Below are positions 1-64,000 of a DNA stretch of 64,000 nucleotides, one piece after another; within the stretch, counting starts at the first letter, position 1; every line of letters begins with the position of its first letter. A model generated the notes under the pieces. The model was not told where the DNA came from. It saw only the letters and a list, made by a program, of their open reading frames with translations, and did no database searches. Where the stretch lies: NCBI GenBank assembly GCA_025924815.1, contig JAICHQ010000001.1, positions 62,001-126,000 on the forward strand. The letters run 5' to 3'. The position numbers were made by a program, and so were the translations under genes. This DNA is from Nocardioides sp. (GTDB taxonomy: Bacteria > Actinomycetota > Actinomycetes > Propionibacteriales > Nocardioidaceae).

Positions 1-2064
1 GTGCCGCTGATGCGGACCGACGACATCATCCACGGGTTCTGGACGCCCGACGAGGGCCGTGCCAACCCGGTCGACGTGACCATGTCGATGGCCAAGGGTG
101 CACGGCAGCGCGGCGCACGGATCTTCGAGGACACCGAGGTCACCGACTTCGTCCTCGAGGGCACCCGCGTCGTCGGCGTCCGCACCGAACGCGGCGACAT
201 CGAGTGCGAGAAGGTCGTGCTCGCGGCCGGTCTGTGGGGGCGCGAGCTCGCCGCCAAGGCGGACGTCACGGTCCCGCTCCAGGCGGCCGAGCACTACTAC
301 CTGCTCACCGAGCCGATCGACGGCGTCACCCCTGAGTCGGTGCCGGTGGTCGAGGAGCCGGAGTCCTACGGCTACTACCGCGAGGAGGGCGGCGGCCTGC
401 TGGTCGGGATGTTCGAGCCGGTCGGCAAGGCCTGGGCGCTGGACGGTACGCCGCGCGACAGCGCATTCGCCGTGCTCGCGCCGGACTGGGACCGGCTGGC
501 GCCGTTCCTCGAGGTCGCGATGCGGCGCTTCCCGGCGCTCGAGGACGCCGGGATCCGCACACTCTTCTGCGGGCCGGAGAGCTTCACCGACGACATCTCG
601 CCGATGCTGGGCGAGTCGCCCGAGGTCGACGGTCTCTACGTGGCCTGCGGCCTGAACTCCGTCGGCATCCTCTCCGGCGGTGGCCTCGGCCACGTGATGG
701 CGCAGTGGCTGATCGAGGGGCACCCCCCGATCGACCTCGGCGCCGTCGGCGTCGACCGGGCGCACGAGTTCCAGGCGACCCGGCGCTTCCGCGAGGAGCG
801 CACGGTCGAGCGGCTCGGGTTCCTGCTCAACAACCTGTCCTGGCCGAACGCCGAGTACCGGCACGGGCGCGACGTACGCCGGTCGCCGTACCACGCCCAG
901 CACGTCGCCGACGGCGCCCACTTCGTGACCACCAGCGGCTGGGAGTTCCCCGACTACTTCGCCGGCCAGGGCGTCACCCCGACCGTCGAGTGGGGGTACG
1001 CGCGGGGCGAGGGGTTCGAGCGGACACGCGAGGAGCACCTCCGGGCCCGCGAGCACGTCGGGATCTTCGACATGACGCTGATGTCGCACCATCTCGTGCA
1101 GGGGCCGCACGCGATGACGGTGCTCAACCGCGTGTGCACCGCCGACGTCGACACCGCGCTCGGCCGAGTCGTCTACACCCAGTGGTGCGACGAGCGCGGC
1201 GGCATCATCGCCGACGTCACGGTGACCCGCCTGGCCGAGGACCGGTACGTCGTGATCAGCGGCGACAACATCCACCGCCGCATCCCCGCGTGGATCCGCC
1301 GGCAGACGCGCGAGGGCGAGTTCCTCACCGTCACCGACGTCACCAGCGCCAACGCCCTGCTGTCGGTGCAGGGGCCGAGGTCGCGCGAGCTGCTGCAGCG
1401 GCTGAGCCCCGACGACTGGTCGAACGACGCCTTCCCGTACCTGACGGCCCGGAAGGTCGAGCTCGGCTACACCCCGCTCTGGGCGCTGCGCGTGACGTAC
1501 GTCGGCGAGCTCGGCTGGGACCTCCTCGTGCCGACCGAGTTCGGCGCCACGCTGTACGACCAGCTCCGCGAGGCCGGCGCCGACCTCGGCTTCCGCCCCA
1601 CCGGCGTCGGCGCCCTCGGCACGATGAGGCTGGAGAAGGCCTACCGCGACATGGGCCACGACATCGACTCCACCGACACTCCGATCGAGGCCGGACTCGG
1701 CTTCACCATCGCCTGGGGCAAGTCCGGTGGCTTCGTCGGCCGCGACGCTCTGCTGAAGCAGAAGGAGTCCGGACCACCCACCCGGCGGCTGGTGAACGTC
1801 CTGCTGGACTCCCCCGACCTCGACCTGATCGGCGACGAGCCGCTCTACTGGGACGGCAGACCCGTCGGCATCGTCCGCGCCGGGGGCTTCGGGCACTCCC
1901 TCGGCGCCGCCTGCGGCATCGCCGAGGTCAAGGGTGACGAGCCCGTCACCGCCGCGACCCTGTCCGCCGGGTCCTTCGAGATCGACATCGCCGGCACGAA
2001 GGTCCCGGCCCGGGTCTCCCTCAAGCCCTTCTTCGACCCGGACCGCTCCCGCATCCTGTGCTGA
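1..2064 (+). CDS. Dimethylglycine/sarcosine dehydrogenase-like FAD enzyme with GcvT domain (5' partial)
   Basis: A two-domain enzyme that probably demethylates an N-methylated glycine (dimethylglycine or sarcosine). Roughly residues 1-250 are the back half of a DAO-type FAD oxidoreductase, with CGLNSVGILSGGG near the C-terminal FAD loop. Residues from about 290 to the end are a GcvT/aminomethyltransferase-like folate domain (FDMTLMSHH, GYTPLWALRVTYVGELGWD). Full-length relatives are over 800 residues and begin with a GxGxxG dinucleotide motif. That motif is absent here, so the gene starts upstream of the window and the GTG at position 1 is probably internal. The substrate cannot be read from the sequence. 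Its 3' end overlaps the convergent MFS gene by 44 nt. Confidence 0.85.
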   Translation: MPLMRTDDIIHGFWTPDEGRANPVDVTMSMAKGARQRGARIFEDTEVTDFVLEGTRVVGVRTERGDIECEKVVLAAGLWGRELAAKADVTVPLQAAEHYYLLTEPIDGVTPESVPVVEEPESYGYYREEGGGLLVGMFEPVGKAWALDGTPRDSAFAVLAPDWDRLAPFLEVAMRRFPALEDAGIRTLFCGPESFTDDISPMLGESPEVDGLYVACGLNSVGILSGGGLGHVMAQWLIEGHPPIDLGAVGVDRAHEFQATRRFREERTVERLGFLLNNLSWPNAEYRHGRDVRRSPYHAQHVADGAHFVTTSGWEFPDYFAGQGVTPTVEWGYARGEGFERTREEHLRAREHVGIFDMTLMSHHLVQGPHAMTVLNRVCTADVDTALGRVVYTQWCDERGGIIADVTVTRLAEDRYVVISGDNIHRRIPAWIRRQTREGEFLTVTDVTSANALLSVQGPRSRELLQRLSPDDWSNDAFPYLTARKVELGYTPLWALRVTYVGELGWDLLVPTEFGATLYDQLREAGADLGFRPTGVGALGTMRLEKAYRDMGHDIDSTDTPIEAGLGFTIAWGKSGGFVGRDALLKQKESGPPTRRLVNVLLDSPDLDLIGDEPLYWDGRPVGIVRAGGFGHSLGAACGIAEVKGDEPVTAATLSAGSFEIDIAGTKVPARVSLKPFFDPDRSRILC

Positions 2065-3508
2065 GCGACCCACGGCCGGAGGTCGCGGGCAGTCGCACGG
2101 AGGCGAACAGCGCTGCCACCACGATCACGCATGTCGCGCCGAACCCGATCAGCAGGCCGTCTTGGAGGTGCAGGCCCCGGGACGCGGCGGTGGTGACGGC
2201 GATGCCGACGACAGCCGGGCCGAACGCCGCCCCCAGCACGTCGCCGAGCTGGTACTGGGCCAGGGTCGTGACCTCGTCACCGCCCGAGGCCATCTCGGTG
2301 GCCAGGACTCCGATCGCCGGGTAGGTCATCCCCATCCCCAGCGCGCCCACGCCCCACGCGACGTACACGACGATCGTGGCGCTGCCGGCCACGCCGGCGA
2401 TGACGCCGACGACTCCGAGGAACATCACGGCCTCGCCGAGGGTCGCGATCCGCGCCATCGGCCAGCTGCTCGCCAGCCGTGCCTGGGCCCACGTCCCGAT
2501 GGTCCAGGTCAGGGTGCCGCAGGTGACCACGAGGGCCGCCATGGTGAGGGTCAGGCCCGCGACCCGCGTGAGGTACGCCGGCAGGAACCCGTCGACGGAG
2601 TAGAACGCGGCGTCCGCGAGGAAGCCGGACGCGATGACAGCCGGCAGCCCTCGGCGCGCTGTGAACGAGCCTTTCGGGAGGATGCGGGTCAGCGCCACCA
2701 GGGCTGCCACCGCGAACGGGAGGAAGAGCAGCGCGCCCCACCGTCCCGAGGCGGTGAGTGCGGCCAGCAGAGCGAGCATGCTCACCGCGAAGACGACCAG
2801 CACCGACGTGGTCGCGGGCCCGGCCTCGTGCGCGGGCGCGTCACCACCCTCCGGCTCGGTCAGCGACGGGTGCAGCATCCACACCGCCGGGATGACGAGC
2901 GGAAGGATCAGCGCGAACGCCCAGCGCCAGCCGAGGGTCGAGGCGACGAATCCGCCGTACGCCGGGCCGAGCAGCCCCGGGAACGCCCACGCCACCGCCA
3001 GGGCGGCATACATCCGCGGGCGCAGGCGTAGCGGATAGCGTCGGGTGAAGACCGCCAGCAACAGCGCGTACTGCGCACCGGAACCCCCACCCTGGACCAC
3101 GAGCCCGGAGACGATCACCCACGCGGTGGGAGCAAGAATCACGATCAGACTGCCCACCACGAAGGCAGTCAGGCTCGTGTAGAAGGCGCCTCGCAGCCCC
3201 CACCTCGCCGCCAGTCTCGGCGTGAAGGGCAGGACGATGACGGTGGCCACCTGGGACGCGCTCAGCGCCGCCCCGAACAGCCGCACCCCGCCCAGGTCGG
3301 AGACCACCGCCGGTAGCACCGCGATCGTGACCAGCACCTGGACCGCGACGAGGCCCTCCATCAGCAGCAGACCCACCGTGGTCCGCGCCAGGCCACCGGC
3401 GAACAGCTCTCGCCAGGCCGGGATCGCCGACGCTCTCCTCCCCCGGGCCACCCCTGACGGTATCGAGACGATCCCGGCCGGCCGCTCGTCCCGCCCGACC
3501 GGCGACAC
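2021..3508 (-). CDS. MFS transporter
   Basis: A polytopic inner-membrane protein of 495 residues with 12 or more hydrophobic helices in two halves. The N-terminal half carries helices such as GLVAVQVLVTIAVLPAVV and a short basic loop RLAARWG of the MFS motif-A kind. It is most likely a drug or metabolite exporter; the substrate is unknown. The GTG start is uncertain, because a later GTG just before ARGRRASAIPAW would remove a non-hydrophobic leader. The last about 15 codons lie antisense inside the dehydrogenase gene, so the C-terminus (SGPGRRRA) is compositionally odd. It stands alone on its strand, 37 nt from the next minus-strand gene. Confidence 0.8.
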   Translation of the reverse strand: MSPVGRDERPAGIVSIPSGVARGRRASAIPAWRELFAGGLARTTVGLLLMEGLVAVQVLVTIAVLPAVVSDLGGVRLFGAALSASQVATVIVLPFTPRLAARWGLRGAFYTSLTAFVVGSLIVILAPTAWVIVSGLVVQGGGSGAQYALLLAVFTRRYPLRLRPRMYAALAVAWAFPGLLGPAYGGFVASTLGWRWAFALILPLVIPAVWMLHPSLTEPEGGDAPAHEAGPATTSVLVVFAVSMLALLAALTASGRWGALLFLPFAVAALVALTRILPKGSFTARRGLPAVIASGFLADAAFYSVDGFLPAYLTRVAGLTLTMAALVVTCGTLTWTIGTWAQARLASSWPMARIATLGEAVMFLGVVGVIAGVAGSATIVVYVAWGVGALGMGMTYPAIGVLATEMASGGDEVTTLAQYQLGDVLGAAFGPAVVGIAVTTAASRGLHLQDGLLIGFGATCVIVVAALFASVRLPATSGRGSLSTGCGSGPGRRRA

Positions 3509-3545
3509 GCGTCAGCCTGGATCCAGGCTCAGCGTGGATCCCAGC

Positions 3546-4409
3546 TCAGTCGAGGAGCCACTCGGGGCGCTCGAGCAGGGCCACCAGGACGGCGAGCCAG
3601 CGCGAGGCCTGGACGTCGTCGATGCGCCCCCCGGCCACCGACAGGGTCAGCGTCATCACCTTGCCCGGTACGACCGCGCCGCCGTCGATCACCGGCTCGT
3701 CACGCACGGCGCCGACCGCGAGGACGGCTGCCTGGCCCGGCGGCACCGTGGCGGCCGCCTCCTCGACCCCGAAGCGGCCGGGGTAGGTCACCGGGATGCC
3801 CATCGACGCGGTCTGGTCGTCCTCGATCCGCGCGACGCCGAGCTGCGGCACCTGCCGGTGGGCGGCGACCACCGCTCTGCCGACGAGGTCCATCACCCCG
3901 GAGTCGGGTCGCTCGCGCTCCAGCCGCGCGGAGAGGAACACGAGCCGGTCGACGCGCACCCGCGTGCGGAGGTACTGGTGCTCCAGCACCGGCTCGGCGG
4001 CACGTGGCGGAGCCACCGGTGCAGACGTCGGCTCGACGAGCGGCTTCGGCGGAGCGGGCTCGCCGCGATGGCCGGCCACCGGGGCCTCGACCATCGATGC
4101 GGCGCCGACGCGTTCACGGCGTACGAGGCCCAGGTCGGCCAGTACCGCATCCAGATCGTCGACCTGCTCCCACGGCTCGCCCACTATCCCGATCGGGGTG
4201 CCCGGCTCGACCCGCGTGCCGGGCTCGATCAGGGTCTTCAGCAGCAGTCCCGGGCGCCCCGCCTCGACGCTGAACAGCTCGTTCTCGGTCTCGACGTACG
4301 CAATGGTCTGGGCAGCGTCGAACCGGGCCGACTCCTCCACGAGCCACGCGGACAGCACGCCCTCGTCGGAGTCGGCTGCAACATCAGGCATGCGAAGTAC
4401 CCGAGGCAA
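3546..4409 (-). CDS. Degenerate E2-like (lipoyl/acyltransferase-fold) protein A
   Basis: 287 residues with the layout of a 2-oxoacid dehydrogenase E2: an N-terminal biotinyl/lipoyl-like domain (about 1-80), a Pro/Ala-rich linker, and a shortened acyltransferase-like C-terminal domain (about 140-287). The lipoylation signature ETDKA reads ETENE, so the acceptor lysine is Asn43. The catalytic DHRxxDG motif reads AGGRIDD (about 259-265), so the histidine is gone. No E1 or E3 gene is adjacent. The TTG start is chosen because GAGGAAG lies 4 nt upstream and because the paralogue at 51906-53069 begins identically (xxRVLRMP). It is unlikely to be a working acyltransferase; a structural or regulatory role is inference. 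Confidence 0.75.
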   Translation of the reverse strand: MPRVLRMPDVAADSDEGVLSAWLVEESARFDAAQTIAYVETENELFSVEAGRPGLLLKTLIEPGTRVEPGTPIGIVGEPWEQVDDLDAVLADLGLVRRERVGAASMVEAPVAGHRGEPAPPKPLVEPTSAPVAPPRAAEPVLEHQYLRTRVRVDRLVFLSARLERERPDSGVMDLVGRAVVAAHRQVPQLGVARIEDDQTASMGIPVTYPGRFGVEEAAATVPPGQAAVLAVGAVRDEPVIDGGAVVPGKVMTLTLSVAGGRIDDVQASRWLAVLVALLERPEWLLD

Positions 4410-4489
4410 CGGTCTTCCTCACAGATAGACACCCGCGCCACGCTCGGGGGTGCGTGACCCGCGGCGCAGCCCAGGCTAGGGGACCCCTG

Positions 4490-4513
4490 GGGGTGAGGCC
4501 ACCCCGGGTGAGG
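4490..4513. repeat. Small hairpin plus direct repeat upstream of the secreted propeller gene
   Basis: GGGGTG and CACCCC form a 6-bp inverted repeat with a 4-nt loop (4490-4505). The octamer GGGTGAGG occurs at 4491-4498 and again at 4506-4513. This lies in the 181-nt divergent region between E2-like protein A and the propeller gene. It could be a regulator site, or chance in GC-rich DNA. Confidence 0.3.
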
Positions 4514-4590
4514 GGAATCCGGCCCGCCACTGCAACCTCCTCCCGAGATCTCGCGTCTTGGTCGCGACACAGACCTCACAAGGAGTCACC

Positions 4591-5898
4591 ATGACCACAC
4601 ACCACCCGTTCGGCCGTCTGCGAACCCCGGCCGTCGCGGCCGGCCTCGCGCTCGCCACCTCGGCCACCGTCGCCGCCACCACCCTCGCCCCGGCATACGC
4701 CGCGGCACCCCACAACGAGCAGGTCGTCCTGGTCAACGGGAGCAACGCCCAGGCCGACGCCAAGAGCATGGTCAACGGCACCGCCCAGGTGTCCTCGGCC
4801 GACGGCCGGTTCGTCGTGTTCTCGACCGCGGCGCCGCTGGTGCCCCAGGACACCAACGACCTCGACGACGTCTACCTGCGCGACACCACCGACGGCATCA
4901 CGATCCTGGTCAGCGCCCGGGGCAAGACGCCCGGCAACGACTACAGCATCGAGCCGACGATCTCCAAGAGCGGGCAGTACGTCGCGTTCACGACGTACGC
5001 GACGAACCTCACGCCGGACACCAACGGGAGCGTCCTCGACGTGGTCGTCAAGGATCTCTACTCCGGGAGGATCCGCCTCGTCTCCGTCGACAGCGCCGGT
5101 CACCAGCGCAAGAAGAACAGCTTCTTCCCGGTGATCTCCGGCAACGGCAAGCGGGTGTCGTTCCAGTCCTTCGGCCGGTTCGGCCCGAAGGACGCCGACA
5201 AGCGCGAGGACGTCTACGTCCGCGACGTCGCCCACCGCTGGACCCGCCAGGCCTCGATCACGCCGAGTGGCCGCGACGTGAAGCCGTCGGTCGTCAACGG
5301 CGACATCTCCGACAACGGCAAGCTCGTCACCTTCGGCGAGAACAACGCGCTGTGGGTGCGCCACCTCGGCACCGGCAAGACCATCCGCTTCTGGCACGAG
5401 CCGGACGCGCCGCCGTGCCAGCCGTTCCCGGAGGGCAGTGCCGGGCGGCCGGTGATCTCCGGCGACGGTCGGTACGTCGCGTTCTCCTCGTGCGCGACCA
5501 AGCTGCCCGGTCCGGCGACGCACGGGCAGGTGTACCGGATGAAGCTGTCCGACCGGTCCGTCACGCTGGTGAGCAGGACCGGCCACGGGGCCGGCGACGC
5601 CGACTCCTACCTGCCGAGCCTGTCGACCACCGGCCGGTACGTCGGGTTCGGCTCCGACGCCACCGACCTGGCCGCCGACACCGGCGTTGACCCGGACGCC
5701 TTCGTCGCCGACCTGCGCTCGGGCACGATCACCCGGGCCTCCCAGTCGCCCGGGGCCGAGGAGAGCAACAACTGGAGCGCCAGCACCGGAGCCGCGATCA
5801 GCGGGGACGGCCACACCCTGGTCTACGAGTCGTACGCCACCAACCTGGTCGCCGGCGACGCCTACGACTGGGAAGAGGTCTTCACCTGGACCCGGTGA
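4591..5898 (+). CDS. Secreted PD40/TolB-like beta-propeller protein
   Basis: 435 residues beginning with a signal peptide (hydrophobic stretch VAAGLALATSATVAATTLAPAYA, AxA-type cleavage), so it is exported. The mature part has repeated blades with the form SxDGRFVVFST, SKSGQYVAFTT, SGNGKRVSFQS, SGDGRYVAFSS and STTGRYVGFGS, the hallmark of PD40/TolB-like propellers. No catalytic motif is visible; such proteins bind ligands or partners. The start is moved from the ORF-track ATG to 4591, where AAGGAG sits 5 nt upstream and the signal peptide follows directly. A strong hairpin terminator follows the stop codon. It is monocistronic. Confidence 0.85.
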   Translation: MTTHHPFGRLRTPAVAAGLALATSATVAATTLAPAYAAAPHNEQVVLVNGSNAQADAKSMVNGTAQVSSADGRFVVFSTAAPLVPQDTNDLDDVYLRDTTDGITILVSARGKTPGNDYSIEPTISKSGQYVAFTTYATNLTPDTNGSVLDVVVKDLYSGRIRLVSVDSAGHQRKKNSFFPVISGNGKRVSFQSFGRFGPKDADKREDVYVRDVAHRWTRQASITPSGRDVKPSVVNGDISDNGKLVTFGENNALWVRHLGTGKTIRFWHEPDAPPCQPFPEGSAGRPVISGDGRYVAFSSCATKLPGPATHGQVYRMKLSDRSVTLVSRTGHGAGDADSYLPSLSTTGRYVGFGSDATDLAADTGVDPDAFVADLRSGTITRASQSPGAEESNNWSASTGAAISGDGHTLVYESYATNLVAGDAYDWEEVFTWTR

Positions 5899-5913
5899 GC
5901 TCGGACCATGCGC

Positions 5914-5952
5914 CGTACCCGCTGAGGATTCGTCGGGACCTCAGCGGGTACG
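5914..5952 (+). terminator. 14-bp stem-loop terminator after the propeller gene
   Basis: A perfect 14-bp inverted repeat, CGTACCCGCTGAGG and CCTCAGCGGGTACG, separated by an 11-nt loop. It starts 15 nt after the propeller stop and ends 7 nt before the ATG of the SRPBCC gene, so it could terminate one transcript and also influence initiation of the next. There is no U-tract, as is common in actinobacteria. Confidence 0.7.
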
Positions 5953-5959
5953 AGCGTCC

Positions 5960-6394
5960 ATGACCCGGACCCAGCAGGAGATGGACGCCACCCCCGACCA
6001 GGTGTGGAAGGTTCTGGCCGACGGTTGGCTGTATCCCTGCTGGGTCGTGGGCGCGACCCGGATGCGCGACGTCGAGGCCGACTGGCCCGCACCCGGCGCC
6101 AAGCTCCACCACTCGGTCGGCGTCTGGCCCGCCACCATCGACGACGACACCGAGGTCGTCGAGTCGGTGGCGGGACACCTGCTGCGGCTCCGCGCGCGGG
6201 CCTGGCCGGCAGGCGAGGCCGAGGTCGTGCTCCACATCGAGGCGCGCGGCACCGGCTCGCTGGTGACCATCGAGGAGGACGTCGTCACCGGGCCGGCGAC
6301 GCTGATGCCGGCACCGGCCCGGGCCGTGGCCCTGCAGGTCCGCAACCGCGAGACCCTGCGCCGGCTGGGCTGGATGGCCGAGCGACGGGTGTGA
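5960..6394 (+). CDS. SRPBCC (START-like) family protein
   Basis: 144 residues starting MTRTQQEMDATPDQVWKVLAD, the typical first strand and helix of the SRPBCC/polyketide-cyclase-like ligand-binding fold, ending with a long amphipathic helix (RAVALQVRNRETLRRLGWM). It has no catalytic motif; such proteins bind hydrophobic small molecules. Its stop codon overlaps the GTG of the following oxidoreductase (GTGA), so the two are probably translationally coupled and work on the same lipid or isoprenoid substrate (inference). There is no clear Shine-Dalgarno sequence. The start codon lies 7 nt after a 14-bp hairpin. Confidence 0.8.
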   Translation: MTRTQQEMDATPDQVWKVLADGWLYPCWVVGATRMRDVEADWPAPGAKLHHSVGVWPATIDDDTEVVESVAGHLLRLRARAWPAGEAEVVLHIEARGTGSLVTIEEDVVTGPATLMPAPARAVALQVRNRETLRRLGWMAERRV

Positions 6395-7983
6395 CCGTGG
6401 ACCCGACGTACGACGCGGTGGTGATCGGCGCCGGACCCAACGGCCTGGTCGCCGCCAACCGGCTGGTCGATGCGGGCTGGTCGGTCCTCGTGCTCGAGGC
6501 GCGGCCCCACGTGGGGGGCGCCGTCCACAGCGACCGCGCTCTCGACCCCGCCTTCGAGCACGACATGTTCAGCTCCTTCTACCCCCTGGCCGCGGTCTCG
6601 CCCGCCCTGAGGTCCTTCCACCTGGAGGAGCAGGGTCTGGCCTGGCGCCACGCACCGGCGGTGCTCGGGCACCCGCTGCCCGGCGGCCGATGGGCGATCC
6701 TGCATCGCGATCGCGAGGTGACCGCCGGCCTGCTCGACGACCAGTGCGCCGGCGACGGGGACAGCTGGCTCGCCCTCTGCGAGCGGTGGGACCGGATCGG
6801 CGGCCCGCTCGTCGAGGCGCTGCTCACGCCCCTGCCCCCGTTGCGTGCCACCGCCCGCGGGCTGGCCCGGCTCCGGTCGGCGGGCGGGATGGATCTGATC
6901 CGGATGCTGCTGACGCCCGTCGGCGACGACACGCTCTGGCCGTTCCGCGGCGACGCCGCGCGGCTGCTGCTCGCGGGAAACGCGGCCCACTCGGACATCC
7001 CGCTCGACGCCCCCGGCTCCGGCCTGATGGGCGTGCTGTTGACGATGCTCGGCCAGACCGTGGGCTTCCCCGCGCCGGAGGGCGGGAGCTCGCGGCTGGC
7101 CGAGGCCCTGCGGGCACGCCTGGAGCAGCGTGGCGGCCGAGTGCGGTGCAGCGCGCCGGTGGAGCGCGTCGAGGTGGACCACGGTCGGGTCGTCGCCGTG
7201 CGCGCCGGCGACGGCTCGCGCATCGTCGTACGCCGTGCCGTGGTCGCCGCGGTCGTGGCCCCGATCCTCTACGAGCGCCTGGTCGACCCCGCCGATCTGC
7301 CACCTCGCGTCCGTCGCGGCATGCAGCGCTTCCAGCTGGACCCCTCGACGGTCAAGGTCGACTGGGCCCTCGCCGGACCGGTGCCGTGGTCGTCGCCGCC
7401 CCCGTTCGCTCCGGGCACCGTCCACGTCGCGGACTCGCCGGCGGAGCTGAGCGAGGCCAACGGGCAGATCTCCGCCGACCTCGTGCCGGCGCGACCCTTC
7501 CTGCTCATCGGCCAGATGACCACGACCGACCCCACGCGCTCCCCCGCGGGCACCGAGGCCCTGTGGGCCTACACCCACGTGCCCCAGCAGGTGCGGGGCG
7601 ACGCCGGCGACGACGCCATCACCGGGGTGTGGGACCACGACGAGGTCGAGCGCTTCGCCGACCGCATGCAGCAGCGCATCGAGGACCGGGCCCCCGGCTT
7701 CACCTCCCTGATCCGGGCGCGGCGGATCCTGGGCCCGCACGAGCTCGAGGACGCCGACCCCAACCTGCTGGGCGGTGCGATCAACGGCGGTACGTCGCAG
7801 CTGCACCAGCAGCTCGTGCTCCGTCCGGTCCCCGGCTCGGGACGGGCGGAGACCGGGATCCGCGGTCTCTACCTGGGCTCGGCGTCGGCCCATCCGGGCG
7901 GCGCGGTGCACGGAGCGCCGGGGATGAACGCCGCCCGGGCCGCGCTCGCCCACCACCGGTGGTCGCTGCGCCGGGGACGCTGA
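6391..7983 (+). CDS. Phytoene-dehydrogenase-like NAD(P)/FAD oxidoreductase
   Basis: 530 residues with an N-terminal dinucleotide-binding motif (VVIGAGPNGLVAANRL, then VLEARPHVGGAVHS) and a C-terminal FAD-contact segment (GLYLGSASAHPGGAVHGAPG). This is the architecture of the CrtI/COG1233 amine-oxidase superfamily. It acts on carotenoid, retinoid or other hydrophobic substrates; which one is not evident, and no phytoene synthase is nearby. The GTG at 6391 is chosen because it overlaps the SRPBCC stop by 4 nt and sits just before the Rossmann motif. The longer ORF-track start is shadow sequence. It is the second gene of a two-gene operon. Confidence 0.85.
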   Translation: MTVDPTYDAVVIGAGPNGLVAANRLVDAGWSVLVLEARPHVGGAVHSDRALDPAFEHDMFSSFYPLAAVSPALRSFHLEEQGLAWRHAPAVLGHPLPGGRWAILHRDREVTAGLLDDQCAGDGDSWLALCERWDRIGGPLVEALLTPLPPLRATARGLARLRSAGGMDLIRMLLTPVGDDTLWPFRGDAARLLLAGNAAHSDIPLDAPGSGLMGVLLTMLGQTVGFPAPEGGSSRLAEALRARLEQRGGRVRCSAPVERVEVDHGRVVAVRAGDGSRIVVRRAVVAAVVAPILYERLVDPADLPPRVRRGMQRFQLDPSTVKVDWALAGPVPWSSPPPFAPGTVHVADSPAELSEANGQISADLVPARPFLLIGQMTTTDPTRSPAGTEALWAYTHVPQQVRGDAGDDAITGVWDHDEVERFADRMQQRIEDRAPGFTSLIRARRILGPHELEDADPNLLGGAINGGTSQLHQQLVLRPVPGSGRAETGIRGLYLGSASAHPGGAVHGAPGMNAARAALAHHRWSLRRGR

Positions 7984-7986
7984 CGT

Positions 7987-8006
7987 CGGCCGCGGGTCAG
8001 CGGCCG
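7987..8006. terminator. Short bidirectional hairpin between convergent genes
   Basis: CGGCCGC and GCGGCCG form a 7-bp stem with a 6-nt loop between the oxidoreductase stop and the end of the convergent membrane-protein gene, whose stop codon lies inside the loop. It is plausible as a shared terminator but short. Confidence 0.4.
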
Positions 8007-8335
8007 CGCAACCACCGCCGGCGTACGTCGCGCTTGACGTCCTCCTCGGACCTCATCGTGCCGGCGTCCGGAAACTCGTGCTCGTTGCCCTCGAGCGCGT
8101 CGCGCAGCTGACCGCGCGCCGAGGCGCCGCCCTCCACGTCGTAGAAGAAGCCGCCGTAGAGGCCGGCCACGCCGCCGACCACGAGCAGGACCAGCCCCGG
8201 CACGGCCCAGGCCCAGCTCCGGACACTGATGCCGATGCCGATCAGGACCAGGCCGGCGAGCATGACCACCAGCGCGATCCAGGTCCATCGCGGGCGGACG
8301 GTGTGGGTGTTCTCGTTCTGCTCTGCGTATGACAT
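7997..8335 (-). CDS. Small two-helix membrane protein of unknown function
   Basis: 112 residues with two adjacent transmembrane helices (WTWIALVVMLAGLVLIGIGI and WAVPGLVLLVVGGVAGLYGG) and a charged cytosolic C-terminal tail containing several Glu/Asp and a final RRRWLRGR. AGGAGG 5 nt before the ATG supports the start. The family is not recognised; the shape resembles small actinobacterial envelope proteins. It diverges from the DUF7218-like gene across 109 nt. Confidence 0.7.
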   Translation of the reverse strand: MSYAEQNENTHTVRPRWTWIALVVMLAGLVLIGIGISVRSWAWAVPGLVLLVVGGVAGLYGGFFYDVEGGASARGQLRDALEGNEHEFPDAGTMRSEEDVKRDVRRRWLRGR

Positions 8336-8444
8336 CGAGCCTCCTCACCTCGTCCGTACCCGAAGCGGCGTCCGGTACGCGACCGCGGCGCATCGCGAGC
8401 GCCACATCGGGTACCGACCGGGCAGCCGCGTCGAAGGAGGCACC

Positions 8445-8669
8445 ATGCCCAGCAAGTCGGCCAATGTGAAGAACGAGAAGCAGTACGAGGCCCTGAAGGA
8501 CAAGGGGATGTCCAAGGAGCGCGCCGCCAAGATCGCGAACAGCCCCGGGGCGTCGAGCCGCGGCGGCAAGAAGAGCGGGTCCGGTGGGGACAGCTCCCAG
8601 GGCGGCACCACCGCCCAGAAGAAGAAGGCCGGGCGCAAGGGCGGCAGGGCGGCGTCCGGGAAAGGCTGA
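8445..8669 (+). CDS. Small basic DUF7218-like protein
   Basis: 74 residues, very Lys/Gly/Ser-rich. The N-terminal half (KNEKQYEALKDKGMSKERAAKIANSPG) matches the short actinobacterial family annotated as DUF7218 as I remember it; the C-terminal half is a low-complexity basic tail (KKKAGRKGGRAASGKG). A strong AAGGAGG 4 nt before ATG 8445 fixes the start and excludes the longer ORF-track version. The function is unknown; the charge suggests nucleic-acid association (inference). The stop codon lies in a 14-nt palindrome, GGCTGAGATCAGCC, shared with the convergent DUF421 gene. Confidence 0.75.
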   Translation: MPSKSANVKNEKQYEALKDKGMSKERAAKIANSPGASSRGGKKSGSGGDSSQGGTTAQKKKAGRKGGRAASGKG

Positions 8670-8671
8670 GA

Positions 8672-9151
8672 TCAGCCCGCGCTCGCGGTCTCCGGAGCCC
8701 CCTCGGGGTCGTCGTTCCGGGTGAAGAAGGAAATCCTGCCGTCGTTCTCGAAGATGGCCAGGTCGACGTCGCCGACGCTCCGGATGCCCTGCTGGCGTGC
8801 GGCCGCCAGCAGGTCTGCCATCGACAGTCGTTGCTGTCGCAGCGCCTCGGAGAGGGCCAGGCCGTCGCGGATGATCACGATCGGCTTGCCGTTGATCAGC
8901 GACCGGGTGCGTGGGAACCGCCACTGCGTCCACGACAGGGCCGTGGTGAACAGCGCGAAGACAGAGATCGTGAGCACGCCCGAGGTCAGCGAGTAGTCCT
9001 GCTGGGTCACCGACTGCTGCACGAGGTCGCCCATCGTGACGTACAGCAGCAGCTCGAAGGTGCTCAGCTCGCCCAGGGTGGATCGCCCGACCGCCCGGGT
9101 CACCCCCCACAGGAACAAGAACATCACCGCAGCCCGGATCACGATCTCCAC
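8672..9151 (-). CDS. DUF421 (YetF-like) membrane protein
   Basis: 159 residues with about three N-terminal transmembrane helices followed by a small cytoplasmic domain (NGKPIVIIRDGLALSEALRQ, then DVDLAIFENDGRISF). This is the diagnostic order of the DUF421/YetF family, whose biochemical role is not established. The GTG start is supported by GAGGAGG 5 nt upstream. The gene lies 46 nt downstream of the membrane-anchored protein at 9198-9743 on the same strand, so they may be cotranscribed. Confidence 0.85.
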   Translation of the reverse strand: MEIVIRAAVMFLFLWGVTRAVGRSTLGELSTFELLLYVTMGDLVQQSVTQQDYSLTSGVLTISVFALFTTALSWTQWRFPRTRSLINGKPIVIIRDGLALSEALRQQRLSMADLLAAARQQGIRSVGDVDLAIFENDGRISFFTRNDDPEGAPETASAG

Positions 9152-9197
9152 GGGGGCCTCCTCGGTCAGCAGGGTCGGTCAGCAGGTCGAACAGGGG

Positions 9198-9743
9198 TCA
9201 GGGCATCAGCCGGGTGCGGAAGTCGACCGAGGTCAGGGGGACCAGTGTCTTGGTGTCGACCAGCGACAAGGTGGCGGCGCTGCCGGCCTGGCTGGCCGGC
9301 TGCACGTAGGTGTCGAAGTCGACGACGAAGGTGTCGCCGGGCGGGGCGGTGAAGGTCAGGTAGAGCATCCGGCCGTCGCGGGTCTCCGCGCTCGGCTCGG
9401 GGTGGAACCCCTGGGTCTCGTAGATGTTGAAGTAGTCGCCGGTGACCGCCAGGGTGACCTCCTTGCCGAGGCCGCCCGGATGGGTCACCGTCGCCTGCCA
9501 CGCGACGTCGAGCCCGGGACGGGCCACCTGGGGGTACCTCAGCGTGAGCCCCCACCCCGCGCGGTCGGCGGCCACGGTGCCGGTGTGGACGCCGAGATAG
9601 CTGGTCAGGCCCGCGGCGACGACCAGGGCGAGGACGGTCAGGGCGCCGCGGCGTACCCACGTGGCAGCGGCGCGCTTGTGGTCGCCGAGAGGCAGTCCCT
9701 CGTCGGTCTGGAAGGTGGACGGCCCCTTCGCGGAATCGGCCAC
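9198..9743 (-). CDS. Membrane-anchored protein of unknown function
   Basis: 181 residues. A short cytosolic N-terminus is followed by one transmembrane helix (GALTVLALVVAAGLTSYLGV), then an extracytoplasmic beta-rich domain with alternating hydrophobic strands (VDFDTYVQPAS near the end). No family is recognised. It is predicted to be a single-pass inner-membrane protein with its C-terminal domain outside. It is upstream of and codirectional with the DUF421 gene, which suggests a membrane pair. The GTG start has only a weak GAG upstream. Confidence 0.7.
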   Translation of the reverse strand: MADSAKGPSTFQTDEGLPLGDHKRAAATWVRRGALTVLALVVAAGLTSYLGVHTGTVAADRAGWGLTLRYPQVARPGLDVAWQATVTHPGGLGKEVTLAVTGDYFNIYETQGFHPEPSAETRDGRMLYLTFTAPPGDTFVVDFDTYVQPASQAGSAATLSLVDTKTLVPLTSVDFRTRLMP

Positions 9744-9880
9744 CTCGATGCCTGCCTTCGTGCTCGTTCCTCGCTGATCGCGTCCCCGCCGTCGTACCCG
9801 GCATACGGGGGCACCATGCCCTCATGGGAGCGCCGGTTCGGGGGTACTGACCGGTTCACGCCGGACCCAGGAGGAACCAC

Positions 9881-10381
9881 ATGTCGACCGACGCCATCGT
9901 CCTGCTCAAGGACGAGCATCAGCAGATCCGCAAGACCTTCCGAGCCTTCGAGAAGGCCGGTGAGCGGGCGCACGCCACCAAGGGCCGCCTCGTCGACAAG
10001 ATGATCGAGCTGCTCACGATCCACACCTACATCGAGAACGAGGTCATGTACCCGCGGGTGCGCGAGCTGCTGCCCGAGGTCGAGGACGACGTCCTGGAGT
10101 CCTACGAGGAGCACCACGTCGCGGACGTCCTGGTCATGGAGCTGTCGACGATGAAGCCGGAGGACGAGCGGTTCACCGCGAAGACCACGGTGCTGATCGA
10201 GAACGTCGAGCACCACATGGAGGAGGAGGAGAAGGAGTGGTTCCCCCAGGTGCGCGCAGGCCTCGGTCGCAACCAGCTCCAGGACCTCGGCCGGCAGCTG
10301 ATCCAGGCCCGCGAGAAGGCGCCTCGGCGTCCCTCGCAGCCCGGCGCCCTGAAGAAGACCGTCAAGGCGGTCCTGGACTGA
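9881..10381 (+). CDS. Hemerythrin-domain protein
   Basis: 166 residues forming an all-helical HHE cation-binding domain. The expected iron ligands are present: DEH (His13), HTYIENE (His48, Glu52), EEHH (His78/79) and VEHHMEEEE (His111/112 plus Glu). Such proteins bind a di-iron centre and handle O2, NO or iron-related stress. AGGAGG precedes the ATG. It is the first gene of a four-gene run: 12 nt separate it from the haem-oxygenase-like enzyme, followed by the CDGSH and methyltransferase genes, all iron or redox themed except the last. Confidence 0.9.
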   Translation: MSTDAIVLLKDEHQQIRKTFRAFEKAGERAHATKGRLVDKMIELLTIHTYIENEVMYPRVRELLPEVEDDVLESYEEHHVADVLVMELSTMKPEDERFTAKTTVLIENVEHHMEEEEKEWFPQVRAGLGRNQLQDLGRQLIQAREKAPRRPSQPGALKKTVKAVLD

Positions 10382-10393
10382 GGTGGAGAGCTG

Positions 10394-11389
10394 ATGCACC
10401 TTCCCGAGCCCTGCGGCCCGGTGAGTGCGCGCGTCGTCGAGATCCTGTCCGCGCAGCGGGCACCGATGAGCGCGGACATCCTCGCCGGCGGCTCCGTGCT
10501 GACCGATCGAGATGCCCAGCTGGCGCTGTGGACGGCGTACGAGATGGTCTACCGCGGCTTCGACGACGTCGATCCGTGCCTGGAGTGGGACGCCGACCTG
10601 ATCGGGCTGCGCCGGCTCATCGAGGACCGCTTCGAGTGCGAGCTGCGTGCGGTGACCGCCGACCGCGTCGCGGAGGCTCTCGCGCGCGGCGGTGAGGTCG
10701 GTGACCTCGTGCTGGGTCTCGTCGCCGACGACGAGGGGCCGCACCTCTCGTCGTACCTGCGCCGTGACGCGACGACCGACCAGATGTGCGACTACCTGCG
10801 CGAGCGCAGCGTGCAGCAGCTCAAGGAGTCCGATCCTCAGGCCTTCCTCCTCCCGCGCCTTCAGGGCAGAGCGAAGGTCGCCCTCGCCGAGCTGCAGTAC
10901 GACGAGTTCGGCGCCGGCGACCCGTCGCGCCTGCACCAGGACCTGTACGCCCGGACGCTCAGGGCGACCGGCCTGGACCCCGCGTACGGCGCCTACATCA
11001 GCGAGGTCTCGGCGCTCTCGCTCGCCTCGGCGAACGTGATGTCGCTGTTCGGGCTCAACCGGCGCCTGGTGGCCGCGGGTGCCGGGCACTTCGCGGCCTT
11101 CGAGGCCTCGAGCTCGGTGCCGTCCCGCCGGGTCGCCGCCGGCCTCGCCCGGCTCGGCCTGGCGCCGGCGGCGGACTACTTCGAGGAGCACGTCGAGGCG
11201 GACGCGGTCCACGAGCAGATCGCCGCTCGGGACATCTGCGGATCGTTGGTGCGCGACGACCCCAGCCTGCTCGGTGAGGTCGTCTTCGGCGTCGCCTGCG
11301 CCCTCCATCTCGACGCCCTGGCCGGCGCCGAGCTGCTGTCCCGCTGGGAGCGCATCGACGCCCGCGCCGCGCGATCGGAGGCGTCGTGA
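10394..11389 (+). CDS. Haem-oxygenase-like di-iron enzyme (iron-containing redox enzyme family)
   Basis: 331 residues. The C-terminal two thirds match the haem-oxygenase-like di-iron oxidase (HDO) superfamily, which includes UndA and the SznF central domain. Visible candidate ligands are in order: Glu167 in AELQYDEFGAG, His181, Glu237 in AAFEASS, then His266, Asp270 and His273 in YFEEHVEADAVH. All positions appear intact, so this should be an active O2-dependent metalloenzyme. Known members do N-oxygenation, desaturation or C-C cleavage; the substrate here is unknown. GGAGAG precedes the ATG. The stop codon overlaps the CDGSH start (GTGA). Confidence 0.85.
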   Translation: MHLPEPCGPVSARVVEILSAQRAPMSADILAGGSVLTDRDAQLALWTAYEMVYRGFDDVDPCLEWDADLIGLRRLIEDRFECELRAVTADRVAEALARGGEVGDLVLGLVADDEGPHLSSYLRRDATTDQMCDYLRERSVQQLKESDPQAFLLPRLQGRAKVALAELQYDEFGAGDPSRLHQDLYARTLRATGLDPAYGAYISEVSALSLASANVMSLFGLNRRLVAAGAGHFAAFEASSSVPSRRVAAGLARLGLAPAADYFEEHVEADAVHEQIAARDICGSLVRDDPSLLGEVVFGVACALHLDALAGAELLSRWERIDARAARSEAS

Positions 11390-11580
11390 GCCGGACCGTG
11401 CAGGTGCAGCCGTGTCCGCGCGGGCCCGTGCTCGTCCGGGGTGCCGAGGTCGTGGTGGACGAGGACGGTGCGCAGCACCCGGTCACGAGACCGGTGGTGG
11501 CGCTGTGCGTGTGCCGGCGCTCGAGCCGGAAACCGTGGTGCGACGGCACCCATAAGGCGATCCGCGACGATCTGAGATGA
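11386..11580 (+). CDS. CDGSH iron-sulfur protein
   Basis: 64 residues ending with a single complete CDGSH motif, CVCRRSSRKPWCDGTH: three Cys and one His that coordinate a [2Fe-2S] cluster. It is a likely electron carrier or redox sensor. The GTG start overlaps the preceding stop by 4 nt and the ATG of the methyltransferase overlaps its own stop by 4 nt (ATGA), so translation of the three genes is coupled. The obvious partner is the di-iron enzyme just upstream, with the CDGSH protein as electron donor (inference). Confidence 0.9.
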   Translation: MSRTVQVQPCPRGPVLVRGAEVVVDEDGAQHPVTRPVVALCVCRRSSRKPWCDGTHKAIRDDLR

Positions 11581-12206
11581 CCGGCTCGACCACGGCCACG
11601 ATGGACTTCGGCGGGCTGAGCATCACCTACGACGAGCGGGTGCTCCGGCCGCGGCCGTGGACCGTGGCGCAGTCGCGCTGGGCGGCCGAGCTGCTGGCCG
11701 AGCTGCCCGACGGTCCGGTCCTGGAGCTCTGCAGCGGCGCCGGGCAGATCGGTCTGGCCGCGGTCGCTCGTGCGGGCCGCGACCTGGTGTGCGTCGACCT
11801 GAATCCCGCCGCGGTCGAGCTCGCCCGGCTCAACGCCGAGGCCGCCGGGCTGCGACGTCGCGTGACCGTCCGCGAGGGCCGGCTCGCCGAGGCCGTGCGC
11901 GAGGGGGAGCACTTCCCGCTCGTCATCGCCGACCCGCCCTGGGTCGAGACCAGCCGGACGGGGAGGTACCCGGAGGACCCGCTCGAGGCCATCGACGGTG
12001 GCCACGACGGCCTGACCGTGGCCTGTGAGTGCCTCGCGGTCATCGAGGCGCACCTGAGCGACGACGGCGCGGCGTTGCTCCAGCTCGGGTCCGTCGACCA
12101 GGTGGCGGCCCTGATGTCCTTGGGGTCGGGATCCTTGAGGGCTCTGGAGGTCCGCCGCTACGACGGCGGGGCCGTGGCCCACCTGGCCCGCTCCGACCGC
12201 GACTGA
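11577..12206 (+). CDS. Class I SAM-dependent methyltransferase (PrmC/HemK-like)
   Basis: 209 residues with SAM motif I (VLELCSGAGQIGLAA), motif II acidic end (VCVDLNPAA) and a DPPW tetrapeptide (IADPPWVETS), as in N-methyltransferases of the HemK/PrmC and small-molecule type. It lacks the N-terminal helical domain of release-factor methyltransferases, so its target may be a small molecule or another protein. It is the last gene of the hemerythrin/HDO/CDGSH operon and is coupled by ATGA overlap to the CDGSH gene. Confidence 0.85.
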   Translation: MTGSTTATMDFGGLSITYDERVLRPRPWTVAQSRWAAELLAELPDGPVLELCSGAGQIGLAAVARAGRDLVCVDLNPAAVELARLNAEAAGLRRRVTVREGRLAEAVREGEHFPLVIADPPWVETSRTGRYPEDPLEAIDGGHDGLTVACECLAVIEAHLSDDGAALLQLGSVDQVAALMSLGSGSLRALEVRRYDGGAVAHLARSDRD

Positions 12207-12308
12207 GCGGGCAGCACCGGCCTGGCGTGGGTTAGGCGTCGCCCGCCCCGGGGTACGGACCGGTGCCCCTCCTCCCGGCGTACGCCGGAGACAGCGAACG
12301 CCGCCACC

Positions 12309-14218
12309 ATGGACAAGCCCGACAGCGCGACCGGATCGAGCCGCGCGGTCGTGGCACCGCTCGCCCTCGGGGCCCTCGGCGTGGTCTTCGGCGACATCGG
12401 GACCAGCCCGCTCTACGCGCTCAGGTCGATCCTGTCCGAGGCCGGCTCGACCGCCCGGGTGGACGTGTACGGCGTGACCTCGCTCGCGGTGTGGGCGCTC
12501 GTCGTCATCGTCGGGACCCTCCACGTCGGCGTGCTGCTCTCGGCCGACAACGACGGCGAGGGCGGCATCCTGGCCCTGGCCTCGCTGCTGCGGCGGGGTA
12601 CCTCTGGGGGACGCCTCGCCGGAGCGGTCGTGGTCACCGCCATGGTCGGGGCCGCGCTGTTCCTGGGCGACAGCATCCTCACCCCGGCGATCTCGGTACT
12701 GGCGGCGTCGGAGGGGCTGGAGGTCGCGGCCCCGTCGTTCGCCCACGTGGTGCTCCCCCTGGCCCTGCTCATCCTGGTCGGGGTGTTCGTCCTCCAGCAG
12801 GTGGGCAGCGGGAAGATCGGGGTCGCCTACGGGCCGGTCATGCTCGTGTGGTTCCTGGTCCTGGGCGTCGGCGGCGCGGCCTCGGTGGTCCAGGAGCCCG
12901 GTGTGCTCGAGGCGCTGTCGCCGACGTGGGCCGTCCGGTTCCTCGTCGACGACCCGCTCACCGGCTTCCTCACCCTGGGAGCAGTCGTCCTGGTGGTGAC
13001 CGGGGCCGAGGCCCTCTACACCGACCTGGGGCACTTCGGCCGCCGGCCGATCGCCCTGGCCTGGTGGGCCCTGGTCTCCCGTGCCTCGTGCTCGCCTACC
13101 TCGGCGAGGCGTCCGCTGTCACCCGCGACCCGTCCGCGGCCGGCGACCCGTTCTATGCCGTGGTGCCCTCGTGGGCGACCGTGCCGGTCCTGGTGCTGGG
13201 GACCTGCGCCACCGTGATCGCCTCCGAGGCGGTGATCGCCGGCGCGTTCACCGTGCTCCACCAGGCCGCCGGGCTGGGCCTGTTCCCCGATCTCGACACC
13301 CGGCACACCTCCTCGCACCATCCCGGGCAGATCTACCAGCCGGCGGCCAACTGGACCCTCGCCGTCGCCGTTCTCGCCATGGTGCTGCTGTTCCGGAGCT
13401 CCGAGCGCCTCGCCGCCGCGTACGGCGTGACCGTCAGCGCCACCGTCGTCCTGACCGCGTGTCTCTACCTGGCCTGGGCGATCCGCGCCCGGCCCCGGCC
13501 GCCGGCGCGGCTCGTGGTGGGCTCGCTGACCGGGTTCGCCGCGGCCGTGCTGTTCGCCGGCACCCTGCCCAAGGTGGCGTCCGGCGGCTGGGTGCCCGCC
13601 GTCCTCGGCCTCGTCGTCTTCCTCCTGATGCACACCTGGTGGTCGGGTCGCCGCCGGCTCGAGTCGCAGCTGCGGCGCCAGGAGGAGGACGCCGAGGACC
13701 TGGCCGCGACCATCGACTCGCAGCGGTCGCGGCTGCACGCGGTCGGGGGCGACCTGGTGTTCCTCACCCACGACGCCGACGTCGCCCCGCTCGCCCTGCG
13801 GGCCATGGTCGAACCAGCCGGCCTGCTGCCCGGCCGGGCGATCCTGCTGAGCTGGGAGGTGCAGGACACCCCGTCCGCGCCCGGTGACCGGGCCAGCGTC
13901 CGGGTGCGCACCTTCGGCGAGGAGGTCTGCGAGGTGGTGGGCGTCAGCGTCGTCCTCGGCTACCGCCAGCGGCTCGACGTACACCACATCCTGGCGGAGG
14001 CCGTACGGTCCGAGCCCGACCTGCTCGGGGACCTCGACCCGCGCAGCGCCCTGTACGTCGTGTCCGAGCCGATCCCCACCCTGTCCCGCAGGAGCCCGCT
14101 GGCGAGGTGGCGCCGCCGGCTGTTCCTCGCCATGGACCGGCTCGCCCGGGACCGGGCCGACCGGCTGTCGCTGCCGCGCGGGCGCACCGTCGTGATCGGG
14201 CGCGAGGTCGAGCTGTGA
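12309..14218 (+). pseudogene. kup: KUP-type potassium uptake transporter, broken by a -1 frameshift
   Basis: The first 254 or so codons from ATG 12309 encode the N-terminal half of a KUP transporter (VVFGDIGTSPLYALR, NDGEGGILAL, GDSILTPAISVL, TGAEALYTDLGHFGRRPI). After codons for WWALV the frame ends in junk, while the next frame continues exactly where homology should (CLVLAYLGEAS ... FLTHDADVAPLAL ... VVIGREVEL, stop at 14218). The junction is GTCTCCCG near 13073-13080; adding one T (GTCTTCCCG, Val-Phe-Pro) restores a continuous protein of about 636 residues. It is either a genuine disrupted gene or a one-base sequencing error. Both halves are otherwise well conserved, which favours an error or a very recent mutation. 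Confidence 0.8.
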
Positions 14219-14260
14219 GCCGCCGAACCATCGACTCGGAAAAAAACGCCCGAAAGGGTG

Positions 14261-14289
14261 TTGACCTCCCTCCGAACGGGTACAGGATC
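14261..14289 (+). promoter_or_regulatory. Sigma-70-like promoter with no sense gene downstream
   Basis: TTGACC, a 16-17-nt spacer, then CAGGATC. This is the best -35/-10 pair I see by eye. It follows kup, but the next plus-strand DNA is antisense to the CoA-transferase gene. It may drive an antisense RNA, or be chance. Confidence 0.3.
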
Positions 14290-14375
14290 CCGGAGCCGGG
14301 AGGGAACCCCCCGTGACCGGTGCCGCCGCCAAGTCTCCCCCGAGCGTGATGGCGACCCTGTCCTCCCTCCCGGCA

Positions 14376-15539
14376 TCACTCCTTCCCGGAGGACCCCAGC
14401 CACTCCCGGATCTCCGCGCCGTGCTCGTCGAGCCGCGGTGGGGGCAGGCGGTAGTCGACCGGGGTCCCGGAGAAGCGGATCGGGTTGCGCACCGTCGGCA
14501 CCATCGCCTCACCCGTCCCCACGTCGACCACCGGCTCGAGTCCGATCTCGCCGGCGAAGCCCACCCCGCCCGCCACGTCGTTGATCGGCCCGCACGGCAC
14601 CCCGGCGGCGACGATCTCGCGGAACCACTCCGTCGTCGTGCGGGTGCGCAGCCGCGCGACGAGCAGCGGCCGGAGCTGGTCGCGGTTGACGGTGCGGTCC
14701 TCGTTGCGTGCGAAGCGCGGGTCGTCCGCGAGCTCGGGCACGCCGAGCACCTCGCAGAGCCGGCGGAACTGCGCGTTGTTGCCGGAGGTGATCACCAGCT
14801 CGCCGTCCGCACAAGGCAGCGGTTCGTAGGGGTAGAGGCTCGGGTGGTTGTTGCCCATCCGGTGCGGGACGACCCCGCCCGCGACGTACGCGCTGGTCTG
14901 GTTGACCATCCCGGACAGCGCGGAGGAGAGCAGGTCGACCTCGACGTGCTGGCCCTGCCCGGAGTCACTGCGCGCCCGGAGGGCCGCCAGGATGCCGATC
15001 GCGGCGTGCATGCCGGCGATCACGTCGAACAGCGCGAACCCGGAGCGCAGCGGCTCGCCCTCGGGCGTGCCGGTGAGACTCATCAGGCCGGACATCGCCT
15101 GCACGATCAGGTCGTAGCCGGGCAGTGCCCGGCCCCGCTCCGTCGTCCCGAAGCCGCTGATCGAGGCGTAGACGACGCCCGGGTTGGTGGCGGCGACGGC
15201 GTCGTACCCGAGACCGAAGCGGTCGAGCCCGCCAGGCCGGAAGTTCTCGATCAGGACGTCGGCCCGCCCGGCCAGCTCGCGGGCGAGCGCCCGGTCGGTG
15301 CCGTCGGCGAGGTCGAGGACGACGGAGCGCTTGTTCCGGTTGACACCGAGGAAGTACGTCGACACGCCGTCGCGCACGGGCGGCGCCCAAGCCCGCGTGT
15401 CGTCGCCGGCCGGCGCTTCGACCTTGATCACCTCGGCGCCGAGGTCGGCCAGCAGCATGGTCGCGTACGGCCCGGCCAGCACCCGCGAGAAGTCGGCCAC
15501 CAGCAACCCCGCCAACGGACCGGTCGGACGATCATCCAT
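14376..15539 (-). CDS. CaiB/BaiF family CoA-transferase
   Basis: 387 residues. It opens with GPLAGLLVADFSRVLAGPYATMLLADLGAEVIKVE-type sequence, the family signature, and has the aspartate nucleophile region PGYDLIVQAMSGLM and the GNNHPSLYPYEP block. It transfers CoA between carboxylic acids through an enzyme-bound glutamyl/aspartyl-CoA route; the acids are not identifiable. ATG 15539 is preferred over the track GTG at 15557 because GGGAGA lies about 8 nt upstream. It is 28 nt downstream of a small hypothetical gene on the same strand. Confidence 0.9.
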   Translation of the reverse strand: MDDRPTGPLAGLLVADFSRVLAGPYATMLLADLGAEVIKVEAPAGDDTRAWAPPVRDGVSTYFLGVNRNKRSVVLDLADGTDRALARELAGRADVLIENFRPGGLDRFGLGYDAVAATNPGVVYASISGFGTTERGRALPGYDLIVQAMSGLMSLTGTPEGEPLRSGFALFDVIAGMHAAIGILAALRARSDSGQGQHVEVDLLSSALSGMVNQTSAYVAGGVVPHRMGNNHPSLYPYEPLPCADGELVITSGNNAQFRRLCEVLGVPELADDPRFARNEDRTVNRDQLRPLLVARLRTRTTTEWFREIVAAGVPCGPINDVAGGVGFAGEIGLEPVVDVGTGEAMVPTVRNPIRFSGTPVDYRLPPPRLDEHGAEIREWLGSSGKE

Positions 15540-15567
15540 GCGCGCAGTCTCCCGCACGCCGGCTCCG

Positions 15568-15966
15568 CTACGGCTCGTCGGGCGCGCTCAGGGCGTCGGG
15601 GTCCTGCCGCGGCGGCAGATGGGCCAGCGCCACCTGCGTGAGCGCCGTCCGCGCCTTGACCGCGACCGCGCGCCGGAGCTTGCCACCCGCGTCGCCGAGG
15701 ACCGACTCGACGGTCTCGGTCACGTCCCGGTCGGAGTACGCCGCGCGCGTGCCCGGCGCGACGTCCACGTCGGGCAGCGCCACCAGCACCGGGAGGATCT
15801 GTTCGCCGAGCTGGTCGAGGATCTGGAACCGCTGGTAGCGGTCCAGGTCGTCCCAGGCCGTGTCGGCGTCGACCTTTCCGCGGCGTACGCCCTTGCGCCG
15901 GCTCGCCACCACCGTCTTGGCCGCTCCGGTGAGCGCCGCGGTCAGCTCGTACTCGGTGAATCGCAA
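15568..15966 (-). CDS. Conserved-looking hypothetical protein
   Basis: 132 residues, mixed helical and acidic, starting MRFTEYELTAALTGAAKTVVA. It contains a basic patch (SRRKGVRRGK) and a central stretch DDLDRYQRFQILDQLGEQILPVLVALPD. I do not recognise the family and see no signal peptide, membrane helix or metal-site motif. It uses a TTG start with GGCAGG upstream. It lies just upstream of, and codirectional with, the CoA-transferase, but the 28-nt gap does not prove cotranscription. Confidence 0.6.
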   Translation of the reverse strand: MRFTEYELTAALTGAAKTVVASRRKGVRRGKVDADTAWDDLDRYQRFQILDQLGEQILPVLVALPDVDVAPGTRAAYSDRDVTETVESVLGDAGGKLRRAVAVKARTALTQVALAHLPPRQDPDALSAPDEP

Positions 15967-16042
15967 GGGCCTGCCGTCCTCCGTCGTCGCGAAGCGCCCT
16001 CACCCTACGCACCGTGGTGGTCCGACGCCCTTCGGAGCGGGC

Positions 16043-17143
16043 TCAGGCACACGATCCGAGATGGCCGGACCGCAGGCCTTCGGACAGGGCGAGCCAGGCT
16101 GCGCCGTAGTACGACGGCCGGACCTGCTCGGTCCGGGCGGCCCCGGCCTCGAGGTCCCCGGCCGCCGAGTCGTCGCCGGCCGCACGGGCGGCGGCGGCCG
16201 AGGCGAGCAGCGCGAGGGCCGAGCCCGACGAGTCGATCGGCGACCCGTCCAGGCCCAGGGCCGATGCCGAGGACACGTCGTCCTGCTGGAGCACCGACCA
16301 CCAGGCGGCGGCCAGGCTCCGCGAACGGTCGTCGCAGGCGTAGGCGAACCAGAGCGGCACGCGTTGCGCGTCGGGGCCGTACTGCGGCGTGCCGTTGCCG
16401 CCGCCCTGACCGGTGGGCGTGAGCCGGCCGCCGTCCAGGTGCGCCCAGTCCGGCGGCAGCTGCCGGGCACCCTCGGTCGCCCGGTCGGTGAGGTCCACGA
16501 CGGCCTTCGCCATGTCGCTCCAGGCCGGTTCGCCGGTGAGCCGGGTGAGGTCGTCGAAGATCGACGGCATCCAGTACGACGGGTCGACCACCGCGGGCGC
16601 GGTGGTCGCCCACGGCCCGGCCACGAGGACCCGGTGGCCCGAGGACGAGACCGTCTCGTGCTCCAGCACGGCGGCCGCCAGCCGCTTCCCGTCCGCATGC
16701 AGGGACTCCTCGTCGGAGCCCGCATAGCGCAGTAGGGCGTACGCCGCGAGCGTGTCGGCGTCGGCCGCGGGCTGCTGGTCGAGCACGTGGCCGTCGGCGT
16801 CGGCGTGGAAGGCCAGCAGGCCGTCGGAGTCCTGGAGGTGGGCGCGGGTCCACGACCAGATCGTGCGGACCAGGTCGTCACGCCCGGCCAGCTCGGCGAT
16901 GAGCATGCCGTAGGCCTGGCCCTCGCTGACGACGTCGCCCCCCTGGTCGTGCCGGATCACGGCGCCGTCGTCCGCGACGTAGGTGGACAGGAACGCGTCG
17001 GCGGCGCTCAGGTCGGGAGCACCGGGCGAGGACGTCGTGTCCGACGACGATGCCGGCTGGCCGGCGCCCGACGTACCGGCGCCAGCGCAGGACGGGAGCA
17101 GCAGCGCCAGCACCAGGAGCCCGGACAGGCGTGAGGCGCCCAC
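16043..17143 (-). CDS. Glycoside hydrolase family 8 lipoprotein
   Basis: 366 residues. It begins with a lipoprotein signal peptide (LLVLALLLPSC lipobox) and a Ser/Thr/Ala-rich linker, then an (alpha/alpha)6-barrel-type domain. The GH8 general acid region GGDVVSEGQAYGMLIAE is present, with a second acidic motif (PAADADTLAAYALL). Members cleave cellulose, chitosan or xylan; BcsZ enzymes assist cellulose export, but no cellulose synthase is in the window. It is predicted to be anchored outside the membrane. The GTG start is supported by GGAAGGG upstream. It diverges from the acyltransferase gene. Confidence 0.8.
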   Translation of the reverse strand: MGASRLSGLLVLALLLPSCAGAGTSGAGQPASSSDTTSSPGAPDLSAADAFLSTYVADDGAVIRHDQGGDVVSEGQAYGMLIAELAGRDDLVRTIWSWTRAHLQDSDGLLAFHADADGHVLDQQPAADADTLAAYALLRYAGSDEESLHADGKRLAAAVLEHETVSSSGHRVLVAGPWATTAPAVVDPSYWMPSIFDDLTRLTGEPAWSDMAKAVVDLTDRATEGARQLPPDWAHLDGGRLTPTGQGGGNGTPQYGPDAQRVPLWFAYACDDRSRSLAAAWWSVLQQDDVSSASALGLDGSPIDSSGSALALLASAAAARAAGDDSAAGDLEAGAARTEQVRPSYYGAAWLALSEGLRSGHLGSCA

Positions 17144-17309
17144 AGAGGATCCCTTCCACGATGGTCGGCGACGTCCACCCCCGTCACCGGTCGGTACCCC
17201 GATGTGCGGGATGTACGCGCGAGGTCCGCAGGTGCGATGGAACCGCGGGTGGAAGCTCCCGGAGCCGACAGTCGTCCGGTCGAGCCTGGGTTCTCGGCGC
17301 GAGGCGGGC

Positions 17310-17315
17310 TAGCGT
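17310..17315 (+). promoter_or_regulatory. -10 box TAGCGT, leaderless start for the acyltransferase
   Basis: TAGCGT ends 6 nt before the GTG at 17322 and there is no Shine-Dalgarno sequence, so the mRNA probably starts at the start codon. Confidence 0.4.
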
Positions 17316-17321
17316 CGACCC

Positions 17322-18449
17322 GTGCGCGACACGCCCGTGCGCGACCGCGGGCAGCACCAACCTGCGTTGGACGGGATCCGCGGCGTGGCCATCCTTCTCG
17401 TGCTCGGCCAGCACGCTCCGACCCGACCGCTGATCGACGGCTTCGTCGGTGTGACCGTGTTCTTCTGCCTGTCGGGGTATCTCATCACCACCCTGTTGGT
17501 CGGCGAGCTCCGCACCGGCACGATCGATGTGCGGGCGTTCTACCGACGGCGTGCCGCGCGGCTCGGTCCCGCGTTGGTGGCGGTCGTCGCGGTGACCGTC
17601 GTGGTGCTGCTCGTCCACCGACACGGCCTCACCGCCGGGTTGCAGCATCATGGCGCCCTCAGTGTCGGGCAGGTCGTCGCTCCGGCCGGTGCAGCCCTGA
17701 CCTACACGACGAGCCTGTTCGACTGGGCCGGCCACCCGTTCGGCACCTACGACTACTTCAACTACACCTGGTCGCTGTCGGTCGAGGAGCAGTTCTACCT
17801 CCTGTGGCCGTTCGCGCTGCTCTGGGGCTACCTCAGCAGCCCTCGGCGATTCGTGGCGCTGACGGCGTCGCTGCTGGGGGTCGCCCTGGCGCTCGACCTC
17901 TACCTCGGCCTGAGCCGCGAGGTGAAGTACGACCCGCACGAGTACTTCGGGACCGACACCAATGCGGTGCCCATCCTTGCCGGCTCGTTGCTCGCGTTCG
18001 TGGTCCTCAACCGCTGGCTGACCCGGACGCTTCGCTGCCTGTCGCCCTGGGCGCTCCCGACCCTTCTCCTCCTGCCGGCCCTGGCGCATCACAACGACAC
18101 CTTCCACCCGTCGTTGGTGACCGTCGCGGGGACCGGACTGACGCTCGTGGCCCTGATCGGTGTCGTGACGTCCCCGCGAGGCACGACCGGGTCGTTCCTG
18201 GCGGCCCGGCCCATGCGCTGGTTGGGCGAACGGTCGTACTCCATCTACCTCTGGAACGTCCTGGCGCGTATCGCGATCCTCAGCGCGCTCGGACGCACCG
18301 TGATCGGTGATCTGGCGTGGATTGCGATGGTTGTCGTCCTGGCCGAGGCGAGCTTCCGATTCGTCGAGCGCCCGCTGCGTGCCAGATGGGCGCGGAGGCG
18401 TGAGACGACGGTCGTCGTGCCCGGCGCGACCACGGTGCAGTCGGCGTGA
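17322..18449 (+). CDS. Acyltransferase-3 (OafA/YrhL-like) membrane protein
   Basis: 375 residues with about ten transmembrane helices. Family motifs: ALDGIRGVAILLVLGQH with the conserved His, GFVGVTVFFCLSGYLIT, FYRRRAARLGPAL, and SLSVEEQFYLLWP. It transfers an acyl group, usually acetyl, to surface glycans or lipids at the membrane. There is no C-terminal SGNH domain. The final RWARRRETTVVVPGATTVQSA is a short cytosolic tail. The gene is single, divergent from the GH8 lipoprotein, and both may act on cell-surface polysaccharide (inference). The GTG start fits a leaderless promoter. Confidence 0.88.
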   Translation: MRDTPVRDRGQHQPALDGIRGVAILLVLGQHAPTRPLIDGFVGVTVFFCLSGYLITTLLVGELRTGTIDVRAFYRRRAARLGPALVAVVAVTVVVLLVHRHGLTAGLQHHGALSVGQVVAPAGAALTYTTSLFDWAGHPFGTYDYFNYTWSLSVEEQFYLLWPFALLWGYLSSPRRFVALTASLLGVALALDLYLGLSREVKYDPHEYFGTDTNAVPILAGSLLAFVVLNRWLTRTLRCLSPWALPTLLLLPALAHHNDTFHPSLVTVAGTGLTLVALIGVVTSPRGTTGSFLAARPMRWLGERSYSIYLWNVLARIAILSALGRTVIGDLAWIAMVVVLAEASFRFVERPLRARWARRRETTVVVPGATTVQSA

Positions 18450-18474
18450 GGGTCGCTGGGAGGGGTCAGGCGGC

Positions 18475-18693
18475 TCATCGCCGTTCCTCCGCGGGGCCGG
18501 GGACGACGGAGATGAGCGGCAGGCCGAGGTCGCGCAGCCTGGCCAGCAGCCCGTGCAGCGCCGCCTGGTCGACCACCGGGCCGCGCAGGACCGTGACGCC
18601 ACCGGGCTCGAGCGCCATCGTCATGCCCTCGAACCAAGCGGACCACCGCTCGTCGAGCCGCCCTCGGAGGCGGATCTCGTACTGGTCGGTCAC
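18475..18693 (-). CDS. Small conserved-type hypothetical protein
   Basis: 72 residues, starting MTDQYEIRLRGRLDERWSAWFEGM and ending with LHGLLARLRDLGLPLISVVPG. The central block GVTVLRGPVVDQAALHGLL is a pattern I associate with a short actinobacterial family of unknown function, often with a beta-alpha ferredoxin-like prediction. No catalytic residues are evident. The GTG start has GAGGGG 5 nt upstream. It is convergent with the acyltransferase gene. Confidence 0.7.
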   Translation of the reverse strand: MTDQYEIRLRGRLDERWSAWFEGMTMALEPGGVTVLRGPVVDQAALHGLLARLRDLGLPLISVVPGPAEERR

Positions 18694-18777
18694 GAGGGCC
18701 CCTCTGCTGTCGGCGGCGGACCGGTCGTGGTCCGTCCCGTTGCCGAGGAACCTAGGAGCCCGGCGGGTGAGCGGTCG

Positions 18778-21615
18778 TCACATCATCTGGTGAGGACCCT
18801 GGTGATCGCGGCCCGAGCGCGAGAGCAGCCCGAGCTGGTGGGCGCGGCTGATCGCCGACCGCCGGTTGTTGACGCCGAGCTTGGTGTAGATGTGCTTGGT
18901 GTGGGTGCGCACCGTGTTCAGCGAGACGACCAGGTGTCGGGCGATCCCGGGCCCGTCGAGGTCGGAGCCGAGGAGGCGCAGCACCTCCAGCTCGCGCTCG
19001 CTGAGCGGGTCCACCAGCGACGGCCGCTCACGGCCGTCTGCCCCCCGGTACGCCGCGACGTCCCGCACGGGGGAACCGATCCCGACGTCGGCCTCACCAG
19101 GGAGGACGACGACGGCGCCGATCAGGTCCCGCACGAACCCCGATCGCGGGCGGCTCGACGCCAGGACCTGCAGCGTCTCGGCGATCGCGCGCGGGCCGCC
19201 GACGAAGAACCTGAGCCAGCCGTCGGGCTCGGCGAGGTCGACGGCGTGCTCGATTGCGTCGACGGCCGCAGTTTCGTCGCCGGCGGCGTGCGCGGCCTGG
19301 GCCCGGAGGACCTCGATCTCGATGACAGTGCCGTCCCGGTCACCGCCGACCGCGGCCTCGAGCAGCCTGTCGAGCAGGCCGGTGGCGCTCATCAGGGCGT
19401 CGGCGTCGCCGGTGGCGCCGTGCTCGGCGAGCAGGATGCGAGCCAGGGTGACGTGTTCGAACTCGCGCAGGTAGGACAGCTCGTCCGCGGCGTCGAGCCG
19501 GTGCGTGCGGGCCCAGGCCAGCGCGCCGGAGAGATCCCCCGATGCCGCCAGCACACGAGCACGCGACGCGTGGATGGGATGGACCGGGGGCGAGAAGTCG
19601 CCCACATAGACCCGCTCGGCCTCGTCCAGCAGCTCCAGCGCCGCCGCCCAGTCGCGCTCGGCCACTCGCAGCCTCGCCATCGCGACGCGCCACCGGTACG
19701 GATTCTGCGGCAGGCCGGCCGACTCGCCGAGGTCGTCGGCGCGGCGTAGGAGGTCCGCCGCGGCGGTGAGGTCGTTGCGGTGCCACGCCGCACGGCTGAG
19801 GGCGACCAGCATGTCGGCGGTGCCCCGCAGGACGCCAGGGCCCTCTCCGCCGGCCGGCCGGTGTCGCCCGGCGAGCTCGAGTCCCCCCTCCAAGGTGCGC
19901 TCGGCGGCGCGCAGCCGTCCGAGGGCGAGCTCGAGGTCGGCAAGGGTGAGCGAACACCCCAGCACATCCGCGATGCGACCGACCCGGGTCAGCCCATCGG
20001 CTGCAGCGACGTAGCCCTCGTGGGCTTCGGCGAGCTCGCCCGAGGCCCAATGGGCCAGCCCCGCGAGGCTGGACGCGGCGGCGACGGTGAAGTCGTCGCC
20101 CTCGGGCGCGTCGGTGATGGCGGCGCGTGCGCGTCGGATGGCCTCAGAGCTGTCCCCGCCGACCAGGGCCAGCGCCGACCGGTACATCTCGATCCGGGCC
20201 GGCACCGCGGACAGCTCGTGCTGGTCGAGGACGACCAGCTCGGAGCTCGGTTCGTCGAGCATGGCCTCGACCTCTCGCAGGCGTTGGTCGACCCCCTCGA
20301 ACTCGTTGCTGGCCATCAGCCCACCGATCAGCCCGATGGCCAGGACGGGCCGGTGCGCCACGACCTCGTCAGGCAGCTCGTCGACCCAGCGACGGATCAC
20401 GCTCTCGCGCCGGTGCCGTCCGAGCTCATGGATGGCGCGCTCGGCCAGGTCGGCGGCCACGTCGACGTCGCCGGCGGCGAGGGCCTGGCGGACGGCGTCC
20501 TCCGGCTGCTGCGCCTCGGCGTACCAGCGGCTGGCGCGCCGGTGCAGCCCCGCGACGTCGCCGGGTCGCTCCTGCAGCAGGTGGGCTCGGATGACGTCGC
20601 CGAACAGGTGGTGGTAGCGATACCACCGCCGGTGGTCGTCGAGCGGCACCAGGAACAGGTTCTGCCGGTCCAGCAGGTCGAGCATCGCCCGCCCGCGCCC
20701 GCGCGGCTGTTCGACGTCCGCGTCGCCGGGTGGACTGACCGCGTCGCAGAGGGACGCCGTCATCGTGTCGAGGACGGAGGTGTCGAGCAGGAAGCGGCGT
20801 ACGTCGTCGGGCTGCCGGTCGAGCACCTCGTCGACCAGGTAGTCGACGACGAACCGATCGTCGCCGGCGAACCGGTCGATGAAGCCGGCCGTGTCCGCCC
20901 GGTCGCGCAGCGACAGTGCGGCCAGCTGCAGCGCGGCGGCCCAGCCCTCGGTGCGGGTCTCCAGGGCGCGGACCGCGGACGCGGCGAGGTCGAGGCCGTG
21001 GAGGTCGTTGAGGTAGGCGAACACCTCCTCGCCGGTGAACCGCAGCTCGGCGGCGCGGATCTCGACCAGCTCGCCCCGAGCCCGCAACCGGGCGAGCGGG
21101 AGCCGCGGGTCCGCGCGGCTGCTCACGACCAGGTGCAGCTGTGGCGGCAGATGGTCCACCAGGAACGCCATGCCCTCGGCGACCTCGGGGCCGTCGACGA
21201 GGTGGTAGTCGTCGAGGACGACGGTGACCTCGTCGGTGGTCACGCTCAGCTCGTTCACGACGTCGGCGAGCACGGTCTCGACTGACGCCTGCCCGGACTG
21301 CAGCAGCGTGAGGGCCGCGGTCGCCGTGCCCGGCACGGCCCGGTCGATCGCCAGGAGCAGGTAGGTCCACAACCGCCCGTGCCGGTCCCGCTCGTCCAAC
21401 GACACCCAGGCTACCGGCCGGTCCGCGCCCCCCGGCGCGTCCGGGGCCAGCCAGGTGCTCAGCAGCGTCGTCTTCCCGAAGCCGGGTGGCGCCGACACCA
21501 GGGTGACCGGCGCCTCGCGGGCGGCCGCCAGGAGCGCGGCGAGGCGAGGACGCGGCACCGCCTGCTGCCGTGGCCGGGGCAGGAGGAGCTTGGTCTCGAC
21601 CAGCGGGTCGGGCAT
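18778..21615 (-). CDS. LAL-type LuxR family ATP-dependent transcription regulator (MalT-like)
   Basis: 945 residues. An N-terminal STAND ATPase has Walker A SAPPGFGKTTLL (about 41-52) and an acidic Walker B-like VTVVLDDYH. The middle is TPR-like helical repeats. The C-terminal LuxR HTH is complete (LSERELEVLRLL, then SLNTVRTHTKHIYTKLGV). Such regulators bind a ligand and ATP, oligomerise and activate transcription. ATG 21615 follows GGGAGGGGG; the longer track ORF is antisense to the MMPL gene. It is divergent from the MMPL transporter, its probable target, with a perfect palindrome between them and its own -10 (TACGCT) about 35 nt upstream. Confidence 0.9.
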   Translation of the reverse strand: MPDPLVETKLLLPRPRQQAVPRPRLAALLAAAREAPVTLVSAPPGFGKTTLLSTWLAPDAPGGADRPVAWVSLDERDRHGRLWTYLLLAIDRAVPGTATAALTLLQSGQASVETVLADVVNELSVTTDEVTVVLDDYHLVDGPEVAEGMAFLVDHLPPQLHLVVSSRADPRLPLARLRARGELVEIRAAELRFTGEEVFAYLNDLHGLDLAASAVRALETRTEGWAAALQLAALSLRDRADTAGFIDRFAGDDRFVVDYLVDEVLDRQPDDVRRFLLDTSVLDTMTASLCDAVSPPGDADVEQPRGRGRAMLDLLDRQNLFLVPLDDHRRWYRYHHLFGDVIRAHLLQERPGDVAGLHRRASRWYAEAQQPEDAVRQALAAGDVDVAADLAERAIHELGRHRRESVIRRWVDELPDEVVAHRPVLAIGLIGGLMASNEFEGVDQRLREVEAMLDEPSSELVVLDQHELSAVPARIEMYRSALALVGGDSSEAIRRARAAITDAPEGDDFTVAAASSLAGLAHWASGELAEAHEGYVAAADGLTRVGRIADVLGCSLTLADLELALGRLRAAERTLEGGLELAGRHRPAGGEGPGVLRGTADMLVALSRAAWHRNDLTAAADLLRRADDLGESAGLPQNPYRWRVAMARLRVAERDWAAALELLDEAERVYVGDFSPPVHPIHASRARVLAASGDLSGALAWARTHRLDAADELSYLREFEHVTLARILLAEHGATGDADALMSATGLLDRLLEAAVGGDRDGTVIEIEVLRAQAAHAAGDETAAVDAIEHAVDLAEPDGWLRFFVGGPRAIAETLQVLASSRPRSGFVRDLIGAVVVLPGEADVGIGSPVRDVAAYRGADGRERPSLVDPLSERELEVLRLLGSDLDGPGIARHLVVSLNTVRTHTKHIYTKLGVNNRRSAISRAHQLGLLSRSGRDHQGPHQMM

Positions 21616-21649
21616 CACGCCCCCTCCCTCAGCGCGGCTCGACGGCACG

Positions 21650-21655
21650 AGCGTA
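21650..21655 (-). promoter_or_regulatory. -10 box TACGCT for the LAL regulator gene
   Basis: TACGCT on the minus strand, 34 nt before the ATG and upstream of the GGGAGGGGG ribosome binding site. Confidence 0.35.
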
Positions 21656-21700
21656 GGGCAGTTCGCGCGGGGCCGCCTCTCACCCGGGATCACCCTCCGG

Positions 21701-21718
21701 GTCACCACCTGTGGTGAC
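21701..21718. promoter_or_regulatory. Perfect 8-2-8 palindrome, operator candidate
   Basis: GTCACCAC-CT-GTGGTGAC lies in the 166-nt divergent region. It ends 22 nt upstream of the MMPL -10 box, that is at its -35 region, and about 45 nt from the regulator's own -10. This position suits binding by the LAL protein or another dimeric regulator. Confidence 0.55.
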
Positions 21719-21740
21719 GACCCCTCACCACGTCGAGACC

Positions 21741-21746
21741 TAGCTT
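21741..21746 (+). promoter_or_regulatory. -10 box TAGCTT for the MMPL gene
   Basis: TAGCTT lies 35 nt before the ATG, with GAAAGG as ribosome binding site in between. Confidence 0.4.
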
Positions 21747-21781
21747 CGCGATCCACGAGCACCGATCCGAAAGGCACGACC

Positions 21782-23944
21782 ATGGAACGCTTCACCCGCG
21801 CGATCGCCCTGTCCTGCTCCCGACACCCCTGGCGCACCCTCGCCGCCTGGGTCCTGACGCTGGCCGCCGTGTTCGCCCTCGCCGCCGGCGTCGGCGGCAC
21901 CTTCACCGACGACTTCTCCGCTCCCGGCAGCCAGAGCGCGCGGGCCATGCAGCTGCTCGACGAGAACTTCCCGGCAGCGGCCAAGGGCAAGGTCGTCGTC
22001 GTCCTGGAGGCCGAGGACGGCACCACCATCGAGGAGGACCACACCGCCGTCGCCGACGTCCTGGATCGCGTGCGGGGCCTGCACAACGTCGCGTCGGTGA
22101 CGGACCCGGTCCGGGCCAACACCGTGTCCGACGACGGCCGGATCGCCTTCGCCGAGGTGACCCTCGACGTCCCGGAGCGCGAGATGGGCAAGCCCGCCTT
22201 CACCGTGCTCTCCGACGCCGTGTCCGGCTTGAAGGCCACGGACCTGCGGGTCGAGCTCGGTGGCGACGCCGTCTTCCTCAACGCTGAGGAGAAGTCGTCG
22301 GGCCACGTCGGCATCGGGCTCCTCGTCGCGCTGCTCGTGCTGCTGGTCGTCTTCGGCACGGCCGTCGCCGCCGTGCTGCCGATCGGGCTGTCGCTGGTGG
22401 CGGTCGGCGCCTCGATCGGCGGGATCACCCTGATGGCGGGCGTGATGAGCGTCTCGGTCTCCGCCATCCCGGTCGCCGGCCTCGTCGGTCTCGGTGTCGG
22501 CGTCGACTACGCCCTGTTCGTGATCGCCCGCTACCGGGAGCACCGGTCCGCCGGCCGGGGCAACCAGCAGGCCCTGGCCGACGCGATGAGCTCCTCCGGC
22601 ACCGCGGTGGTGTTCGCGGGCGGGACCGTCGTCATCGCGACCACCGCCCTCGCGATCACCGGCATCGGCGTGCTCACCTCGATCGGCCTGGCCACCTCCC
22701 TGATGGTCCTCTCGGCTGTCGCAGCCGCCGTGACCCTGCTTCCCGCCCTGCTGGGGCTGCTGGGCGACCGCATCGACTCCGGTCGGGTGTCGCGGCGCCG
22801 TCGTCCGGCCAGGCCGTTGGCGGACACCGCCTGGTGGCGCTTCGGGCACCGGGTCGCGGCGCGCCCCTGGCCTTACCTGATCGCCTCCGTGGTCACCCTG
22901 CTGGCCGTCGCTGCCCCGGCCCTGGCCATGCAGACCTCGTTCCCGGCCGCGGGTGACGCACCGAAGGAGACGACCCACCGTCAGGCCTACGACCTGCTGT
23001 CCGAGGGGTTCGGGGTCGGCATCAACGCCCCGCTCCTGGTGGTCGCGGATCTGCGCGCCTCGGGCGTCGACGGGGCCGGCGTGTCCGCGCTGGCCGCGCG
23101 CATCGGGTCCGTCCGGGGCATCGCATCGGTCGGCGACCCGACGACCTCTACCGACGGCGACACGGTGGTCCTCACGGCCATCCCGACGACCGGCCCCGCC
23201 GACCCCGCGACCTCGGGCACCATCGATCGGGTCCGCCAGGTGATCCCCGGCAACGTGTACGTCTCGGGCATCACCGCCACGACGGACGACCTCAACGCCC
23301 AGCTCTCCCGCACCCTGCCGCTGTTCATCGGCGCCGTCATCGCGGTCGCCTTCCTCCTGCTGATGCTGGTGTTCCGCTCGATCGCGGTGCCGTTGAAGGC
23401 GGCCGTGATGAACCTGCTGTCGATCAGCGCGGCCTACGGCGTCATGGTCGCGGTGTTCCAGTGGGGTTGGGGCGCGCGCCTGCTCGGGCTCGAAGGGCCC
23501 ACGCCGATCACCTCGATCATCGTGGTCATCATGTTCCCGATCCTGTTCGGGCTCTCCATGGACTACGAGGTGTTCCTGCTGTCGCGGATCCGGGAGGAGT
23601 ACGTCGACACCGGCGACAACACCGAGGCGGTCGCTCGTGGCCTGGCAGGGACCGGTCGGGTGGTCACCTCGGCGGCGCTGATCATGGTCGCTGTGTTCAT
23701 CAGCTTCGTCAGCAGCCCGATCCCGTCCATGAAGATGGTGGGCCTCGGTCTGGCCAGCGCCATCCTGATCGACGCGACCGTGGTCAGGATGGTGATCGTG
23801 CCGGCGACGATGGCGCTGCTGGGCAGGGCCAACTGGTGGCTCCCCGCGTGGCTGGACCGGATCCTCCCTCACCTGGCGGTGGAGTCGCCCGCACCCCCGG
23901 CCGACAGCCCGGCGCCGGAGGTCGGCGAGCTGGTCACGCGCTGA
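21782..23944 (+). CDS. MMPL family (RND-type) transporter
   Basis: 720 residues with the duplicated RND layout: N-terminal helix, periplasmic loop (about 40-175), five-helix block, then the same again. The signature VGLGVGVDYALFVIARYREH lies in the first half and FGLSMDYEVFLLSRIREE in the second. MMPL proteins export lipids or drugs across the actinobacterial membrane using the proton gradient. The ATG at 21782 is set by GAAAGG upstream and the hydrophobic first helix; the track ORF begins inside the divergent promoter. It is probably controlled by the divergent LAL regulator. Confidence 0.9.
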   Translation: MERFTRAIALSCSRHPWRTLAAWVLTLAAVFALAAGVGGTFTDDFSAPGSQSARAMQLLDENFPAAAKGKVVVVLEAEDGTTIEEDHTAVADVLDRVRGLHNVASVTDPVRANTVSDDGRIAFAEVTLDVPEREMGKPAFTVLSDAVSGLKATDLRVELGGDAVFLNAEEKSSGHVGIGLLVALLVLLVVFGTAVAAVLPIGLSLVAVGASIGGITLMAGVMSVSVSAIPVAGLVGLGVGVDYALFVIARYREHRSAGRGNQQALADAMSSSGTAVVFAGGTVVIATTALAITGIGVLTSIGLATSLMVLSAVAAAVTLLPALLGLLGDRIDSGRVSRRRRPARPLADTAWWRFGHRVAARPWPYLIASVVTLLAVAAPALAMQTSFPAAGDAPKETTHRQAYDLLSEGFGVGINAPLLVVADLRASGVDGAGVSALAARIGSVRGIASVGDPTTSTDGDTVVLTAIPTTGPADPATSGTIDRVRQVIPGNVYVSGITATTDDLNAQLSRTLPLFIGAVIAVAFLLLMLVFRSIAVPLKAAVMNLLSISAAYGVMVAVFQWGWGARLLGLEGPTPITSIIVVIMFPILFGLSMDYEVFLLSRIREEYVDTGDNTEAVARGLAGTGRVVTSAALIMVAVFISFVSSPIPSMKMVGLGLASAILIDATVVRMVIVPATMALLGRANWWLPAWLDRILPHLAVESPAPPADSPAPEVGELVTR

Positions 23945-23955
23945 TCCTCGGCACC

Positions 23956-23983
23956 GCTCCGCCGGCGCGGGGGTCGGCGGAGC
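23956..23983. terminator. Bidirectional hairpin between convergent genes
   Basis: GCTCCGCCG and CGGCGGAGC form a perfect 9-bp stem with a 10-nt loop, between the MMPL stop and the end of the convergent MmcQ-like gene. Confidence 0.65.
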
Positions 23984-23993
23984 ACGCCCCGGT

Positions 23994-24296
23994 TCAGCGA
24001 TGTTGCAGCTCCCACGCGAGGTCGATCGCCGCGCGGACCGCGCGGGCCTCCGCCCGGTCCAGGTAGGCCTCGACCTTGTGGTGGGCCTCCATCCGGGGCG
24101 GCACCCCGAAGGTGTCCGGATAGGTCTCGAGCAGGAGCTCACGCCGGCTCAGAGGGACCCGGATCACCACCGTGTCCCGGTCCTGCACGCGCACCACCAG
24201 CCGGTCGTGGACGTACCACGCCGGCCGCGACTCGGTCCCCTTGCGTTTGACGTGCGGCAGCGACTCGGCGTAGCGAGCGACCTCGTCGAGGGTCAT
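23994..24296 (-). CDS. MmcQ/YjbR-like protein
   Basis: 100 residues starting MTLDEVARYAESLPHVKRKG, with a core PAWYVHDRLVVRVQDRDTVVIRV and a C-terminal helix (AVRAAIDLAWELQ). This layout matches the MmcQ/YjbR double-wing family, whose precise role (DNA binding suggested) is unclear. There is no ribosome binding site. Instead TACGCT lies exactly 6 nt before the ATG, indicating leaderless transcription. Confidence 0.75.
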   Translation of the reverse strand: MTLDEVARYAESLPHVKRKGTESRPAWYVHDRLVVRVQDRDTVVIRVPLSRRELLLETYPDTFGVPPRMEAHHKVEAYLDRAEARAVRAAIDLAWELQHR

Positions 24297-24302
24297 CAGC
24301 GC

Positions 24303-24308
24303 AGCGTA
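24303..24308 (-). promoter_or_regulatory. -10 box TACGCT, leaderless start for the MmcQ-like gene
   Basis: Ends 6 nt before the ATG at 24296 with no Shine-Dalgarno between. Confidence 0.45.
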
Positions 24309-24343
24309 GGCCGCCCGGTCGAGCCGATGGGATAGGAAAGGGC

Positions 24344-25204
24344 ATGGCCCAGCCCCGGAAGACCGGCACCCGACGCCGCATCCGCACCTTCACCCACGAG
24401 GACCTCACCTTCGACGTGCTGGACGGCGGGCCGCTCGACGGACCTGCGGTCGTGCTCCTGCACGGCTTCCCCGAGCGGGCCTCGCACTGGAAGGACGTCA
24501 CCGGCCCTCTGCACGCGCAGGGCCTGCGCACGCTCGCCCCCGACCAACGCGGCTACTCCCCGCGGGCGCGTCCACCCGACCGCCGCGCGTATGCCATGTC
24601 CCACCTGGTCGGTGACACCGTCGCGCTGATCGAGCGGTACGGCGCGCCGGTCCACCTGGTCGGCCACGACTGGGGTTCCGCGGTCGCCTGGGCCACGGCC
24701 GGCGCCCACCCCGAGCTGGTGCGCACACTGACGACGGTGTCGGTGCCGCACCCGACGGCGTTCGGCCGCTCGCTGCTGACCAGCAGCCAGGCCCTGCGCT
24801 CGTGGTACATGGTGGCCTTCCAGCCCCCCGGGCTGGTCGAGGCCGTCGCCCGCCGGGCGCCGGCCGTGCTGGAGGCGTGGCTGCGCCGGGCCGGCCTGAC
24901 CGAGTCGGACGTCGCGCGCTTCCGCAGCGAGATCGTCGAGTACGGCGCGCTACCGGGCGCCCTGGGCTGGTACCGCGCGCTGCCGTTCTCGCTGGGCTCG
25001 CCCTCGGCACCGGTGCGGGTGCCGACCACCCACGTGTGGAGCGACGGCGACGTCGCGCTCGCCCGCCGGGGCGCCGAGCTGACCGAGCGCCAGGTCCACG
25101 CGCCGTACGAGCTGCGCGTCCTGCAGGGGGTGAGCCACTGGATCCCCACCCAGGCACCCGACGAGCTCGCCGATGCGATCCTGGCCAGGATCGGCCGTCT
25201 CTAG
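24344..25204 (+). CDS. Alpha/beta hydrolase, epoxide-hydrolase-like
   Basis: 286 residues. Oxyanion-side motif LLHGFPE, then DQRGYSPRARP, and the nucleophile elbow GHDWGSAVAW with Asp as nucleophile, typical of soluble epoxide hydrolases and haloalkane dehalogenases rather than esterases. A cap domain follows (about 150-220) and the catalytic His is in GVSHWIP. AGGAAAGG precedes the ATG. The TAG stop overlaps the TAG of the convergent BrkB gene in a 4-nt CTAG palindrome. The substrate is unknown. Confidence 0.85.
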   Translation: MAQPRKTGTRRRIRTFTHEDLTFDVLDGGPLDGPAVVLLHGFPERASHWKDVTGPLHAQGLRTLAPDQRGYSPRARPPDRRAYAMSHLVGDTVALIERYGAPVHLVGHDWGSAVAWATAGAHPELVRTLTTVSVPHPTAFGRSLLTSSQALRSWYMVAFQPPGLVEAVARRAPAVLEAWLRRAGLTESDVARFRSEIVEYGALPGALGWYRALPFSLGSPSAPVRVPTTHVWSDGDVALARRGAELTERQVHAPYELRVLQGVSHWIPTQAPDELADAILARIGRL

Positions 25205-26184
25205 GTCTGGGGTGGGTCGTCGAAGCTGACCTCGACCCGCTCGAACCCCTTGTGGCGCTGGGCCACGGCGTAGTCCTGGTAGACCTTCCGATCGGCTGCC
25301 GTCAGCCGGACCGCGTCGGTGAACGGCGTGAGCAGCGCCCGCGGGTAGAGGCGCTTGGCCAGCACCACGTTGACCTCGAGCCCGATCATGGCCATCACGC
25401 CGGCGATGTAGAGCAGGGCGACCAGGCCGAGCACCACCGCGAACAGGCCGTTCATCTGGCTCGCGTGCGCGATCACGCGAGAGACGTAGAGGCCACCGAG
25501 CATCTGCAGGAGCTGCCACAGCACCGCGGTCACGGCCGCTCCCGGCAGCACGTCGCGCAGCCGCTCCTTCTGCGGCGTCGACAGCCGCATCATCAACATC
25601 AGGACCGCGGCGTTCACCACCACCGTCACGGCCAGGACCAGCCAGTGGACGCCGCCGCCGAACCGGGTGCCGAAGACCTCGACGTGGCTCCCGACGCTGG
25701 AGAGCACCGCGATCAGCACGAGCGCGAATCCGGCCAGCACGAGCCAGGCCAGGCTGCGGATCCTGCTCAGCACGGGGTTGAGCCGGCTGTTGCGCGGGAT
25801 CGCCCACACGGTGTTGACCGCGTTCTGCGCGGCCTGGCCGAGGCCGATCGCGCCGTACGTCGCCGCCAGGCTCCCGACCACGACGGCCGAGGTGCTGCCC
25901 TGGATCCCGCCGGGCCGGCCGAGCTGGTCGCCGATGATCGGGAACTGCGCCAGCGCCGACGACAGGATCTCCGCCTGGAGGGTCGGATGGCCCCGGAGGA
26001 CGAAGCCGAGCACCGACGACGCGATCAGCATCAGGGGCAGGATCGCGATCAACGCGTAGTGGGTCAGCACCGCGGCGAGATAGCCCCCCTGGTCGTCGAA
26101 GAACTTGTAGACCACCGCGATCGGGACCCCGAGGAATTGGCGGCGGCGCTGGAAGGCGTCGAGGCGGCTCACCGGGCCGGGCAC
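25201..26184 (-). CDS. YihY/BrkB family membrane protein
   Basis: About 327 residues with six predicted transmembrane helices. Family features: AVVYKFFDDQGGYLAAVLTHYA in the first helix region, YGAIGLGQAAQNAVNTVWAIP, and GMIGLEVN-like VMAMIGLEVNVVLAKRLYP near the end. The role is uncertain (once misassigned as RNase BN). The track start overlaps the idi gene by 71 nt; GTG 26184, just after the idi stop and with GGCAGG upstream, is more likely (GTG 26172 is an alternative). It is the last gene of the minus-strand run from ubiA, perhaps by read-through. Confidence 0.8.
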   Translation of the reverse strand: MPGPVSRLDAFQRRRQFLGVPIAVVYKFFDDQGGYLAAVLTHYALIAILPLMLIASSVLGFVLRGHPTLQAEILSSALAQFPIIGDQLGRPGGIQGSTSAVVVGSLAATYGAIGLGQAAQNAVNTVWAIPRNSRLNPVLSRIRSLAWLVLAGFALVLIAVLSSVGSHVEVFGTRFGGGVHWLVLAVTVVVNAAVLMLMMRLSTPQKERLRDVLPGAAVTAVLWQLLQMLGGLYVSRVIAHASQMNGLFAVVLGLVALLYIAGVMAMIGLEVNVVLAKRLYPRALLTPFTDAVRLTAADRKVYQDYAVAQRHKGFERVEVSFDDPPQT

Positions 26185-26197
26185 GGGTGCCTGCCCA

Positions 26198-26821
26198 TCA
26201 GCGGCCGCCCGAGGCGGTACGCGCGGCGGGCGGCAGGTCGGCGTACGACGCCTCGGCGAAGCCTCCACCGGCCAGCTCCACGCGCGCCAGTGCGGGCACC
26301 TGCAGGGCGCACCAGACGGACACGTCCGCCTCGCCGGCGAGGACCCGGTCGCGGAAGGCCGCCCACGGCGTCCACTCCACCTCGGCCACCTCGGACGGGT
26401 CGGGCGTGGGCTCGGTCGTCGTGACGGCGGTGAGGACCGGGCACAGCTCGTTCTCCCGTACGCCGTCGGCCATGGTCGCGGTGTAGCGGAAGGCGGGCAG
26501 CACCAGCCGCACGTCGTCGAGGGTCAACCCGAGCTCCTGCGCACCGCGGCGCGCCACGGCCCCGACCAGACGCTCTCCGGGTGCCGGGTGACCGCAGAAC
26601 GAGTTGGTCCAGACCCCCGGGAAGGTGCGCTTGTCGAGAGCCCGGCGGGTGATCAGCACCCGCCCGGCGGCATCGAAGACGTAGCAGGAGAAGGCCAGGT
26701 GCAGCGGGGTGTCGGCATGGTGCACCCACGCCTTGGGCGCCGTGCCGATCTCGTGGCCGCCCTCGTCGAGCAGCACGACCTCCTCGACGCCGGGCCGGCC
26801 GGACGCCGGGTCGGGGCTCAT
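26198..26821 (-). CDS. idi: Isopentenyl-diphosphate delta-isomerase, type I
   Basis: 207 residues, Nudix-fold isomerase interconverting IPP and DMAPP. Key features: metal-binding His in WVHHADTPLHLAFS, catalytic Cys in NSFCGHP, and catalytic Glu region ENELCPV. The ATG overlaps the stop of the FAD reductase (ATGA). In this cluster it would supply or balance prenyl donors for the UbiA-type prenyltransferase. The length is slightly above E. coli Idi because of a C-terminal extension. Confidence 0.93.
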   Translation of the reverse strand: MSPDPASGRPGVEEVVLLDEGGHEIGTAPKAWVHHADTPLHLAFSCYVFDAAGRVLITRRALDKRTFPGVWTNSFCGHPAPGERLVGAVARRGAQELGLTLDDVRLVLPAFRYTATMADGVRENELCPVLTAVTTTEPTPDPSEVAEVEWTPWAAFRDRVLAGEADVSVWCALQVPALARVELAGGGFAEASYADLPPAARTASGGR

Positions 26822-27843
26822 GCCGGCCCCGCCAGCGCGTTGACCGCGGCCCCGAAGACCGACGGAAGTCGTTCGGCGGCCGGCACCAGCGACCGGCGTA
26901 CCGGGCCGAGCCGGGTCGCACCGAGCAGCGAGGACGTGAGCAGCCGGTAGCGGCGGGTGACCGTTCGCCAGTCGTGCTCGTAGAGCGCGGGGTCCTCGGC
27001 GACCAGCGCGGAGACCGCGGCCCGCGCCTGGGCGACCGCGAGCGCGACGCCCTCGCCGGTGAGGGCGTCGACGTACCCGCCCGCGTCGCCGACCAGCAGC
27101 ACCCGCCCGGCGACCCGGGTGCGGGTGCGCTGGCGCAAGGGACCTGCGCCCAGCACCTCACCGGCCGGCTCGGCGTCGCGCAGCCGGCTGCGCAGCGACG
27201 GGAAGCGGCTCAGGTGCTCCTCGAACGATCGCCGCACCGCGGTCAGCATCGCGACCCCTACGAGGTCGGGGGCCACCGGGGTCACGTAGGCCTCGACGGT
27301 GGCGGCCCAGTGCACCTCGACGTACGACGTCCACGGGGCGAGGCGGTAGTGACGCCGCAGCCCGTAGCGTCGGTGGTGGTGGGCGCGCTCCTCCAGGCCG
27401 AGCCGGCGGCGCAGCGGGGAGTGCAGGCCGTCGGCGGCGACGACGTAGCGGAACCGCTGGCCGTCGACCACGACGCCCTCGGAGTCCTGCCGGACGTTCT
27501 CGGCACAGCGGTGCTCCACCGTGACGCCGGCGGCCGCGACCGTCTCGCCCATCGCGGCGTGCAGGGTCGTGCGTCGTACGCCGCGTCCGAGGGCGTCGCG
27601 GAAGGGTGCGGCGGCGGAGCGCTGCCCGGCGACGTAGCGGATGCCATGCAGGTCGGCGCCATCCGGGTCGACCCCGAGACCTGCGAGCGCCGAGACCGCA
27701 CCCGGCATCAGGCCCTCGCCGCACGCCTTGTCGAGGGTGCCGGCCCGCTTGTCCCACACCGCGACCTCGAGGCCGGCGCGGGCGGCGTACAGCGCGGTGG
27801 CCAGGCCGGCCGGCCCGCCGCCGACGACGAGCAGGTCGTTCAC
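26818..27843 (-). CDS. FAD-dependent oxidoreductase, geranylgeranyl-reductase/monooxygenase type
   Basis: 341 residues. Rossmann motif at the N-terminus (LLVVGGGPAGLATALYAARAG) and the second FAD motif GDAGGYVDALTGEG, with CGEGLMPGA near residue 48, as in geranylgeranyl reductases and class A flavoprotein monooxygenases. It could reduce prenyl double bonds or hydroxylate the polyketide ring. GTG 27843 overlaps the upstream ICMT stop (GTGA) and places the Rossmann motif at residue 3-4; the longer track ORF is shadow. It is part of the coupled PKS-ICMT-FAD-idi set. Confidence 0.85.
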   Translation of the reverse strand: MNDLLVVGGGPAGLATALYAARAGLEVAVWDKRAGTLDKACGEGLMPGAVSALAGLGVDPDGADLHGIRYVAGQRSAAAPFRDALGRGVRRTTLHAAMGETVAAAGVTVEHRCAENVRQDSEGVVVDGQRFRYVVAADGLHSPLRRRLGLEERAHHHRRYGLRRHYRLAPWTSYVEVHWAATVEAYVTPVAPDLVGVAMLTAVRRSFEEHLSRFPSLRSRLRDAEPAGEVLGAGPLRQRTRTRVAGRVLLVGDAGGYVDALTGEGVALAVAQARAAVSALVAEDPALYEHDWRTVTRRYRLLTSSLLGATRLGPVRRSLVPAAERLPSVFGAAVNALAGPA

Positions 27844-28382
27844 GGCGACACCCGGGCGCCGGTGGCATCGGGCGCGGGGAGAGCGGCCAGCGCACGGCTC
27901 TCCACCCCGATCCGGACGGTGAGCAGCGCGGCGTTGCAGACGGTGAAGACGACCGCGGTGATCCACGCGGAGTGCACCAACGGCAGGGCGAAGCCCTCCA
28001 CGACGACCGCGACGTAGTTGGGGTGGGACAGGAGTCGGTAGGGGCCGCCGGTGATCCGCGGCAGGCCGGGCACGACGATCACGCGGGTGTTCCACTGCCG
28101 GCCGAGGGAGGCGATGCACCACCACCGCAGGGCCTGGGACGCGAGCACCAGCGCGAGCATGGTGAGCCCGAGGGCGGGCACGAACGCCGGACGTCGCAGC
28201 CACACCTCCGCCAGGGTCCCGACCAGGAGGCCGGTGTGCAGCACGACCATCACCGGGTAGTGGCCGGCCCCGGTCTCGACGCCTCCGCGTTCGGCGCTCC
28301 AGGCGGCGTTGCGCGTCGAGACCACGAGCTCCGCCAGGCGCTCCAGGCCGACGGCCACGATCAGGACGGTGAACCAGGTCAT
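27840..28382 (-). CDS. Isoprenylcysteine carboxyl methyltransferase (ICMT)-like protein
   Basis: 180 residues, four to five transmembrane helices, with the ICMT/PEMT SAM-binding signature: GRQWNTRVIVVPGLPRITGGPYRLLSHPNYVAVVVEG-type region (short form GPYRLLSHPNYVAV). Bacterial members next to type III PKS genes are thought to O- or C-methylate the phenolic lipid product. The ATG overlaps the PKS stop by 4 nt (ATGA), so expression is coupled. The track ORF beginning at 28640 is an out-of-register extension into the PKS gene. Confidence 0.85.
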   Translation of the reverse strand: MTWFTVLIVAVGLERLAELVVSTRNAAWSAERGGVETGAGHYPVMVVLHTGLLVGTLAEVWLRRPAFVPALGLTMLALVLASQALRWWCIASLGRQWNTRVIVVPGLPRITGGPYRLLSHPNYVAVVVEGFALPLVHSAWITAVVFTVCNAALLTVRIGVESRALAALPAPDATGARVSP

Positions 28383-29464
28383 CGGGTCGCCTCCGGGGCT
28401 CGGAGCAGCACCAGCTCGGAGCAGAAGCCGGGGCCCATCGCGAGCATCAGTCCGTACGACCCGGGCCGGGGTGGACGGTCGGTGAGGGTGTCGGCCAGCA
28501 CGTGGAGCACCGACGCCGACGACAGGTTGCCGATGCGCGCCAACGAGTCCCACGTGACCTGCAGCGCCTCGCGCTCCAGGCCCAGCGCCTCCTGCATCGC
28601 CTCGAGCACCTTCGGTCCGCCCGGGTGCGCGACGTACCACTCGACGTCGCGCTGGGTGAGCCCGTGGTCGGCCAGGAAGCCGCGCACGTCCTCACCGACG
28701 TAGCGCTCGACCAGGGTCGGCACGTTGCTGTCGAGGACGATCTTCAGCCCGGTCGAGCCGACGTCCCAGCCCATCGTCCGTTCGGAGTCGGGGTAGAGCC
28801 GGCTGCGGGCCGCCAGCACGTCGGGCTGCACGACGCTGTGCGCGTGGTGGTCGCGGGCCCGCTCGGCGCCGACGGCGACGACCGCTGCCGCCCCGTCGCC
28901 GAACAGGCCGCTGGCGACGAGGTTGGCCAGGGAGGTGTCGTCGCGCTGCAAGGTCAGCGAGCACAGCTCGACCGACATCAGCACCGCGACGCTGCGCGGG
29001 TGACCGACCAGGTAGTCGTGCAGGCGTGCCACCCCGGCCGCGCCGGCGACGCAGCCGAGCCCGACGAGGGGGACGCGAACGACGTCGGGCCGCATCCCGA
29101 TCAGGGCGGCGACCCGAGCGTCGAGGGACGGTACGGCGAGGCCGGTCACCGTCGCGGACACGATCAGGTCGGCGTCCTCCGGCGTGAGCCCCGCCGCCTT
29201 GAGGGCGTCGGTGACCGCCCGGGCGCCGAGCTCGACCCCGGCCTCGATGAACGCGTCGTTGGACTCGGTGAAGCCCGTCATCTGCCCGTAGCGCTCGAGC
29301 GGCACCGCGAGGTGCCGCGTGTCGACGCAGGCGTTGGCGTGGATCCGCGCCACGACGCCCTCGTCGACCGAGCCACGCAGGAGGTCGTGGGTGAACGACC
29401 GGGTCAGCTCGGTCTGGGGATAGCGGTGCTCGGGGAGCACCCCGCGGACGCTCAGTACTCGCAT
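28379..29464 (-). CDS. Type III polyketide synthase
   Basis: 361 residues, chalcone/stilbene-synthase fold. The triad is intact: Cys in GLGCVAGAAG, His in YVAHPGGPK, Asn in GNLSSASVL. It condenses an acyl-CoA starter with malonyl-CoA units to an alkylresorcinol, alkylpyrone or related ring. GAGGAGA before ATG 29464 sets the start. It heads the overlapping set PKS-ICMT-FAD-idi, 86 nt downstream of the UbiA prenyltransferase. The combination suggests a methylated, possibly prenylated polyketide (inference). Confidence 0.93.
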   Translation of the reverse strand: MRVLSVRGVLPEHRYPQTELTRSFTHDLLRGSVDEGVVARIHANACVDTRHLAVPLERYGQMTGFTESNDAFIEAGVELGARAVTDALKAAGLTPEDADLIVSATVTGLAVPSLDARVAALIGMRPDVVRVPLVGLGCVAGAAGVARLHDYLVGHPRSVAVLMSVELCSLTLQRDDTSLANLVASGLFGDGAAAVVAVGAERARDHHAHSVVQPDVLAARSRLYPDSERTMGWDVGSTGLKIVLDSNVPTLVERYVGEDVRGFLADHGLTQRDVEWYVAHPGGPKVLEAMQEALGLEREALQVTWDSLARIGNLSSASVLHVLADTLTDRPPRPGSYGLMLAMGPGFCSELVLLRAPEATR

Positions 29465-29550
29465 GATGTCTCCTCGTGCGCGGGGTCCGCGGGGTTCAAT
29501 CGACGGTCGGTTCGGGGTGCCGGCGGCGGCGTTCACCGGCCCCCAGGCGG

Positions 29551-30384
29551 TCACGACGCGACCACCGTGATCAAGACGACGTCGACCAGCGCGATTGCGA
29601 TCGCCGCCTGGAACGGCGTACGCCCACGGCCGACGGCCGCCACCACCGCGAGCAGGGCCACCGCGACCAGGGCCCCCCACGCCCAGGCGCCCGGCGCGCC
29701 CGGGCCGAGGGCGGCGACGAGGGAGGCGATCACGAGGAGCACGACGGCGGCCGCGCGACTGATACCGGCACCGAGGCGGTGCGGCAGCCCACGCACCCCG
29801 GTGGCCGCGTCGGCGACCAGGTCGGGCAGCGTGTTCAGGAAGTGGGCCGCGACCCCGAGCGCCGCCGCGGCCGCCATCATCCATGCCGGCGGCCAGTGGT
29901 GGGGTACGTCGGCCAGGGTGACGACGGCCGGCAGCGTCCCGAACGCGGCGGCGTACGGCAGCCACGACCACGCCGTGCCCTTGAGCACGAGGTTGTAGAG
30001 GTGGCCCGAGGCGACGCCGAGACCGAGGTTCACCAGTCCGCTGCGCCAGCCGACCAGCAGCGACAGCACCACACACGCGCCCGCGGCGACGACCAGCCAC
30101 GTCAGCACGGTCGACGGCTCGAGCTCGCCGTTCGCCACCGGCTTGTCGGCGCGACCGACCCGGCGGTCGCGGTCGGCGTCGAGGAGGTCGTTGCCCCAGC
30201 CGATGGTGAGCTGCCCGGCGAGGACGGCGGCGGTCACGACCACTCCCCGGGCCACCGACAGGTCCTGCCCGGCCGCGAGCAGCGCGACGACGGTGGTGAC
30301 CGCGAGGCACGGACCGAGGTGGGCGGCGCGCAGCAACGGAAGCACGTGCCCAGCATCGCGCGGGGCCCCTACCCAGGCGGTCAC
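29551..30384 (-). CDS. UbiA-family prenyltransferase
   Basis: 277 residues, about eight transmembrane helices. The first Mg-diphosphate motif is NDLLDADRD (NDxxDxxxD) and the second is DLVAD with flanking GVRGLPHRLG. It transfers a prenyl chain to an aromatic or other acceptor in the membrane. GTG 30384 with AGGGG upstream is preferred to the track start at 30435, since the extra 17 residues are non-hydrophobic and lack support. It is the promoter-proximal gene of the PKS-III cluster. The natural acceptor may be the PKS product (inference); SCO-type tocopherol or menaquinone roles are less likely given the neighbours. Confidence 0.85.
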   Translation of the reverse strand: MTAWVGAPRDAGHVLPLLRAAHLGPCLAVTTVVALLAAGQDLSVARGVVVTAAVLAGQLTIGWGNDLLDADRDRRVGRADKPVANGELEPSTVLTWLVVAAGACVVLSLLVGWRSGLVNLGLGVASGHLYNLVLKGTAWSWLPYAAAFGTLPAVVTLADVPHHWPPAWMMAAAAALGVAAHFLNTLPDLVADAATGVRGLPHRLGAGISRAAAVVLLVIASLVAALGPGAPGAWAWGALVAVALLAVVAAVGRGRTPFQAAIAIALVDVVLITVVAS

Positions 30385-30611
30385 GGTCTCGTCCCCTCGC
30401 TCCAAAGGCCGTCCGTACCCCTGTGGGCCTCGCACACACGTGACCTGCGGGCACGCTGCCCGACACCCGACCCTGCCGCACCCCTGACGCCCGTGCGTCG
30501 GAACCCCGGGGAGGGCTCAGGGCCTCACCCGATGTGAACGACGCCGGCTCCCGGCAGAGTGGATGACACCGGGGATCCGCCCTGGTCATCACAGCAAGGA
30601 CGTGCACCACC

Positions 30612-30863
30612 ATGAACGACATCCGCGACAGCTTCGCCCGACACGGACTGGTCCGGTCGCGCGACCGGCACCTGCTGGGGGGCGTGTGCGCCGGCCTGGG
30701 CAGCCGGTTCGGCCTCGGACCGTGGACCGCCCGGCGGGTGTTCGTGCTGCTGCTCCTGGTGCTGCCGGGCAGCCAGCTCCTGATCTACCCGATCCTGTGG
30801 ATCCTGATGCCACGGGCGGAGGGCGTGGAGCAGGGTCGGCCCCGGACGGCTCCGGCGACCTGA
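30612..30863 (+). CDS. PspC-domain membrane protein
   Basis: 83 residues. RSRDRHLLGGVCAGLGSRFGLGPWTARRVFVLLLLVLPG is the PspC signature followed by a membrane hairpin (LLIYPILWILMPRAE). PspC-domain proteins take part in envelope-stress signalling; this is a stand-alone short version. It is divergent from ubiA across 227 nt. Confidence 0.9.
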   Translation: MNDIRDSFARHGLVRSRDRHLLGGVCAGLGSRFGLGPWTARRVFVLLLLVLPGSQLLIYPILWILMPRAEGVEQGRPRTAPAT

Positions 30864-30887
30864 TCCTCGGCCCCGCCGGGCCTGCCC

Positions 30888-30893
30888 TACGCT
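30888..30893 (+). promoter_or_regulatory. -10 box TACGCT, leaderless start for the aminotransferase
   Basis: Ends 6 nt before ATG 30900; no Shine-Dalgarno sequence. Confidence 0.45.
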
Positions 30894-30899
30894 CCGGGC

Positions 30900-32255
30900 A
30901 TGGGCGGATCGGGAGTGGACCCGGCGCGGGTGGCCGCGCTCAAGGAGCGCGAGGACGCCACGTTCGTGGCGGCGCGGCCGCGCAGCCAGGAGCTGTGGGC
31001 CGCCGGGCACCGGGTGATGCCGAACGGCGTGCCGATGAGCTGGCTGCGCACGTCGTACGACCACCTGCCGCTGTTCATCGAGTCGGCCGCCGGTGCGCGG
31101 CTGCTCGACGTCGACGGTCACGAGTACGCCGACTTCAACATCGCCGACATGTCCATGTTCACCGGCTACGGCCCGGCTCCCGTGGTCGAGGCGGTGAGCC
31201 GGCAGGTCGTCCGCGGGTCGCAGTACCTGCTGCCGACCGAGGACTCGATCTGGGTCGCCGGCGAGCTGGCGCGGCGCTACGGCCTCCCGCTGTGGCAGTT
31301 CACGCTGGCGGCGTCGAGCGCCAACACCGAGGTGATCCGGATCGCCCGGTCCTCCACCGGCCGCGAGAAGGTGCTCTTCTTCGACGGCAAGTACCACGGC
31401 CACTTCGACGACGTCCTCGTCGAGATCGAGGACGGCCACCTGGTGCCGGAGGAGCACGGCCTGCCGCGCGACGTCACCGCCCGCACGCTCGTCGTACCGT
31501 TCAACGACCTCGAGGCTCTCGAACGCGCGCTCGCGGGGCGGGAGGTGGCGGTGGTGATCACCGAGCCCGCGCTCACCAACAACGTCGGCCTCCTGATGCC
31601 CGACAACGGCTTCCACGACGGGCTGCGTGAGCTGACCCGGCGGACCGGCACGTTGCTGGCCCACGACGAGACCCATACCCAGGTCGTCGGTCCCGGCGGC
31701 CTCACCGCGCAGTGGGGGCTCGCGCCGGACTTCGTGACGGTGGGCAAGTCGATCGCCGCGGGGATCCCGTTGGGGGCCTACGGGATGACCGAGGAGGTGG
31801 CGGCAGTCCTGCAGCGCCCCGCCGGGCGTGACGACCGGAAGCCACAGGTCGCGGTCGGCGGCACGCTGTTCGGGAACCCGGTCTCCATGGCCGCGGCACG
31901 GGCGGCGATGGGCGAGGTCCTGACCGACGAGGCCTACGCCCACACCCAACGGCTCGGTGGCCGGCTCTCCGACGGGCTGGCCGAGGTGGTCGCCGCCTCG
32001 GGACTGCGCTGGACGACGCACCGGTTCTGGCCGCGCAGCGGGATGACGTTCGCCCCGACCATGGCGCGGACGGCGGCCGAGGCGATCGTGGATCTCGACG
32101 TGCCCCTGCGCCGCCTCGCGCGGGTCTACCTCGCCAACCGGGGGGTCTGGGACGCCATCGTCGGCGCCGGTCCCACCTGCTGCGTCGCCGCCACCGACGA
32201 GGACGTCGACGCCTACCTCGCGGCCTTCACCGGCCTCGTCGCCGAGCTGACCTGA
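30900..32255 (+). CDS. Class III PLP aminotransferase (glutamate-1-semialdehyde-aminomutase-like)
   Basis: 451 residues. The PLP lysine lies in VTVGKSIAAGIPLGAYG, the ring-binding Asp in LLAHDETHTQ, and the glycine-rich phosphate loop region is AASSANTEVIR. The ATG-proximal part (PNGVPMSWLRTSYDHLPLFIESAAGARLLDVDGHEYADFN) is of GSA-aminomutase type, but there are no haem-biosynthesis genes nearby, so a transaminase of an amino acid or amine is more likely. The substrate is not identifiable. It is transcribed from its own leaderless promoter. Confidence 0.88.
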   Translation: MGGSGVDPARVAALKEREDATFVAARPRSQELWAAGHRVMPNGVPMSWLRTSYDHLPLFIESAAGARLLDVDGHEYADFNIADMSMFTGYGPAPVVEAVSRQVVRGSQYLLPTEDSIWVAGELARRYGLPLWQFTLAASSANTEVIRIARSSTGREKVLFFDGKYHGHFDDVLVEIEDGHLVPEEHGLPRDVTARTLVVPFNDLEALERALAGREVAVVITEPALTNNVGLLMPDNGFHDGLRELTRRTGTLLAHDETHTQVVGPGGLTAQWGLAPDFVTVGKSIAAGIPLGAYGMTEEVAAVLQRPAGRDDRKPQVAVGGTLFGNPVSMAAARAAMGEVLTDEAYAHTQRLGGRLSDGLAEVVAASGLRWTTHRFWPRSGMTFAPTMARTAAEAIVDLDVPLRRLARVYLANRGVWDAIVGAGPTCCVAATDEDVDAYLAAFTGLVAELT

Positions 32256-32261
32256 CCTCGC

Positions 32262-32894
32262 TCAGCGCCGGTGCAGCCGGACCACGAGGTCGGTCTTGTG
32301 GTGTGCACCCGCACCCAGGGCGACCGCGCGCCCGCGGCGCTCGTCGACCTCCACGTCCCATCCACCGCGCTCGACGGCGGCGCCGCGGACCTGGTCGGGG
32401 CTGACGTAGTCGTCCGGGTCGCAGCCCTGCTCCAGGGCGTGGTCGCGGTCGATGTCCGCGTGGTGGACCACCAGCAGCGTGCCGCCCGGGGCCACCAGGT
32501 CGAGCAGCCGCCGCTCGGCCTCGCCGGTCGGCGACCGCAGGAGCGCGGGATACATGACGCTGACCAGGTCGTACGGCGCGCCCGGCAGCGACGCCTCGAG
32601 GAGACCGGCAGCAACGCCCTCGACCCGCACGCCGGCGGTCGCGGCCATCGCCTCGGTGCGTGCGACCGCCTTGGCCGAGATGTCCAACGCGGTGACCTGC
32701 CAGCCCTGTCCGGCCAGCCACACCGAGTCGGCGCCCTCGCCGCACCCGACGTCGAGGGCACGGCCGGGGCGGAGTCCGGCGGCCTCGGCGACGAGCGCCT
32801 CGTTGGGGTCTCCGCTCCAGACCTGCTCGCCGGAGTAGCGCTCGTCCCACTCCTCGGCGGAGTGGGCGGGATGGCCGACGTGGTGCTCGCTCAC
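32262..32894 (-). CDS. SAM-dependent class I methyltransferase
   Basis: 210 residues. WDERYSGEQVWSGDPNEALV at the N-terminus is typical of TehB/thiopurine-like methyltransferases; motif I is ALDVGCGEGADSVWLA and motif II ends VTALDIS. Possible roles include detoxification of small thiol or metalloid compounds, but no substrate can be named. The GTG start at 32894 has CAGACT 6 nt upstream and no ribosome binding site. It is convergent with the aminotransferase (6-nt gap). Confidence 0.85.
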   Translation of the reverse strand: MSEHHVGHPAHSAEEWDERYSGEQVWSGDPNEALVAEAAGLRPGRALDVGCGEGADSVWLAGQGWQVTALDISAKAVARTEAMAATAGVRVEGVAAGLLEASLPGAPYDLVSVMYPALLRSPTGEAERRLLDLVAPGGTLLVVHHADIDRDHALEQGCDPDDYVSPDQVRGAAVERGGWDVEVDERRGRAVALGAGAHHKTDLVVRLHRR

Positions 32895-32900
32895 GGGACC

Positions 32901-32906
32901 AGTCTG
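32901..32906 (-). promoter_or_regulatory. -10-like CAGACT, leaderless start for the methyltransferase
   Basis: Ends 6 nt before GTG 32894. It deviates from TANNNT at the first base. Confidence 0.3.
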
Positions 32907-32977
32907 CCCGAGCCGGACGACTCACCGCCGTGGTGGGCGTGGTCATCCGACCCGGCGGGGCACTGCCCGGCACGTCG

Positions 32978-32983
32978 TAGGCT
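32978..32983 (+). promoter_or_regulatory. -10 box TAGGCT, leaderless start
   Basis: Ends 7 nt before ATG 32991 of the 154-residue hypothetical gene; no Shine-Dalgarno sequence. Confidence 0.45.
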
Positions 32984-32990
32984 CGCCGGC

Positions 32991-33455
32991 ATGGAGCGCG
33001 TGTGGATGTTCGACGACCTGGCGATCACCGTGGCCCGGATCGACTTCCTCGATCCGGCTCTCGTGGCAGAGCCCGACGTGCGCGAGCGCGGGGTGCGGGT
33101 CGAGATCCGGCCGGTGGGCTCGGCGACGGACGGGTCGGTCTACGCCTCCCCCACGCGCACCCTCGGGGCGGCGACCTGCCGGATCGACTTCCTGGAGTCC
33201 GCTCCCGGCGCGGCCGACCGGATGCACTGGCACCCGACGATGCTGGCGGGCGAACCGGGCGATCGGACGTTCGACCACGACATGCCGGCCGACCCGGCCG
33301 GCTGGCTGACCCGCTACCTCCACGGCCTCGGCGTCGACGCCGTCCGGGCGTCGGCCCAGGAGATCGGCGCGGCCGTCGACAGCGGCCTGGCCTGGGCGCG
33401 CGCGACCCCGTGGCCCGACGTGGAGCGCGACGAACGCGGCATGGCCGTCACCTGA
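32991..33455 (+). CDS. Hypothetical protein of 154 residues
   Basis: Starts MERVWMFDDLAITVARIDFLDPA and contains a His-rich central segment (ADRMHWHPTMLAGEPGDRTFDHDMP) that could bind a metal. There are no transmembrane helices or signal peptide. The family is not recognised. ATG 32991 is chosen over the long track ORF because the upstream part is antisense to the methyltransferase and because a TAGGCT -10 lies 7 nt before the ATG. It is divergent from that methyltransferase. Confidence 0.65.
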   Translation: MERVWMFDDLAITVARIDFLDPALVAEPDVRERGVRVEIRPVGSATDGSVYASPTRTLGAATCRIDFLESAPGAADRMHWHPTMLAGEPGDRTFDHDMPADPAGWLTRYLHGLGVDAVRASAQEIGAAVDSGLAWARATPWPDVERDERGMAVT

Positions 33456-33482
33456 CCCCGGACGGGTCGCAGCCGGCGAGCG

Positions 33483-35375
33483 TCAGCGCGGGAGCCGCAC
33501 CTCGAACGTCGAGGGTCGGGCGTCCGTCGGCGGGAGGTACGTCGCGTCCCCGCCGTGCCGGCGCGCGATCTCGCGCACGAGGTAGAGCCCGAGCCCGGTG
33601 CCGCCGGCCGGGCCGCTCAGGGCGAACCGCTCGAACAGCCGGCCCTCCAGGTCGAGCGGGATCCCGTCGCCGCCGTCGGTGACCATGATCGACACGTCCT
33701 CGTCCGCAGTGACTCCCAGGCCGATGGGCGGGGCGCCGTGTCGCACGGCGTTGTCGAGGAGGTTGTCGAGAAGCTGGGCCAGCCGGCCGGGGTCGGCCCG
33801 GAGGACGACGTCCTCGGGGATCTTGACCTCGAGCCTGGCACCGGGCCGGGACGCCTGGATGCGGGAGGCGGCGCCCTGCACGACCTCGGTGAGCGACACC
33901 TCCTCGAGCCGGAAGGGCAGGGTCTCGCCGTCCGCGCGTGCCGCCGAGGCCAGGTCACCGGCGAGTCGGCGGAGACGTTCGGCGCTGCTGCGGATGCCGG
34001 CGAGCAGCGTGTTGCGCTGAGCGACCGACATCTCGTCCCACGACCGGCGCAGGGCGCCGGCGGACCCGTCGATGACGGCGGTCGGGTTGCGCAGCTCGTG
34101 GGCGGTCACGGCCAGCATCTGCACCCGCTGGTCGACGAACGAGCGACGCTCCTCCTCGTGCTTGCGCTGCCGGGTCTGGTCGTGGGTGACCTTGGCGTAC
34201 CCGACGTGCTGGCCCGCGTCGTCGTACACCGGCGTGATCACCACGCTCGCCCAGAAGCGGCTCCCGTCGCGGCGCAGCCGCCAGCCCTCCTCCGCGAAGC
34301 CGCCCTGGCGCAGCGCCAGGGCGAGGTTGTGCTCGGGGTGACCGCTGTCCTGCTCCTCGGGAGGGTAGAAGACCCGGAAGTGCTGACCGATGATCTCGTC
34401 GGCGGAGTATCCCTTGATCCGCTGGGCGCCCGCGTTCCAGCTCACCACGTTGCCCTCGACGTCGAGCATGTAGATCGCGTACTCACGCACCGCGGTCACC
34501 AGCCGCCGGAAGTTCTCCTCACTGCGCTGCAGCTCGCTCTCGACCGCACGCTGCGAGGTGACGTCCTGGACCTGCCCGAAGAGGTAGAGCACCTGCCGCT
34601 GGGTGTCGCGGATCGGCGCGAGCGTCACCCGCACGACCCGCGACGGCTCCTCACCCTCCGGCGCCGGGAGGAAGTGCTCGAACGACGCGAGGTCGGCCCC
34701 GAGGGTGCCGATGTCGTCGAGGCAACGGTCCAGGTCCTCGCCCTGACCCATCGTGAGGCGCCCGTAGTCGACACCGACGAGGTCGTACGGTGCGCACGAC
34801 ATCAGGCCGGCCAGCGCCCGGTTGGCCCGGACCACGGTCCCGCTCGAGGTGAGGGTGGCCATCCCGATCTCCGCCCGGTCGAAGAGGTCGCGGAACTGCT
34901 GGAGGTGCTCGCTGACCACCGCCTGCTCCTGTGGCAGCCTGTCCGGAACGGCCCGCGGGCGCACGACTCGCAGCGGCGTCCCGCGCCGGCCGTCGGCCAG
35001 GGCCGCGAGCAGGCGGTCGGGCAGCTCCTCCAAGGGGATGGACTTCTCCACGAGGTCGGCGGCGCCGAGCTCGCGGGCGCGGGCCGCGAGCTGCGGCTCC
35101 TCGAAGCCGGTGAACATCACGACCCGGGTCATCGGGCTGAGGGCCAGGATCGCGGGAAGAGCCTCCAACCCGTCCACCTTCGGCATCGAGGTGTCCAGGA
35201 GCAGCAGGGCGGGCTCGTGGCGGTAGGCGAGCAGGATGGCGTCGTCGCCGTTCGCCCCTTCGGCGACCACCTCGAACCCGGCCGACTGCAGCAGCATCCG
35301 GACCACGGCGCGGACCTCGGCGGAGTCGTCGACGAGGACGACGGAGGGTCGGTCCTCCGTCGCGCCACCGCTCAT
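33483..35375 (-). CDS. Receiver-PAS-PAS histidine kinase
   Basis: 630 residues, soluble. Domains in order: REC (about 10-125, Asp61 phospho-acceptor in LLLLDTSMP, Lys in LVEKSIP), PAS (about 155-280), PAS/PAC (about 285-410, DVEGNVVSWNAGAQRIKGYSADEIIGQHF), HisKA (His in VTAHELRNP) and HATPase (DNLLDNAVRHG, DGGDGIP, GTGLGLYLV). An N-terminal receiver on a kinase implies it is controlled by phosphotransfer from another kinase. ATG 35375 follows a G-run; the track extension to 35555 lies upstream of it. It is 46 nt downstream of the DUF4173-like kinase. Confidence 0.88.
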   Translation of the reverse strand: MSGGATEDRPSVVLVDDSAEVRAVVRMLLQSAGFEVVAEGANGDDAILLAYRHEPALLLLDTSMPKVDGLEALPAILALSPMTRVVMFTGFEEPQLAARARELGAADLVEKSIPLEELPDRLLAALADGRRGTPLRVVRPRAVPDRLPQEQAVVSEHLQQFRDLFDRAEIGMATLTSSGTVVRANRALAGLMSCAPYDLVGVDYGRLTMGQGEDLDRCLDDIGTLGADLASFEHFLPAPEGEEPSRVVRVTLAPIRDTQRQVLYLFGQVQDVTSQRAVESELQRSEENFRRLVTAVREYAIYMLDVEGNVVSWNAGAQRIKGYSADEIIGQHFRVFYPPEEQDSGHPEHNLALALRQGGFAEEGWRLRRDGSRFWASVVITPVYDDAGQHVGYAKVTHDQTRQRKHEEERRSFVDQRVQMLAVTAHELRNPTAVIDGSAGALRRSWDEMSVAQRNTLLAGIRSSAERLRRLAGDLASAARADGETLPFRLEEVSLTEVVQGAASRIQASRPGARLEVKIPEDVVLRADPGRLAQLLDNLLDNAVRHGAPPIGLGVTADEDVSIMVTDGGDGIPLDLEGRLFERFALSGPAGGTGLGLYLVREIARRHGGDATYLPPTDARPSTFEVRLPR

Positions 35376-35421
35376 GCCCCCCCGTGCCCATCCGTCGCTC
35401 AAGCATGTCCCTTTCTCGCGG

Positions 35422-37998
35422 TCAGGAGTCGGGGCAGAGCGTTCGCACCTCCCCCGGGGCGAGCTGCGGACCCGGCAGGTGGTCGGCCGCAAGTGAGCGT
35501 CCCAGGTTCCACGCGAGCCAGTCGTGGTCGTCGGCGCTGCGGTTCGCGAGCGCACAGCGGCGCTGGCCGGCCGGCAGACCGGCCAGCACGGGGACGGCGT
35601 CGTCGGAGAGGCTGCGCAGATAGCTCCAGTCGACCTTGCCGGTCGCGGCGTACCGGTCGAGGTTGTGGCGCGCGATCCAGGCGTCCGGGTTCACCGCGGC
35701 GAGCCCGAGCAGCGCGACGACGCCGGTGACCAGGGCGAAGCGCGGCAGCCACGCGGCCCGCAGCCCGATGCCGGCGGCGGCGACGGCCAGCACCAGCAGT
35801 CCGAGCCAGCCCTCGAAGACGTCGACGAGCAGCCGGAGCTGGGTGAAGCCGTAGGCGTCCTGGTAGAGGTCCATCCGGTGCAGCGCCGAGGCGACGACCA
35901 CCAGCGTCTGCACGCACAGCAGGCCGAGCGACAGGCGCATCCAGAGCCGGTCGGCCGGATCGTCCCGCGGCGCCTTCCGCGCGGCCGCCCAGACCACCAG
36001 CAGGATCAGCGCGGTGGCGACGGTGAGCTGGCCGAACCCCTGGTGGACGTAGTCGGCGTAGGTGAGCCCCGTCTGCCGCTCGACGTAGCCGCGCCCGCCG
36101 AAGACGGCTGCGGCCTGGGCGACCAGGAACGCCGCGAACACGGCGTTGACCACGACCACCGGCGCGAGCCACTCGAAGCGGTGGGCGACCGGGCGGACGG
36201 CAGCCCCGAAGACGTCGACGCGCGGCGGGTCGAGGGCGAGGTACGCCGCCGCCAGCACCAGGCCGCCCACGGCCACGGCGAGGAACGCCCGGATCACCAG
36301 CGAGCCGAGCGACAGGTCGGGCAGGAGCCTCGAGGACCACTCGGCCAGGAGGGCGTCCGCCGACACGAAGAGCGCGCCGAACACGAGCAGCCCCAGCACC
36401 GACCAGACCACGGTGCGCAGCAGCGCCGCGCCGTGACCCAGCCCGGTGCTGCGGCCGAGCGTGCGGCCCAGCCACGGCAGCCCGCGGAGCCCGGCCACCG
36501 GCCACGCGAGGCCGGACAGGACGAACCCGCCCAGGGTGCGGGCACCGGTCACGGCGCTGACGCAGAGCGCACCGCCGGCGACCAGGCAGAGCAGGACGAT
36601 CCAGGCCGTGTCGCGCAGGACGGTGGTCGCGGCGAGAAGCACGCACAGCCCGGCACAGGTCAGCGTCCACCTGTCGCGGCGACGCCCGGTCGTCGCCAGC
36701 ACCGACCCTCCCGACGCCAGCAGGACCACGAACGTGCCGAGGCCCGGCTCGTGGAAGGGCAGCATCCAGCCGCCGAGCACGCCGACGGCGACCGCCGTCA
36801 GGACGACGGACAGGCGCGCCGGCACGCGGCGGTCGGGCCAGAGGTCTCCGAAGATGCCGTCGAGCAGTGGTGGCGCGGGTACGGCGGGCGGCACGTCGGG
36901 CACGGACGGTGCGGCCGTCGGGGTCGAGATGCCGCGGGGCTCGAGGGGCAGCGAGACCCGGACCCGCGCACCCGCACGGCCGGGGCCGGGATCGTCGAAC
37001 CGGATCGAGCCGCCGTGCAGGTCGGTGACCCAGCGGGCGATGGCCAGGCCGAGGCCGGTCCCGCCACCGCCGTCGGTCGCGCCGAGCGTCCCGAACGGCT
37101 CGAAGACCCGCTCGCGGTCGGCCGGCGCGATCCCGGGTCCGTCGTCTCCGACCTCGAGCAGCCAGCGGTCACCGGCACGCGTCGCCGCGACCGCGACCGT
37201 GCCACCGGCCGGGCTGTGCCGCGACGCGTTGTCGAGCAGGTTGGCGACCAGCTGCCGCACCCGGGCCGGATCGGCGCGGGCGACCAGGTCGTCCGGCTCG
37301 ACCCGCACGGCGTACCGGACGTCGCGGCCGCTCACGCCCGCCTCGGCGGCAGCGGCCTCGAGCAGCGGTGCGAGCGCGACGGGCTCGGGACGCAGCGGAG
37401 CCCGGCCGGCGTCGACGCGGGCCAGGTCGAGGAGGTCCTCGACCAGGTGGCTCATCCGCTCGGCCTGCGCCAGCGCGGCCTCCAGCGAGGCGGGGTCGCG
37501 TGGCGCGACGCCGTCGACGAGGTTCTCCAGCAGAGCGCAGAGCCCCGCGAGCGGGGTGCGCAGCTCGTGGCTCACGTTGGCCACCAGCTCGCGTCGCTGC
37601 CGGTCGACCAGGGAGAGGTCGCGGGCCATCGTGTTGAAGGCCCGGGCCAGGTCGCCGACCTCGTCGGTGGAGGTGTCGGTGACGCGTACGGCGTAGTCGC
37701 CGGTCGCCATCCGGCCCGCGGCCGCGGTCATCTGGCGCAACGGCGAGGTCATGCCGACCGCCAGCAGCTGGGTGACGGCGAGCGCCAGCCCGATGGTGAC
37801 CGGGATGCTCAGCCAGACGGGCACGCCGCCGACGCGACCGAGGCTCGCGACCAGGGCGGCCGCGGTGACGCTGGCGGCCACCAGCAGGCCGAGCTTGACC
37901 TTCAGCGACCCGACTCCGGCGAGCGGCTGGGACAGCGGTGGGGACAGCGGTGGGGACAGCGGTGGGACCGGCCTTGGGGCCGGCGTGGGCGCCGTCAT
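35422..37998 (-). CDS. HAMP histidine kinase fused to a DUF4173-like multi-pass membrane domain
   Basis: 858 residues. Two transmembrane helices with almost no extracytoplasmic loop (about 35-83), HAMP (about 85-137), HisKA with His144 (NVSHELRTPL), HATPase (NLLDNASRH, GDDGPGIA, GTGLGLAIA), then from about 380 a second membrane region with ten or more helices resembling DUF4173/DUF4153, ending in a soluble tail. The C-terminal membrane module may be the true sensor. Its N-terminus carries PPLS repeats from a 12-bp tandem repeat. It is coupled by ATGA overlap to the OmpR-type regulator upstream. Confidence 0.85.
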   Translation of the reverse strand: MTAPTPAPRPVPPLSPPLSPPLSQPLAGVGSLKVKLGLLVAASVTAAALVASLGRVGGVPVWLSIPVTIGLALAVTQLLAVGMTSPLRQMTAAAGRMATGDYAVRVTDTSTDEVGDLARAFNTMARDLSLVDRQRRELVANVSHELRTPLAGLCALLENLVDGVAPRDPASLEAALAQAERMSHLVEDLLDLARVDAGRAPLRPEPVALAPLLEAAAAEAGVSGRDVRYAVRVEPDDLVARADPARVRQLVANLLDNASRHSPAGGTVAVAATRAGDRWLLEVGDDGPGIAPADRERVFEPFGTLGATDGGGGTGLGLAIARWVTDLHGGSIRFDDPGPGRAGARVRVSLPLEPRGISTPTAAPSVPDVPPAVPAPPLLDGIFGDLWPDRRVPARLSVVLTAVAVGVLGGWMLPFHEPGLGTFVVLLASGGSVLATTGRRRDRWTLTCAGLCVLLAATTVLRDTAWIVLLCLVAGGALCVSAVTGARTLGGFVLSGLAWPVAGLRGLPWLGRTLGRSTGLGHGAALLRTVVWSVLGLLVFGALFVSADALLAEWSSRLLPDLSLGSLVIRAFLAVAVGGLVLAAAYLALDPPRVDVFGAAVRPVAHRFEWLAPVVVVNAVFAAFLVAQAAAVFGGRGYVERQTGLTYADYVHQGFGQLTVATALILLVVWAAARKAPRDDPADRLWMRLSLGLLCVQTLVVVASALHRMDLYQDAYGFTQLRLLVDVFEGWLGLLVLAVAAAGIGLRAAWLPRFALVTGVVALLGLAAVNPDAWIARHNLDRYAATGKVDWSYLRSLSDDAVPVLAGLPAGQRRCALANRSADDHDWLAWNLGRSLAADHLPGPQLAPGEVRTLCPDS
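37931..37966 (+). repeat. Three perfect 12-bp tandem repeats
   Basis: GACAGCGGTGGG occurs three times in a row. On the coding (minus) strand it encodes PPLS-type repeats at the N-terminus of the sensor kinase, so copy-number change would keep the frame. Confidence 0.85.
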
Positions 37999-38687
37999 GC
38001 GGGTGCCGGCGTCTCGAGGGCGTAGCCCACGCCGTGGACCGTGCGGATCAGGTCGCCGCCCAGCTTGGCGCGCAGGCCCTTCACGTGGCTGTCGACGGTG
38101 CGGGTCGCGGAGGCGCCCGGCCAGTCCCAGACGTCTGCCATCAGCCTCTCCCGGGAGACCACGTCACCCGGCGACGACGCCAGACAGACCAGGAGGTCGA
38201 ACTCGGTGGGCGTGAGCCGCACCTCCGCGCCGGCGCGCCATACCCGGCGCGCGGCGGCGTCGACGCGCAGGTCGCCGAGCTCGAGGGCCCGGCGACCGAG
38301 CAGCTCCCCCGCCCGCTCGACCCGTCGCAGCAGCGCACCGACCCGCGCCACCAGCTCGCGCATCCGGAACGGCTTGGTCAGGTAGTCGTCGGCGCCCACC
38401 CCCAGCCCGACCAGGACGTCCGCCTCCTCCACGCGGGCCGTCAGCATCAGCACGGGCACCGGCTTGTCGGCCTGGATCTGCCGGCAGACCTCGTGCCCGT
38501 CGTACCCCGGCAGCATCACGTCGAGAACGACCAGGTCGGGCCCGTGCTCGGCGCATGCCGCGACCGCACCCGGTCCGTCGTACGCCCGCACCACGTCGTA
38601 GCCCTCGGCCACGAGCCGGTCGTGGACGGCCTGGCTGATCACCCGGTCGTCCTCCACGACGAGGACCCGGCGGCTCGCACTGGTCAT
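37995..38687 (-). CDS. OmpR-family response regulator
   Basis: 230 residues: receiver with Asp56 (LVVLDVMLPGYDG) and Lys in DDYLTKPFRMREL, then a winged-helix DNA-binding domain (LTPTEFDLLVCLASSPGDVVSRERLM, TRTVDSHVKGLRAKLG). Its stop overlaps the kinase start by 4 nt, so it is the cognate partner of the DUF4173-like kinase. TAGCCT 7 nt before the ATG suggests leaderless transcription. Confidence 0.93.
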   Translation of the reverse strand: MTSASRRVLVVEDDRVISQAVHDRLVAEGYDVVRAYDGPGAVAACAEHGPDLVVLDVMLPGYDGHEVCRQIQADKPVPVLMLTARVEEADVLVGLGVGADDYLTKPFRMRELVARVGALLRRVERAGELLGRRALELGDLRVDAAARRVWRAGAEVRLTPTEFDLLVCLASSPGDVVSRERLMADVWDWPGASATRTVDSHVKGLRAKLGGDLIRTVHGVGYALETPAPA

Positions 38688-38694
38688 GCCCAGA

Positions 38695-38700
38695 AGGCTA
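38695..38700 (-). promoter_or_regulatory. -10 box TAGCCT, leaderless start for the response regulator
   Basis: Ends 7 nt before ATG 38687; no Shine-Dalgarno sequence. Confidence 0.45.
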
Positions 38701-38782
38701 CGAGCGCGTCCGGTCGGAAGAGGTGGACGAGGTGTGGAGGTTCTGTGCAGGCCTCACGACCGTCCTCGGCCGGGACGTGTCC

Positions 38783-39718
38783 TCAGGCCAGGCGCGCGGC
38801 GAGGGCGGCCGACCCGAACAGGCCGGGCAGCCCGCCGGTGTGGACGAACACGGTCGTCTCGCCCGGTCGCACGTCGCCCTCGTGGACCGCGGCGGCGAGA
38901 CCGGCCAGGGCGCGTCCGGTGTAGACCGGATCGAGCACGATCCCCTCGGTGCGTGCGGCCAGCAGCAGCGCGTCGGCCACCGCCTCGGGAAGCGTGCTGT
39001 AGCCGTCGCCGACCAGGTCACGACGCAGCCGGATCCCGTCGGAGACGCCGCCCAGGTCGTCGACCAGCCGGGCCGTCCGCCCCAGCGGGTCGGCAGTTGC
39101 GCCGGTGTCGACGGCCAGCACACGCTCGGCGCCGAGGGCGGCGACGAGGCCGGCCGCCGTACCGCCGGAACCGAGGGCGACCACGACGTTCCGCACGTCC
39201 GGCACCTGGTCGATGATCTCCGCCCCGGCCTCGACGTACCCCCGGGCGCCGGTGACGCTCGAGCCGCCGTAGGGCACCTGGTACGCCGGAGTCCCGCTCG
39301 CCGTCAGCTCGGCGACGCGCTCGGCGGCCACCTGCTCGAGGTCCTCGTGCCGCACGTCGCCCGCCCAGACGACCCGGGCGCCGAACAGGGCGTCCAGCAG
39401 CAGGTTGCCCGTGGCGACCGCGGGAGAGTCCCCTGCCAGCACCAGCTCCACCTCGAGCCCCAGCCGGGCTCCGGCGGCCGCGGTGAGTCGAGCGTGGTTG
39501 CTCTGCGCGGCGCCGGTGGTCACCAGCGCCCCGGCACCCCGCTCGAGCGCCTCCGCGCAGAGGTGCCGGAGCTTGCGCACCTTGTTGCCGCCGCCTCCGA
39601 GCCCGAGCAGGTCGTCGCGCTTGACCCACAGGTCACCGGGCTTCAGCCCGAGCGCCTCGGCCAGGCGCGGCGCCGCCTCGACGGGCGTGGGGAGGGTGGC
39701 CAGGTCCAGCGGCTGCAT
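38783..39718 (-). CDS. PLP-dependent D-cysteine desulfhydrase / ACC-deaminase-like enzyme
   Basis: 311 residues, fold-type II PLP enzyme. The PLP lysine lies in LLGLGGGGNKVRKLRHL; TTGAAQSNHARLTAA is the substrate-carboxylate loop. The phosphate-binding loop is LGSGGTAAGL. Relatives are D-cysteine desulfhydrase and 1-aminocyclopropane-1-carboxylate deaminase; sequence alone does not separate them. ATG 39718 rather than 39727 is chosen because CAGGAT, a -10-like box, lies 7 nt upstream and contains the 39727 ATG codon partly. It is divergent from the helicase gene. Confidence 0.85.
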   Translation of the reverse strand: MQPLDLATLPTPVEAAPRLAEALGLKPGDLWVKRDDLLGLGGGGNKVRKLRHLCAEALERGAGALVTTGAAQSNHARLTAAAGARLGLEVELVLAGDSPAVATGNLLLDALFGARVVWAGDVRHEDLEQVAAERVAELTASGTPAYQVPYGGSSVTGARGYVEAGAEIIDQVPDVRNVVVALGSGGTAAGLVAALGAERVLAVDTGATADPLGRTARLVDDLGGVSDGIRLRRDLVGDGYSTLPEAVADALLLAARTEGIVLDPVYTGRALAGLAAAVHEGDVRPGETTVFVHTGGLPGLFGSAALAARLA

Positions 39719-39725
39719 GGACTGC

Positions 39726-39731
39726 ATCCTG
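39726..39731 (-). promoter_or_regulatory. -10-like CAGGAT, leaderless start
   Basis: Ends 7 nt before ATG 39718. It argues against the alternative ATG at 39727, which would lie upstream of the transcription start. Confidence 0.35.
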
Positions 39732-39838
39732 CCGCGCCACCCCGGGCGCGGGTCAGGGCGCCTCCCCGGAGACCACGACGCGGCAGCACCGAACCGGCCC
39801 GGATGACCCAGTAGTAGGACGCGGAGCCCACTGCGGCG

Positions 39839-40055
39839 TAGACTGGTCGCCTCGGCACGCCGGGTGACCGACCGTTCTGGTCCGTCACGCAGTGACCGGG
39901 TGTCCGCTGTGGAGGCGCGACACAGGCCGAGGGGGCTCGATCCGGGAGCAGATCGGGCCGTCGAGCCTCACCCCGCCCGACCGGGCGGGACACCGCGCAG
40001 CGAGCAGGCGCTCGCGGGTGGTGGAGCTCAAACGCTTACGGAAGAGAGCGGCTGG
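39839..40055 (+). ncRNA. Promoter (TAGACT) and long structured 5' leader of the SNF2 helicase gene
   Basis: The 328-nt stretch 39728-40055 has no gene. It holds a -10 box TAGACT at 39839-39844, then about 205 nt of leader with three perfect hairpins: GGCTCGA/TCGAGCC (39934-39967), CCCGCCC/GGGCGGG (39972-39989) and GCGAGC/GCTCGC (40000-40015), followed by GGAAGAGAG and the TTG start. I do not recognise a named riboswitch. It may be a cis-regulatory RNA. Confidence 0.4.
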
Positions 40056-42197
40056 TTGGCCACACAGCGTCGGCGCCGGTCCGGGGGAACCCGGACGGCT
40101 CAGCGGACGGGGAACCGCGTCCGCAACCGCGACAACGAGGGCATCATCCCGGTACTCGCGATGGCGGTGCGTGAGGTCGAGCGCGCCGTCGAGGGCCGGC
40201 AGCTGACCTCCGGGCAGCGCGCGCGCTTCCAGGCCTCGGCCCTGCTCGCGCGCGCCGAGCGGGCGAACGTGCGCAACGACGCGACGCTGACCAACGCCCA
40301 GCGCGACACCCAGCTCAAGCGGCTCGAGGGCCTCGCCACGATCCTGGCCCAGATCGCGACCCGCGAGCCCTCGTTGTTCTCGCTGCTCCAGGAGGACGCC
40401 GAGGTCTCCGACGCGACGCGGCGGCTCGAGCGCGAGATGCAGCAGCAGGCCGGGGTCGAGCTCCTCGAGGAGCCGGAGCCCGAGATCTCCTTCTCCAACG
40501 TCGTCCGCGAGCGCACGGCGCTGCCCCACTCCGTCGTCCAGGCCCAGCTGGCCCACCCGTTCCTGGTGCCCGACTTCAGCCAGGCGCCGCCCCGGGTGCG
40601 CGGCCACCTCGCCGGGTGGGAGCTGATCGAGCCGCTCCTGAACTCCTTCGAGCAGGCCGCCCCGGGGGCGCCCGCCAGCATGGCCCTCCCCGACCCGCGG
40701 CCGGTGCTGCTGCCCGACGGGCTCGACCTGATGGCCCACCAGGCCAAGCTGCTGGCGTCGGTCGCCGACGGTCACCGAACCTTCCTGCTGGCCGACGAGC
40801 CGGGTCTGGGCAAGACCGCGCAGGCCCTGCTGGCCGCCCAGGCCGCCCAGGCGTTCCCGCTGCTGGCGATCGTCCCCAACGTCGTGAAGACCAACTGGGC
40901 CCGCGAGGCGCAGATGTGGACCCCGAGCCGGTCGGTGACCGTCGTCCACGGTGACGGGCTGGACGTCGACGGGTTCGCCGACATCGTGGTCGTCAACTAC
41001 GAGGTGCTGGACCGGCACGTCGGGTGGATGGGCGAGCACGGCTTCCGCGGACTGGTCGTCGACGAGGCCCACTACATCAAGAACAAGAAGTCCCAGCGCT
41101 CGCAGAACGTCCTGGAGGTCTCCGACCGCATCCGTCAGCGGGTGGCCCGACCGCTGCTGATGGCCCTGACCGGGACCCCGCTGATCAACGACATCGACGA
41201 CTTCCGTGCGATCTGGCAGATGCTCGGCTGGATCGAGGAGAAGAAGCCCGGCAACAGCCTGATGGCGGCGTTGGAGGAGACCGGCTTCACGCCCGCCGAC
41301 CACGCGTTCTACCCCGCCGCGCGGCAGGCCGTCGTCGATCTGGGCATCGTCCGGCGTCGCAAGGTCGACGTCGCCGCCGACATCCCCGCCCGCCGCATCG
41401 CCGACCTGCCTGTCGAGCTCGAGGGGGCGATGGGGCGCTCGATCCGCGACGCGGAGCAGCAGCTGGCCCAGCGCCTCGTCGGCCGCTACCAGGCCGCCCT
41501 GGAGCACCGCCGACCCGGAGCCTCCGTGCTCGACGCCGCCGGCATCGACCTCGAGCTGGTACGCCGCGTGGCGGAGCGCGAGGTCGCCGAGGGCAGCGAG
41601 GCCAAGACCGGCGACAACGTGTTCACGATGGTCCGCAAGATCGGCCAGGCCAAGGCCGAGCTCGCCGCCGACTACGCCGTCCAGCTGGCGCGCAGCACCG
41701 GCAAGGTCGTGTTCTTCGCCAAGCACCTGGACGTGATGGACACCGCCGAGGAGCTGTTCGCGCGCCGGGGCGTCGGCTCGACGTCTATCCGCGGCGACCA
41801 GACGCGCACGGCGCGCGACCAGGCCATCGACTCTTTCACCCACGATCCCGACGTCCAGGTGATCGTCTGCTCGCTGACCGCTGCCGGCGTCGGCATCAAC
41901 CTCCAGGTCTCCTCCAACGTGGTGCTCTCGGAGCTCTCCTGGACCAACGCCGAGCAGACCCAGGCGATCGACCGGGTCCACCGGATCGGTCAGACCGAGC
42001 CGGTCACGGCCTGGCGGATCATCGCCGCGCAGACCATCGACGCCAAGATCGCCGAGCTGATCGACGCGAAGGCCGGCCTCGCCGCGCGGGCCCTGGACGG
42101 GGCCGCCGAGGAGTCGAGCTCGACCGTCGACGTCCAGGTCGAGACCCTCGCCGCGATCCTCACCGACGCCCTCGTCGCGGCGTCACCCGAGGACTGA
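40056..42197 (+). CDS. SNF2-type helicase
   Basis: 713 residues. Walker A is ADEPGLGKTAQ, motif II VVDEAHYIKNKK (DEAH), motif III LTGTPL, and motif VI QAIDRVHRIGQT, the SWI2/SNF2 pattern. An N-terminal helical region (about 30-200) precedes the ATPase core. It is a dsDNA translocase that remodels protein-DNA complexes; no nuclease or methylase partner is nearby, so a defence role is not supported. The TTG start at 40056 (LATQRRRRSGG) is chosen because GGAAGAGAG is upstream and the preceding track residues look non-coding. The leader is long and structured. Confidence 0.85.
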   Translation: MATQRRRRSGGTRTAQRTGNRVRNRDNEGIIPVLAMAVREVERAVEGRQLTSGQRARFQASALLARAERANVRNDATLTNAQRDTQLKRLEGLATILAQIATREPSLFSLLQEDAEVSDATRRLEREMQQQAGVELLEEPEPEISFSNVVRERTALPHSVVQAQLAHPFLVPDFSQAPPRVRGHLAGWELIEPLLNSFEQAAPGAPASMALPDPRPVLLPDGLDLMAHQAKLLASVADGHRTFLLADEPGLGKTAQALLAAQAAQAFPLLAIVPNVVKTNWAREAQMWTPSRSVTVVHGDGLDVDGFADIVVVNYEVLDRHVGWMGEHGFRGLVVDEAHYIKNKKSQRSQNVLEVSDRIRQRVARPLLMALTGTPLINDIDDFRAIWQMLGWIEEKKPGNSLMAALEETGFTPADHAFYPAARQAVVDLGIVRRRKVDVAADIPARRIADLPVELEGAMGRSIRDAEQQLAQRLVGRYQAALEHRRPGASVLDAAGIDLELVRRVAEREVAEGSEAKTGDNVFTMVRKIGQAKAELAADYAVQLARSTGKVVFFAKHLDVMDTAEELFARRGVGSTSIRGDQTRTARDQAIDSFTHDPDVQVIVCSLTAAGVGINLQVSSNVVLSELSWTNAEQTQAIDRVHRIGQTEPVTAWRIIAAQTIDAKIAELIDAKAGLAARALDGAAEESSSTVDVQVETLAAILTDALVAASPED

Positions 42198-42220
42198 CCC
42201 GGCCGCCGGGCCGCCGAGGG

Positions 42221-43621
42221 CTACCGGCGCCCGGAGCTGAACCCCGCGGCGCTGTGGCCGCTCGACGCCAGGCGGCCGGTGGTACGCCGACGACGGTCGC
42301 CGCCCTGCTGTCCGCCGCGACGCCGGCGGTTGCGTCCGCCTCCACCGTTGCCCTGGCGCTCGGAGCGACCGGCGGGCGCGGCCGGTCCCACCGGGCCGAC
42401 GGGTCCCGACAACACCCGCTCGCCCGGGGCGAGCTCGGCCAGCACCGGGTGGGAGCTCCCCTGGATCCGCGTCGTGGTCGGCTTGATGCCGGCCGCACGG
42501 GTCAGGTCGCGGACGTCGCGTACCTGGTCGGAGGTCATCAGGGTCACGACCGTGCCGGCGTTGCCGGCGCGCGCGGTACGTCCCGAGCGGTGGAGGTAGG
42601 CCTTGTGCTCGGCGGGCGGATCGGCGTGGACGACCAGCGAGATGTCGTCGACGTGGATGCCGCGGGCGGCGATGTCGGTGGCGACCAGTGCCGCGGCCTT
42701 GCCGGAGTGGAAGGCGTCGAGGTTGCGGGTGCGGGCACCCTGGCCGAGGTTGCCGTGCAGCTCCACGGTCGGGACCCCGCTCTTGTTGAGCTGGCGGGCC
42801 AGCGCCTTGGCGCCGTACTTGGTGCGCGTGAAGAGCAGCGTGCGGCCCGGAGCGCTGGCCAGGTCGACGAGGACCGGCAGGCGGTGCTCGCGGTCGACGT
42901 GCAACACGTGGTGGGTCATCTCGGCCACCGGCGACTGGGCCGAGTCGGCCTGGTGGGTCACCGGGTCGTGCAGGAACTGCCTGACCAGCGAGTCGATCGC
43001 CTTGTCGAGCGTGGCGGAGAACAGCAGGCGCTGGCTGCGCGACGGCGTACGCCCGAGGATCCGGCGCACCGACGGCAGGAAGCCGAGGTCGGCCATGTGG
43101 TCGGCCTCGTCGAGGACGGTGACCTCGATCGCGTCCAAGGTGCAGTGACCCTGGCCGATCAGGTCCTCCAGGCGACCGGGGCAGGCCACCACGATGTCGA
43201 CGCCTCGACGCAGCGCGTTGACCTGTGGCTGCTGGCCGACGCCGCCGAAGACGGTGCGCGTGGTGAGGCCGGTCTCGCGGGCGAGCGGGGCGAGCGACGC
43301 CTCGATCTGGCCGACGAGCTCGCGGGTCGGCGCCAGGATCAGCGCCCGCGGCGCGCCGGCTCGGGCCTTCGGCCCGTGGGCGAGGCGGGCCACGAGGGGG
43401 ATCAGGAACGCGTAGGTCTTGCCGGAGCCGGTGCGGCCGCGGCCGAGCACGTCGCGACCCGCCAGCGAGTCGGGCAGGGTCGCAGCCTGGATGGGGGTGG
43501 GGGTCTCGATGCCCTGGCGGGCGAGGACCGTGGACAGGCGCGCGGGCACGCCGAGGGTGTCGAACGAGGACAAGTGCAAGCCGAATCTGTGTGGTGTCTC
43601 ACCGAAGCCGGGAGCCGACAT
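42221..43621 (-). CDS. DEAD-box RNA helicase (RhlE-like)
   Basis: 466 residues. Q-motif region FDTLGVPARLSTVLARQGIETPTPIQAATLP, Walker A GRTGSGKT, DEAD box VLDEADHMAD, SAT motif LFSATLD, and motif VI HRSGRTARAG. The C-terminal tail is Gly/Arg-rich (GGGGRNRRRRGGQQGGDRRRR), an RNA-binding extension. It unwinds structured RNA in ribosome assembly or RNA decay. ATG 43621 is chosen over the track start; it has no strong ribosome binding site. It is convergent with the SNF2 helicase gene (23-nt gap). Confidence 0.9.
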   Translation of the reverse strand: MSAPGFGETPHRFGLHLSSFDTLGVPARLSTVLARQGIETPTPIQAATLPDSLAGRDVLGRGRTGSGKTYAFLIPLVARLAHGPKARAGAPRALILAPTRELVGQIEASLAPLARETGLTTRTVFGGVGQQPQVNALRRGVDIVVACPGRLEDLIGQGHCTLDAIEVTVLDEADHMADLGFLPSVRRILGRTPSRSQRLLFSATLDKAIDSLVRQFLHDPVTHQADSAQSPVAEMTHHVLHVDREHRLPVLVDLASAPGRTLLFTRTKYGAKALARQLNKSGVPTVELHGNLGQGARTRNLDAFHSGKAAALVATDIAARGIHVDDISLVVHADPPAEHKAYLHRSGRTARAGNAGTVVTLMTSDQVRDVRDLTRAAGIKPTTTRIQGSSHPVLAELAPGERVLSGPVGPVGPAAPAGRSERQGNGGGGRNRRRRGGQQGGDRRRRTTGRLASSGHSAAGFSSGRR

Positions 43622-43739
43622 GGGCGTCGGGCGGCTACGTACGGAGCAGGTATGAGCTACGACGTACGGACAATTCGCGGCGAGAGCTCGACGAACTGAT
43701 GCCACCAGCGTACCGGAGGTACGGCGAGATGCCGCATCG

Positions 43740-44621
43740 TCACGTCGCCGGAGCCAGGACCAGATCGAAGGAGATCCTGGCCCAGGGGCCGGTGACGTCA
43801 CGGCCGTCGGGAGTCGCGGTGTTCGGGAGCTGCTGCTGCACGTCGACGATCAGCGAGTCACGCACGCCGAAGACGCTGTCGGACTCCAGGTAGGGGTCGT
43901 GGCGCGGGAACACGTGGGTGACCAGGGTGCGGTACCCCGCGGCCTGGACCATCAGGTGCAGGTGCGCCGCCCGCATCGGGTCGCGGCCGGTGGCCCGCAG
44001 GAGCTCGCCGACGGGGCCGTCGTCGGGGATCGGGTACGGCGTCGGGGTCACCGCCCAGAGCCGGTAGCGGCCCTCGTCGTCGGCGTGGAGGTGGCCGCGG
44101 CCGGTGACCCGGTCATCGCCGTACTGCACGTCGTAGAGCCCGTCGGCGTCGGCCTCCCAGACCTCGACCCGAGCTCCCGGGACCGGCCGCCCGTCGGTGC
44201 CGGTGACCGTCCCCTCGACCCAGCACGGCTCTCCTGCCGCGCCGCCTGCGACATCGCCGCCGAGGCCGACCTCGGGCGAGCCCTCGACGAAGAACGGCCC
44301 GAAGACCGTGGCCTCGGTGGCGTTCGCGCGAGCGGCGTTGTTGATCGTGATGGTCTGCATCGACGCGCCGAGGACGTCGGAGAGCAGGATGAACTCCTGC
44401 CGCCGGTCGTCGGTGATGTGGCCGACGGCGGTGAGGAAGTCGATCGTCCGCTTCCACTCGTCCTCCGTCAGCCGGGTCTCGCGGAGGAACCCGTGGACAT
44501 GCCGTGTCAGTGCCTCGACCAGCTCGCGGGTCCGCGCGTCCGGGGCGCCGGCGAAGGACGCCACCACCCGCTGGACCAGGGCGGACTCGCGCTGCTGCTG
44601 CACGTCCGAGATCTCGGTCAT
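43740..44621 (-). CDS. Hydroxyquinol 1,2-dioxygenase-like intradiol dioxygenase
   Basis: 293 residues. An N-terminal helical dimerisation domain (about 1-100) is followed by the beta-sandwich catalytic domain with the four Fe(III) ligands: Tyr in DGLYDVQY, Tyr in [10 protein letters not shown], and two His in AAHLHLMV. The neighbouring maleylacetate reductase identifies the substrate as hydroxyquinol rather than catechol, because the product would be maleylacetate. ATG 44621 overlaps the reductase stop by 4 nt. It is the last gene of the MFS-reductase-dioxygenase run. Confidence 0.88.
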
Positions 44622-45667
44622 GCCGGCTCCTTCCCGTCCCAGGCGGCGCGGAGCAGAGCCTCGATGACAGGAGACGTGACCGGGGCCGGGTTGTTCGGCG
44701 GTGACGCATCGAGGATCGGCTGGACAGCCGTCGCGAGGCCGGACTCCGGCATCCCGAGCGAGCGCAGACTCGTCGGGGCCCCGAGCCGGGCCTCGAGGTC
44801 GAGCAGCCCGCCGAGGGCGGAGTCGGCCCCGAAGGCTCCGGCCATGCGACGGTCGAGGTCGGGCACCGCGGGTGCGTTGAGGGCCAGGACGTGGGGCAGC
44901 ACGACCGCATGCGTCTCGGCGTGGGCCAGGTCGAACATCCCGCCCAGCACGTGGGCGATCTTGTGGTGGAGACCCGAGCCGGCGCTCGCGAAGGCGACGG
45001 CCGCGAGGTAGGCGCCGTACAGGGTCTGCTCGCGGCCCTCGAGGCCGGTCGGGTCGTCCACGACGCGCGGCAACCCGCTCGTCAGCGCGCGGATCCCCTC
45101 CAGGGCCAGGGTCCGGTCGATCGGGTCGGCGCGTGGGCCCCACATCGCGTCGACGCAGTGCGCGAGGGCGTTCAGGCCCGAGGCGACGCTGGTCGGCACC
45201 GGGAGACCGAGCATCAGGGCCGCGTCGTACACGATCGTGCGCGGCAGGACGCGGGGGTCGACGCCGGTCGTCTTGCGGCCGCCTTCGGTCAGGCCCCAGA
45301 CATCGGTGGCCTCGGAGCCGGCGTACGTCGTGGGAACGGCGACGATCGGCAGCCCGGTGGTGAGGGCGACCGCCTTGGCCAGACCGGTGGTCGAGCCACC
45401 GCCGACGCAGACGAGGGCGTCGATCCCGTGGTCGGCCGCCACGGCCCGCGCCCGCCCGGCGACGTCGACCGGCACGTGCATCACGACGTCGGTGTGCCAG
45501 ATCGCGACCGGCACGCCGGCCAGGACCGGCTCGGCCCGACCCCGGACCGACGCGATCGCCATCACCCGCGACGCCCCGAGCCGGCGTACCTCCTCGGCGA
45601 CCGCGTCCGCCGCCCCGCCGGTCGCGAAGACCGCGCGCTGGGAGAGCCGGTCGTGGACGAACTGCAC
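44618..45667 (-). CDS. Maleylacetate reductase
   Basis: 349 residues, iron-containing alcohol-dehydrogenase fold. NAD(P) motif [37 protein letters not shown], and metal region [30 protein letters not shown] are all maleylacetate-reductase hallmarks. It reduces maleylacetate to 3-oxoadipate for entry to the beta-ketoadipate pathway. It is coupled by ATGA overlap to the dioxygenase and lies 54 nt after the MFS gene. It uses a GTG start with GGTAGG upstream. Confidence 0.93.
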
Positions 45668-45721
45668 AAGGACTGCCTACCGCACCCGACCGCCGGTTGA
45701 GGAGTCCCGGCCCGCGACGGG

Positions 45722-47158
45722 CTAGGCCGCCGCGCCCTCGGCGACCTCCTCGACCGGTGCCGGTCCCTCGTCGACCGGGGAGCCGGTACGCCGGTGCCGA
45801 CTGATCCCCACCGCCGTCATCGCACCCAGCACCGAGACGACGGCGGTGGTGACCAGCGTCGGCTCGTAGCCCGACAGCATCGCGGCCGGCGACGACAGCG
45901 AGCCGTGGGCGTCGAAGACCACGGTCACCGTGGCGACGCCGGCGGCCTGGCCGAGCTGCTGGACGGTGTTCAGGACACCGGCCGCACGGCCGAGCAGCTC
46001 CGGAGGCGCGGCGTTGAGCCCCGCGGCCGACGGGGCGGGGAGAGCCATCGAGATTCCCACCCCGGCCACGACGAACGGCGCGACGAAGGCGGCGTACGAC
46101 GCGTGCGTGTGGGCTGCGCGCAACATCCACACGAAGCCGACGGCCTGCAGGATCAGCCCCGGCGCAGCCAGCGCTCGGGCGCCGACGCGATCGACCAGTC
46201 GACCCGCCATCGGTGCGACCAGCAGCGGCGTCATCGTCCAGGGCAGGAAGCGCAGGCCGGCGCCGAGCGGGGAGTCGCCGCGGGAGACCTGGAAGTACTG
46301 GCTGGTGATGTAGGCGGTGGCGAAGATCGAGGCCGACATCAGGAACGACGTCAGGGACGAGGCTGCGAAAGCCCGTGAGCGGAACAGCGTCAGCGGCACC
46401 ATCGGCACCATCGACGCCGCGGCGGCCGCCTCCCAGCAGATGAACGAGGCGAGCAGCACTACTCCGAGCGCTAGCGCGACCAGCACCTCGGCCGAGCCCC
46501 AGCCCGCGTCGGGTGCCCGCAGGACACCCCACACCAGGGCGGCCATCGCGCCCGACGCGGTGAGCATCCCGAGCGGGTCCAACCGGTGGCGCGGCCCGTA
46601 GGTCTCGGGCAGCACCCGCAGGACCGCGACAGCGGCGGCCAGGCCGAGCGGCACGTTGACCCAGAAGACCCAGTGCCAGTCCAGGCCCTCGGTGACGGCC
46701 CCGCCTACCAGCGGCCCGGACGCGACGCCCAATCCGGCGACGCCGCCCCAGATCCCGACGACCGCGCCGCGGCGCTCGGCGGGGAACGCGGCCGTGAGCA
46801 GGGTGAGCCCCAGGGGCATCACGATCGCTGCGCCGAGCCCCTGGACGGCTCGGGTCGCGATCAGGATCCCGAGGTTCGGCGCGAGAGCACAGGCGGCCGA
46901 GGCCAGGCTGAACAGCGTCAGCCCTACGGCATACGTGCGGCGTCGGCCGAGCCGGTCACCGAGCGCGGCGGCGGTGATGATCCCGGAGGCGAAGGTGAGC
47001 GCGTAGGCGTTGATGATCCAGGGCAGCCCTCCGGCGGTGCCACCGAGATCGGCATGGATGGACGGCAGGGCGGTGACGACGACGAGCGCGTCCAGGGTCA
47101 CCAGCAGGTAGGCACCCGCAGTGAGCAGCACCGTCAGCCGTCCGAACGGATGTGACAT
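45722..47158 (-). CDS. DHA2-type MFS transporter (EmrB/QacA-like)
   Basis: 478 residues, about 14 helices. The first helix has [19 protein letters not shown] (DHA2 motif) and motif A is [13 protein letters not shown]. It could import an aromatic substrate or export a toxic one; DHA2 members are mainly drug exporters. It is first in the run with maleylacetate reductase and hydroxyquinol dioxygenase. Two perfect palindromes lie upstream, the closer one 17 nt from its start codon, so repression of the whole run is likely. Confidence 0.88.
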
Positions 47159-47174
47159 GAGGCTTCCCCTCTCC

Positions 47175-47199
47175 CGCCGGCGAGCATCCGTCGCCGGCG
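47175..47199. promoter_or_regulatory. 9-7-9 palindrome, operator candidate 1
   Basis: CGCCGGCGA and TCGCCGGCG with a 7-nt spacer, 17 nt upstream of the MFS start codon. Binding here would block the transcript or its leader. Confidence 0.5.
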
Positions 47200-47226
47200 T
47201 TCTCGGTCAGGCAGACGGGAGGTGCG

Positions 47227-47263
47227 CCGCGAACTGGGCGCCGCAGCACCGCCCAGTTCGCGG
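47227..47263. promoter_or_regulatory. 14-9-14 palindrome, operator candidate 2
   Basis: CCGCGAACTGGGCG and CGCCCAGTTCGCGG, a perfect 28-base match with a 9-nt spacer, in the middle of the 181-nt divergent region between the MFS and sigma-factor genes. Its centre is 58 nt from that of candidate 1. Confidence 0.65.
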
Positions 47264-47339
47264 GCCCGGCGGCGTCTACCCCTTCGGACGCCCCTGTCGG
47301 TGGGGTGCGCAAGGGTCGAGAAGAGGCGAAGGTGAGGAC

Positions 47340-48386
47340 ATGGCGGGAGACACGGCCACGGACGAGGCGGCCCGGCTGCTGGTGCGCGTGCGGGCGGGCG
47401 ACGAGGCGGCGTTCGCGGACCTCGTCGCGCCCTACCGCCGCGAGCTGCAGGTGCACTGCTACCGCATCCTGGGCTCGTTCCAGGACGCCGAGGACGTGCT
47501 CCAGGAGACCTTGCTGTCGGCCTGGCGCGGGCTGGCGGGATTCGAGGAACGCGCCTCGGTACGCACCTGGCTCTACCGCATCGCGACCAACCGGAGCCTG
47601 GACGCCGTGCGGGCCGGTGCACGACGGGACGGACCGATGAGTCCCGAGATCGAGCGGATCAACGGCCTCGAGCCGCCGCGCCCCAGCCACTACGGCGAGG
47701 TGCCGTGGCTACAGCCCTATCCCGACGTGCTGCTCGACCTGCCCGACCCGGCACCGGGCCCCGAGGCCGTGGTCGAGCAGCGGGAGGCGATGTCGCTGGC
47801 GTTCGTCACGGCCCTGCAGCTGCTTCCGCCGCGCCAGCGCGCCGCCCTGATCCTGCGCGACGTGCTCGGCTACCGCGCGGCCGAGGCGGCCGAGATCCTC
47901 GACACGACGGTCGAGTCCGTCACCAGCGCGCTCAAGCGGGCGCGCGCCACGATCGACGCCGACCCCACCCTGACCGAGCGCCGCACCCAACCGGTCCCGC
48001 CCACGCCCGGGTCGGCCGAGGAGCAGGAGCTGATCGCGGCGTACGTCGACGCCTTCGCCACCCACGACGTCGACGGCCTGCTGCACATCCTCAGCGAAGA
48101 CGTCTGGCTGAAGATGCCGCCGTTGCCCCTCGAGTACCACGGCCGCGACGCGGCGATCGGCTTCTTCGAGGCCGTCGTCCACCCGCAGGGGCACACGCTG
48201 CGGATGGTGCACACCCGCGCCAACGGCTGCCCGGCGAGCGGGCTGTACGCCCTCGACCCGGCCACCGACACGTGGCGCGCGACGGCGCTGATCGTCCTGG
48301 TCTTCGCCGGCGACCGGATCAGCGAGATCACCCGGTTCGAGCCGGGGGTGATGGCCAGCTTCGGGCTTCCGCGGATCCTGGGGTGA
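47340..48386 (+). CDS. ECF sigma factor with C-terminal SnoaL-like domain (SigG/SigX5 type)
   Basis: 348 residues. Region 2 (HCYRILGSFQDAEDVLQETLLSAWRGL) and region 4 (LPPRQRAALILRDVLGYRAAEAAEIL, TTVESVTSALKRAR) are followed by a C-terminal SnoaL/NTF2-like domain (about 230-345), the ECF type with an attached control domain instead of a separate anti-sigma factor. AAGGTGAGG before ATG 47340 sets the start. It is divergent from the hydroxyquinol transporter gene; a functional link is possible but unproven. Confidence 0.88.
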   Translation: MAGDTATDEAARLLVRVRAGDEAAFADLVAPYRRELQVHCYRILGSFQDAEDVLQETLLSAWRGLAGFEERASVRTWLYRIATNRSLDAVRAGARRDGPMSPEIERINGLEPPRPSHYGEVPWLQPYPDVLLDLPDPAPGPEAVVEQREAMSLAFVTALQLLPPRQRAALILRDVLGYRAAEAAEILDTTVESVTSALKRARATIDADPTLTERRTQPVPPTPGSAEEQELIAAYVDAFATHDVDGLLHILSEDVWLKMPPLPLEYHGRDAAIGFFEAVVHPQGHTLRMVHTRANGCPASGLYALDPATDTWRATALIVLVFAGDRISEITRFEPGVMASFGLPRILG

Positions 48387-48390
48387 GCCC

Positions 48391-49614
48391 TCAGTCGGTC
48401 AGCACGAACTCGTCCCCGCGCGTCACCGGTACGACAGACCCGTCGGCATGGATGCCGTCGATCTGCACCTCCGGACTGCCCACGACGATGTCGACATGGG
48501 TGCCCGACTGGTTCAGACCCGACTCGATCCGCTCCTGCGGTGACTTCTCCATCGCGCCCTCGTGGCTGAACGCGAAGCCCATGCCCCAGGCGATGTGGGA
48601 GCCGACGTTCTCGTCGTAGAGCATGTCCTTGAAGACCAGACCGGTGTCGGCGACCCTGGAGTCGGAGTCGACGATCGCCACCTCGCCGAGGTAACGGGCG
48701 CGCGGGATGTGCTCGAACTGCGCCTGCACCTGCGCCTCGCCGTGGGCGGCCTTCGCTCCGACGATCTCGCCGTCCCGGAGCTCCAGCTCGAGGTCCTCCA
48801 CGATGGTCCCCATCAGGTTGAACGGTGCTGTCGTGCGGACGACGCCCTCGGCGCGGCGCCAGTCCGGGGAGATGAAGACCTCCTCGGTCGGCAGGTTGGG
48901 GACGAACTCCACGCCGTCCTCGTTGGCACCCGAGCCGCCTCGCCACACCGAGCCGGGCATGAGGCCGATCGTCACGTCGGTGCCCGGTCCCTGGTAGCGC
49001 ACCCGGTCGAAGGCATGGGCGTTGAGGATCTGCTCGCGGCGCTTGAGCTTGGCGATGTGGGCGCGCCAGACAGCCTCGGGGTCGGCCTCGTCGAGCCGCA
49101 TCGCGTGGGCGACGGCCTCCCAGAGCTCGGCGACGTCGGCCAGCCCCATGCTCTCGGCCCAGCCCTGGGTCGGAGCACCGACGACGGTCCAGGCGATCGT
49201 CGCGTTGAGCATCAGCGGTGCCACCTCCTGGATCACCTCCATCGGCTGCGACCTGGCCAGGCGGGAGGGATCGAGACCCTCCATCAGCCCGGGGAACGGG
49301 TTGCCGGTCAGGTTGACGACGGCGGGCTTGGACTCGTGCCACGCCCTCACCCGCTGGAGCTGGTGGTCGGGCGCGACGCCGAGCATCTCCTCCGGGCCGT
49401 CGAGCACGGCCTGGCGCAGCACGTAGGGGTCCTGGTAGTCGATCGAGACCCGGCTCGCGCCGACCCGGTAGGCCTCCGCCATGATCGCCCGCGCGGTGTC
49501 TGCCTGCTCGGGCAGCGCCGTGATCACCACCTCCTGCCCCGGTTGGACGTTCACGCCGATCCGGACGACCAGTCGCGCGTACTTCTCCAGCAGGTGGTGC
49601 AACGGCTCGGTCAC
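48391..49614 (-). CDS. M29-family aminopeptidase
   Basis: 407 residues. The family block NLPTEEVFISPDW, the Gly-rich VGSHIAWGMGFAFSHEG and the C-terminal metal segment GTHVDIVVGSPEVQIDGI identify the M29 (AmpS/PepS) metallo-aminopeptidases, which use two divalent ions. It removes N-terminal residues from peptides in the cytoplasm. GTG 49614 is chosen because AGGAGA lies just upstream; an ATG at 49626 lacks any ribosome binding site. A -10 box TAGCCT is at 49650-49655. Confidence 0.88.
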   Translation of the reverse strand: MTEPLHHLLEKYARLVVRIGVNVQPGQEVVITALPEQADTARAIMAEAYRVGASRVSIDYQDPYVLRQAVLDGPEEMLGVAPDHQLQRVRAWHESKPAVVNLTGNPFPGLMEGLDPSRLARSQPMEVIQEVAPLMLNATIAWTVVGAPTQGWAESMGLADVAELWEAVAHAMRLDEADPEAVWRAHIAKLKRREQILNAHAFDRVRYQGPGTDVTIGLMPGSVWRGGSGANEDGVEFVPNLPTEEVFISPDWRRAEGVVRTTAPFNLMGTIVEDLELELRDGEIVGAKAAHGEAQVQAQFEHIPRARYLGEVAIVDSDSRVADTGLVFKDMLYDENVGSHIAWGMGFAFSHEGAMEKSPQERIESGLNQSGTHVDIVVGSPEVQIDGIHADGSVVPVTRGDEFVLTD

Positions 49615-49649
49615 GGATCTCCTCATGGTTCGGGTGCTCCCGGACAGCC

Positions 49650-49655
49650 AGGCTA
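49650..49655 (-). promoter_or_regulatory. -10 box TAGCCT for the M29 aminopeptidase gene
   Basis: Lies about 35 nt before GTG 49614, back to back with the promoter of the divergent membrane-protein pair. Confidence 0.35.
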
Positions 49656-49668
49656 CGGCGGCTCCCCC

Positions 49669-49674
49669 TAGGCT
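49669..49674 (+). promoter_or_regulatory. -10 box TAGGCT, leaderless start
   Basis: Ends 6 nt before GTG 49681; no Shine-Dalgarno sequence. It supports the GTG rather than the ATG at 49687. Confidence 0.45.
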
Positions 49675-49680
49675 CGTCGG

Positions 49681-50037
49681 GTGGCCATGCTGCAGATCGT
49701 CCTGGGCGTGGTCGCTGCCGTGATCGCCCTCTGGCTGGTCATCCTGATCGTGCGGGGCGTGCAGCCGAACGACTGGCTGTACGGCGCGCTGGCGCTGCTC
49801 GAGGTCGGACTCGTCGCGCAGCTGGTCGTCGGGCTGGTGCGGCTGTCGGGCGACCACGCCGGGGTCAACGTCGCGGCGTACGTCGGCTACCTGATCGGGT
49901 CGCTGGTGCTGCTGCCGGTCGCCTTCTTGTGGTCGGTGGGCGAGCGCACCCGGGCCGGCACCGGCGTGCTGCTGGTGGCCGTGGTCGTGATCCCGGTGCT
50001 GTTCCTGCGGCTGCACGACCTGTGGGTGGCCGGATGA
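49681..50037 (+). CDS. Four-helix membrane protein of unknown function
   Basis: 118 residues, almost entirely hydrophobic, with four predicted transmembrane helices (first: QIVLGVVAAVIALWLVILIV). No motif with known function. It is coupled by ATGA overlap to the next small membrane gene, so the two form a unit, possibly a two-subunit membrane complex (inference). The pair is a common actinobacterial layout in my memory, without a known role. Confidence 0.75.
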   Translation: MAMLQIVLGVVAAVIALWLVILIVRGVQPNDWLYGALALLEVGLVAQLVVGLVRLSGDHAGVNVAAYVGYLIGSLVLLPVAFLWSVGERTRAGTGVLLVAVVVIPVLFLRLHDLWVAG

Positions 50038-50426
50038 GCGCGTCGACCCGGACCGGGTTCGGCAGGATCCTGGTCTTCGTCTACGGCGTCTTCGCGCTGG
50101 CCGCGACCGCCCGCGCCCTGGTGCAGCTCGCGACCCAGGCGTCCGACGCCCCGGTCGCGTACTCGCTGTCGCTGTTCTCCGGGATCGTCTACATCGTGGC
50201 GACCTGGGCGCTGGGGACCGACCACCGCCGGGTGGCGCTGGTGACGATCGTCGTCGAGCTGACCGGAGTGCTGGTGATCGGGACCGTGAGCCACCCCTCC
50301 GACATCGACCGGGCCAGCGTGTGGTCGGACTACGGCAACGGCTACGGGTACGTCCCGCTCGTACTGCCGTTCTTCGGCCTGTGGTGGCTGTGGCGGATCG
50401 GCCGGGGGTCTGCCGAGGAGCGGTGA
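50034..50426 (+). CDS. Four-helix membrane protein, partner of the preceding gene
   Basis: 130 residues with about four helices (GRILVFVYGVFALAATARALVQ, then YSLSLFSGIVYIVATWALG). A polar segment SHPSDIDRASVWSDYGNGYGYVPL precedes the last helix and probably lies outside. ATG 50034 overlaps the upstream stop (ATGA). The function is unknown. Confidence 0.75.
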   Translation: MSASTRTGFGRILVFVYGVFALAATARALVQLATQASDAPVAYSLSLFSGIVYIVATWALGTDHRRVALVTIVVELTGVLVIGTVSHPSDIDRASVWSDYGNGYGYVPLVLPFFGLWWLWRIGRGSAEER

Positions 50427-50478
50427 GCAGGGACCGGTTCGATCGCCTCCCGCCGATCCCAGGTCACCGCCACCCGCG

Positions 50479-50973
50479 CTACAGCACCTTGGTGCCGTAC
50501 ATCTCCCCCAGCGGGTCGGCGAGCAGCTCGAGGCGGGCGCCGTCGGGGTCGCGGAAGTAGATCGACCGCTCGGACTCGACGACGTGGTCGACGCTTGCCG
50601 CGTCGAGCTTGCCGCGCAGGTGGTCCCACCGCTCCTGGGTCACCGAGATCGCCAGGTGGTGCAGGCCGCCCAGCACCTCGGCGTACGGCCCCAGGTCGAG
50701 CCCGGGCAGGTCGAAGAACGCCAGCAGGTTGCCGTGCCCGATGTCGAAGAAGAAGTGGTTGGAGCCCGCGTAGTCGCGGTTCTCGAAGATCTCGGTGAGT
50801 GGGAACTCCAGCACTCCCTGGTAGAAGTCGATGGTCGTGCGGACGTCGGAGCAGATCAGCGCGAAGTGGTGCAGCCCCTGCGCGCTGCTGGCGGGCCGGT
50901 CGGCCGGGTCGGCCAGGTGGTCGGCCCTGATCCGCTCCCGCTCGGCGTTGATCGCGTCCAGGTCGATCGTCAT
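50479..50973 (-). CDS. VOC (glyoxalase/dioxygenase-fold) protein
   Basis: 164 residues. GLHHFALICSDVRTTIDFYQGVL opens the VOC fold; the second half has GGLHHLAISVTQERWDHLRGKL and SIYFRDPDGARLELL, giving the usual His/Glu metal ligands. It could be a lactoylglutathione-lyase-like, ring-cleavage or resistance protein; the reaction cannot be named. ATG 50973 follows GAGGGGAG; the extra N-terminal residues of the track ORF are not supported. Confidence 0.85.
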   Translation of the reverse strand: MTIDLDAINAERERIRADHLADPADRPASSAQGLHHFALICSDVRTTIDFYQGVLEFPLTEIFENRDYAGSNHFFFDIGHGNLLAFFDLPGLDLGPYAEVLGGLHHLAISVTQERWDHLRGKLDAASVDHVVESERSIYFRDPDGARLELLADPLGEMYGTKVL

Positions 50974-51030
50974 GGGTGGCTCCCCTCGGTGATGGGTCAT
51001 TGTCGGCGATCCGGCTGGCACGCCGCCAGG

Positions 51031-51846
51031 TCAGCGCCGGCTACGCGACCGGCGGACGGCCTCTCGCACGTGCAGGGTCGACAGCCCGGTGCCCGTCGGC
51101 ACCTCCTGGACCTCCAGTCGCGGCAGGTCCGCGACCAGGGTGCTGAGCTTGGAGTAGCCGTAGTTGCGCGAGTCGAAGGTCGGGTTGGTGTTCACCAGGT
51201 AGGACCCGACCGCCGACAGCGCCGCCCAGCCGTCGTCCTTCGCGTTGGCCTCGACGGCCGGGAGCAGCAGGTCCGTCAGCTGCTGCACCTGTGACGTGCT
51301 GCGAGTCGCCGTCTTCTTGGCCGGCGCCACCTTCTTCACCGCCTTCGTGGCGGTCGCCGTGGCCGCAGCGGCCTTCGACGCCGGCCTGTCGGCTTCGGCG
51401 TTGGCGTCCGCTCCGACCAGCACCTCGACGTAGGTGAACTGGTCGCAGGCGTTCTGGAACGCCGGCGGCGTCTTGTGCGCCCCGATGCCGAAGACCCGCT
51501 TGCCGGACTCGCGCAGCCGCATCGCGAGGCGGGTGAAGTCGCTGTCGCTGGACACGATGCAGAAGGTGTCGACGGTGCCGGCGTAGAGCAGGTCCATCGC
51601 GTCGATGACCAGCGAGAAGTCCGTGGCGTTCTTGCCGACGGTGTAGGCGAACTGCTGCACCGGCTGGATGGCGTACGTCGGCAGCTTGTCGCGCCAGCCC
51701 TCCAGATGGCTGTCCGTCCAGTCCCCGTAGCCGCGCTTGATCCCCAGGGTGCCGTGCTTCGCGGTCTCCGCCAGGATCTCGCGGACCCAGCGATGGCTCA
51801 TGTTGTCGCAGTCGATGAGCACCGCCACGCGCTCGGTGTCGCTCAC
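51031..51846 (-). CDS. NYN (PIN-like nuclease) protein with OST-HTH/LOTUS domain
   Basis: 271 residues. The N-terminal NYN domain has acidic residues in AVLIDCDNMS and IVSSDSDFTRLAMRLRESGK, which form a metal-dependent RNase site. An Ala/Lys/Thr-rich linker (KAVKKVAPAKKTATRSTSQ) leads to a C-terminal LOTUS/OST-HTH domain (about 185-260, DDGWAALSAVGSYLVNTNPTFDSRNYGYSKLSTLV), a likely RNA or G-quadruplex binder. GTG 51846 follows AGGAGG; the track ORF is over-long. It probably acts in RNA turnover. Confidence 0.88.
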   Translation of the reverse strand: MSDTERVAVLIDCDNMSHRWVREILAETAKHGTLGIKRGYGDWTDSHLEGWRDKLPTYAIQPVQQFAYTVGKNATDFSLVIDAMDLLYAGTVDTFCIVSSDSDFTRLAMRLRESGKRVFGIGAHKTPPAFQNACDQFTYVEVLVGADANAEADRPASKAAAATATATKAVKKVAPAKKTATRSTSQVQQLTDLLLPAVEANAKDDGWAALSAVGSYLVNTNPTFDSRNYGYSKLSTLVADLPRLEVQEVPTGTGLSTLHVREAVRRSRSRR

Positions 51847-51905
51847 TCGGTCCTCCTGGTGGTGGGCGGGACGTCGTCGTCCTCCACCCGACACTAGGGG
51901 GAGGG

Positions 51906-53069
51906 TCAGGTCAGGAACGCCAGGGGCTGTTCGAGCAGGCCGGAGAGGTGGGCGAGCCAACGAGCGGCGGTGGCCGCCTCGACCCGGTCGGCGTCGCACG
52001 AGAGGGTCAGGGTCACCACGCGTCCGGGCACCAGCACTCCGCCCTCGACGACCGGGCGCACGCGGACCGCGCCGAGCGCCAGCACCGCGGGGTGCGCCGT
52101 GGTCGCGTCCAGGTGGCCCTCCGCCACGCCTTCGGCGCCGAGGTCGACGATCGTCACGAACGCCGGCTCGAGCTCTCCCGACGCCAGCCGGCCCTCGCGG
52201 GCGCGGACGTCGAGGTCGGCCAGCGTGGCGGTCAGGGAGCTCGCCGTCATCAGGTTGGCGACGTGCATCACCGGCACGACCGTGCCGGTGCGGGTCCAGC
52301 GCTGCACGGCGACGGCCGCGATCGACGAGGGATCCGGATGCAACGGCACCTGGCGGCTGGTCACCGCGACCGCCTTGACGACCAGGCCGATCAGGGAGAC
52401 CGAGTCGACCTTGCTGACCACCGACAGCAGCTCGTCGGCGCGGACGTCGTCGCGCAGCTGGACCTGCCGCAGCACGTCGCCCGGGGCCGTGTCCGAGGCG
52501 GCCCGGTGCGACGTCGGCTGCGGCTCGGAGACCCGTACCGCGTCGACGACGGCCTCGGCGACGGTGTCCGCCCATCCCACCACCCGGCGTACGACGACGC
52601 CGTCGTCGGCCGGCGCGTCCGGCTGGGCCGACACCGCCTCGACCAGTGCACTGGCCCACTTCTCGTCCGCCTCGGGCTCCTCGTCGACCGTCTCGTGCGG
52701 TGGCCAGGTGGTGGCGTACAGGGGATCGTGCGACGGCACGGCGCGCAGGTGGGCGCCTGCCTGCTGGGCTTCGGGCGCGACCGCGAGCCCGAGCTGGACC
52801 ATCAGCTGCTCGACGTCGTCGATCACCTCGCCGGGGGCGGCGAGCACCGCCAGTGGGCTGCCCGGCTCGACGTGCTGACCGGGAGCGACCAGCGACCTGA
52901 TCAGGATCCCCGGCTCGGCCACCTCGATGCTGAGCAGCGACGAGGCCGTCTCGACGGTCGCGATGCTCTGGGCGCCGAGGAAGTCGCCGCGCTCGCCGAC
53001 CAGCCACTCCGTGAGCGTGGCGGAGCTCGGGTCGTCCGCCAGCTCTGGCATGCGCAACACCCGCGCCAC
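51906..53069 (-). CDS. Degenerate E2-like (lipoyl/acyltransferase-fold) protein B
   Basis: 387 residues, paralogue of 3546-4409. N-terminal lipoyl-like domain (1-80) in which ETDKA reads ETASS, so Ser43 stands where the lipoyl lysine should be. A long acidic linker is followed by an acyltransferase-like domain (about 190-387), fuller than in protein A, in which DHRxxDG reads DADRVEA, losing the histidine and glycine. There is no PSBD motif and no E1/E3 neighbour. GTG 53069 follows GGGGGGA and gives the same opening (xxRVLRMPEL) as protein A; the track extension upstream is not supported. Confidence 0.75.
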   Translation of the reverse strand: MARVLRMPELADDPSSATLTEWLVGERGDFLGAQSIATVETASSLLSIEVAEPGILIRSLVAPGQHVEPGSPLAVLAAPGEVIDDVEQLMVQLGLAVAPEAQQAGAHLRAVPSHDPLYATTWPPHETVDEEPEADEKWASALVEAVSAQPDAPADDGVVVRRVVGWADTVAEAVVDAVRVSEPQPTSHRAASDTAPGDVLRQVQLRDDVRADELLSVVSKVDSVSLIGLVVKAVAVTSRQVPLHPDPSSIAAVAVQRWTRTGTVVPVMHVANLMTASSLTATLADLDVRAREGRLASGELEPAFVTIVDLGAEGVAEGHLDATTAHPAVLALGAVRVRPVVEGGVLVPGRVVTLTLSCDADRVEAATAARWLAHLSGLLEQPLAFLT

Positions 53070-53260
53070 GGCGTCCCCCCAAGGACCTATCTCGCGGAGC
53101 ACCCGGTGCGGCTGCCCCACAGCGACAAGCGCACCGTAACCCACTCGGGCACCCGCGGCCACGCTCCCACGGCGCTCCGCGAACGACGTGTCGAACGCCC
53201 CTGGCCGACAGGTGCTAGGCGACCCGGGGCGGGCCCCTGGCACCGGTCCGGAACCGCTGT

Positions 53261-53266
53261 CAGGAT
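53261..53266 (+). promoter_or_regulatory. -10-like CAGGAT, leaderless start for the amidase
   Basis: Ends 7 nt before ATG 53274; there is no ribosome binding site. Confidence 0.35.
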
Positions 53267-53273
53267 CGCGGTC

Positions 53274-54665
53274 ATGACGTCAGGAGCCGCCCAGGACGAG
53301 GTACGCCGACTGCTCGGCCGCATCGAGGAGCTGGACCCCCTGATCAGCTCGGTCAACGCCGTCAACCCCCACGCCCTGACGGAGGCCCAGGCCCTCGACC
53401 GCGAGACCGCGGCGGGCCACCGGCGCTCCGCCCTCCACGGGAAGGCCGTGCTGGTCAAGGACAACATCGACACCGCCGGACTGGCCACGACGGCCGGCTC
53501 GCTCGCCCTCGCCGACGCTCCCCCGGAGCGCGATGCGCCGTTGGTACGCCGCCTCCGTGAGTCGGGGATGGTCGTGCTCGGCAAGACCAACCTCAGCGAG
53601 TGGGCCAACATCCGCGACCCGCACTCCACCTCCGGATGGAGCGCGCACGGCGGCCTGACCCGCAACCCGTACGCGCTCAACCGCACGGCGTGGGGGTCGA
53701 GCTCGGGCAGCGGGGCCGCGCTCGCCGCGGGGCTCACGGCGTACGCCGTCGGCACGGAGACCAACGGCTCGATCACCGCCCCCGCCGCCGCCTGCGGCGT
53801 GGTCGGGCTGAAGCCCACGGTCGGGCTGGTGCCGACCCAGGGCGTCGTGCCGATCTCGTGGACCCAGGACTCACCCGGGCCGATGGCGCGAACCGTCGCC
53901 GACACCGCGGCGCTGCTCGACGCCATGGCCGGCACGAGTACCGCCGACGCCCTGGCGACGCCCGTGCGTGGCCGGCGGGTCGGCGTACCACGAGACCTGT
54001 GGGGACACAGTCCGGCGGCCGACGCGGCGGCCGAGCGCGCGCTCGAGATCCTGTCGCGTGCGGGGGCCGTGATCGTCGACGGCCTCGCCCTGCCGGCGTT
54101 GAAGGACCTCGACGACGAGGTCGGCCTCACCCTGATGCTGGTCGAGCTCAAGATCGGGCTCGCGACCTACCTGGCGACCCGTGACGCCCCGGTGAAGACG
54201 CTGGCCGACGTGATCGCCTTCAATCGCGCCCACGCCGGTGACGAGCTCCGGTGGTTCGGCCAGGGCCTGCTCGAGATGGCCCAGGACACCGAGGGCGGCG
54301 CGTCGACGGCCTACCTCGAGAGCGTCGATGCCTGCGCCGTGGCCGGTCTGGCCGAGCTCGACCGCACGCTCGGCGAGCACGACCTCGCCGCCCTCGTCGC
54401 GCCGGCGATGGCGCCTCCCCCGCCGATCGACCTGGTGAACGGCGACTCGGGCGTCGGCGGGAGCGCCAGCGACTCCAGCGCGCTGGCCGGCTCGCCGATT
54501 CTGACGGTGCCGATGGAGCTCACCCACGGACTGCCCGTCGCGGTCTCGTTGTGGGGAGCGCGCGGGAGCGACCCTTGCGTGCTGCAGCTCGGGGCAGCCC
54601 TGGAGTCCGGTCGCGACGCGCAGTCCGGACCGCTGCCCGAGCCGGCGTTCGCGGAATGGGTGTGA
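53274..54665 (+). CDS. Amidase signature family enzyme
   Basis: 463 residues. The Ser-cisSer-Lys triad is visible: Lys in AVLVKDNIDTAG, cis-Ser in WGSSSGSGAALAAG, and nucleophile Ser in TNGSITAPAAACG. It hydrolyses an amide to acid and ammonia; the substrate is unknown (the group includes GatA-like and Glu-tRNA-independent amidases, but no gatB/C is nearby). ATG 53274 is set by a -10 box 7 nt upstream; the 905-residue track ORF runs antisense through the E2-like gene. It precedes the mycothiol-dependent enzyme by 22 nt. Confidence 0.88.
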   Translation: MTSGAAQDEVRRLLGRIEELDPLISSVNAVNPHALTEAQALDRETAAGHRRSALHGKAVLVKDNIDTAGLATTAGSLALADAPPERDAPLVRRLRESGMVVLGKTNLSEWANIRDPHSTSGWSAHGGLTRNPYALNRTAWGSSSGSGAALAAGLTAYAVGTETNGSITAPAAACGVVGLKPTVGLVPTQGVVPISWTQDSPGPMARTVADTAALLDAMAGTSTADALATPVRGRRVGVPRDLWGHSPAADAAAERALEILSRAGAVIVDGLALPALKDLDDEVGLTLMLVELKIGLATYLATRDAPVKTLADVIAFNRAHAGDELRWFGQGLLEMAQDTEGGASTAYLESVDACAVAGLAELDRTLGEHDLAALVAPAMAPPPPIDLVNGDSGVGGSASDSSALAGSPILTVPMELTHGLPVAVSLWGARGSDPCVLQLGAALESGRDAQSGPLPEPAFAEWV

Positions 54666-54687
54666 GGCCTGCCCGGTTACGGGTCGT

Positions 54688-55470
54688 ATGAGCCAACTTC
54701 TGACCAGCGACGTCCTCGAGGTGCTCCGCGGTTCGCACGAGCGGCTCTCAGCCACCCTCGCCGAGCTGGGGGAGGAGGGCGCCACGCTGCCGTCGTACGA
54801 CGACGGCTGGTCGGTCGCCGACGTCGCCTCGCACCTGGGATCGGGCACCGAGATCTTCCGGCACTACCTCGACGCCGGCGTCCGAGGCGAGCCGATGCCC
54901 GGGGGTGAGATCAACCGGCCGATCTGGGACGCCTGGAACGCGAAGCCGCCCACCGACCAGATCCGCGACTCGCTTGCGGTCGGCTCGTCCTTCCTCGAGG
55001 CGGTCGACGCCATGAGCGACGACGAGCGCACCCGCTGGCGGGGCCTGATCTTCGGCACGGAGATGGACCTCCCCGCGTTCCTGCGGATGCGGCTCAACGA
55101 ACACGTCCTCCACACGTGGGACGTGACGGTCGCCCTCGATCCCGCCGCCACCCTCCCGGACGCGGCCGCCGATGTCGTGGCCGACAGCCTCGCGGCGGTC
55201 GCCGGGCGGACCGGCACGCCGGCCGGCGAGCAGGTGTCGGTCGAGGTGCGCACCACCACGCCGGAGCATGCCTTCCACCTCGATCTCGGGCCCGCGGGCG
55301 TCTCCCTCTCGCCATCTCTCGACGACACCGCCTCGGCCTCCCTCACGCTGCCCACCGAGGCGCTCGTGCGACTGGTCTACGGCCGTCTCGACGCCGACCA
55401 CACGCCGGCCTCGGTCTCCGCCAAGGGCGTCGACCTCGATCAGCTGCGGGGAGCCTTCCCCGGGCTGTGA
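54688..55470 (+). CDS. Mycothiol-dependent maleylpyruvate-isomerase-family (DinB-like) protein
   Basis: 260 residues. N-terminal four-helix MDMPI domain with the metal-ligand pattern VADVASHLGSG (His) and RLNEHVLHTWDV (Glu, two His), then a C-terminal SCP2-like domain (about 165-260, ASASLTLPTEALVRLVYGRL). The family uses mycothiol, the actinobacterial thiol, for isomerisation or transfer reactions; the substrate is unknown. It is 22 nt after the amidase and may be cotranscribed with it. Confidence 0.85.
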   Translation: MSQLLTSDVLEVLRGSHERLSATLAELGEEGATLPSYDDGWSVADVASHLGSGTEIFRHYLDAGVRGEPMPGGEINRPIWDAWNAKPPTDQIRDSLAVGSSFLEAVDAMSDDERTRWRGLIFGTEMDLPAFLRMRLNEHVLHTWDVTVALDPAATLPDAAADVVADSLAAVAGRTGTPAGEQVSVEVRTTTPEHAFHLDLGPAGVSLSPSLDDTASASLTLPTEALVRLVYGRLDADHTPASVSAKGVDLDQLRGAFPGL

Positions 55471-55483
55471 GCCGCGCCGCGGT

Positions 55484-56041
55484 CTAGCTCGCCCCCACCC
55501 GCTCACGCAGGCCGGCGGCGAGGCCGGCGATCGTGGAGGCGTCGAAGGCACCGCCGACGGTGCCGGCGAGACGCGGATGCTTGACCGGCGAGAGCCGGAG
55601 CCGGAGCTGGACGTGGGTCGCCGGGCCGGCCGGCGCGTCGTACGCCGTCAGCACGATCGCCCAGGAGCCGAGGGTGCGGCCGCGCCGCGTCGTGTGCACG
55701 AGGGCGTGCGGCGGCTCCACGACCGCCACCCGGAACGTCACGTGTCGTCCGCCCCAATCGGGGATCACCGAGCCGACGCGCAGCACCTGGAGCGACGGGT
55801 CGAGCCGGCGCAGTGCCCGGCGGGACGGCGGGACGAGCCGCTCGACCTTCTCGGGCAGGTACCACCCGGCGCGCCGCTTCCCGAGCTGCACGAACCACGG
55901 CCACACCGCGTCCGGCGGGGCCGGGAGGTCGAAGGCACGGTCCATGACGACGTCGGCACTCGGGACGAGGTCGTCACCCGGCAGCTGGCGGGCGACGTCG
56001 TCGGCCGATGCCTCGACGGAGGTGAAGAGCCGGGACGTCAT
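55484..56041 (-). CDS. SRPBCC (START-like) family protein
   Basis: 185 residues. VVMDRAFDLPAPPDAVWPWFVQLGKRRAGWYLPEKVERL is the fold's opening strand, helix and loop; the rest is strand-rich with a final helix (STIAGLAAGLRERV). It is a ligand-binding protein without a visible catalytic motif. ATG 56041 lies inside an 11-bp inverted repeat that spans the space between this gene and the desaturase stop, so expression may be controlled there. Confidence 0.8.
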   Translation of the reverse strand: MTSRLFTSVEASADDVARQLPGDDLVPSADVVMDRAFDLPAPPDAVWPWFVQLGKRRAGWYLPEKVERLVPPSRRALRRLDPSLQVLRVGSVIPDWGGRHVTFRVAVVEPPHALVHTTRRGRTLGSWAIVLTAYDAPAGPATHVQLRLRLSPVKHPRLAGTVGGAFDASTIAGLAAGLRERVGAS

Positions 56042-56080
56042 ACCGTGCGAGGCATCTACATCTCCGACCGTATGACGTCC
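56033..56080. promoter_or_regulatory. 11-bp perfect inverted repeat over the SRPBCC start codon
   Basis: GGACGTCATAC and GTATGACGTCC, 26 nt apart. The left arm covers the ATG of the SRPBCC gene. It could be a pair of operator half-sites, an mRNA hairpin hiding the start, or a terminator for the upstream desaturase. Confidence 0.5.
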
Positions 56081-56090
56081 GCCGGGTGAC

Positions 56091-57335
56091 TCAGGCGGCC
56101 TCGACCAGCGACCGGCGCTGCTCCTGGCTGATCCTGGCCTGCAGGGCACGGCGGACCTTCGGGCCGCCCGTGGACATCTGGTAGAGCCGCTTGAGCTGGG
56201 CGGGCAGGTTGCGGGCGTTGGTCTGGTCGAGCCAGCCGTTGGGCAGCGAGAGCCGGACGACCTTGTGCCACGCGGAGTAGACCTGCTGCGGGAGCGGGCG
56301 GGCGCAGTAGTCGAGGCCGTAGCGGGCGAACAGGTCCTGCACCTTGGGGGCGATCTCGCCGTACCGGTTGGACGGCAGGTCGGGGAACAGGTGGTGCTCG
56401 ATCTGGTGCGACAGGTTGCCGGTCATGATGTGCATCAGCTTCGAGCCGGAGATGTTCGCCGAGCCGAGCATCTGGCGGACGTACCACTCGGGCTTGGTCT
56501 CGCCGTCGATCGAGCGCTTCTCGAAGGTCTGGACGCCCTCGGGGAAGTGCCCGCACATGATCACCGAGTGCGACCACAGGTTGCGCACCGTGTTGGCGGT
56601 GAAGTTGGCGGCCATCGTCGACAGGAACGAGCCCGTGAGCACCGACAGCGCCGGGTGCACGACGTAGTCCTTGGTGACCTGGCGGCGGATCTTGGCGCGC
56701 ACGGCCTTGAACTCGCGACGGAACTTCGGGTCCTTGAGCTTGCCGCGGGCGATGGCGCCGCGGAACTCCAGGTCGTAGGCCGCGATGCCGTACTCGAAGA
56801 ACAGCGCGTTGAGGAAGTTCAGCCCGACCTGCCCGAGGTGCATCGGGTGCCAGGCCTGGTCCTCGTCGACGCGCATGATGCCGTAGCCGAGGTCGTTGTC
56901 CTTGCCGATCACGTTGGTGAAGTTGTGGTGGAGCTCGTTGTGGGCGTGCTTCCATTGCGCCGCCGGCGTCGCGGAGTCCCACTCCCAGGTGGTGGAGTGG
57001 ATCTTCGGGTCGCGCATCCAGTCCCACTGGCCGTGCAGGATGTTGTGCCCGATCTCCATGTTCTCCAGGATCTTGGCGATCGAGAGGCCGGCGGTGCCGA
57101 CCACCCACGCGGGCGGGAAAAGCGACGCGAGCAGGACGACCCGGCTGCCGAGCTCGATCGAGCGCTGGGTCCTGATCACGCGGCGGATGTAGCGGGCGTC
57201 GCGCTCACCGCGGGTGTCGATGACCGACTGCCGGATGTCGTCGAGCTCCTTGGCGATCAGCTCGAGGTCCTCGGCGGTGAGGTGGGCGATCGGGTTCGTC
57301 TGCCCGATCCCGGGCTTCTTCTGGATCGTGGTCAA
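56091..57335 (-). CDS. Fatty-acid (acyl-CoA/acyl-lipid) desaturase
   Basis: 414 residues, membrane di-iron desaturase. The three histidine boxes are intact: GHNILHGQ, HNELHHNF and HQIEHHLFP. It introduces a cis double bond into a long acyl chain using O2 and electrons from the ferredoxin reductase encoded just upstream (10-nt gap), a pair like DesA3/Rv3230c of mycobacteria. The divergent PucR-type gene is the likely regulator. The ORF-track start is accepted (GGAG lies upstream). Confidence 0.93.
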   Translation of the reverse strand: MTTIQKKPGIGQTNPIAHLTAEDLELIAKELDDIRQSVIDTRGERDARYIRRVIRTQRSIELGSRVVLLASLFPPAWVVGTAGLSIAKILENMEIGHNILHGQWDWMRDPKIHSTTWEWDSATPAAQWKHAHNELHHNFTNVIGKDNDLGYGIMRVDEDQAWHPMHLGQVGLNFLNALFFEYGIAAYDLEFRGAIARGKLKDPKFRREFKAVRAKIRRQVTKDYVVHPALSVLTGSFLSTMAANFTANTVRNLWSHSVIMCGHFPEGVQTFEKRSIDGETKPEWYVRQMLGSANISGSKLMHIMTGNLSHQIEHHLFPDLPSNRYGEIAPKVQDLFARYGLDYCARPLPQQVYSAWHKVVRLSLPNGWLDQTNARNLPAQLKRLYQMSTGGPKVRRALQARISQEQRRSLVEAA

Positions 57336-57345
57336 CTCGTTCTCC

Positions 57346-58503
57346 TTAGTGATCGAGGTGGCACGGCCCGGCGGCCGCGTTGATGCAGGTCTGGATCCGG
57401 ACGCCGCCGACGGCGGTCTCGCCCGGTACGGCGGTCGTCAGCTCCCCGGTGCGCAGGTCGCGGACGACCCCCTCGCGCATGGGCAGGACGCACTGGTAGC
57501 AGATGCCCATCCGGCAGCCGCTGGGCATGAGGACCCCGGCGTCCTCGGCCTGCTCGAGGATCGGCCGGCCGCCGTCGCAGTCGACGGTGACGCCGGCGCG
57601 GTCGAAGGACACGGTGCCGCCCTCGCCGGCGACCAGCGCGGTCACCCGGAACTGCTCGGTGAACAGCGGCAGCCCGCGCCCCTCGTGGTGGGCGGCGACG
57701 GCGTCGAGCAGCCCGCCCGGGCCGCAGGCGAAGGTCGTGCGCTCGGCCAGGTCCGGGACGAGGGCGTCGAGGTCGGCGAGGTCGAGCACGCCGTGCTCGT
57801 CGTCGTAGCGCGCGACGAGGCGGATCACCCCGGCCGACTCGAGCCCGCGCAGGTCGGCGGCGAAGATGGAGTCCGGCGCGCTCGGGGCGACGTGCAGCAC
57901 CACGATGTCGTACGCCGCGGAGCGGGGCAGGTGCAGAACGCCGGTGTCGGTGGACGGGTAGAGGTTGCGCAGCATCCCGATCACCGGGGTGATCCCGGAG
58001 CCGGCGGTGACGAAGAGCAGCTTCATCCGTCGGTCGTGCTCGTCGGGACCACCGGACTCGCCGGGCCCCGGCACGGGCAGCACGAACTCGCCGGCCGCCT
58101 GCTCGAGGTGGAGCAGCGTGCCCGGACGCGTGTGCCGGACCAGGAACGGGCTGACCTGGCCGTCGGGGACGGCCTTGACCGTGATCGAGATGCGGCCGTC
58201 GGCGCGCGGGCCGTGGGTCAGCGAGTAGGCGCGCCAGCAGCGCACGCCGTCGACGTCGACGCCGACGCGGACGTACTGCCCGGGCACGTGGCCGCTCCAG
58301 TCGGCACCTGGGCGGATCACCAGGGTGGCGGCGTCGGGAGTCTCGGGGTGGATCGACTCCACCCGGCCCCGCAGCTCGGCGCCCGGGCGCATCGGCGCGA
58401 ACAGGTCGAGGAAGTCCGCGGGGACCAGCGGCGTGGTGGCTGCCTCGGCGAGCTTCAGAGCACGACTGCGCCAGCGCGCGGCGGGTGCAAGAGTGCTGCT
58501 CAT
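57346..58503 (-). CDS. Ferredoxin reductase with C-terminal [2Fe-2S] domain (desaturase partner)
   Basis: 385 residues. FAD site RAYSLTHGP, NAD(P) site VTAGSGITPVIGMLRN, and a plant-type [2Fe-2S] domain (SGCRMGICYQCVLP and QTCINAA) at the C-terminus. It supplies electrons to the desaturase 10 nt downstream. ATG 58503 is chosen because the hydrophilic MSSTLAPAARWRSR opening resembles relatives; ATG 58515, with GGGAG 4 nt upstream, is a good alternative. Confidence 0.92.
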   Translation of the reverse strand: MSSTLAPAARWRSRALKLAEAATTPLVPADFLDLFAPMRPGAELRGRVESIHPETPDAATLVIRPGADWSGHVPGQYVRVGVDVDGVRCWRAYSLTHGPRADGRISITVKAVPDGQVSPFLVRHTRPGTLLHLEQAAGEFVLPVPGPGESGGPDEHDRRMKLLFVTAGSGITPVIGMLRNLYPSTDTGVLHLPRSAAYDIVVLHVAPSAPDSIFAADLRGLESAGVIRLVARYDDEHGVLDLADLDALVPDLAERTTFACGPGGLLDAVAAHHEGRGLPLFTEQFRVTALVAGEGGTVSFDRAGVTVDCDGGRPILEQAEDAGVLMPSGCRMGICYQCVLPMREGVVRDLRTGELTTAVPGETAVGGVRIQTCINAAAGPCHLDH

Positions 58504-58569
58504 ACACTCCAGCATGTCGCTCCCGGAGGGCGCGTTCCTGACCGCCACACGTGAATCATGGGCTTCTTT

Positions 58570-58586
58570 TTGTTCGTATGGGACAA
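58570..58586. promoter_or_regulatory. Near-palindrome TTGTTC-GTATG-GGACAA, operator candidate
   Basis: A 6-5-6 inverted repeat with one mismatch, in the divergent region between the ferredoxin reductase and the PucR-type gene. It overlaps the presumed -10 (GACAAT) of the regulator, so binding would repress it (autoregulation) and could control the desaturase operon. Confidence 0.45.
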
Positions 58587-58587
58587 T
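58582..58587 (+). promoter_or_regulatory. -10-like GACAAT, near-leaderless start for the PucR-type gene
   Basis: Ends 5 nt before ATG 58593. Confidence 0.3.
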
Positions 58588-58592
58588 TGAGC

Positions 58593-59783
58593 ATGGCCGC
58601 ATTGGGCACCGGCACGACCACCACCCGGATCACCCTGGATCCCCGCCTGCTGGACCTGCTGCGCCGCCGGCTGCCCGAGGTGGCCACCGACACGATCGCG
58701 GCGATCACCGACGAGGTCCCGTCGTACGCCGGGGCGTTCGGCGGGCCGATGGGCGAGAACGTCGAGAACGCCGTGCAGATGGCGCTCGCCGGCTTCCTCC
58801 GCCTGGCGGCCCGGGGACGGGTCGTCGACCAGGCCCAGCCGCTGTCCCCCGCGCTGGAGGGCGCTTACGCGCTCGGGCGCGGCGAGGCCCGCAGCGGTCG
58901 CAGCGCCGACGCCCTGCTCTCGGCGTACCGCGTGGGCGCTCGGGTCGCCTGGCGTGAGCTGGCCGAGACCGCGGTCGACGCCGGCGTCCCGGCCGACATG
59001 CTCGCGGACTTCGCCGAGCTCGTCTTCGCCTACATCGACGAGCTGTCCGCCGCCTCGGTCGCCGGCCACGCCGACGAGCTGGAGACCAGCGGGCGGGTCC
59101 GCCAGGGATACCTGGACCGCCTGGCCTCCGGCATCCTGCGCGGCGACCCGGCCGACGCCCTGGTGGCGGCGGCCGAGCGCGCGGACTGGACGCCGCCCAA
59201 GACGCTGACCGTCGTGATCGCACCCAACGCGCAGGTGCGCCCGGTGCAGGGCCTGCTCGACCCGCGGACCCTGGCGTCGGTCGGCGACCTGGCCAGCCTC
59301 GCCGACGGCCTGGGCGTGCTGCTCGTGCCCGACGTGGGCGGCCGCGCGCGCACGCGGCTGATGGAGGCCCTGGCCGGCCGGTCCGCGGTGGCCGGCCCTT
59401 CGCGCCCCTGGCTGCAGGCGGGCTCGTCGTACGCGCGAGCCCTGCGTGCCCTCGAGCTCCGCGACGAGATCGACGAGGACGCGACGTACGACACCGAGGA
59501 GCACCTCGCCGACCTCGTGCTGGCCGCGGACCGTGAGGCGGTGGCCGACCTGCGCGCCCAGGTGCTCGCGCCGCTCGACGGCCTGCGCCCCGCCACCCGG
59601 CAGAAGCTGGGCGAGACCCTCCGCGCCTGGCTGCTGCACCAGGGCCGCCGCGACGACGTCGCCGCCGCGCTCTTCGTGCATCCGCAGACCGTGCGCTACC
59701 GCATGGGACAGCTGCGGGAGCTGTACGGCGACCGGCTCGACGACCCCGCGACCGTCCGCGACCTGACGATCGCGCTCGCCTGA
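58593..59783 (+). CDS. PucR/CdaR-type transcription regulator
   Basis: 396 residues. The N-terminal half is helical (RsbRD/PucR-like, ARSGRSADALLSAYRVGARVAWREL), and the C-terminus carries the PucR HTH (LGETLRAWLLHQGRRDDVAAALFVHPQTVRYRMGQLRELYG). It is divergent from the ferredoxin reductase and desaturase genes, the likely targets. ATG 58593 is preferred to 58578 because the promoter-like sequence runs up to it. Effector unknown, perhaps a fatty-acid derivative (inference). Confidence 0.85.
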   Translation: MAALGTGTTTTRITLDPRLLDLLRRRLPEVATDTIAAITDEVPSYAGAFGGPMGENVENAVQMALAGFLRLAARGRVVDQAQPLSPALEGAYALGRGEARSGRSADALLSAYRVGARVAWRELAETAVDAGVPADMLADFAELVFAYIDELSAASVAGHADELETSGRVRQGYLDRLASGILRGDPADALVAAAERADWTPPKTLTVVIAPNAQVRPVQGLLDPRTLASVGDLASLADGLGVLLVPDVGGRARTRLMEALAGRSAVAGPSRPWLQAGSSYARALRALELRDEIDEDATYDTEEHLADLVLAADREAVADLRAQVLAPLDGLRPATRQKLGETLRAWLLHQGRRDDVAAALFVHPQTVRYRMGQLRELYGDRLDDPATVRDLTIALA

Positions 59784-59785
59784 GC

Positions 59786-61261
59786 TCACAGCGCCGTGTG
59801 GGCGACCTCTCCTGCCACCAGGGTGAGCGCGACCGACATGCCGCGCAGTGCCGCGGCGGCCGTGGCGGTGTCGGGATGCTCGGCGAGCGGGTCGGCGTCG
59901 AGCAGCGCGAGGTCGGCGGGCATCCCGGCATGCACGCTGCCCTGCCCGTCGACGCTGGCGGCCAGCGCCTCGCGCGCGGTCAACGCCTGCTCGGCGTGCC
60001 AGGCCGGCCGCTCGTCGGCACTGCGGTGCACCGCGGCGGCGATGGCCAGCCACGGGTCGAGCGGCGAGACGGGCGCGTCGGACCCGAGGGTCACCTCGAC
60101 GCCGTCCTCGATCATCCAGCGGAACGCGAAGGAGCGCTCCGTGCGGTCGGGCCAGATCAGCTCGGTGATGTCGCGGTCGTCGAGCAGGTGGGCCGGCTGG
60201 ACGCTGGCCCGCAGGCCGAGGCGGGCCATCGTCCGGACCTGCTGCCGGGTCACCAGCTGGACGTGCTCGATCGAGCCGACGGCCCCGGTGGCGTCGTAGG
60301 CGGCGAGGGCCTCCTGCAGGGCGAGATCGCCGATCGCGTGGGTGGCCACGTCGAGTCCGTGGCGGTGCCCGGCGTCGAGCAGGCGCTCCAGCTCGGCGCT
60401 GGTCTGGTTGGGCGCGCCCGAGCCGGACCCGTCGGCGTACTCCTCGCAGCACCAGGCCGTGCGGGTGTTGATCGAGCCGTCGCTGATGATCTTCAACGGC
60501 CCCATCGTGATCAGGTCCGGGGAGCCGGGGAGCACGTCGCCGGTGCGCAGCCCGGCGGCGATGGTGGCGTCGAGTCCGTCGGCGTACGTCGAGACGCGGA
60601 CCCGGATCGGCGAGTCGCGCCGCTCCCAATCGGCCGGCGTCTGGCCCTTCTCGAGGTCGACCACGCCGGCGATCCCGAGGGCGGCGGTGCGCTCGAGCAT
60701 GCGGCGGTACGCCTCCGGAGACACGTCCGGCTCGAGCACCTCCTCGATCCGGGTATAGGCCTCGTACCACTCGTTCTCCAGCACGACGCCGTCGCGCAGC
60801 GGGAGGCCCAGCCGTTCGAGAGCCCGGCTGTTGAGCCACGCGTGGTGCCCGTCGCCGGCGATCAGCACGACCGGGACGTCGGGCGCGATCGCATCCAGCG
60901 CCGCGACGGTCGGAGAGGTCGTCCAGGTGCCGAGCCGGTGACCGCGCCCGACGAGGGGGCCGGGGTGCTCGGCCAGGTGGTCGCGCACCCGGCTCACCAC
61001 GTGCTCGGGCGACTCCGAGCCCGACAGGTCGAGCCGCTGGCCGCTGGCGGTCCACTGGGCGAGATGGACGTGGGTGTCCCACAGCCCGGGGACGACCCAG
61101 CGCCCGTCGCCGTCGTACTCCTCGAGGCCGAGCGGGCGCTCCAGCCCGTGCCCGATGTTCTGCACGACGCCCTGCTCGACGACGAGATCCACCGGCCCCG
61201 CCCACCCGGGGCCACGCCCGAGCTCGACGATGCGGACGTTGCGCAGGACGCAGTCCCCCAT
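59786..61261 (-). CDS. YtcJ-like amidohydrolase
   Basis: 491 residues, TIM-barrel metal-dependent hydrolase. DTHVHLAQW is the first metal motif; the family blocks are DGSINTRTAWCCEEY, ATHAIGD, SIEHVQLV and GSDAPVSPLDP. It belongs to the YtcJ/amidohydrolase-3 group; the substrate is not identifiable. ATG 61261 overlaps the stop of the upstream FAD oxidase by one base (TGATG), so the two are coupled. The 720-residue track ORF adds antisense sequence. Confidence 0.88.
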   Translation of the reverse strand: MGDCVLRNVRIVELGRGPGWAGPVDLVVEQGVVQNIGHGLERPLGLEEYDGDGRWVVPGLWDTHVHLAQWTASGQRLDLSGSESPEHVVSRVRDHLAEHPGPLVGRGHRLGTWTTSPTVAALDAIAPDVPVVLIAGDGHHAWLNSRALERLGLPLRDGVVLENEWYEAYTRIEEVLEPDVSPEAYRRMLERTAALGIAGVVDLEKGQTPADWERRDSPIRVRVSTYADGLDATIAAGLRTGDVLPGSPDLITMGPLKIISDGSINTRTAWCCEEYADGSGSGAPNQTSAELERLLDAGHRHGLDVATHAIGDLALQEALAAYDATGAVGSIEHVQLVTRQQVRTMARLGLRASVQPAHLLDDRDITELIWPDRTERSFAFRWMIEDGVEVTLGSDAPVSPLDPWLAIAAAVHRSADERPAWHAEQALTAREALAASVDGQGSVHAGMPADLALLDADPLAEHPDTATAAAALRGMSVALTLVAGEVAHTAL

Positions 61262-62622
61262 CAGGCCGGGTCCAGGACCGAGACGGCGTGTCCGAAGCGC
61301 AGCAGGTTGGCCGGGTCGTACGACGCCTTGGCGCGCTGCAGACGCTCGTAGGTCGGGACCGGCCAGGCCCGGGCGCGGTCGGCGTCGTCGCCGGGCACGC
61401 CGTGGAAGTTCACCATCGTGCCCGCCGACCACGGGGCCATCGCGGCCACGATCTGCTGGATCGCCGGCGGCACCGCCTCCGCGATGGGCGGCATCAGGAC
61501 ACCCACCGCGAACAGGGAGTACGCCGCGTCGCGACCGCCGACCGCGTCGGAGCCGCCGCGCGCCAGGGCTCCGCCCAGCAGCCGAACCTCCACCAGGAGC
61601 AGCGGGGACTCGGTGTCCGGCCCGGCCTGCGCGAGGATCGTCTCGATGGTCTGCGGCCCGAGCTCGCGTAGCAGGACGCCGCCCTCCTCGAAGGGCATCG
61701 GGTGCTCGGGGTCCATGTGGATCCGGTCGAGCTCGGAGTAGGGCATCCGGCCGACCATGTCGATCAGCGGCGGGGCGACGTCGCGCATCGGCGCCAGCAG
61801 CCGCTCGCCCTCTGCGTCGTCGCCGAGGTAGGCGACCCGCAGGTGCACGGTGAACCGGCCCCTCAGCGGCTCCGGGATGTCGGGCAGCGGAGGCAGTCGG
61901 AGCAGCCCGATCGAGGCGGAGAACTCCTCGGGCAGGGTCTCGACCCACTCGGCGAAGACCGTGAGCAGGGTCGGGGCCAGGGCTCCCGGCCAGAAGATGC
62001 CGCCGCCGTAGATGTCCTGCACGTCGATCAGGTCGAGCTCCATCGAGGTCACGATGCCGACGTTGCCCTTGCCGCCGCGGAGAGCCCAGTCGAGCTCCGA
62101 GCCGTCGCCGGTCTCGACGTGGTGCCGCTCGCCGTCACCGGTGACGACGTCGAAGGACCGCACGTGGTCGGAGCTGAAGCCGAACCGCCGCCCGAGCACG
62201 GGCAGCCCGCCGCCGAGCGTGTAGCCGACGACGCCCACGTCGGACGTGGAGCCGCACAGGCCGCCCAGGCCGTGCCCGGCGGCCGCGTCGAGGAGGGCGC
62301 GCCACTTGACGCCCGCGCCGATGCGCGCCGTCCGCCGCTCCGGGTCGATGGTGATCTCGTCGAGCCCGCGGGTGCTCACCAGGACCCCGCCGGCGATCGG
62401 GACGACCGCGCCGTGGCCGGTCGCCTGGACGCCGATCGGAAGGTCGTGCGCCGCAGCCCAGTGCACTGCTGCGGCGACATCGTCGGCCGAGCGGGCCGCG
62501 ACCACGACGTCGGGCGTGTGCCGGCGCGCCGCGTTGAACGCTGCGACCTCGTCGGCGTATCCCTCATCATCCGGTCGCAGGACCGGTCCCTCCACCTGCT
62601 CCGCGAGCGCGCTGATGTCCAT
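61261..62622 (-). CDS. FAD-linked oxidase, PCMH/BBE (berberine-bridge-like) type
   Basis: 453 residues. FAD-binding PCMH domain with the histidine that usually carries covalent FAD (QATGHGAVVPI) and GSTSDVGVVGYTLGGGL; a BBE-type C-terminal motif (RAKASYDPANLLRFGHAV). A Cys lies in GLCGSTSD, but shifted from the usual second-attachment position, so single covalent attachment is likelier. It oxidises an alcohol, sugar or amine with O2. ATG 62622 has GGGGGAGA upstream. It is coupled to the amidohydrolase. Confidence 0.88.
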   Translation of the reverse strand: MDISALAEQVEGPVLRPDDEGYADEVAAFNAARRHTPDVVVAARSADDVAAAVHWAAAHDLPIGVQATGHGAVVPIAGGVLVSTRGLDEITIDPERRTARIGAGVKWRALLDAAAGHGLGGLCGSTSDVGVVGYTLGGGLPVLGRRFGFSSDHVRSFDVVTGDGERHHVETGDGSELDWALRGGKGNVGIVTSMELDLIDVQDIYGGGIFWPGALAPTLLTVFAEWVETLPEEFSASIGLLRLPPLPDIPEPLRGRFTVHLRVAYLGDDAEGERLLAPMRDVAPPLIDMVGRMPYSELDRIHMDPEHPMPFEEGGVLLRELGPQTIETILAQAGPDTESPLLLVEVRLLGGALARGGSDAVGGRDAAYSLFAVGVLMPPIAEAVPPAIQQIVAAMAPWSAGTMVNFHGVPGDDADRARAWPVPTYERLQRAKASYDPANLLRFGHAVSVLDPA

Positions 62623-62740
62623 CCGTCTCCCCCTGGTCCTCGACTGTGCCCGAGAACGGCGCACGGCTCGATCCGGTCGCCGTCGCGAGGGTAGCGCCGC
62701 GGAGCGCGAGGCAACCGTTCGCCCGCTGACAGACGGCGGG

Positions 62741-64000
62741 TCAGTCGACGTGGCGGCGCGACTGGACGATCCGGAAGCGGGACGCGACGTACGCGCCGTC
62801 GGTGTACGACGCGTTGGCCGCCGGGTTGGCGCCCGTGCCGTGGAAGTCGGAGTACGCCGCCGACTGGTTGACGAAGACGCCGCCGAGGAGGTTCTCGCTC
62901 AGCGCCACCCCGGCGTCCAGGGCCGCGTCGCGCATCCCGGCGACCACCTCGTCGGAGGTGGAGTAGACCGCGGCCGTCATCGCGCCGTGCGCGAGCACCG
63001 TCGACCCGAACAGCGAGATCGACTCGGCGGTGTCCGCCGTCGTGATCAGGTAGGCCACCGGCCCGAAGCACTCCGTCTCGTAGACCTCGGCGTCGGCCGC
63101 CGTCAGCCCGATGATCGTGGGTGTCCGTACGGTCGCGTCGGGGTACGCCGGGTGGGTCACGGTCCGCGACGCGACGTACACCTCGCCGCGCGAACCGGCC
63201 TGCTCCAGACGCGACAGCACGCCGTCGTTGACGATGCCGCCGAGCAGCTCGACCGCCCGGGCGTCGTCGCCGAGGAGCCGGTCGAACGCCGCGCCGATGC
63301 CGGCCGCCACCTCGGCCGGCGTCTTCGTGCCCTCGTCGGTCCCGACGCCGGCGGCGGGCAGGTAGACGTTCTGCGGGGCGGTGCACATCTGGCCGGTGTA
63401 GAGCGCGAACGAGAACGCGAGGTTGGCGCACATCGCCTCGAAGTCGGACGTCGAGTCGATCACGACCGTGTTCACACCGGCCTTCTCGGTGAACACCGTC
63501 GCCTGCGACGCGTTCTTCTCCAGCCAGTCGCCGAAGGCGTTGCCGCCGGTGTAGTCGATCAGCCTGACCTCCGGCCGCAGCGCCAGCGCCGACGCCAGCT
63601 TGTCGGCCGGGTCCTCGGCGGCCAGCGTCACCAGGTGGGGATCGAAGCCCGCCTCGGCGAGCACCTCCTTGCAGGCCTGCACGGTGATCGCCAGCGGCAG
63701 CACCGCCGACGGGTGCGGCTTGACCACGACGGCGTTGCCGGTGACCAGGGAGGCGAACAGTCCGGGCCAGGAGTTCCAGGTCGGGAACGTGGTGCAGCCG
63801 ATCACCAGCGCCACGCCGCGCGGCACCACCGTGAACGTCTTCTCCATCTTCAGCGGAGCACCGCCCGGTCTCGGCGCGGGCTTCTCCCACACGGCCGTGC
63901 GCGGCGTGCGCGTCATCTCGACCCAGGCGTAGGCGACCGCCTCGAGCGCCCGGTCGAGCGCGTGGGCGCCCCCGGCCTGGAAGGCCATCACGAACGCCTG
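62741..64000 (-). CDS. paaN: Phenylacetic acid degradation protein PaaN (aldehyde dehydrogenase family), 5' partial
   Basis: About 420 residues visible; the N-terminus lies beyond the window end. The catalytic Cys is in YTGQMCTAPQNVYLP, a Glu-containing segment ASQATVFTEKAGVNTVV precedes it, and CTTFPTWNSWPGLFASLVTGNAVVVKPHPSAV is typical of PaaN. It oxidises the ring-opened aldehyde intermediate of the phenylacetyl-CoA pathway. No other paa gene is in the window; they may lie beyond the edge. Confidence 0.88.
   Translation of the reverse strand, partial: QAFVMAFQAGGAHALDRALEAVAYAWVEMTRTPRTAVWEKPAPRPGGAPLKMEKTFTVVPRGVALVIGCTTFPTWNSWPGLFASLVTGNAVVVKPHPSAVLPLAITVQACKEVLAEAGFDPHLVTLAAEDPADKLASALALRPEVRLIDYTGGNAFGDWLEKNASQATVFTEKAGVNTVVIDSTSDFEAMCANLAFSFALYTGQMCTAPQNVYLPAAGVGTDEGTKTPAEVAAGIGAAFDRLLGDDARAVELLGGIVNDGVLSRLEQAGSRGEVYVASRTVTHPAYPDATVRTPTIIGLTAADAEVYETECFGPVAYLITTADTAESISLFGSTVLAHGAMTAAVYSTSDEVVAGMRDAALDAGVALSENLLGGVFVNQSAAYSDFHGTGANPAANASYTDGAYVASRFRIVQSRRHVD

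Follow-up and report, generated by a model that had tools for sequence, protein, structure and literature searches.

Degenerate E2 paralogues maintained in Nocardioides as probable non-catalytic pseudoenzymes

Why would a bacterium keep two E2-like genes whose products have lost the residues on which E2 function depends? E2 transfer requires the lipoyl-lysine and the histidine of the HxxxDG motif, and the most familiar inactive E2 paralogue is the eukaryotic E3BP, whose inactivity remains unexplained. We analysed a window of 64,000 nucleotides (G000:C1:62001-126000) from a 3.29 Mb draft assembly of the genus Nocardioides, which holds two such genes, and we propose with a probability of about 0.9 that they belong to a maintained family of neofunctionalised E2 pseudoenzymes.

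Both E2-like reading frames that the initial annotation had placed at 3546-4409 and 51906-53069 are present, in agreement with Pfam matches and mutual identity. Gene 1 (3546..4409, minus strand, lineage W1) encodes a degenerate E2 paralogue of 287 amino acids with a TTG start, gene 2 (51906..53069, minus strand, lineage W2) one of 387 amino acids with a GTG start, and each assignment is based on the open reading frame, Pfam and orthologues. Protein 1 matches Biotin_lipoyl (E 4e-5) and 2-oxoacid_dh (E 5e-18). Protein 2 matches 2-oxoacid_dh (E 4e-21), with Biotin_lipoyl (PF00364) below threshold (16 bits, E 0.011), though this family is above the cut-off in its orthologues P0006 and P0007. Identity between the two proteins reaches 45% over 93 amino acids in the hammerhead (lipoyl-like) domain and 50% over 72 amino acids at the C-terminus of CAT, and they are therefore homologous. 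GC contents at the three codon positions are normal in both genes (0.82/0.48/0.90 in gene 1, 0.79/0.49/0.94 in gene 2), and purine-rich stretches stand upstream of both, GAGGAAG in the case of gene 1. An open reading frame of 905 amino acids (window 51948-54665, plus strand) runs antisense over gene 2 into a real amidase gene (approximately 53235-54665); it may be picked by automated callers, thereby hiding gene 2.

The losses in these proteins concern the very sites of E2 catalysis. At residue 43, the lipoyl-lysine site, alignments place the lysine of ETEKA in an intact paralogue opposite Asn in protein 1 (ETEN; 4281..4283, minus strand) and Ser in protein 2 (ETAS; 52941..52943, minus strand), and the four genes of each lineage read N/D/N/D in W1 and S/T/T/T in W2. 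In the HxxxDG region, the intact DHRPVDG is aligned with VAGGRIDD (AGGRIDD-type) in protein 1 and with DADRVEA in protein 2. The catalytic histidine is replaced by Gly in W1, by Ala in all four W2 proteins (residue 360 of protein 2; 51990..51992, minus strand) and by Gln in a third lineage, W3. Protein 2 has, besides the histidine, lost the Thr of VTNLG and the NPP motif. The alignments thus bear out the claim that Lys43 had become Asn and Ser and that HxxxDG was lost, and since orthologues in other genomes, every one of which lacks both residues, have changed at the same positions, these losses are beyond chance.

Whole domains are missing as well. The E1/E3-binding PSBD (PF02817) gave no match at E<=1 in any degenerate member and was found in all three intact E2s tested (56-58 bits). 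The CAT N-terminal arm is missing in protein 2 and W3, and also in protein 1 and its orthologues, which in addition lack about 54 residues in the middle of CAT; in protein 1, about 75 CAT residues, roughly a third, are gone. The shared E2 layout described earlier therefore holds for the homologous hammerhead and CAT, but not for the PSBD, which is absent in both proteins, nor for the reduced CAT of protein 1. Because the established mechanism needs the missing residues, lipoyl carriage and E2-type acyl transfer would be excluded in both proteins. For annotation this calls for caution, as both genes carry E2 family matches yet lack everything that E2 work needs.

Predicted structures show what is left. 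AlphaFold2 models reach a mean pLDDT of 84.0 for protein 1 and 79.9 for protein 2. Most residues of the two domains, hammerhead and CAT, exceed 90, and the linkers are disordered. Residues 1-80 form the hammerhead in both proteins, in protein 1 at 4170..4409 and in protein 2, where the PF00364 match is weak, at 52830..53069 (both minus strand; pLDDT mostly >90). The reduced CAT of protein 1 comprises residues 139-287 (3549..3995, minus strand) according to alignments, model and Foldseek, and the CAT of protein 2 (PF00198) residues 199-387 (51909..52475, minus strand; pLDDT mostly 92-98), a near-complete fold without the N-terminal arm. Foldseek retrieved E2 cores for both, over the whole CAT for protein 2 (TMt <=0.82) and partially for protein 1 (TMt 0.5-0.6), an agreement in fold that is no independent test, since homologous E2s are part of the model alignments. 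The description of both folds as intact fits protein 2 with its near-complete CAT, but not the reduced CAT of protein 1, and the PSBD is lost in both.

Such losses, together with long branches in the tree, could mark decaying duplicates, pseudogenes whose frames are still open by chance, as frames tend to stay open in high-GC DNA. The pattern of substitution argues strongly against this. Between G000 (the genome of the window) and G226, differences at codon positions 1, 2 and 3 amount to 0.15/0.11/0.38 in gene 1 and 0.15/0.09/0.37 in the intact E2, whereas a neutral simulation yielded approximately 0.37/0.41/0.36 and three to four stop codons. None was observed, which has a probability of 0.015-0.045 per pair under neutrality in this simulation, and neither stops nor frameshifts occurred in the members examined. 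NG86 estimates of dN/dS were 0.19-0.23 for the three closest W1 pairs and 0.25 for the closest W2 pair, compared with 0.25-0.29 for the intact E2. At greater distance the ratio rose to 0.36-0.47 among W1 pairs and 0.40-0.67 among W2 pairs, where dS is saturated and inflates it. Gene 2 is less constrained in these distant comparisons, which is compatible with relaxed constraint. Conservation in protein 1 follows its domains, with identities among orthologues of 79-95% in the hammerhead, 21-66% in the linker and 68-90% at the CAT C-terminus, the profile of a functional protein with two domains and like that of a working E2. With orthologues in several genomes, normal codon GC and the purine-rich upstream sequences pointing the same way, decay is highly improbable for the pair, and the pseudogene reading is largely refuted for gene 1. 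The earlier statements that the two genes are not simply decaying and that they form a conserved non-catalytic family thus agree with codon-position constraint, dN/dS, open frames and orthologues alike.

The family descends from a lipoyl-PSBD-CAT E2 encoded together with a fused E1-alpha/beta. Such a pair lies about 22 kb upstream of the window on the same contig, where an intact E2 (C1:39369-40634) directly follows a fused E1 gene (712 amino acids; E1_dh, Transket_pyr, Transketolase_C). This E2 is the closest intact relative of protein 1 within the genome (48-50% in hammerhead and CAT); it shares the homologous hammerhead and CAT and the RVLRMP opening, and is the presumed ancestor type, but unlike proteins 1 and 2 it has the ETEKA lysine, the DHRPVDG histidine, a PSBD, the CAT N-terminal arm and an adjacent E1. 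A second intact E2 is found on the same contig at C1:130936-131619. In the neighbourhoods examined, no E1, E2 or E3 gene stands in an operon with gene 1 or 2; the absence of E1 and E3 partners noted initially is correct for these neighbourhoods, but an E1 does exist on the contig, adjoining a third, intact E2. All 36 related E1-linked E2s compared have the DHR motif, and the lysine is kept wherever the scan could read the site. Homologues with lysine and histidine, which the initial annotation had held to speak against its family, are thus found among the E1-linked E2s but not among the direct orthologues.

In the tree, W1, W2 and W3 come out as a single clade (99/95) within the E1-linked E2s, and W2 and W3 are sisters (100/99). 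W3 (G090:C1:3196241-3197326, equal to L103:7242-8327) occupies the locus in G090 that corresponds to gene 2; it has kept the lysine (ETEKLVV), has Gln for the histidine and lacks the PSBD. Judged by these residues, W3 could still be a lipoyl carrier and represent an intermediate state. A clade of W1 and W2 that excludes W3 was rejected (p=0.004), and the lysine was therefore lost at least twice. Compared with the ancestral E2, members of the family lack the PSBD, the N-terminal arm of CAT and the catalytic histidine, and the lysine was lost in the lines of genes 1 and 2. Of the two independent losses proposed initially, the separate loss of the lysine in these two lines stands, but the loss of PSBD and histidine looks ancestral to one clade. 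A single origin of the degenerate clade is favoured, not proven, as a grouping of W1 with its own intact E2 was not rejected (p=0.15), and the degenerate branches are long and grouped, so that long-branch attraction may aid the single clade.

In the genomes searched, orthologues of both genes came from Nocardioides. Protein 1 has orthologues in G226 (77%), G225 (75-78%) and G210 (62-73%), and protein 2 in G225 (71-78%), G226 (61%) and G090 (61%). The N-terminus of the G226 W2 protein was read from contig L127 (G345:C97), which overlaps L102 (G226:C70) letter for letter; L127 is 3 kb long and was binned in a genome of a different genus (G345), probably wrongly; it supplies the 5' end of gene 2 in G226. 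In profile searches, W1 was present in four of 346 family genomes and W2 or W3 likewise in four, all of them Nocardioides and five genomes in total (four of them draft assemblies) plus the G345 contig, and a sample of 387 order genomes contained no further members. We therefore rejected a Nocardioidaceae-wide family: the direct orthologues are indeed substituted at residue 43 and in HxxxDG, but the family is restricted to a small clade.

What remains in these proteins is a hammerhead, a linker and a CAT-type fold, and a scaffold is therefore the most economical role. The CAT remnant would act as a putative oligomerisation core, and protein docking would fall to the hammerhead, carried as a head on a flexible linker; the docked partner need not be the parental E1 or E2. 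We give this non-catalytic mechanism an even chance, given that both proteins have lost the CAT N-terminal arm and protein 1 about a third of CAT.

The nearest known parallel is E3BP. Proteins 1 and 2 resemble E3BP, PDHX and fungal protein X in principle, as E2 paralogues with a CAT-like domain that is inactive, here judged from residues only, and protein 1 shares the reduced CAT fold of fungal protein X (PMC10156792). Putative E3BP-like subunits would co-assemble with an intact E2 core, either the parental one or that of PDH, BCKDH or OGDH, and alter its geometry, stoichiometry or E1 access, and the lipoyl-less hammerhead may serve as an E1 decoy. The reduced, inactive CAT of fungal E3BP, which assembles inside the E2 core (PMC10156792), is a precedent; E2 cores are the best matches to the CAT fold, sequence matches include human PDHX and fungal protein X, and intact E1 and E2 are present in G000, G226 and G210. 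However, an E3-specific PSBD is the criterion for E3BP (PMC10156792) and its very purpose, E3BP is described as eukaryotic and the proteins here are bacterial, and we rejected membership in E3BP, since the PSBD is absent in both proteins. Neither is there an operon with any E1, E2 or E3 gene to support co-assembly, nor does the parental complex accompany the family everywhere. G090, a single contig with 100% completeness, retains W2 and W3, but lacks a fused E1, its best E1 matches reaching 34-42%, and its matches include no intact E2 of the subfamily; in G225 (94% complete), the parental E1 and E2 are apparently absent too. E3BP-like subunits are thus a rather doubtful explanation, and the regulation of a parent dehydrogenase complex, suggested initially, is unlikely as a general role. 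Since G090 keeps two members without the parental E1 and E2, their role would be independent of the parental complex, and a lipoyl-free, E2-derived scaffold at work in a process with no relation to 2-oxoacid dehydrogenases is a possible, if tentative, extension of the scaffold reading.

Two further rivals would assign a function to the CAT pocket. The proteins might still be true enzymes of an altered kind, the former active site now carrying newly conserved residues such as the G-R/K-I/V-D-D at residues 261-265 of protein 1 (3615..3629, minus strand), which reads GR[IV]DD or GKIDD in all four W1 proteins (protein 1, G226, G225, G210). Three of the four W1 genes, those of G226, G225 and G210, moreover adjoin a LigB ring-cleavage dioxygenase cluster with LigB, LigA-like, zinc-dehydrogenase and related genes. 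No known motif matches, however, and G000 keeps gene 1 without any LigB match, so that we rejected a functional tie to this cluster and consider a new enzyme quite unlikely. Even less probable is the binding of acyl-CoA or another small ligand through the old CoA channel. The near-complete CAT predicted for protein 2 would allow it, but histidine, VTNLG Thr and NPP motif are gone there and much of the domain is missing in protein 1; the earlier suggestion of an acyl-CoA binder found no support in the rewritten active-site region of the former or the truncated CAT of the latter.

Some features of the neighbourhoods deserve mention in their own right. In G225, a CaiB-type CoA transferase, a citrate-synthase-like C-terminal protein, LigB, a LigA-like protein and a dehydrogenase are encoded in a row (L098:161-4394, G225:C29), possibly an aromatic-acid pathway, and a homologue of the CoA transferase persists in G000 (window 14376-15500). 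The gene next to gene 2 (window 51031-51846, minus strand) has a G225 orthologue with NYN and OST-HTH/LOTUS, an RNA-linked domain pair. The G090 orthologue of gene 2 (G090:C1:515470-516579, equal to L100:7471-8580) adjoins a biotin-dependent carboxylase-type cluster with a carboxyl transferase and a biotin/lipoyl carrier protein. A tie of gene 2 to its NYN, VOC or amidase neighbours was rejected, as general synteny over many kb makes this proximity uninformative.

We found no description of bacterial proteins of this kind in the open-access literature. The Nocardioides genes form a bacterial clade with graded states, from intact E2 through a form that has kept the lysine and lost histidine and PSBD to proteins that have lost all of these, and these states make the order of losses and the non-catalytic use of E2 architecture testable.
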